In this document: piece after piece, positions 1 to 20,825 of the stretch
How the letters are laid out: each line of letters starts with the position of its first letter
Numbering within the stretch: position 1 is the first letter of the stretch
From: a virus
Virus record (IMG/VR): IMGVR_UViG_3300006737_000284
Location: 1-20,825 of that record
Length of the DNA stretch: 20,825 nt
Reading direction: 5' to 3' (one strand)
Made by a program: the position numbers and the translations under genes
Notes under the pieces: model-generated
Databases searched by the model: none
What the model saw: the letters and a program-made list of their open reading frames with translations, nothing else
What the model was told of the DNA's origin: nothing

Positions 1-2
1 AA

Positions 3-3000
3 TTTAATGCTCATGGTAATGATGCTAATTCAGGTTTTACAATTCTTTCTCTAGGTGGTAAACCTACTTTTTATGAAAGTAACGGTATACTAGAAATAGG
101 TGCAAGTCCTAATACAGACCATATAGGAATTTCTTTAAATAGACCAGTTACAGCTTCTATTATAAGTGGTAGCGGAACCATTACTTACGGTTCTTTATCA
201 GATGGTACAATTACAGTAACAGGCTTTGTAGACGAAGATGATATGTCTTCGAATAGTGCTACACTTATTCCTACACAACAATCAGTTAAAGCATACGCAG
301 ATACTAGACCTGGACCACAAGGCCCTACAGGTGCAACAGGACCTCAAGGCCCTACTGGATCAACAGGTTCTCAAGGACCGACTGGTACCCAAGGACCAAC
401 TGGATCACAAGGTCCAACTGGCGCTACGGGATCACAAGGTCCTACCGGTGCAACCGGGAGTCAAGGTCCTACAGGAGCCACTGGATCACAAGGACCAACT
501 GGTCCAACTGGATCACAAGGACCAACAGGTCCAACAGGTAGTCAAGGTCCTACCGGACCAACAGGTAGCCAAGGACCAACAGGTCCAACTGGATCACAAG
601 GACCAACAGGTCCAACAGGTAGTCAAGGACCAACAGGTCCAACAGGTAGCCAAGGCCCAACTGGAGCAACCGGAAGTCAAGGACCTACTGGTGCTACCGG
701 ATCTCAAGGCCCTACAGGTAGTACTGGATCTCAAGGTCCAACAGGACCACAAGGAGCTAATGCTTCTACTTCTATTTCAGGTAATACTAATAATAGAGTA
801 GTAACAGCTACAGGTAACTCCTCAGAACCATTTCAAGGTGAAGGAAATTTAACTTTTGATGGTTCTACTTTAGAAGTAACAGGAGACCTGACCGTAGAAG
901 GAAGTGTTACAGCCCAAGAATTTCATACTGAATTAGTATCATCTTCAATAGTATTCCAATCAGGTTCTACTAAGTTTGGAGATTCAATAGACGATATACA
1001 TTCATTTACAGGATCTATTAATATTTCAGGTTCTTTAGATTTAGAAGATAATGTAAGAGCTAGATTTGGTACTGGTAATGATCTTAATATTTACCACGAC
1101 GGAACAACAAGTAGAATACAAAATACTACTGGTGATGTTAGATTTATAAATTTCCAAGATGACGGAGATATTATATTTCAATCAGATGATGGTTCAGGCG
1201 ACGTAGCGGAATATTTTAGAGTTGATGGTGGAGCTGTTGGGACTATTTACTCTAAACCTTTAAAAGTTTTAGATAATGTTAATATTAACGTAGGTGGCGG
1301 GAATGATTTACAAATATCTCATGATGGTAGTGATTCTGAAATTGATAGTACTAACGGTAACCTTGTTATAAAAACATCCACTGCTACTGGTGATATTAGA
1401 TTTAATTCCGGTAGTACACAATATTTGAGATTTGACGGTGGTGCTGGTCAGATAATTGTTTCGAAAGAATTAAAATTACTCGACGATACTAAATTAAAAA
1501 TCGGTGGAGGAGGAGATTTACAAATATTTCATGATGGTACTGACGGAACAATAAGAGAGACTGAAGGTAATTTAACTATTAAGAACGATACTGCTGGCGC
1601 CGATATCATATTTACCTCAGGAAGTTCAGAATACTTTAGATTAGATGGAAGCGCAAGAGCCATAACTGTATCATCCGCTATGGGAATGTATTTTAATGAC
1701 GGTGTTGCAGCTAGATTTGGTACAGGAGGAGATTTAATTCTTTATCACGATGCTTCTAATTCTTATATACAGAATTCATTAGTAGGTGACTTAATTATAG
1801 AAAATCAAGTTAATGATAAAGATATTATCTTTAAATCAGATGATGGTTTAGGTGGTAGTGCAGAATATTTTAGAGTAGATGGAAGTTCTCAAAAAATTAT
1901 ATTTAGTAGCGCTTCTCAACATAGCGATAGTGTAATAGGTGCATTTGGATCAAGTAATGATTTACAAATCTTCCATAATAGTGCTGATTCATTTATTGAT
2001 AACTATACGGGTGATGTTACTATTAGAAATAGACAAGATGACGGGGATATTAAATTTATATCTGATGATGGATCTGGAGGTTTAACTGAATACTTTAGAG
2101 TCGATGGTGGTGACGAAAGAGTTGAATTTGAAAAAGACGTAGTAATAAATGCCAATGTAAGTGCAAGTGGAGAAATTTTAACATCTAGTCCTGGATCTTT
2201 TACACGTCCTTCTTTAGGATTTCAAACAGCCGGCGGCTTTACTGGAATATATTCTACCAACGGTACTGATAGAATGGATATTTCAATTGGGGGGACCGCA
2301 GAAATGCATTTTGATAATACCCGAGCTAAATTTGGACAATTCAGTTCATCACCAGTTATTGAATACGAATCACAAGCAAGTGGACCATCATTCACATTTG
2401 AAAATGATCTAGATACAGGTATAGGTAGAAAATCTGCCAATAAAATATCTGTTTATGCAGGAGGTGAAGTATTTACCGTAGGAGGTACTGAAGGTATTAC
2501 TGTAGTAGCAGGAGGTCTAGCTACAACAGGAGCAAGAGGAAGTATATCTTCTAACTCACACATAACAGCTTCTGGTAATATAAGCTCAAGTGCTACAATA
2601 TTTGCTAGTAAAGCACAATTTGGTAGTTCTACAGTTTTTGTAGACGGCCCAGCAGGACATATAACTGCATCAGGTGATATAAGCGGTAGTGGTACTGTAA
2701 CATTTGGTTCTTTATCAGATGATACGATTACAATAACAGGCTTTGTAGATGAAGATAATATGTCTTCTGATAGTGCTACACTTATACCAACCCAACAATC
2801 AGTAAAAGCATACGCAGATAGCAGACCTGGTCCTCAAGGACCAACAGGTAGTACCGGATCTCAAGGACCAACAGGTAGTACTGGATCACAAGGTCCAACA
2901 GGAACTCAAGGACCTACTGGATCGCAAGGTTCTACCGGAGCAACTGGATCACAAGGTCCAACAGGTGCGACTGGTTCTCAAGGACCTACTGGAGCTACTG

Positions 3001-4406
3001 GAAGTCAAGGACCAACTGGTCCAACAGGTAGTCAAGGTCCAACAGGCCCTACTGGATCACAAGGACCGACAGGTCCAACAGGATCGCAAGGTCCAACAGG
3101 TCCAACAGGTAGTCAAGGTCCTACCGGACCAACAGGTAGCCAAGGACCAACTGGTCCAACTGGTCCGACAGGAAGTCAAGGTCCTACCGGAGCGACTGGT
3201 TCTCAAGGACCGACAGGACCAACAGGTCCGACAGGATCTCAAGGACCTACTGGACCGACAGGACCAACAGGAAGTCAAGGCCCTACAGGTGCTACCGGAT
3301 CTCAAGGACCAACTGGACCTACCGGACCAACAGGTAGTCAAGGTCCTACTGGACCAACAGGTCCAACAGGTAGTCAAGGACCAACTGGAGCTACCGGAAG
3401 TCAAGGACCTACTGGAGCTACTGGAAGTCAAGGTCCTACCGGACCTACCGGACCAACCGGATCACAAGGACCGACTGGACCTACCGGACCGACAGGAAGT
3501 CAAGGTCCTACCGGAGCAACAGGTAGTCAAGGACCGACAGGTCCGACAGGACCAACTGGATCACAAGGTCCTACTGGACCGACAGGACCTACGGGAAGTC
3601 AAGGCCCTACAGGTGCTACCGGATCACAAGGTCCTACTGGACCAACTGGACCTACTGGATCACAAGGTCCGACAGGACCAACAGGTCCAACAGGTAGTCA
3701 AGGACCAACTGGAGCTACTGGAAGTCAAGGTCCAACAGGTCCGACAGGACCTACTGGATCACAAGGACCAACAGGACCAACAGGCCCTACTGGTTCTCAA
3801 GGACCTACTGGAGCTACCGGAAGTCAAGGTCCTACCGGATCTACTGGACCGACGGGAAGTCAAGGTCCTACTGGACCAACAGGTTCTACTGGTTCTCAAG
3901 GACCTACTGGAACGGGCGGTAGTCAAGGACCAACCGGATCAGGTGGAGCTCAAGGACCAACCGGAGCTTTAGGAATAACCGGAGATACTAACAATAGAGT
4001 TATTACAGCTGATGGTGATGGAACAGTAACTGGTGAAGCCAACTTAACCTTTGACGGTTCAGTTTTAGACATTACCGGTGATTTGACTATAGATGATAGT
4101 ATTATTACCTATCAAGAAAATACAGATATAGATATAGGAACAGAAACAGTAGCTTCAATAGCTCATGCAAGTTACGATGGAGCTTTCTTTGATTTTGTAA
4201 TTAAAAATGGAACAAATTTAAGAGCTGGAACAGTTTTTGCAACCCACGACGGTACTAATGTAGAATTTGCAGAAACATCCACAAACGATTTAGGAGATAC
4301 TTCTGATATAACTTTATTAGTTGATATCTCAGGAGCTGATTTAAGATTAAGAGCAACAACAACTTCTGATAACTGGACGGTTAAAACTCTGGTTAGAGGT
4401 TTATAA
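3..4406 (+). CDS. Collagen-like tail fibre protein, 5'-truncated by the window
   Basis: The frame is open from position 3, so the gene starts upstream and the ATG at 243 is an internal Met inside a repeated module. The product is probably a trimeric tail fibre/adhesin. Order of parts: a globular piece (3-190) resembling the C-terminal module of the fibre gene at 7146; a linker with [11 protein letters not shown]; a collagen-like Gly-X-Y array (312-758); an NNRV...NLTFDGS...VTGDLTV module and STKFGDS segment (about 780-1050); five imperfect repeats carrying DLQIFHDG-like and EYFRVDG-like motifs (about 1057-2115); a second copy of the linker; a longer collagen array (2829-3966); a second [16 protein letters not shown] module; and a C-terminal domain (about 4120-4406) of a type I recognise from marine T4-like fibres. 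No transmembrane segment or enzyme motif is visible. Collagen triplets in phage fibres are known to form rigid trimeric rods. The fibre role is well supported; the receptor is unknown. Confidence 0.85.
189..315 (+). repeat. Fibre linker module, copy 1
   Basis: Encodes [17 protein letters not shown], then [15 protein letters not shown] and RPG, immediately before the first collagen array. It aligns without gaps to 2706-2832 (offset 2517 nt), with high nucleotide identity and a few mostly synonymous changes. It marks the boundary of a duplicated [linker - collagen - globular] unit within one gene. Confidence 0.85.
312..758 (+). repeat. Collagen-like Gly-X-Y array A
   Basis: About 149 codons, or about 50 uninterrupted Gly-X-Y triplets, mainly GPT, GSQ, GAT and GST. 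Pro occupies X and Thr or Gln occupies Y. Codons for Gly, Pro, Thr and Ser vary synonymously from triplet to triplet, so the repeat is far more regular as protein than as DNA. It ends at GPQGANAS. Confidence 0.9.
1057..2115 (+). repeat. Five imperfect [15 protein letters not shown] repeats in the fibre
   Basis: Five tandem units of roughly 60-75 residues. Their lead motifs are [40 protein letters not shown] and [10 protein letters not shown]. Each is followed by a G-D/N-L/V strand segment, a D-I-I/R/K-F strand and a (E)Y(F/L)R(V/L/F)DG motif. The alternating pattern suggests a repetitive beta structure. I recognise this repeat from tail fibres of marine T4-like phages; its fold and ligand are not visible here. 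Confidence 0.75.
2706..2832 (+). repeat. Fibre linker module, copy 2
   Basis: Second copy of the 189-315 linker ([35 protein letters not shown]), again placed directly before a collagen array. The same-gene, same-orientation duplication indicates that the fibre grew by internal module duplication. Confidence 0.85.
2829..3966 (+). repeat. Collagen-like Gly-X-Y array B
   Basis: About 379 codons, or about 126 triplets. A recurring higher-order unit, [18 protein letters not shown] with variants, has synonymous differences between copies. No Gly interruption is visible. The array ends through [15 protein letters not shown] into GALGITGD. Pro is again restricted to X. Confidence 0.9.
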
Positions 4407-4418
4407 AATAATATAAAT

Positions 4419-4505
4419 ATGGATGAAGAAATTACATTTGTGGGTTGCAACTGTACTGAATGTGACTGCAAAACATTATGTGATTGTGAATGTTGCTGTA
4501 ATTAA
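4419..4505 (+). CDS. 28-residue cysteine-rich mini-protein (putative)
   Basis: A short ORF in the 111-nt gap between the first fibre gene and the LamG gene at 4518. The product starts MDEEITFVG and then carries nine Cys in 19 residues (positions 10, 12, 15, 17, 21, 23, 25, 26 and 27), including CNC, CDC, CEC and CCC clusters and a CxCxxCxC core. That spacing is metallothionein-like, so metal binding is possible, but no family is recognised. Like most genes here it lacks a Shine-Dalgarno sequence, and it lies 12 nt after the previous stop and 12 nt before the next start, as a genuine gene in this compact array would. Its shortness is the main doubt. It fills the gap in the right strand and spacing, which favours reality. 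Confidence 0.5.
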   Translation: MDEEITFVGCNCTECDCKTLCDCECCCN

Positions 4506-4517
4506 ATAATTTATCAA

Positions 4518-5291
4518 ATGGCGTTTTCAAGAGGACCTGGTATAGTCACAGATGGGTTAGTTTGGGTAGTAGATTATGCTTCACCTAAATCCTACCCAGG
4601 TAGTGGTACTTCAGTTAGTGATATAGTTAAAAATGTAGCTGATGGAGATATTCTCAGTTTTGGCTCTATAACTGGGGATAGTTATACTACTGATTTTAAT
4701 GGAGGTATTACTAGAACTTCTACATCTTCAAATACTAGAACTAGTACAAGTAATATTAATAATAGTTCACCTGTAACATTTGATGCTACAGCTGGTGATG
4801 TTGCATTTTCATTAGAATGTGTTTGGAGACCCTCAGGCTTTGCATCAGATACTTACTTCGGTTTAGAAAATGTTTTAATTGCTAAAGGTGGTTTTAGTAC
4901 ATTAAATTACTTAATGCAGTTTAATTCATCACAATTAACTTTTTGCCATAGGTCTCCTAATGAAGGTCTTAAATATACTGATTTTTCAACTACTTTTACA
5001 GCTGGTAATGTTTACCATACTGTTTTAACTGTCATTGATGATTCAAACGGAGATGGTAATGTAATAGGTTATAATAATGGTGTTAAATTAGGTCAAACTG
5101 ATTTAGCAGGAGATCCAATACAACCTGATGATGATGGAGATGACCCATTATACTACCCAGCTGGTGGTGGAACAGATAATCGTATGAATTTTCAAGGGAC
5201 TTATTTTACAGCAAGAATATATAATAAAAGATTAACTGATGCAGAAGTTTTACAAAACTATAACGCATTAAAACCAAGATTTAAATTATAA
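4518..5291 (+). CDS. LamG/concanavalin-like tail appendage protein 1
   Basis: 257 residues. The start segment (DGLVWVVDYASPKSYPGSGT) and the end segment (ARIYNKRLTDAEVLQNYNAL) are the N- and C-terminal hallmarks of LamG-like jelly-roll (Laminin_G_3-type) domains found as stand-alone proteins in marine phage tail regions. Between them are beta-rich segments with FSLECVW and GTYFTARIYN. Such domains bind glycans or proteins, so a role in host-surface recognition or as a fibre partner is inferred. There is no signal peptide or membrane helix. The start is an ATG with an A/T-rich leader, 12 nt after the 28-residue ORF. It is one of three such genes here, and the next starts 3 nt after its stop. 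Confidence 0.75.
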   Translation: MAFSRGPGIVTDGLVWVVDYASPKSYPGSGTSVSDIVKNVADGDILSFGSITGDSYTTDFNGGITRTSTSSNTRTSTSNINNSSPVTFDATAGDVAFSLECVWRPSGFASDTYFGLENVLIAKGGFSTLNYLMQFNSSQLTFCHRSPNEGLKYTDFSTTFTAGNVYHTVLTVIDDSNGDGNVIGYNNGVKLGQTDLAGDPIQPDDDGDDPLYYPAGGGTDNRMNFQGTYFTARIYNKRLTDAEVLQNYNALKPRFKL

Positions 5292-5294
5292 AAT

Positions 5295-5999
5295 ATGTTT
5301 ACAGGAGCAAACATAGTAATAGATGGACTTGAAGGAGTAATCGATGCCGGTTCTTATCATAAAGTAAGCCCTACCCAAGTTAGTGATGACTATTATATGA
5401 ATTTATTAGGAGGTGTTTCCACACAAAGATGTTTTATAAACGATGCTACTACTATACCCTCTTCTGATCCAGCCTCTTTTGGCTTTGGCGCAGATAGAAA
5501 TACTTACATTCAGATACCTATAGCAGATGGAACATTTCCTACAGATAGTGGACCTTTCGATTTTTCATCTGGAGCTGGATATACAGTTGATGTATGGTTT
5601 ATGAGAACAGGTTACGGTACTTGGCAATCAGGTACAACATTTTATGAAGGGATTTGGAACTACTATTGGAATCACTACTTAGCTTTTAGAGGGTCTAATA
5701 TAGGTAACTATATTTACGGTACTGGATTAAGTAACTACAGTATTTCCATGGATACTTGGTACAATGTTTCTACGACTCATGATAATAGTGATACTAGTCA
5801 ACATAAGGTTTATATAAATGGTAGTTTACATCAAACTTCTACTCAAGCTAATGCAGGTTCTACTAGAAGATTTTTCGTAGGTAACTGGGATTCTAGCTGG
5901 GCTATGGTAGGTGAATTAGCTAGTATACGAATATATAATAGACCCTTAAATGCTAACGAAGTTACTCAAAACTATAATGCAACTAAGACAAGATTTTAG
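5295..5999 (+). CDS. LamG/concanavalin-like tail appendage protein 2
   Basis: 234 residues, same architecture as its upstream neighbour. It opens with NIVIDGLEGVIDAGSYHKVS, has a jelly-roll core with YTVDVWFMRTG, MDTWYNVSTTHDN and KVYINGSLHQ, and closes with IRIYNRPLNANEVTQNYNAT. The 'W-x-V...KVYINGS' pattern is typical of the LamG fold. It starts 3 nt after the previous stop, which suggests translational coupling. It is a diverged paralogue rather than a recent copy, since similarity is concentrated at the ends. Inferred role: virion surface adhesin or fibre accessory. It stops with TAG, one of only two TAG stops seen in the window. Confidence 0.75.
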   Translation: MFTGANIVIDGLEGVIDAGSYHKVSPTQVSDDYYMNLLGGVSTQRCFINDATTIPSSDPASFGFGADRNTYIQIPIADGTFPTDSGPFDFSSGAGYTVDVWFMRTGYGTWQSGTTFYEGIWNYYWNHYLAFRGSNIGNYIYGTGLSNYSISMDTWYNVSTTHDNSDTSQHKVYINGSLHQTSTQANAGSTRRFFVGNWDSSWAMVGELASIRIYNRPLNANEVTQNYNATKTRF

Positions 6000-6001
6000 C
6001 A

Positions 6002-6151
6002 ATGAATTATTTAAAAGAAATGAACGAAACACAATCAGGATTCGAAGTAATATATTACGACGGTAATTTAATACATTCAACTAGTTCTTTTGATACACAA
6101 GACAAAGCAATGGAATTTATAAATACTTTAAATTTAGTAGGAATAGTATAA
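6002..6151 (+). CDS. 49-residue small hypothetical protein
   Basis: The ORF begins MNYLKEMNETQSGFEV and ends in NTLNLVGIV. It starts 2 nt after the LamG gene ending at 5999, and its stop overlaps the next ATG in the sequence TAATG, so translation is probably coupled at both ends. The protein is a mixed-charge alpha/beta-looking sequence with no Cys, no membrane segment and no family that I recognise. A region of about 150 nt in a phage this compact, filled exactly by one ORF with coupled ends, is good evidence that it is a gene. Confidence 0.6.
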   Translation: MNYLKEMNETQSGFEVIYYDGNLIHSTSSFDTQDKAMEFINTLNLVGIV

Positions 6152-6957
6152 TGGCATCAATAGGAGGACCAAAAATATTTAACGATTTTGATTTAGCTGA
6201 TATGTACTATTACGTAGACACTGCTAACCCTGATTGTTGGGATGGTACTGCTATTGCTTCAGATACTAAACTATATAATTTAGCTCAACAAGATGGTTCT
6301 GAATATTTTTCTGCTTCAGATAGTTCTACTTTTACATCTACTAACTATGAAATAACTAGAAATTATATTCACAGAAAATTTGCAGCGGGAACAGCTAATA
6401 CTAATTGGAGAGGAAATGTCAATAAAGATGCTTTTGCAACTGGTCAAACTGGTGGAATGTCTGGGATGGTTTTTCTTAAGGGAGGAATAGGAACAACAGA
6501 TGGGCAGTCAGGTCAAAATATTTATTTAGGGGGTTTTGAAAGTAGGGTTTCATTTTCAATAGCTAGTGGGGGTACAAGCCAAAGAGGTCCTGGTGTTTTA
6601 GTTTATAGAAATGATGGATCAGGTACTTTAGCACATAGAACAAATTCTAACCATCCAGTTTTAACTGATGAGTGGTGCTCAGCTGGGTATAGTGCTTATG
6701 TATCTTCAACTAATGTTTTAACAGTTGCTATCTATAAAAATGGGGTTAATGTATCTCAAGGTACTTATACAGTTAATACCGATTCCTCCAATACTACTTT
6801 ACCTAATGGTAGTAGACTACCTATAATGGGTGGTTGGTCTACCGGTTATGGAGAATTTAGTGGTCAATATAATAATTGGATGTTTTTTAATAAGCAATTA
6901 GACGACACTGATTTTAAACAAATACATAATTCATTTAAAGGAAGATATGGAATATAA
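6151..6957 (+). CDS. Putative LamG-like appendage protein 3
   Basis: 268 residues. It starts at an ATG whose A is the last base of the upstream stop codon. The N-terminus (NDFDLADMYYYVDTANPDCW) and C-terminus (WMFFNKQLDDTDFKQIHNSF) align in pattern with the first two LamG proteins, including the 'Y/F-N-K-x-L-x-x-x-x-x-x-Q' end helix. Similarity is weaker, and the core is Gly/Ser-rich and beta-like. It is most likely a third, more diverged jelly-roll adhesin in the appendage cluster. A literal TATAAATA lies 25 nt before the start (6118-6125), but inside the previous small ORF. Confidence 0.6.
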   Translation: MASIGGPKIFNDFDLADMYYYVDTANPDCWDGTAIASDTKLYNLAQQDGSEYFSASDSSTFTSTNYEITRNYIHRKFAAGTANTNWRGNVNKDAFATGQTGGMSGMVFLKGGIGTTDGQSGQNIYLGGFESRVSFSIASGGTSQRGPGVLVYRNDGSGTLAHRTNSNHPVLTDEWCSAGYSAYVSSTNVLTVAIYKNGVNVSQGTYTVNTDSSNTTLPNGSRLPIMGGWSTGYGEFSGQYNNWMFFNKQLDDTDFKQIHNSFKGRYGI

Positions 6958-7081
6958 TATTACTTGTGAAACATGCTATGAGCCTTCAATGATCAGTGGA
7001 TCATATGCTAGTGGTTCAGTTATCGTAGATGGTATAATGTGTTCTTATTTACCTTGCCCAGAATATTTTAACCCAATATAA
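6947..7081 (+). CDS. 44-residue protein with CxxC and CxxxxC pairs (putative)
   Basis: The ORF overlaps the end of the LamG-like gene by 11 nt and ends just before the promoter-like region of the second fibre gene. It starts MEYNITCETCYEPS. Cys lie at 7 and 10 (CETC) and at 32 and 37 (CSYLPC), a spacing that could hold one metal ion or two disulphides. It is not recognised as a known family. A start overlap and filling of otherwise empty sequence support it; its size keeps confidence moderate. Confidence 0.5.
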   Translation: MEYNITCETCYEPSMISGSYASGSVIVDGIMCSYLPCPEYFNPI

Positions 7082-7101
7082 CGATTTAGTTTATAGGTAG
7101 A

Positions 7102-7109
7102 TATTTATA
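7102..7109 (+). promoter_or_regulatory. TATTTATA late-promoter-like element before fibre gene 2
   Basis: The context is AGATATTTATATAAGACCC, 36 nt before the ATG at 7146. It shares TATTTATA and a following A/T-rich, AGAC-like tail with the elements before the sheath, tube and gp26 genes. T4 late promoters use TATAAATA; this is its reverse complement read on the + strand. Confidence 0.5.
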
Positions 7110-7133
7110 TAAGACCCTTTTGGACAATGAAAA

Positions 7134-7138
7134 AAGGA
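7134..7138 (+). promoter_or_regulatory. Shine-Dalgarno-like AAGGA before fibre gene 2
   Basis: AAGGA lies 7 nt before the ATG at 7146. It is the only well-placed canonical-looking ribosome binding site among the gene starts in this window, so it stands out, and it supports the chosen start. Confidence 0.5.
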
Positions 7139-7145
7139 TAAATTT

Positions 7146-10064
7146 ATGGCTAACGAATTCAAAATTAAAAAAGGCCTGATCGTACACGGATCAGGTTCTA
7201 CAGGAGATAATACAATTGTCGATATTCAAGGTAATCAAGGACAATTATTCTCTATCACAGATTCACTCTCTGGATCTTTATTTTCAGTAAACGATATTTC
7301 AGGTATTCCTATATTAGAAGTTGATTCTAATGATACAGTTAATATGGGTACCTTTGGTTCATTAGCCTTAATAGCATCAGGGTCAGACGTTAAACTACCA
7401 AATGTACCAGCAGGTTCAAGTGAAACAAAAATATTATTAGCAGATTCTGACGGTAAAATAGTTACTAGAACAAATCTTTCATTACAAGGTGCTACAGGTA
7501 GTACTGGAGCTCAAGGTCCAACAGGTGCAACTGGTTCTCAAGGACCGACCGGATCAACAGGATCACAAGGACCTACCGGATCAACTGGACCTACTGGTTC
7601 TCAAGGACCAACTGGACCGACAGGAAGTCAAGGACCTACCGGTCCAACAGGCCCAACTGGATCACAAGGACCAACTGGACCTACTGGAGGAACTGGACCA
7701 ACTGGATCACAAGGACCTACTGGACCAACTGGACCGACCGGACCACAAGGTGCAACTGGAGCAACCGGTTCTCAAGGACCGACAGGACCTACTGGATCTA
7801 CTGGATCACAAGGACCTACTGGACCTACTGGTCCAACAGGTTCTCAAGGCCCTACTGGTCCAACAGGTAGTCAAGGACCTACAGGTCCAACAGGTCCAAC
7901 TGGATCACAAGGACCTACCGGTCCAACAGGCCCAACTGGTAGTCAAGGACCTACTGGAGCAACGGGAAGTCAAGGCCCTACTGGACCTACTGGACCTACT
8001 GGTAGTCAAGGTCCGACAGGACCAACAGGATCTACTGGTCCGACAGGAAGTCAAGGTCCAACCGGACCAACCGGACCAACAGGCCCTCAAGGGGCAACAG
8101 GTGCTACTGGTTCACAAGGACCTACAGGTAACACAGGAAATACGGGTAGTCAAGGGCCTACTGGAGGAACTGGACCAAATGGAGGAACAGGGCCTCAAGG
8201 ACCTACTGGCCCAACTGGTAATACTGGATCTACTGGATCTCAGGGACCAACAGGACCAACAGGTAATACTGGTTCAACTGGATCTCAAGGCCCTACTGGA
8301 CCTACAGGTTCAGGAGGATCTACAGGATCTCAAGGACCAACAGGACCTACAGGTTCAGGAGGATCTACAGGATCACAAGGACCAACAGGACCAACTGGAG
8401 GAACAGGACCTACTGGATCTCAAGGACCGACAGGCCCAACTGGAAATACCGGAAGTCAAGGTCCAACAGGTAATACTGGATCAACTGGAAGTCAAGGACC
8501 AACAGGTCCTACAGGAGGAACAGGTCCTACAGGAAGTCAAGGCCCAACTGGACCTACTGGTAATACAGGAAATACAGGTAGTCAAGGACCGACAGGTCCT
8601 ACAGGTAGTGGCGGATCTACAGGATCACAAGGTCCTACTGGACCTACTGGTTCCGGAGGTAGTACTGGTAGTCAAGGTCCTACCGGACCGACTGGAGGAA
8701 CAGGTCCTACAGGTAGTCAAGGACCTACCGGACCGACTGGAAATACCGGTAATACAGGTTCGCAAGGACCTACCGGACCAACCGGAGGTGGAGGACCTAC
8801 TGGAAGTCAAGGACCTACCGGACCTACTGGAGGTGGAGGACCAACAGGATCGCAAGGTCCAACAGGACCTACTGGAGGTGGAGGACCAACAGGTAGTCAA
8901 GGTCCAACAGGATCAACCGGAGGTGGAGGACCTACTGGATCTCAAGGACCGACAGGACCAACCGGAGGTGGAGGACCTACTGGATCGCAAGGTCCAACAG
9001 GACCTACTGGTAATACCGGATCTCAAGGCCCTACTGGACCTACCGGATCTCAAGGCCCTACTGGACCTACTGGATCTACTGGATCTACTGGATCTACTGG
9101 ATCACAAGGCCCAACTGGACCTACTGGTTCAGGTGGAGGAACAGGACCTCAAGGTCCAAATGGACCTACAGGATCAGGTGGAGGAACAGGACCTCAAGGT
9201 CCGACAGGATCAACTGGAGGTGGAGGACCAACAGGACCTCAAGGACCATCAGGAGCATTGAGTATATCAGGAGATACTAATAATAGAGTAATTACTGCAG
9301 ACGGTGACGGTACAGTTACTGGAGAAGGTAATTTAACTTTTGATGGTAGTGAACTTACAGTATCAGGTGATATTGAATTTACAGGTACTTTAAGCGGTAG
9401 TCAAGATTCTCATATAGAGGCAGAACATTTTGTTGCTCATGGTATTAATGCAAACTCTGGTTTTGGTATAGCAACATTAGGCGGTAAACCTAGCGTGTAT
9501 GGATTTGATACTATACTACATCTTGGATCAGGTCCTAATGCAGGAACAACTAACGGGATTAATTTTAATTATCCAACTACTGGTTCAATTATTCGAGTAG
9601 ATAGCAATCTTGAATTCTTTGCATTTGATAATGCAGGCTCTTCAGATACAGTACAGTTAGGTACTGCAGATGTAGTTGGTGAAGTAGCTTATTGGGGAGT
9701 AGGTACCGTAACACAAGGAGAAGTTTTTGAACTTGAACAATTAGCTCCTAATAATATTCAATGGGATGAAGCTCATGCAGATTCTACTAATGATTCAACA
9801 GGTATGTTAGGACTGGCAATAGGTAGTGGGCAAGCTAACCAAGTAGGTATGTTAATAAGAGGTTATGCAAGATTTACTTCAAAATTTTCCTCACTTCCTA
9901 ATAATGGAAGCCCGGTATATCTAAGTGCTGCGACTGAAGGTCTTATAACCGGTACTGCACCATCAGGTACAGGAGATGTAGTAAGAATAGTTGGTTATGT
10001 AGTAGATAGTGACAATGAAGTAATATATTTTAATCCTGATAGTACATACGTTACTGTAAGTTAA
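7146..10064 (+). CDS. Collagen-like tail fibre protein 2
   Basis: 972 residues. The N-terminus ([19 protein letters not shown], then [15 protein letters not shown], about residues 1-110) is a module I recognise from the virion-proximal end of marine T4-like fibres. Residues about 115-704 form an uninterrupted Gly-X-Y array of about 196 triplets. An [23 protein letters not shown] module (about 709-740) follows, then a globular region with [10 protein letters not shown] and LGGKPSVYG that resembles the first 190 nt of the window. The C-terminal domain ends with [13 protein letters not shown] and [10 protein letters not shown], also seen in such fibres. The gene has its own promoter-like TATTTATA and the one good Shine-Dalgarno. 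It is complete, unlike the upstream fibre. Role: long rod-like fibre for host contact, probably trimeric; the receptor is unknown. Confidence 0.88.
7488..9257 (+). repeat. Collagen-like Gly-X-Y array C
   Basis: About 590 codons with Gly at every third position. The first part is mostly GPT/GSQ/GAT. From about 8120 onward GNT, GGT, GSG and GGG triplets become frequent. Some local units are nearly identical as DNA: 8298-8342 and 8343-8387 differ at one of 45 bases; a 29-nt match at 9129 and 9174 is also 45 nt apart; and a 9-nt unit occurs three times at 9072-9098. These indicate recent tandem duplications in the 3' half. Confidence 0.9.
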
Positions 10065-10076
10065 TAACATAAAAAT

Positions 10077-10805
10077 ATGCCTAACGTTAATGCTACAAAA
10101 TATACTATAGGGAATGGACAGATGTTTAACAATGATTTTGAATCTGCCCGAGAGACTGGTCAAAATCATACAGATAATTCAACGGCAAGTAACACTCGTG
10201 TTATACAGTATTTTCAAGATTCTGGTAAATCGGGAATCAATTATCAATTTACAAGATTATTCTGTGCTTTTGATCTTAGTAGTTATACTTCAGGTACTAT
10301 AACTAATTTAACATTTAATTATAGATCTACCACCACAACGTCTAATGCAGGAGCTCTAGAAAGAAGAATAGCTATAGTTAAATTTGATGGTATGGGAAAT
10401 GGTCCTTCATTTAGTAATTACGATGATAGTGAATTTTTTGATGATATAGATTATAGTAGTGCTTATACTGATGTATTAACTTCTATACCTCAATTTGCTG
10501 ATGCTAATCAAGATAATGCTGTAGCTATGAATTCTGCAGCTATTTCAGATGGCCAATCTGATGGTCAATTAAAATTTGCTGTAGTACAGTACACAAATGA
10601 TTATAACGGTAACGGTTCTTTAAGTGACGTAGATGCTTTTTACTTCGCTAATTTTAGCACAAGTAATTCAGGATTCGTACCTTTTTTATCTTTTGACTAT
10701 GCAGCAGGATATGGGAATAACGTTATCGGAGTATCATCAGGAAATATTGCAAACGTTAAAGGAGTAGCAACAGCTAATATAGCGAACGTTATAGGAGTAT
10801 CGTAA
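10077..10805 (+). CDS. Putative tail fibre/adhesin with C-terminal 11-residue repeats
   Basis: 242 residues, starting 12 nt after the second fibre gene. The core (FTRLFCAFDLSSYTSGTITN, then LTFNYRSTTTT) looks beta-rich and secretion-free. The last 30 residues contain an 11-residue repeat: NVIGVSSGNIA, NVKGVATANIA, NVIGVS. Similar 'NVxGVATANIxxV' tails are common in structural proteins of marine tailed phages, usually beside fibre genes. The role (fibre tip, adhesin or fibre chaperone) is inferred only from position and repeat type. No Shine-Dalgarno is visible (leader AACATAAAAAT). It is the last gene before a distinct promoter-like element, so it probably closes the fibre transcription unit. 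Confidence 0.6.
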   Translation: MPNVNATKYTIGNGQMFNNDFESARETGQNHTDNSTASNTRVIQYFQDSGKSGINYQFTRLFCAFDLSSYTSGTITNLTFNYRSTTTTSNAGALERRIAIVKFDGMGNGPSFSNYDDSEFFDDIDYSSAYTDVLTSIPQFADANQDNAVAMNSAAISDGQSDGQLKFAVVQYTNDYNGNGSLSDVDAFYFANFSTSNSGFVPFLSFDYAAGYGNNVIGVSSGNIANVKGVATANIANVIGVS

Positions 10806-10810
10806 AATAG

Positions 10811-10839
10811 TTGTTTATTAAATAAAAAATTCATATATT
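10811..10839 (+). promoter_or_regulatory. Promoter-like TTG-TATATT element before the modification cassette
   Basis: AGTTG (10809-10813), 16 nt, then TTCATATATTA (10830-10840). Read as sigma70-like it is TTGTTT-N17-TATATT. Read as Bacteroidota-type it has a -33 TTG and a TATATT at -7 that lacks the full TAnnTTTG. The same element with the same spacing occurs at 16459-16490. It lies 24 nt before the oxygenase start. Confidence 0.45.
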
Positions 10840-10863
10840 ATATATTAACTAAAAATTTTAAAC

Positions 10864-11457
10864 ATGTTTATAAGTTACAATTTCGATAGGGAGGCAACAG
10901 ACCCTACTAATTATTATTTTTTTGAAGAAGGTTTTACTCAAAAAGAATTAGATAAAATTGCCAAAGGAATAGAATCATTAGAAGAAAAAAAAGCTCAAAC
11001 TGTTGGAGGAGGTAAAGATGATGTTCGTTCATCTAAAGTAAGATGGATACCTCAAGATACTAACTGGTGGTGGTTATATGAAAAACTTCATGATATGGCC
11101 GTTGAAGCAAACAATTGTTTATGGAAGTTTGATTTAACAGCTTTATCTGAAAAAATTCAATATACTGAATATCATGCCGAAGAAGGCGGGCATTATACTT
11201 GGCATCAAGATATAGGACCTGGTGATATGTCAGTTAGAAAAATATCTATTACAGTTCAATTATCTGACCCTTCTGAATACGAAGGAGGAGATTTAGAGTT
11301 ATGGACAGCAGGTTCTGAAGAGCATGCTACAAAAGCACATAAAGGAGCCGGATCAGTATTTATGTTTCCTTCATATATGTTACACAGAGTTACTCCTATT
11401 ACTAAAGGAACAAGACGTTCATTTGTATTATGGTTAGGAGGTTCTCACTATAGGTAA
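10864..11457 (+). CDS. 2-oxoglutarate/Fe(II)-dependent oxygenase (PKHD/prolyl hydroxylase-like)
   Basis: 197 residues, the size of phage-encoded 2OG-Fe(II) oxygenases. The iron triad is visible as H114-x-D116 (YTWHQD) and H174 (MLHRVTPIT), with R184 (GTRRSFVLW) as the 2-oxoglutarate-binding Arg. VQLSDPSEYEGGDLEL is the conserved beta-strand pair preceding the distal His. The reaction is hydroxylation of a protein, peptide or small-molecule substrate with 2OG and O2; the substrate cannot be read from the sequence. Its position, 800 nt after a collagen-like fibre gene and first in a glycan-type cassette, suggests fibre modification, but the fibres lack the Y-position prolines that animal prolyl-4-hydroxylases use. 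Such genes are widespread in marine T4-like phages with debated roles. Catalytic assignment is firm; the target is open. Confidence 0.88.
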   Translation: MFISYNFDREATDPTNYYFFEEGFTQKELDKIAKGIESLEEKKAQTVGGGKDDVRSSKVRWIPQDTNWWWLYEKLHDMAVEANNCLWKFDLTALSEKIQYTEYHAEEGGHYTWHQDIGPGDMSVRKISITVQLSDPSEYEGGDLELWTAGSEEHATKAHKGAGSVFMFPSYMLHRVTPITKGTRRSFVLWLGGSHYR

Positions 11458-11458
11458 T

Positions 11459-13222
11459 ATGATTAAAAATTTAGCTAAGTTATGCTTAGATAATGGAGGT
11501 AGTATATCTCCTTCTATTATCCCTGGTAATCTCATTGATGGTACGGGTCTCTGTAATTCTTCTATCTTTATAGATGATAATGGTGATATTTTATTAAACT
11601 TAAGACATGTACATTATTCTCTATATCATAGTGAGTTTAAACAGAAGTTTTATAGCGGATGGGGCTGTTTAGCATATCTCAATCCTGAAGATGATATATG
11701 TCTTAAAACAGGTAATTACTTATGTAAGTTAGATCCTGAAACTCTTTATATTAAAGATTACACAAAAATCGATACTTCCAAATACGATATTAAACCTATA
11801 TGGGAATTTATAGGTTTGGAAGATTCTCGTATTTTTAGATGGGAGGGTAAGTTATTTGTTAGTGGAGTTAGGAGAGATGTAAAAGATGACGGTGAAGGTA
11901 GAATGGAATTATGCGAGATAGAATTTGAAGACGGTAAATATAAAGAAGTTTCGAGATTAAGAATAGAAGTAGATCCTCATACTTATTTAGAAAAAAATTG
12001 GATGCCTATTGTAGATATGCCTTACCATTATATAAGGTGGGCTAATCCTTTAGAAATAGTTAAAGTAGATCCTAATAATAAATCTAAAGTAGAAGTAAAA
12101 GAAGGGACTCTTACAACTATACCTTGCAAGACAGTAATCAATAAGAGTTATGAATATTATACAGAAAGAGGTTTAAGAGGAGGTTCTCAAGTATTAAAAT
12201 ATAAAGATTATTATTTAGCTATTACTCACGAATGTAACTATTGGATAAATGAAGGTAATACTAAAGATGCAAAATATTACCATAGATTTATTTTTTGGGA
12301 TAAAAATTGGAATTTAGTTAAACTCTCTAAACCATTTAAATTTATGGATACTCAAATTGAGTTTAGTTGTGGGCTAGCTATAAAAAATAAAAATTTTTTA
12401 ATTACCTACGGATTTCAAGATAATGCTGCTTATGTTTTGAAGATGCCTGAGAAAGTATTAGAAGAATTAGAGTACGAAGATTTAGAAAAAGATTTAAATT
12501 TTGAATCTAAACACCCAGATTTCAGTTGGGAATCAAACGAACCTTATCTTTCTAAAATAATCAATAAAGAAATATTTGAAGACGGTATTTATCAAAAGCA
12601 TTTTAAAGTTAAAGAGAACGATATTGTTCTAGATATTGGTGCTAACGTAGGAGCTTTCTCTTATAAAGCATTAAAAGAAAATCCTAAAAAAGTTTATAGT
12701 ATAGAACCTTCTAAATTATTATTACCTACTTTAGAAAAAAACCTTAGTAATTTTAGTAATAAAGAAATTATAAATTATAGATTAGCTGATAATAATTCTA
12801 AAAATAATAAATTTAACTATAACGAAGAAATTAACATCTACGATAACTCAGGCTCTACGTATGATAATATTAAATTTGATGATATTATTAAAAAATATAA
12901 TATAGATAAAATAGATTTTTTAAAATGTGATTCTGAAGGAGGAGAGTATTTTATTTTTAATAAAGAAAATAAAGATTGGATAAGTAATAATGTTAAACAT
13001 ATAGCAGCCGAATTCCATCTTTGGGGTGTCCCTGCAGCATTAGATAGTTTTTATATCTTCAGAGATTTATACTTACAAAATAAAGATAATTATATTGTAG
13101 AAAATAGAGAAGGAATTGATGTATCAATTCATATGAACGATGATGAATGGTTAAAGAATTTTAGCTGGGGTGAAAAAACTAGAGCACAATTAAACGTTTA
13201 TATAAAAGATGGTAGAAAGTAA
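11459..13222 (+). CDS. GH130-like beta-propeller fused to FkbM-type methyltransferase
   Basis: 587 residues. Residues about 30-330 show motifs of five-bladed propeller glycosidases/phosphorylases (GH130/GH43-like): GLEDSRIF (119-126), LEKNWMP (177-183), LRGGSQVLKY (239-248) and a late SCGLAI strand. The GH130 'EDPR' appears here as EDSR, so catalysis is uncertain and a glycan-binding role is possible. Residues about 375-585 form a SAM-dependent methyltransferase: motif I DIGANVGAFS (392-401), the acidic SIEP (414-417) and FLKCDSEGGEY (487-497), which is characteristic of FkbM. FkbM enzymes O-methylate sugars and natural products. The fusion suggests recognition or trimming of a sugar followed by methylation. 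The start is 1 nt after the oxygenase stop, and the end overlaps the next gene by 14 nt. Confidence 0.72.
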   Translation: MIKNLAKLCLDNGGSISPSIIPGNLIDGTGLCNSSIFIDDNGDILLNLRHVHYSLYHSEFKQKFYSGWGCLAYLNPEDDICLKTGNYLCKLDPETLYIKDYTKIDTSKYDIKPIWEFIGLEDSRIFRWEGKLFVSGVRRDVKDDGEGRMELCEIEFEDGKYKEVSRLRIEVDPHTYLEKNWMPIVDMPYHYIRWANPLEIVKVDPNNKSKVEVKEGTLTTIPCKTVINKSYEYYTERGLRGGSQVLKYKDYYLAITHECNYWINEGNTKDAKYYHRFIFWDKNWNLVKLSKPFKFMDTQIEFSCGLAIKNKNFLITYGFQDNAAYVLKMPEKVLEELEYEDLEKDLNFESKHPDFSWESNEPYLSKIINKEIFEDGIYQKHFKVKENDIVLDIGANVGAFSYKALKENPKKVYSIEPSKLLLPTLEKNLSNFSNKEIINYRLADNNSKNNKFNYNEEINIYDNSGSTYDNIKFDDIIKKYNIDKIDFLKCDSEGGEYFIFNKENKDWISNNVKHIAAEFHLWGVPAALDSFYIFRDLYLQNKDNYIVENREGIDVSIHMNDDEWLKNFSWGEKTRAQLNVYIKDGRK

Positions 13223-14609
13223 ATTACAACCCTTAATAGATAAATACATCAGTGACCCTAGTAATCCCGATAGTAATTACTGGTTAGCATACGAGTATGA
13301 AAAAATAGGACAAAATGCAGCTGCGTTATCTTATTATTTAAGATGTGCTGAAATGTCTAAAGATAAAGATTTGGTTTACGAATGTCTTTTAAAGACCTGG
13401 TTAATGTTACATAGAACTGAAAGAAGACCTTGGTATGAACATCAACAACTTTTAACAGCTATTACTTACTATCCTAAAAGACCTGAAGCTTATTACCTAC
13501 TATCTATTTTACATGAAAAAAAGGAAGAATGGAAAGAGTGTTTTTATTATGCAAGTGTAGGATTAGAACTATGCGATTTTAATCTACCTGATTTAAGAAC
13601 CGAAGTTAAATACCCAGGGGATTGTGCTCTTCTTTTACAAAAAGCTTTTAGTAGTTGGTACGTGGGACAAAGAGAAGAAAGTAAAAAACTTTGGTTAGAA
13701 ACTTATAATCATCCTAATATTTCTCCTGAACATAAAGATTTAGCTAAAGAAAATCTAATTAAATTTAATTTATTTAATTATAACGATAATGAAAAAATAG
13801 ATATAGTTTTACAAGGTAAATACTCAGAATATAGTTTAGAAACTGCTAAACAGTATTTAAAATTACCATTTGTTAATGATATAGTAATTTCATGTTGGGA
13901 AGATGACAATACTCCTACAGATAACATAGATAATATAAGATTTATCAAAAATAAATACCCTGCTTCAAATGGAACAGGTAACAGAAATTTGCAGTTAGTT
14001 TCATCTTTAAATGGAGTAAAATCTACAACTACTACTTTTGTAGTCAAAATGCGAAACGATCAAAGGTATGATAACGAAAGTATGCAAAAAATGCATAATT
14101 TTTTTAATGAAAATAAAGAGAAAAAAATAAGTTACGAAAACGATGATACGTTTCCTAAAAATAGAATATTAGTTGCAGGTAATTTTTATGCTTTCCCTTT
14201 CCATCCTAGAGATCATATATTTTGGGGTAATAGAGAGGATCTATTAGAGTTATTCGATGCTCCATTAGAACATAGTAGTATAGAAGAAAGAGTAAAAATG
14301 AAAAGAGAAGATTATTGGAAATACTACGATTGTTATATTAGAACTGAATCATATATAGGTAGCCATTATTGTTCTAATTTTAACGAAAAAATTAAAAAAT
14401 GGTTACTTAAACCTGAGTTATACCTTTATGATGATTCACTTAATTATAAAGAAGCACTAGAATTAAGTAATGAATTAACTAAAAAAGTATTTAAGGCTTT
14501 TCCAAAACAAGGTATAGACTTAGAATGGGATAAATACAACTGGCCTAAATACCCCTACGATAATCAATACACCCAGTTTCATGAAAGATGGCATGAGGAC
14601 GGATATTAA
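13209..14609 (+). CDS. TPR-like domain plus WavE-type glycosyltransferase-like protein
   Basis: 466 residues. The N-terminal about 170 residues are helical, with TPR-like pairs (YWLAYEYEKIGQNAAALSYY; YYLLSILHEKKEEWKECFYY). From about residue 196 the protein matches the WavE lipopolysaccharide-synthesis pattern: IDIVLQGKYSEYSLETAKQY, IVISCWEDD (225-233), GNRNLQLVSSLNG (257-269), VVKMRNDQR (278-286) and FHPRDHIFWGNREDL (331-345). WavE proteins act in LPS core assembly and are presumed glycosyltransferases; the donor is unknown. TPRs may bind a protein acceptor, as in O-GlcNAc transferase, which would fit protein glycosylation, but that is inference. The start lies inside the previous gene (14-nt overlap), suggesting coupled translation. 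No signal peptide: cytoplasmic. Confidence 0.65.
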   Translation: MVESKLQPLIDKYISDPSNPDSNYWLAYEYEKIGQNAAALSYYLRCAEMSKDKDLVYECLLKTWLMLHRTERRPWYEHQQLLTAITYYPKRPEAYYLLSILHEKKEEWKECFYYASVGLELCDFNLPDLRTEVKYPGDCALLLQKAFSSWYVGQREESKKLWLETYNHPNISPEHKDLAKENLIKFNLFNYNDNEKIDIVLQGKYSEYSLETAKQYLKLPFVNDIVISCWEDDNTPTDNIDNIRFIKNKYPASNGTGNRNLQLVSSLNGVKSTTTTFVVKMRNDQRYDNESMQKMHNFFNENKEKKISYENDDTFPKNRILVAGNFYAFPFHPRDHIFWGNREDLLELFDAPLEHSSIEERVKMKREDYWKYYDCYIRTESYIGSHYCSNFNEKIKKWLLKPELYLYDDSLNYKEALELSNELTKKVFKAFPKQGIDLEWDKYNWPKYPYDNQYTQFHERWHEDGY

Positions 14610-15426
14610 TATAGGACTTTCAGGATCTAAATTAAAGATTTTAAACAAAGGTCTCATAAGAAAATATTCCCCTGGTAACTATTTTAAAGATAGGTTTAAA
14701 CTACAAATAGAAAAACAATTAACATTTTCTAAAAGTAATTTTTATAAACTCTCTACACCTCGTATAGTACGGTATACTGATGAATATTTTGATATGGAGT
14801 ACATTCCTGGTGAAAGTTACAATGAATTTTTTAATAAATGTAATAAACAGGATTTAGATAATATAGTTAATATATGTATAGATTATTTCGAAAAAATTCT
14901 CTTATCATCAGAAAGTTATACAGATAGTGATATAAAATCTCTATTAACTGATAAATTCAATAAAGTTAAAAAAGAGTCTTCACATAGTGGTTATATTAAT
15001 TACATTACTCATAAGATTAACTCTACAGAATTTAACAATATTCCAAAATCATCCTGTCATGGTGACTTTACTGTTGCCAACATGATATTTTTTAAAGGTA
15101 ATATATCTTGTATAGATTTTTTAGATTCTTATATAGAAACGGTATTAGTAGATATGGTAAAATTAAAACAAGACATTTATTATGAATGGATTTTAGATAT
15201 TAATGAAAGCAATTTAAGAATAAGACAAAGTTTTAATTACTTATGGAATAAGATATATTCAAAATTTAAACAGTATTATAATTTGGAATTTACAAATTTT
15301 ATTACTATCTTAAATTGGTTAAGAATAGAACCTTATATAAAAACCGATAAGCAAAAAATAGTTTTAAATAATAACATAATTAATTCAAAATATTATGAAG
15401 AGTTTATTAATTCCTATAGCAGGTAA
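14581..15426 (+). CDS. APH/choline-kinase-like phosphotransferase
   Basis: 281 residues. SCHGDFTVANMIF (158-170) is the Brenner motif HGDxxxxN (H160, D162, N167), followed by the metal-binding DFLD segment around ISCIDF (175-180). This is the core of aminoglycoside phosphotransferase/choline-kinase-fold kinases. IRKYSPGNY near the N-terminus may hold the ATP-binding Lys (K28). The reaction is ATP-dependent phosphorylation of a small hydroxyl compound or sugar; the substrate is not determined. A nucleotidyltransferase follows immediately, the same pairing as LicA/LicC in phosphocholine decoration. It overlaps the upstream gene by 29 nt. An alternative ATG at 14593 would shorten this to 17 nt; the choice between the two starts is uncertain. 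Antibiotic resistance is not implied. Confidence 0.75.
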   Translation: MKDGMRTDINIGLSGSKLKILNKGLIRKYSPGNYFKDRFKLQIEKQLTFSKSNFYKLSTPRIVRYTDEYFDMEYIPGESYNEFFNKCNKQDLDNIVNICIDYFEKILLSSESYTDSDIKSLLTDKFNKVKKESSHSGYINYITHKINSTEFNNIPKSSCHGDFTVANMIFFKGNISCIDFLDSYIETVLVDMVKLKQDIYYEWILDINESNLRIRQSFNYLWNKIYSKFKQYYNLEFTNFITILNWLRIEPYIKTDKQKIVLNNNIINSKYYEEFINSYSR

Positions 15427-16453
15427 ATCTACAAGATTTCCTGATACAAAACCTAAATGGATGTTAACACATCCTGAGAGTGGTTACTTTATGGCTATAG
15501 AAAGCATTAGAGGATTAAATTTAGATTTTTTTGATAAAATTTATTTTGTTGCACTAAAAGAACATCAGAATAAATATAGTTTTGAGCAAGGATTCAAACA
15601 AGAGTTAACCCATTTAAATTTAGATAATAAAACGGAGATAGTATATCTAAACGATCAAACAAATTCTCAATCTGAAACTATCTATAAAGCATTACTAAAA
15701 AAAGATATTAAAGGGTTTATTACAATCAAAGACTCAGATAATTTTTTTGAAAGTACTTTTGAAGATACTAAAAATAAAGTTTCATATTATAATCTTCATA
15801 AAACTACTAATATTAACCCAAGTAATAAAAGTTATATACAGCTTGATGAAAATAATATAATAACTAATATAGTAGAAAAAACAATAATTAGCCCTACTTT
15901 TTCTATAGGAGGTTATTCATTTAACTCAGCAAATGATTTTATTCATAGTTTTGAATCTATAAAAGATATGGAAGGTGAATGTTATATAAGTAATATAATT
16001 TACGATATGATGTTAAAGGATCAAATATTTTATGGTCAAGTTTGTAATAACTATAAAGATTGGGGTACTTTGGAAGATTGGAATAATTACAAAACACAGT
16101 ATAATACTCTATTTGTTGATATAGACGGTACACTAGTTGAGAATACTTCATATAAATTTCCTCCTTATATAGGAAATGGAAAGCCACTTGTAAATAATAT
16201 TAAATGGTTAAGAAAATTATATAACGAAGGAAAAACACAAATAGTTTTGACTACCAGTAGACCTCAAGAATATATGCAAGAAACTATAATTGAATTATTT
16301 GAAAAAGAAATACCTTATGATAAATTAATTATGGGATTATACCACTGTAAAAGAATTATAATAAATGATTATGCTAATTCTAATCCTTACCCTTCTTGTA
16401 ATTCTATAAACATTAAAAGAAACTCAGACACTTTAGATACATATAAAATTTAA
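15395..16453 (+). CDS. Sugar-type nucleotidyltransferase fused to a HAD phosphatase
   Basis: 352 residues. N-terminal domain (1-235): LLIPIAGKSTRF (4-15) with KPKWML is the nucleotide-binding loop of NTP-transferases; IKDSDNFF (111-118) carries metal-binding Asp; GGYSF (172-176) and DWGTLEDW (222-229) are family hallmarks. C-terminal domain (236-352): HAD motif I DIDGTL (242-247), motif II-like VLTTSRP (284-290) and motif IV-like IINDYAN (322-328). Together they would activate a phosphorylated precursor to an NDP/CDP form and remove a phosphate, as in capsule or LPS precursor synthesis. The start overlaps the kinase gene by 32 nt. It is the last gene of the coupled cassette. Substrate unknown. 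Confidence 0.78.
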   Translation: MKSLLIPIAGKSTRFPDTKPKWMLTHPESGYFMAIESIRGLNLDFFDKIYFVALKEHQNKYSFEQGFKQELTHLNLDNKTEIVYLNDQTNSQSETIYKALLKKDIKGFITIKDSDNFFESTFEDTKNKVSYYNLHKTTNINPSNKSYIQLDENNIITNIVEKTIISPTFSIGGYSFNSANDFIHSFESIKDMEGECYISNIIYDMMLKDQIFYGQVCNNYKDWGTLEDWNNYKTQYNTLFVDIDGTLVENTSYKFPPYIGNGKPLVNNIKWLRKLYNEGKTQIVLTTSRPQEYMQETIIELFEKEIPYDKLIMGLYHCKRIIINDYANSNPYPSCNSINIKRNSDTLDTYKI

Positions 16454-16460
16454 AAAAAAG

Positions 16461-16489
16461 TTGGAAACTTTAAATAGTTTTCATATATT
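16461..16489 (+). promoter_or_regulatory. Promoter-like TTG-TATATT element before the coiled-coil gene
   Basis: TTGGAA-N17-TATATT, part of AGTTG-N16-TTCATATATTA (16459-16490), identical in the fixed positions and spacing to the element at 10809-10840. It lies 45 nt before the ATG at 16535, in a 81-nt gap that holds nothing else except A/T-rich sequence. Confidence 0.5.
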
Positions 16490-16534
16490 AGAGAATATAT
16501 ATATAATTAATCGATTAATAATTAAATTTTAAAA

Positions 16535-16834
16535 ATGGCAAATCAAAAATTAAAAAAAGATGAACTGCAAAAAATAGATGATATTCAAGTAAGAATGCAA
16601 GCTGTTAGAGCAGAGTTCGGATCTTTAGCATTAGCTGAAATTGATCTTAAAAATAGAAAAGCTTCTGTTGAAAGTTATTTAACTGAAACCCAAGAATTAG
16701 AAAATAAATTAGTTTCAGAATTACAAGATAAATATGGACGTGGTTCTATTGATCTAAAAGAAAAAGTATTTATTCCAGAAGAAGTTCCAGCAGCATCTGA
16801 ACCGGAAAAAGAAGTAGTTCCAACTGTAGAATAA
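16535..16834 (+). CDS. Small coiled-coil structural/accessory protein
   Basis: 99 residues, mostly one predicted amphipathic helix (about 5-70: DELQKIDDIQVRMQAVRAEF, then ALAEIDLKNRKASVESYLTE), followed by a YGRGSIDL turn and an acidic Pro/Glu tail. Similar 'ELQxxYGxGSIDL' coil proteins are common in marine T4-like phages next to structural genes, function unassigned. There is no membrane segment. It has its own promoter-like element and is followed by a terminator-type hairpin, so it may be a single-gene unit, expressed with different timing from the sheath gene. Role not known. Confidence 0.65.
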   Translation: MANQKLKKDELQKIDDIQVRMQAVRAEFGSLALAEIDLKNRKASVESYLTETQELENKLVSELQDKYGRGSIDLKEKVFIPEEVPAASEPEKEVVPTVE

Positions 16835-16859
16835 CTTCATCAATTTTTTTACTAATACA

Positions 16860-16886
16860 AGGGGAAGGTTTTACACCTTCCCTTCC
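16860..16886 (+). terminator. Rho-independent-type hairpin after the coiled-coil gene
   Basis: A perfect 8-bp stem GGGAAGGT / ACCTTCCC (16862-16869 with 16875-16882) with the 5-nt loop TTTAC, extended by a G-T and an A-T pair. It is followed by TTCC rather than a long U tract, then directly by TATTTATA. It probably separates the coiled-coil gene from the tail operon. Confidence 0.6.
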
Positions 16887-16894
16887 TATTTATA
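16887..16894 (+). promoter_or_regulatory. TATTTATA element, distal, before the sheath gene
   Basis: TATTTATA directly after the hairpin (TTCCTATTTATATACAAAG), 85 nt before the sheath ATG. The arrangement, hairpin then T(T)TCC then TATTTATA, repeats at 20770-20803. With the element at 16944 it gives the sheath gene two candidate promoters in tandem. Confidence 0.45.
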
Positions 16895-16943
16895 TACAAA
16901 GAACTAACTAAATAAAGCACGGTTGGTTTACAGAATAAGCTGA

Positions 16944-16951
16944 TATTTATA
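16944..16951 (+). promoter_or_regulatory. TATTTATA element, proximal, before the sheath gene
   Basis: TGATATTTATAAAAGACAT, 28 nt before the ATG at 16980. It closely matches the fibre-gene element AGATATTTATATAAGACCC, including the trailing AAGAC. Confidence 0.5.
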
Positions 16952-16979
16952 AAAGACATTTAAATAAACTTCATTAAAC

Positions 16980-19178
16980 ATGGCAGAAACAATTATCTCT
17001 CCAGGTGTATTCTCAAGAGAAAACGATATTTCATTTATTCAACCTGCACCTGTAGTTGCAGGAGCAGCAATTATTGGCCCAACTGCTAAAGGTCCAGTAG
17101 AAGTACCTACATTAGTTACTTCATATGGTGATTATCTTAGAAAATTTGGTAGCACATTTGCTTCCGGTTCTAACTCTTACGAATTCTTAACTTCAATAGC
17201 AGTAAAAAATTATTTTTCCCAAGGCGGAAACACAGTATTAGTATCAAGAGTAGCAAACGGTACGTTTACAGCAGCTACTAATACTAATATAACTAATACT
17301 CAAACCAATACTGGTGATACTTTTGCAGTCGGATCTCACGATTTGAATATAGGTTCAGGTCCAGCAGTAGATAATCAAGAATTTAGATTATCAAATGTAG
17401 GATCAGGAAATTTAACTTATAGATTCATAGCATCAGCGGACCCAGTTCCTGCAGATGATGTAGATGGTAAAGTATTTTTCTTTTCTACAGGCTCTAATGA
17501 GGCTGGTTCAGTTTCAAATATAGTAGATGCTATTAATAACGCTTCAGGTTTATCTAGTTTTGTATCTGCTAGTGTTAGCGGATCTACAAGTTTAGTAATC
17601 TCAGGTTCATCTGCCGGTACAGACTTTAACGGCATAGTATTTGCTTCAGGTTCTAGATTACCAGGAGGAGCAAACTTTGACTCAGATAGTACAACTATCT
17701 TTACTACAGCTGGTGGAACAAATACAGTAACAGCTACTACTAATCCATTTGCTTTAGAAACTATAGGTAGAGGTACATTATACAATAATGCAGTAAATGC
17801 AAGCGACGGAGGAAAACAAAATAGTGATGGTTCCTTAATGTCAGGTTCTGCTGATAATTTAAGATGGGAAGTATCTAACGTTAATACAGGATTAGGAACA
17901 TTTACCTTATCTGTGAGACAAGGAGATGATAATTTAAAAAATAAAACTATATTAGAAACATTTAATAATATATCTTTAGATCCTAATTCTCCTAATTATA
18001 TTGAAAAAACAATAGGTAATCAAGTAAAAAATATTACTACAGATAGTGACGGATCAAAATATATAGCAGTTTCAGGTTCATACGTTAATAAATCTAACTT
18101 TGTTAGAGTATCATCAGTAAATACCCCTACTATAAATTACTTAGGTAATGACGGATTAACTGTAGAATTAGATGCACAAAATATTTCTTACTCAGCTTCT
18201 TTACCAGCAGTAGGATCAGGGTCATTCTTTGGTGCTACAGGAGATTTATTCCAAAATGCTGGCGGAACTGGAAAAGCTAGTTCATACTTTTCTGATATTA
18301 GTAGTGATAATACTCAAGGTTTAGAACCTAGTGATTATTCCGATATTATATCAGTATTAGAAAATCAAGAAGAATACGTATTCAATATTATTTCTGCACC
18401 AGGTTTAATTTTCGAATTAACGGGTCATGCTACTCCTTTAAATGCTTTAATTTCATTAGCAGAAACAAGAGGAGATGCAATTGCAGTTGTAGATTTAGTA
18501 GATTACGGCTCAACAGTTTCTAACGCAACAGGACAGTCAGGAATAATTAATAGTTCTTATGCAGCTTCTTACTGGCCTTGGTTACAAACCCAAGCTGAAA
18601 CTGGTAGAAATGAATTCGTTCCAGCATCGGTTGTAATTCCAGGAGTATATGCATTTACAGATAATAGTGCAGCACCTTGGTTTGCACCAGCAGGATTGGT
18701 AAGAGGAGGAATTACTGGAGTTATTCAAGCTGAAAGAAGATTAACTAGAACACAAAGAGATACTCTTTACACTAATAAAGTTAATCCAATAGCTTCTTTC
18801 CCTGGTCAAGGTATTTCAGTATTTGGTCAGAAAACTTTACAAACTAAAGCTTCTGCCTTAGACAGAGTAAATGTTAGAAGATTATTAATTAATTTGAAGA
18901 AATTTATTGGTGATCAAGCTAGAACATTAGTATTTGAACAAAATACTATTACTACTCGTAATAGATTCTTAGCTACTGTTAACCCGTTCTTAGAATCAGT
19001 AGTACAGAGACAAGGTCTATTTGCTTTTAGAGTAGTAATGGACGACACTAACAATACAGCCGACGTTGTAGATAGAAATCAACTAATAGGTCAAATCTTT
19101 ATTCAGCCAGCTAAAACTGCAGAATTTATAGTCCTAGACTTTACAGTTGAACCTACAGGAGCAACATTTGCTGGATAA
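16980..19178 (+). CDS. 18: Tail sheath protein (T4 gp18-type)
   Basis: 732 residues, somewhat longer than T4 gp18 (659). The N-terminus SPGVFSRENDISFIQPAPVV, then AGAAIIGPTAKGPVEVPTLV and YGDYLRKFG, is the conserved sheath core. The middle (about 90-450) is a Gly/Ser/Thr-rich variable, surface-exposed insertion. The C-terminal about 140 residues (KVNPIASFPGQGISVFGQKT; RVNVRRLLINLKKFIGDQAR; an FRVVMDDTNN strand; a FIVLDFTVEPTGA end) form the conserved domain that polymerises around the tube. Sheath contraction drives the tube through the host envelope. Leader: two TATTTATA elements and no Shine-Dalgarno. The tube gene follows, as in T4. Confidence 0.95.
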   Translation: MAETIISPGVFSRENDISFIQPAPVVAGAAIIGPTAKGPVEVPTLVTSYGDYLRKFGSTFASGSNSYEFLTSIAVKNYFSQGGNTVLVSRVANGTFTAATNTNITNTQTNTGDTFAVGSHDLNIGSGPAVDNQEFRLSNVGSGNLTYRFIASADPVPADDVDGKVFFFSTGSNEAGSVSNIVDAINNASGLSSFVSASVSGSTSLVISGSSAGTDFNGIVFASGSRLPGGANFDSDSTTIFTTAGGTNTVTATTNPFALETIGRGTLYNNAVNASDGGKQNSDGSLMSGSADNLRWEVSNVNTGLGTFTLSVRQGDDNLKNKTILETFNNISLDPNSPNYIEKTIGNQVKNITTDSDGSKYIAVSGSYVNKSNFVRVSSVNTPTINYLGNDGLTVELDAQNISYSASLPAVGSGSFFGATGDLFQNAGGTGKASSYFSDISSDNTQGLEPSDYSDIISVLENQEEYVFNIISAPGLIFELTGHATPLNALISLAETRGDAIAVVDLVDYGSTVSNATGQSGIINSSYAASYWPWLQTQAETGRNEFVPASVVIPGVYAFTDNSAAPWFAPAGLVRGGITGVIQAERRLTRTQRDTLYTNKVNPIASFPGQGISVFGQKTLQTKASALDRVNVRRLLINLKKFIGDQARTLVFEQNTITTRNRFLATVNPFLESVVQRQGLFAFRVVMDDTNNTADVVDRNQLIGQIFIQPAKTAEFIVLDFTVEPTGATFAG

Positions 19179-19191
19179 TTTAAAAATAAGA

Positions 19192-19199
19192 TATTTATA
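19192..19199 (+). promoter_or_regulatory. TATTTATA element before the tail tube gene
   Basis: AGATATTTATAATAAACAA, 16 nt before the ATG at 19216, in a 37-nt sheath-tube gap without a terminator. It would let the abundant tube protein be transcribed both by read-through and independently. Confidence 0.5.
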
Positions 19200-19215
19200 A
19201 TAAACAATAAATAAA

Positions 19216-19701
19216 ATGGCAGTATTAGATCCAAACGAAATTATGTTTAGAGCCTTCGAACCGAAGGTACAGAATAGATTTATCATGTATATGGATAACA
19301 TTCCTTCTTTCATGGTAAAAACAGTATCAGCTCCAAGCTTTGAAGATGGAGAGGTAGTATTAGATCATATCAATTCTTATCGTAAGATACGAGGAAAAAG
19401 AGTATGGAATGATATGGATATGACTCTTTACGACCCGATTACACCCTCAGGAGCACAAGCAGTAATGGAATGGGCAAGACTATCTTACGAATCAGTAACT
19501 GGTAGAGCTGGGTATTCAGACTTTTACAAAAAAGATTTAACTCTTAACGTATTAGGACCAGTAGGAGATGTTGTTTCGGAATGGATTATTAAAGGAGCTT
19601 TCATCAAAACAATGGCACAAGGAGATTTTGATTGGTCAGCACCTGATGCAGTAGAATTGTCTATGACAATTGCAATGGATTATTGCGTCTTAAATTACTA
19701 A
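19216..19701 (+). CDS. 19: Tail tube protein (T4 gp19-type)
   Basis: 161 residues, essentially the T4 gp19 length (163). Conserved gp19 features: an N-terminal helix-strand entry (NEIMFRAFEPKVQNRFIMYM), DNIPSFMVKTVSAPSFEDGE, HINSYRKIRGKRVWNDMDMT, the LYDPITPSGAQAVMEWAR helix, and the C-terminal VELSMTIAMDYCVLNY strand. Hexameric rings stack on the baseplate to form the inner conduit for DNA, surrounded by the sheath. It follows the sheath gene and is closed by a clear terminator. Confidence 0.95.
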   Translation: MAVLDPNEIMFRAFEPKVQNRFIMYMDNIPSFMVKTVSAPSFEDGEVVLDHINSYRKIRGKRVWNDMDMTLYDPITPSGAQAVMEWARLSYESVTGRAGYSDFYKKDLTLNVLGPVGDVVSEWIIKGAFIKTMAQGDFDWSAPDAVELSMTIAMDYCVLNY

Positions 19702-19721
19702 TACAGCCTTAAATATAACAG

Positions 19722-19753
19722 AAAGCTCGAATTTTTTCGGGCTTTTGTTGTTT
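19722..19753 (+). terminator. Rho-independent terminator after the tube gene
   Basis: A 9-bp stem AAAGCTCGA / TCGGGCTTT (19722-19730 with 19737-19745, one T-G wobble), loop ATTTTT, then a T-rich tail TTGTTGTTTT. It lies 20 nt after the tube stop and before the TATTTATA of the next gene. Confidence 0.8.
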
Positions 19754-19772
19754 TAAAAAATAATTCTTCGTA

Positions 19773-19780
19773 TATTTATA
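19773..19780 (+). promoter_or_regulatory. TATTTATA element before the gp26-type gene
   Basis: GTATATTTATATTTAGAAC, 29 nt before the ATG at 19810, placed downstream of the tube terminator so that gp26 needs its own promoter. Confidence 0.5.
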
Positions 19781-19809
19781 TTTAGAACTAGTTTTAATTA
19801 ATCAAATTT

Positions 19810-20553
19810 ATGGAACAAAAACAAAAATTCCCCACAGAAATAGTAGATTTACCGTCTCAAGGTAAACTTTACCCGAAAGAATCTCCCCTTGCTAGTGGTA
19901 CTATAGAAATGAAGTACATGACTGCTAAGGAAGAAGATATTTTAACTAATCAAAATTATATAGAAAAAGGTATAGTTATTGATAAATTGATAAAAGCATT
20001 AATAGTAGATAAATCTATTAATTATAATGAATTACTTTTAGGTGATAAAAATGCTTTACTTGTAGCAGCTAGAATTTTAGGATACGGAAAAGATTATGAA
20101 TTTACTTATGGAGCTGAAAAGCAAACTATTGACTTATCTCTACTTAATAATAAACCTCTAAATGTAGAAGTTGAAAAAGCTAAATCTAATTCTTTCGATT
20201 TTACACTACCTACTACAAAAAGAGTAGTTACCTTTAAAATTCTTACTCATGGAGATGAAACTAAAATTGACCAAGAAATTAAAGGTCTAAAAAAGATCAA
20301 TAAAGAATCGTCAGCGGAAATGTCAACACGTCTTAAATATGTAATTATAGGTATAGATGGAGACACTGATAAGAAAAATATTAGAGCCTTTGTGGATAAT
20401 GAATTTCTAGCTAGAGATTCTAGAGCATTTAGAAACTACCTTAGAAACTTTCAGCCTGATGTAGATATGATATTCTATCCTGACAACGGCCCGGAAGGAG
20501 GGGTAGATATCCCAATTGGGGTAAACTTTCTTTGGCCTGACGCCACAATATAG
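19810..20553 (+). CDS. 26: gp26-type baseplate hub assembly protein
   Basis: 247 residues (T4 gp26 has 208). Hallmarks: IVDLPSQGKLYPKESPLASG (12-31), MKYMTAKEEDILTNQNYI, IVIDKLIKALIVDKSINYNE, a NALLVAARILGYGKDYEF segment, and the conserved end IPIGVNFLWPD. gp26 takes part in T4 baseplate hub assembly and is not clearly a component of the finished structure, so a chaperone role is likely. The stop is TAG. Just before it, at CTT-TGG, the +1 frame opens into a gp51-like sequence, giving a possible second, longer product. Confidence 0.85.
   Translation: MEQKQKFPTEIVDLPSQGKLYPKESPLASGTIEMKYMTAKEEDILTNQNYIEKGIVIDKLIKALIVDKSINYNELLLGDKNALLVAARILGYGKDYEFTYGAEKQTIDLSLLNNKPLNVEVEKAKSNSFDFTLPTTKRVVTFKILTHGDETKIDQEIKGLKKINKESSAEMSTRLKYVIIGIDGDTDKKNIRAFVDNEFLARDSRAFRNYLRNFQPDVDMIFYPDNGPEGGVDIPIGVNFLWPDATI
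20527..20536 (+). other. Candidate +1 frameshift site at the end of the gp26 gene
   Basis: In the gp26 frame the codons are AAC TTT CTT TGG CCT. A tRNA on CTT (20530-20532) can slip +1 to TTT (20531-20533), the same CUU-U slip used in bacterial RF2, and continue as GGC CTG ACG into the gp51-like frame. A GGGG lies 8 nt before the CTT, farther than the RF2 stimulator. Alternatives are a non-standard CTG start at 20537. Confidence 0.4.
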
Positions 20554-20782
20554 GTTAAACGTTTTTAATCAAATTCATGAAATAGTATTTCATGGTAAAG
20601 GAGGGTATGATTATGATACTGTTTACAACATGCCTATATGGTTAAGGAACTTTACTTTTCAAAAACTACAAGAACATTACGAAAAAGAAAAAGCTGAATA
20701 CGATAAGATAAATAAGAAAACTAATTCTATGAAAGGTCGTAAAGTTAAAAAACCAACTTATAGTACTAGGGCTCGCAAATAA
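20537..20782 (+). CDS. gp51-like baseplate hub assembly protein, probably made by +1 frameshift from gp26
   Basis: In the +1 frame relative to gp26, open from 20525 to the TAA at 20780-20782, the translation reads LTPQYRLNVFNQIHEIVFHG, then KGGYDYDTVYNMPIWLRNFT, then a charged Lys/Glu-rich tail ending STRARK. The 'FHGxGGYxxxTVYxMPxWLRxFT' block is, to my knowledge, a conserved small protein next to gp26 in marine T4-like phages, often called gp51-like. No ATG, GTG or TTG occurs in frame before the conserved block; the first ATG (20631) lies inside it. So expression needs the slip at 20530-20533 or a CTG start at 20537, the coordinate given here. A gp26-gp51 fusion would resemble the paired short/long tail-assembly chaperones of other tailed phages. 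The family name is less certain than the reality of the coding sequence. Confidence 0.65.
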   Translation: MTPQYRLNVFNQIHEIVFHGKGGYDYDTVYNMPIWLRNFTFQKLQEHYEKEKAEYDKINKKTNSMKGRKVKKPTYSTRARK

Positions 20783-20795
20783 AGCGAGCCTTTCC
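20770..20795 (+). terminator. Hairpin terminator after the gp51-like frame
   Basis: A perfect 7-bp stem GGCTCGC / GCGAGCC (20770-20776 with 20784-20790), 7-nt A-rich loop AAATAAA containing the stop codon, then TTTCC. The next TATTTATA starts immediately afterwards. Confidence 0.65.
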
Positions 20796-20803
20796 TATTT
20801 ATA
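20796..20803 (+). promoter_or_regulatory. TATTTATA element before the next gene
   Basis: CCTATTTATAATAAACCTA, 15 nt before an ATG at 20819, directly after a hairpin. The tail resembles that of the tube-gene element (TATTTATAATAAAC). Confidence 0.5.
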
Positions 20804-20818
20804 ATAAACCTATTTTAA

Positions 20819-20825
20819 ATGGCAA
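20819..20825 (+). CDS. Start of the next gene (truncated by the window)
   Basis: ATGGCAA: only Met-Ala and one base are visible. The leader AAACCTATTTTAAATGGC has the same A/T-rich, Shine-Dalgarno-free form as the sheath, tube and coiled-coil starts, and a TATTTATA element precedes it. The product cannot be named. Confidence 0.45.

What the first reader, a model, noticed from the sequence alone, without database searches (positions are those of the whole stretch)
10811..16453. Five-gene, translationally coupled modification cassette beside two collagen-like fibres
Seen: an oxygenase, a GH130-like/FkbM fusion, a TPR-WavE protein, an APH-like kinase and a nucleotidyltransferase-HAD fusion, with a 1-nt gap and overlaps of 14, 29 and 32 nt, behind one promoter-like element. 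The cassette looks AT-richer than the structural genes. Known: FkbM, WavE, kinase and nucleotidyltransferase families build and decorate glycans, and 2OG oxygenases hydroxylate proteins. Inferred: together they make and attach a methylated or hydroxylated decoration on the phage's own collagen-like fibres, or else remodel host LPS for superinfection exclusion. A phage-encoded collagen-decoration system would be new to me.
Basis: partly seen in the sequence, partly recalled or inferred. Interest (0 to 1): 0.8.

Follow-up and report, generated by a model that had tools for sequence, protein, structure and literature searches.

The report
Phage cassette decorating collagen-like tail fibres
Many aquatic viruses of bacteria carry, next to tail fibres built from collagen-like repeats, a small set of genes that looks made to hydroxylate those fibres and attach sugars to them, a habit so far described in animals, a few bacteria and giant viruses.

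Summary
The five genes are real, at the stated coordinates and with the stated overlaps. Their core is a GH130/GT108-fold protein (GH130L) of a family found almost only in phages, always followed by a TPR adaptor domain (70 of 70 loci) whose attached enzyme domain is swapped between phages: WavE here, elsewhere FkbM, GT17, GT2 or GT25. In about a quarter of clusters a dedicated 2OG oxygenase sits 2-6 bp upstream. GH130L-bearing contigs carry collagen-like fibre genes far more often than matched GH130L-free phages (29/43 loci against 1/22; 25/30 records against 5/20); in 11 clusters the fibre gene lies within 200 bp. The reverse does not hold: 3/50 collagen-bearing viral contigs have GH130L. 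Cyanophages that have collagen but no GH130L carry, in the analogous slot, a fusion of collagen galactosyltransferase, PLOD glucosyltransferase and lysyl hydroxylase beside Gly-X-Lys fibres; GH130L fibres are Gly-X-Thr/Gln. Best reading (0.6): an enzyme cassette that decorates the virion's own collagen-like fibres. Chemistry, target residue and target protein are unproven. The published reading of such clusters, host LPS modification, stays possible (0.2). The APH and NTP-HAD genes are an exchangeable precursor module.

The parts
1..4406 (+). Collagen-like fibre COL1 (partial, open at left contig edge); Gly-X-Y repeats, Y = Thr 0.66, Gln 0.31
7146..10064 (+). Collagen-like fibre COL2; 197 consecutive Gly-X-Y triplets, Y = Thr 0.69, Gln 0.23, X = Pro 0.52; likely substrate
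7102..7109 (+). TATTTATA element 44 bp before COL2; the same element precedes sheath, tube and hub genes in most homologues and is absent before the cassette genes; probable late promoter
10077..10805 (+). Unclassified 242-aa protein between COL2 and the cassette; recurs in the close relatives
10864..11457 (+). 2OG-Fe(II) oxygenase (PF13640); H114, D116, H174, R184 conserved; forms one clade with all sampled GH130L-adjacent oxygenases
11459..13222 (+). GH130L: N-terminal GH130/GT108-fold domain (about aa 1-345) fused to FkbM methyltransferase (about aa 390-520)
13209..14609 (+). TPR adaptor domain (aa 1-185) fused to WavE-type glycosyltransferase domain (aa 224-388)
14581..15426 (+). APH-like kinase (weak match); pairs with the next gene in other phages
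15395..16453 (+). Nucleotidyltransferase-fold domain (aa 1-228) fused to HAD phosphatase-like domain
16860..16884 (+). Terminator-like hairpin (10 pairs) after the small gene 16535-16834; the only strong + strand one in 9900-17100

Best explanation
The cassette decorates the phage's own collagen-like tail fibres during virion assembly. It is read late with the fibre gene COL2. The 2OG oxygenase hydroxylates residues of the Gly-X-Y repeat. The APH kinase and nucleotidyltransferase-HAD protein make an activated sugar or alcohol precursor. GH130L and the TPR-WavE protein transfer sugars, the TPR domain being a constant adaptor that holds the substrate or GH130L. FkbM O-methylates the glycan. Shown by computation: the families, folds, conserved linkage and association with Gly-X-Y fibres. 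Inferred: order of steps, sugar, target residue (Thr or Gln in Y, or hydroxylated residues) and benefit (fibre stability, shielding or altered adhesion).
For: GH130L-TPR linkage 70/70. The TPR domain is fused to different enzymes in different phages. Collagen association 29/43 against 1/22 (p 7e-7), 25/30 against 5/20 (p 7e-5), and 8/21 against 0/16 in terminase-sampled contigs (p 0.006). Fibre gene within 200 bp upstream in 11 of 43 clusters, 28-67 bp in ten of them. GH130L-linked oxygenases form one clade, support 100/96. No membrane segment in any of the five proteins. Late-type TATTTATA lies before COL2, sheath, tube and hub, not before the cassette. In related cyanophages without GH130L the analogous position holds a collagen galactosyltransferase-PLOD-lysyl hydroxylase fusion after Gly-X-Lys fibres, and the Y residue tracks the enzyme set (Y=Lys median 0.32 against 0.00, p 1e-6).
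Against: No biochemical or mass-spectrometric evidence. 5 of 30 GH130L records lack long Gly-X-Y runs (two of these have the cassette at the contig edge), and some lineages have lectin-like or repeat fibres beside the cassette. Thr and Gln in Y are common in unmodified bacterial collagens (PMC8968730), so triplet composition is not proof. One lineage's fibre has almost no Thr (L056, Y=Gln 0.93), so no single target residue fits all. APH + NTP-HAD also sit in large sugar-synthesis islands. Published work reads phage glycosyltransferases beside fibres as host O-chain modifiers (PMC7029224, PMC7824862). Contigs share ancestry, so the p-values overstate independence.
Confidence: 0.6

Rival explanations
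1. The cassette remodels host lipopolysaccharide or another surface glycan during infection to exclude competing phages; it sits beside fibres because both evolve with host recognition.
For: WavE and FkbM are named from LPS and glycan work; the published reading of glycosyltransferases in the fibre-rich hypervariable region of pelagimyophages and jumbo cyanophages is O-antigen change; the APH + NTP-HAD pair lies in LPS-like islands of other phages.
Against: No flippase, polymerase, lipid-carrier transferase or membrane segment in the cassette; the late structural position fits virion modification better than early exclusion; the collagen association and the collagen-specific PLOD fusion in the analogous slot are not predicted; mimivirus collagen enzymes were likewise once annotated as LPS enzymes (PMC9546862).
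Confidence: 0.2
2. The cassette glycosylates virion fibres in general (lectin-like or other fibre domains, or the 242-aa protein), and the link with Gly-X-Y repeats is secondary.
For: GH130L lies beside LamG-type fibres in L022, L024 and L127, a giant repeat fibre in L069/L071 and an RCC1-like fibre in L035.
Against: Most long GH130L-bearing records contain a Gly-X-Y gene as well, including the L069 contig.
Confidence: 0.15
3. The genes make a small secreted metabolite or modify host metabolism, with no virion or LPS target.
For: Some cyanophages carry 2OG oxygenase and methyltransferase clusters proposed to make secondary metabolites.
Against: Tight placement between fibre and tail genes; TPR adaptor and glycosyltransferase domains; no carrier or synthetase gene.
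Confidence: 0.05

Closest known systems
Mimivirus L230 / R699 collagen hydroxylation and glycosylation
   Same: Virus-encoded 2OG hydroxylase and sugar transferases for collagen-type Gly-X-Y proteins; activity of both enzymes shown (PMC9546862)
   Different: The window uses GH130/GT108-fold, TPR-WavE and FkbM proteins, not PLOD or GT25; fibres are Gly-X-Thr/Gln, not Gly-X-Lys; tailed phage, not giant virus
Cyanophage / Roseobacter phage COLGALT-PLOD-lysyl hydroxylase fusion (seen here; no report found in the library)
   Same: Gene order fibre, small gene, 2OG oxygenase(s), glycosylation enzyme, in related T4-like phages
   Different: Different transferase families and likely target residue; not found together with GH130L in any locus examined
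GH130 mannoside phosphorylases and GT108 mannosyltransferases (7fir, 6q4x)
   Same: Fold; conserved GLEDxR motif that resembles the GH130 catalytic motif (from general knowledge)
   Different: About 13% identity; no Pfam hit; sub-family almost only in phages; activity untested
Bacillus BclA collagen-like spore filament glycosylation
   Same: Bacterial collagen-like protein that is glycosylated (PMC8968730); rich in Gly-Pro-Thr like the window fibres (general knowledge)
   Different: Cellular spore protein with other enzymes (general knowledge)
Mycobacteriophage virion glycosylation (Freeman 2023, as cited in PMC12619734)
   Same: Phage virion proteins carry glycans
   Different: Capsid and tail tube, not fibres; no collagen link
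Pelagimyophage host recognition cluster glycosyltransferases (PMC7029224)
   Same: Glycosyltransferases among tail fibre genes of T4-like marine phages, whose structural operon also has collagen repeats
   Different: Authors infer host O-chain modification; no GH130L-TPR pair described in the passages read

Membership tests
GH130/GT108 fold family | five-bladed beta-propeller fold of mannoside phosphorylases/mannosyltransferases | tested here: met
   AlphaFold2 pTM 0.85; the 43 best PDB hits are GH130/GT108 or GH130-like
GH130/GT108 fold family | sequence match to the curated family (Pfam, or PDB chains by HMM) | tested here: not met
   no GH130 Pfam hit; profile search of PDB chains finds none; so fold-level kin only
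GH130/GT108 fold family | catalytic Asp motif and basic sugar/phosphate site | tested here: inconclusive
   G119-L-E-D122-x-R124 and many Arg/His/Lys invariant in 31 sequences; not superposed residue by residue
2OG-Fe(II) prolyl hydroxylase-like oxygenase | HxD...H iron triad and 2OG-binding Arg | tested here: met
   H114, D116, H174, R184 conserved in 20 GH130L-linked sequences; PF13640
2OG-Fe(II) prolyl hydroxylase-like oxygenase | protein substrate hydroxylation | not testable with these tools
   needs enzyme assay or mass spectrometry
FkbM methyltransferase | curated domain above cut-off | tested here: met
   PF05050 42 bits; TIGR01444 63 bits against cut-off 37.7
WavE | PF07507 above cut-off | tested here: met
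   50 bits against cut-off 27, partial profile 37-209/305
APH kinase | PF01636 above cut-off | tested here: not met
   22.4 against 23.2 bits, C-terminal part only; called APH-like only
Collagen PLOD/COLGALT-type system | GT25 and GT_PLOD domains with lysyl hydroxylase and Gly-X-Lys substrate | tested here: not met
   no PLOD/GT25 fusion in the window or in any GH130L locus; window fibres have essentially no Lys in Y
Collagen-like protein | long uninterrupted Gly-X-Y runs (PF01391) | tested here: met
   E 2e-77 and 9e-63; up to 197 triplets
Virion-modifying system | chemical modification present on virion protein | not testable with these tools
   needs mass spectrometry
Host LPS modification cassette | membrane flippase/transferase or lipid-carrier enzyme | tested here: not met
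   none among the five genes by Pfam; no hydrophobic segment

The most novel reading that the evidence does not exclude
Tailed phages have at least two separate enzyme systems, matched to the residue in the Y position, that hydroxylate and glycosylate their own collagen-like fibres: a GH130L-TPR cassette with swappable enzyme domains for Gly-X-Thr/Gln fibres, and a one-protein collagen galactosyltransferase-glucosyltransferase-lysyl hydroxylase for Gly-X-Lys fibres, the same reactions as in animals.
Probability: 0.5. Interest if true: 0.9.

Novelty: new variant of a known kind. Interest (0 to 1): 0.76.

Why it matters
It turns a common but loosely explained gene class in aquatic phages (glycosyltransferases and 2OG oxygenases beside fibres, usually read as LPS modifiers or as auxiliary metabolism) into a testable claim about virion fibre modification. 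It would place animal-type collagen modification in phages, offer soluble bacterial-host enzymes for making modified collagen, and help explain how very long phage fibres of often proline-poor Gly-X-Y repeats stay stable and keep or change host binding.

Tried and rejected
Sigma-70 promoter claim: rejected, as many sites by chance. Specificity of collagen for GH130L: rejected in the reverse direction, 3/50 collagen-bearing contigs have GH130L. A single target residue: rejected, since L056 fibres have almost no Thr. Defence-system reading: no PADLOC match beyond generic 2OG models. APH and NTP-HAD as essential core: rejected, absent from most GH130L loci and present in unrelated sugar islands. 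Sequence-level GH130 membership: no hit. A TPR-profile scan of viral contigs could not run, as the alignment had no conserved enough stretch. PDB sequence searches with the NTP-HAD and APH proteins found nothing useful; the NTP-HAD model is of low confidence.

Full report
What is there. The window is a whole 20.8-kb virus record of a T4-like myovirus fragment: two collagen-like fibres, three short proteins (two with LamG-type lectin domains), a 242-aa protein, the five-gene cassette, a 99-aa gene, then sheath, tube and hub genes. Genes 2-5 are AT-richer than the structural genes. The promoter claim fails: 51 sigma-70-like sites against 47.6 by chance. A better candidate is TATTTATA, which sits 44 bp before COL2 and before sheath, tube and hub, six times in the window and always between genes; it precedes the tube gene in 72 of 73 homologues but hardly ever precedes the cassette genes. 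Between 9900 and the hairpin at 16860 there is no other strong + strand terminator-like site (7146-9900 was not scanned). The cassette is therefore probably read with COL2; this is inference.

What the proteins are. Gene 1 is a 2OG-Fe(II) oxygenase with the iron triad and the 2OG-binding arginine; its PDB relatives are PKHD hydroxylases and, weakly, prolyl 4-hydroxylase. Gene 2 is FkbM methyltransferase behind a domain without any Pfam match. An AlphaFold2 model from 29 relatives (pTM 0.85) matches GH130/GT108 mannoside phosphorylases and mannosyltransferases or GH130-like entries in its 43 best PDB hits, although no sequence search finds that family. Gene 3 is TPR + WavE. Gene 4 is APH-like at best. 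Gene 5 is HAD behind a nucleotidyltransferase-like fold.

A conserved phage core. In 70 of 70 sampled clusters it is followed by or fused to the TPR domain, which is next to it or in the same ORF in 64. The piece fused to the TPR domain varies: WavE, FkbM, GT17, GT2/GT7C, GT25, DUF6445, radical SAM. In 16 of 65 clusters a 2OG oxygenase ends 2-6 bp before GH130L. All these oxygenases form one clade (100/96) apart from other cyanophage oxygenases. APH + NTP-HAD is an optional module, seen also in large sugar islands of other phages.

Link to collagen-like fibres. Of 43 GH130L clusters with at least 5 kb upstream, 29 have a Gly-X-Y gene in the locus, 11 of them within 200 bp upstream; of 22 GH130L-free sheath loci, 1 has (Fisher p 7e-7). 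On whole records, 25 of 30 with GH130L have long Gly-X-Y runs against 0 of 6 GH130L-free contigs and 5 of 14 complete or near-complete cyanophage and pelagiphage genomes (one of the five by a single match). In a third sample drawn by terminase, 8 of 21 GH130L contigs and 0 of 16 others have them; every GH130L record of 43 kb or more in that search, the two named cyanophages included, does. The reverse is weak: 3 of 50 collagen-bearing viral contigs have GH130L. So GH130L predicts collagen, not the other way. Shared ancestry inflates these p-values.

The key comparison. S-CAM9 and S-PRM1 have collagen-like fibres but no GH130L. There the fibre gene is followed by a small gene, two 2OG oxygenases and a 613/614-aa 'hypothetical protein' that is a fusion of GT25, PLOD glycosyltransferase domain and oxygenase. 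PDB matches are human LH3 (E 5e-33), procollagen galactosyltransferase 1 (1e-19) and a viral procollagen lysyl hydroxylase, 6ax6 (1e-8), which I take to be the mimivirus one. Relatives exist in S-8S53/55/56, Roseobacter phage CRP-6 and about 15 IMG/VR contigs. In 15 of the 16 loci with at least 3 kb upstream a Gly-X-Lys fibre is present (two of the 16 repeat S-CAM9 and S-PRM1). The fusion and GH130L never share a locus. Lys fills a median 0.32 of Y positions in its fibres and 0.00 in GH130L fibres (p 1e-6), which have Gln and Thr there; three GH130L loci (L195, L200, L207) reach 0.14-0.21 Lys. The Lys enzymes are an independent, homology-based argument that tailed phages modify their own collagen-like fibres, and they sit where the window's cassette sits relative to the fibre.

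Mechanism. Proposed order: late transcription with the fibre; hydroxylation by the 2OG oxygenase; precursor made by APH/NTP-HAD; transfer by GH130L and WavE, held by the TPR domain; O-methylation by FkbM. Shown: families, folds, linkage, association. Inferred: everything chemical. The target residue is open; Thr-rich Gly-Pro-Thr fits the window, but another lineage is almost free of Thr, and Thr in Y is common in unmodified bacterial collagens (PMC8968730).

Literature. Glycosyltransferases beside fibres in pelagimyophages are read as O-chain modifiers (PMC7029224), as are cyanophage clusters (PMC7824862). A Baltic virome study noted prolyl 4-hydroxylase genes and collagen in tail fibres and called their use cryptic (PMC9301287). 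Mimivirus modifies collagen with L230 and R699, and L230 was once annotated as an LPS enzyme (PMC9546862). No paper found in the held library describes the GH130L-TPR cassette or a phage PLOD fusion; subscription journals are mostly missing from it.

Verdict. Real, recurrent and best read as a fibre-decoration cassette (0.6), a new variant of virus-encoded collagen or virion modification; LPS modification remains the main rival (0.2).

Noticed in passing
L483 (S-CAM9) 7414-9255; L484 6961-8805; L507 (Roseobacter phage CRP-6) 7926-9695; L486-L500; L336 1086-2867: Phage genes, annotated as hypothetical or plain 2OG oxygenase, that fuse collagen galactosyltransferase (GT25), PLOD glucosyltransferase and lysyl hydroxylase-like domains, downstream of Gly-X-Lys collagen-like fibres.
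   Followed up: partly
window 7102, 16887, 16944, 19192, 19773, 20796: TATTTATA (not the T4-type TATAAATA) lies before structural genes, always between genes; 72 of 73 tube-gene homologues have it about 30 bp upstream. Possible late promoter variant of this phage group.
   Followed up: partly
L056 9965-18149 and relatives: Larger GH130L cassettes with two FkbM proteins, another methyltransferase, GT2, GT11 and a 994-aa TPR-containing fusion beside a 3075-aa Gly-Asn-Gln / Gly-Leu-Gln repeat fibre.
   Followed up: partly
L069 12259-13008: Cytidylyltransferase-like domain apparently fused to a cupin, right after GH130L and TPR-methyltransferase; judged by eye only.
   Followed up: no
L085 6024-20516, L004 8430-28986: Large runs of sugar-synthesis genes (GDP-mannose dehydratase, epimerases, methyltransferase, glycosyltransferases in L085; L004 not annotated) that contain the same APH + NTP-HAD pair.
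   Followed up: partly
L169-L177 (genome contigs): Contigs in MAGs filed as bacteria or an archaeon that carry GH130L + TPR, three with a phage sheath; they look like phage contigs binned with cells.
   Followed up: partly
Fold search viral library: Pithovirus and other giant-virus proteins have close fold matches (TM up to 0.72) to GH130L, suggesting a wider viral family of GH130/GT108-like proteins.
   Followed up: no

Follow-up and report, generated by a model that had tools for sequence, protein, structure and literature searches.

How is a conserved reading frame translated that overlaps the end of a viral gene in another frame and has no ordinary start codon of its own? The question is raised by positions 20525 to 20782 of the window, as we call the whole stretch of DNA analysed here, which comes from a T4-related marine virus of bacteria (20,825 nt; IMG/VR record IMGVR_UViG_3300006737_000284). 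The sequence data make it very probable that +1 programmed frameshifting produces the long form of a tail assembly chaperone from the gp26-like gene at this place; from these data we also infer that the shift is ribosomal, its exact slip codon and efficiency, and the function of the products as chaperones.

Overlapping reading frames and gene neighbourhood

The locus comprises the following features.

16980–19178, + strand: tail sheath protein (phrog_23, E 1.3e-71; PF04984)
19216–19701, + strand: tail tube protein, upstream neighbour (phrog_4542 tail tube, E 4.3e-22)
19810–20553, + strand: open reading frame of the gp26-like, putative short tail assembly chaperone, 247 aa, zero frame (phrog_150 baseplate hub, E 3.8e-8; AlphaFold mean pLDDT 90.7)
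20528–20782, + strand: +1-frame extension, gp51-like, FFGLTPQYRLNVF..., 84 codons plus the stop codon, which the end coordinate includes (open frame; pN/pS 0.20; model pLDDT 79)
20551–20553, + strand: zero-frame stop codon TAG, overlapping the +1 codons TAT AGG (Tyr-Arg) in the sequence
20819–20825, + strand: first bases of the following gene, which the window end truncates (position at which the nearest relatives begin a tape-measure-like ORF of 900+ aa)

The +1 frame (20525, 20528 and onwards) is open from 20525 to its stop codon at 20780–20782; from composition alone, the chance of 65 open codons is about 0.0025 per sequence. The nearest upstream stop in this frame, TAA at 20522–20524, closes it on the 5' side, so that ribosomes can reach it only out of gp26, between 20525 and the stop codon of that gene, unless a non-standard start is used. 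Its earliest ATG, GTG or TTG in the window is the ATG at 20630, within NMPIWLR and 3' of FHGKGGYDY. Frame reading thus confirmed an earlier, sequence-only reading, which had assigned the conserved FHGKGGYDYDTVYNMPIWLR block to the +1 frame, open back to 20525 inside gp26 and with none of these codons before the block. The CTT TGG at which that reading had placed the slip occupies 20530–20535, directly preceded by TTT at 20527–20529, and the TATAG at the gp26 stop is invariant in 66/66 unique junctions.

The gene order is tube, short chaperone, extension and tape measure, which places the overlapping pair between tube and tape measure. For the latter, the ORF starting at 4010 in one relative (L007) shares 26% identity over 800 columns with the protein annotated as tape measure in Flavobacterium phage immuto. 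Searching the 20.8 kb window with the extension revealed a single copy of it, and hence no pair of paralogous genes of the T4 type. No tRNA was found in the window. Two large ORFs at 3–4406 and 7146–10064 carry long collagen-like GPTGATGSQ repeats and likely encode tail fibre or virion surface proteins. Between these fibre-type genes and the sheath gene, the region 10864–16453 encodes a 2OG-Fe(II) oxygenase (PF13640), an FkbM methyltransferase, a WavE-like gene, an APH-like kinase and a HAD-domain protein, and looks like a surface-glycan module.

Constancy of the +1 relation and selection on both frames

Relatives were collected in two ways. IMG/VR scans with the two window proteins, from which the best 80 of 600 and the best 80 of 382 loci were taken, yielded together with loci L001–L006 161 entries matching both proteins, corresponding to 69 unique junctions. 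A script placed the extension at +1 in 68 of these 69, and the frames of the remaining one (L154), read by eye, are likewise +1. The second sample was protein-free and relied on a 17-base DNA pattern, TTTCTTTGGCCTGACGC, which occurred in at least 120 stretches, of which 119 were examined, giving 101 unique contexts. Among the unique contexts listed, the FxGL..Y[RK] motif was present at +1 in 94/101, and one more (L338) plainly encodes the same protein, raising the number to 95. The other six are unrelated and have short +1 frames, four with one identical +1 peptide and two singles. In 95/95 true pattern junctions among the matches listed, the +1 frame stays open for at least 60 codons or runs off the contig end.

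Junctions of the Mel-JY01 type behaved in the same way, with the extension at +1 in 63/63 (open for at least 40 codons), and the +1 arrangement was also found in RM378, GXN1, SP-15, LIS04, LR756508 (L003) and a Winogradskyella MAG contig. All these junction counts come from related sequences and do not represent independent events. Viral scans with the gp26 proteins of SP-15 and RM378 matched only themselves. Comparing gp26–gp51 junctions, the check suggested in the sequence-only reading, gave a constant +1 relation; the +1 groups that were inspected have TTT or CTT as a codon and C or T as the base after it. Since the Winogradskyella contig (Flavobacteriaceae) and Flavobacterium phage immuto have the same junction layout, the host of the window virus is probably a member of the Bacteroidota. 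Current annotation misses or truncates the extension, as in phage immuto, where a 36-aa hypothetical protein annotated at 2642–2752 is a truncated piece of it that begins at an internal ATG.

Selection was analysed on 66 unique junctions of equal geometry, which remained from 79 unique CDS after removal of five for length, two for geometry and six duplicates over −240 to +190. Upstream of the junction, variability follows the period of the zero frame (mean entropy 0.56, 0.41 and 1.20 at the three codon positions), and downstream that of the +1 frame (0.42, 0.27 and 1.12). In 400 random pairs, pN/pS downstream was 0.20 in the +1 frame and 1.6–1.9 in the others; upstream it was 0.30 in the zero frame, all other frames of both stretches exceeding 1.2. 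Thus, both frames are under protein-level selection, and they overlap. The proposal that the gp26-like gene is extended by a +1 programmed frameshift into the gp51-like frame gains its support from this +1-frame selection and from the constant +1 relation.

Within the overlap, the synonymous difference drops from 0.63 to 0.12. The bases are frozen here largely because two proteins, FLWPDA in the zero frame and FFGLTP in the +1 frame, are both kept, so that freezing alone speaks for translation in the +1 frame and does not prove slipperiness. It had been suggested that the conservation of the IPIGVNFLWPD peptide reflects selection on a slippery sequence; peptide and bases are indeed conserved, but double coding mostly explains why.

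Position of the slip and competing explanations

Four short elements are relevant to the site of the shift.

20497–20503, + strand: GGAGGGG purine run, 23 nt 5' of TTT (codon bias at Gly231)
20518–20521, + strand: GGGG, 5 nt 5' of TTT, possible Shine-Dalgarno-like stimulator (codon bias at Gly237)
20527–20530, + strand: UUU_C, Phe240 codon plus the next base, likely +1 slip site (TTT in 74/74 CDS)
20530–20533, + strand: CUU_U, alternative slip site of the sequence-only reading (codon 241 is CTT in 62/66, TTT in 3 and CTA in 1; CTA also in L003)

The slip probably occurs at UUU_C, one codon upstream of CUU_U, as judged from codon usage in the relatives. Phe240 is encoded by TTT in all 74 unique CDS and never by TTC, although TTC accounts for 6 to 53 of the 74 at the eight remaining conserved Phe columns. 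Codon 241 ends in T in 65/66 unique junctions, and the +1 codon directly 5' of TTT varies among the 66. With these third bases frozen and the preceding +1 codon variable, the +1 constraint begins at TTT (20527), which argues against a start at the CTG at 20537 and is consistent with P-site slippage from UUU to UUC. Near the gp26 stop, window-group junctions carry TTT_CTT or TTT_TTT, a conserved and putatively slippery sequence. The Mel-JY01 group (n = 63) has TTT_TTT_TGG in 58 members, CTT_TTT_TGG in three and TTT_TTT_TAC in two; RM378, SP-15 and LIS04 have TTT_TTT, and GXN1 TTC_TTT_CGT.

According to the mechanism that we propose, most ribosomes would read gp26 to the TAG and release the 247-aa short form. 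A minority would shift by +1 near codon 240, where Phe-tRNA would leave UUU and re-pair with the overlapping UUC. Decoding would then continue in the +1 frame (UUU GGC CUG ...) and yield a long form of 323 aa whose C-terminal domain is helical and gp51-like.

An unlikely, though the best surviving, alternative places the +1 programmed frameshift at CUU_U (20530–20533), where Leu-tRNA would slip to UUU and give the product ...NFLGLTPQ. CTT T is indeed present in the window and in 62/66 unique relatives, and three more have TTT T. However, CUU_U is lost in L063 (CTA TGG) and L003 (CTA TTC), both of which keep UUU_C and the +1 frame, and a slip at CUU_U needs no fixed third base in Phe240, yet this base is T in 74/74. 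In the homologous junction of phage immuto (AGC TTT CTT TGG) the two sites predict different peptides, ...PIGVSFFGLTPEYR for UUU_C and ...SFLGLTPEYR for CUU_U. The +1 site of RF2 is CUU_UGA with a close Shine-Dalgarno sequence. The likeness to RF2 invoked earlier for the CTT TGG fails at the A site: after CUU the window continues with TGG, and since the codon following the slip (CUU or UGG) is not a stop, this is not an RF2 site. A −2 shift was discarded by inspection, as it requires mispairing at the codons present here.

Upstream of the preferred UUU_C site, Gly237 is GGG in 56/66 and Gly231 in 58/66 members, compared with 55/826 Gly codons elsewhere in gp26. The purine run at 20497–20503 persists even though the residue at 230 changes (Glu or Lys in 9/66); at 23 nt before the slip it is probably too far away for a direct Shine-Dalgarno effect. 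The GGGG 5 nt before TTT resembles the close Shine-Dalgarno sequence of RF2 and, by this analogy, is a possible Shine-Dalgarno-like stimulator. Bacteroidota ribosomes are thought to hide their anti-Shine-Dalgarno sequence, and in the Mel-JY01 group a GGGG corresponding to that at Gly237 is not conserved. Consensus folding of 20 junctions found no conserved downstream RNA structure or stimulator; it gave weak pairing between the purine run and the slip region with many G-U pairs. A hairpin between codons 234–235 and the GGG of codon 237, examined by cross-table, is no more than a candidate.

Could the extension be translated as a free protein? The downstream ORF lies in a constant other frame and lacks a conserved start. 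Before +78, 25/66 members including the window have no ATG, GTG or TTG in the +1 frame, 35 have one upstream only, three downstream only and three in both places. Thus, 41/66 have some such codon before the conserved block ends, most often a TTG at −35 (23/66), and no start position is common to the members that have one. In the Mel group, 20/63 have none before +30. By the sequence-only reading, homologues with an ordinary ATG at this place would refute frameshifting, and in part they exist: L003 (LR756508) does have an in-frame ATG 26 nt 5' of the gp26 stop. In the window group itself 25/66 have no start before the block.

Initiation of a separate small gp51 gene at the non-AUG CTG at 20537, or re-initiation near the gp26 stop, has a low probability. 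In its favour, the window group retains the CTG in the +1 frame, cyanophage Bellamy has a small gp51 annotated as a gene of its own, and an ATG lies close to the stop in 76/78 cyanophage-type junctions, but there the extension frame is −1. Against such initiation, the third bases of codons 240 and 241, left free by gp26 and situated upstream of the CTG, are frozen (66/66 and 65/66). The two overlapping proteins dictate the CTG itself, in place of which Mel-JY01 and L003 have CTA, and a start at the ATG at 20630 would cut helices 1 and 2 from the modelled domain. Still less probable is a +1-frame start inside gp26, such as the TTG at −35, TTG at −47 or ATG at −65 of some relatives, that would make a free extension. 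Codons of this kind occur in 38/66 unique members, and the annotation of Mel-JY01 begins a small ORF upstream of the slip. They are absent from 28/66 (25 with no start and three with a downstream one only), among them the window because of the +1 stop adjoining TTT; their positions vary by member, and the +1 residues between them and TTT are unconserved. Transcriptional slippage, with RNA polymerase dropping one base in a T-rich stretch, is hardly credible, for the run of seven T that would favour it in the Mel-JY01 group (58/63 as TTTTTTTGG) is replaced in the window group by TTTCTTT, two runs of three without a long homopolymer.

Relation to known tail assembly chaperones

The short form is connected to the T4 gp26/gp51 family through phrog_150 (E 3.8e-8), which is matched by window gp26, T4 gp26 and T4 gp51 alike; the C-terminal addition of gp51 matches phrog_634. 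Both T4 proteins also match PF12322, gp51 with an extra C-terminus, and by these profile matches gp26 and gp51 of T4 are short and long paralogues of one family. Window gp26 gave no match to PF12322 even at E 10, whereas its relatives from RM378 and GXN1 do match; Pfam searches with both window proteins returned sub-threshold chance matches only. The Mel-group extension matches a profile of the T4 gp51 C-terminus with KVP40 and cyanophage gp51 (hhalign probability 89%, E 2e-6). Alone, the window-group profile gives a weak match to gp51, at 8% probability and E 0.004, but it aligns with the Mel-group extension, and by profile alignment the extension is homologous to the T4 gp51 C-terminus through the Mel-JY01 group. 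Among PHROGs, the extension hit phrog_18012 at E 0.09.

Structural comparison was made with predicted models. Among 147 chains compared with VIA-align, three entries were listed; to two of these, YqbN (3klu, Z 5.6) and the tail assembly chaperone of HK97 (2ob9, Z 4.8), residues 1–94 of the gp26 model align, at scores that unrelated folds can reach. YqbN is presumably a tail assembly chaperone of this type. Foldseek against the PDB gave no significant match for the gp26 model (2ob9, E 3.6), and searching the PDB by sequence, whether with a joined relative, with T4 gp51 or with the profile of gp26, was unproductive. In a viral library, gp26 had 42 matches at E ≤ 0.001, including the SP-15 baseplate hub protein. 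The extension is modelled with three helices (6–22, 29–33 and 37–70; pLDDT 79) and had no match in that library at E ≤ 0.001.

Lambda G/GT resembles the locus in that one gene between tube and tape measure gives a short and a frameshift-extended form, the extension lacking its own start. It differs in its −1 shift (PMC5009743) from the +1 shift at UUU_C or UUU_U here, and no sequence similarity was detected. By analogy with lambda gpG/gpGT, the short form would cover the tape measure protein, whose gene follows, and the long form would recruit the tail tube protein, whose gene precedes. The parallel to the short/long chaperone pairs of other tailed phages, drawn from the sequence at the outset, is supported by the gene order and by the homology to T4 gp26/gp51.

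T4 itself has the same family, with gp26 as the short form and gp51 as the short-form domain plus extension, but in two paralogous genes on opposite strands, in contrast to the single gene with its +1 shift in the window. For T4-like phages, Vladimirov, Gautam and Davidson (2022) reportedly argued that the mechanism is not frameshifting. The PRFect paper (PMC10885494), in a passage citing that work, states that in some T4-like phages a short gene is accompanied by a fused long one, and a passage of the Adele paper (PMC12846349) attributes to it poly-T −1 signals in T4-like phages. Sullivan 2010 (PMC3037559) notes that cyanophage and vibriophage gp51 is without the first ~200 residues. Taken together, these papers show that T4 chaperones and the −1 mode were already known. 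Phage 0305phi8-36 resembles T4 in its short and long paralogous products, gp143 and gp144, described as a tail chaperonin pair (PMC2147016); with two genes and no frameshift it differs from the window locus. One archaeal myovirus is described as very likely +1. Our literature search, which covered few subscription papers, found no +1 frameshift for T4-type gp26/gp51 or for Flavobacterium phages. Outside phages, PA-X of influenza A uses a +1 frameshift at UCC_UUU_CGU (PMC3498833) and shares UUU_C and the direction of the shift with the locus; among the relatives read, UUU_CGU occurs in GXN1, as UUC_UUU_CGU. PA-X differs in belonging to a eukaryotic virus and in its UUU_CGN, which the UUU_CUU of the window does not fit, and homology is not implied.

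A tree of 29 family members (20 with +1, seven with −1 and two from T4) grouped these modes with three changes. The T4 pair fell with the cyanophage/KVP40 clade (97/99), and the −1 members XacN1 and LR756511 were basal on the +1 side, on long branches. We lean slightly towards the view that one homologous T4-family chaperone gene has switched the mode of making its long form among +1 at UUU_Y (window, Mel-JY01, RM378 and SP-15 clades), −1 at U_UUU_UUC (cyanophage/KVP40 clade, with some of the jumbo phages) and gene duplication (T4). The +1 site would then be a bacterial counterpart of the UUU_C class, hitherto described from eukaryotic viruses, and widespread in marine Bacteroidota phages. That a large clade shares this chaperone family and apparently requires a +1 shift supports T4 gp26/gp51 as split short and long forms, which is testable. 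The locus also offers a compact natural bacterial +1 site with conserved upstream G runs that can be compared with homologous −1 sites.

Such −1 sites are found in cyanophages and KVP40, where gp26 and a small gp51 form a homologous overlapping pair with a T-rich gp26 end (TTT TTC); the cyanophage-type extension is in the −1 frame in 78/78 unique junctions, at U_UUU_UUC, in contrast to +1 in the window. Among the cyanophage-type entries listed (L166, L253–L332), TTT TTC is invariant at the gp26 end, and many have GAGGG or GAAGGG about 10 nt upstream. The jumbo-phage relatives LR756511 (L169) and XacN1 (L333) have T-runs and an extension open at −1, and in LR756511 an ATG overlaps the gp26 stop.
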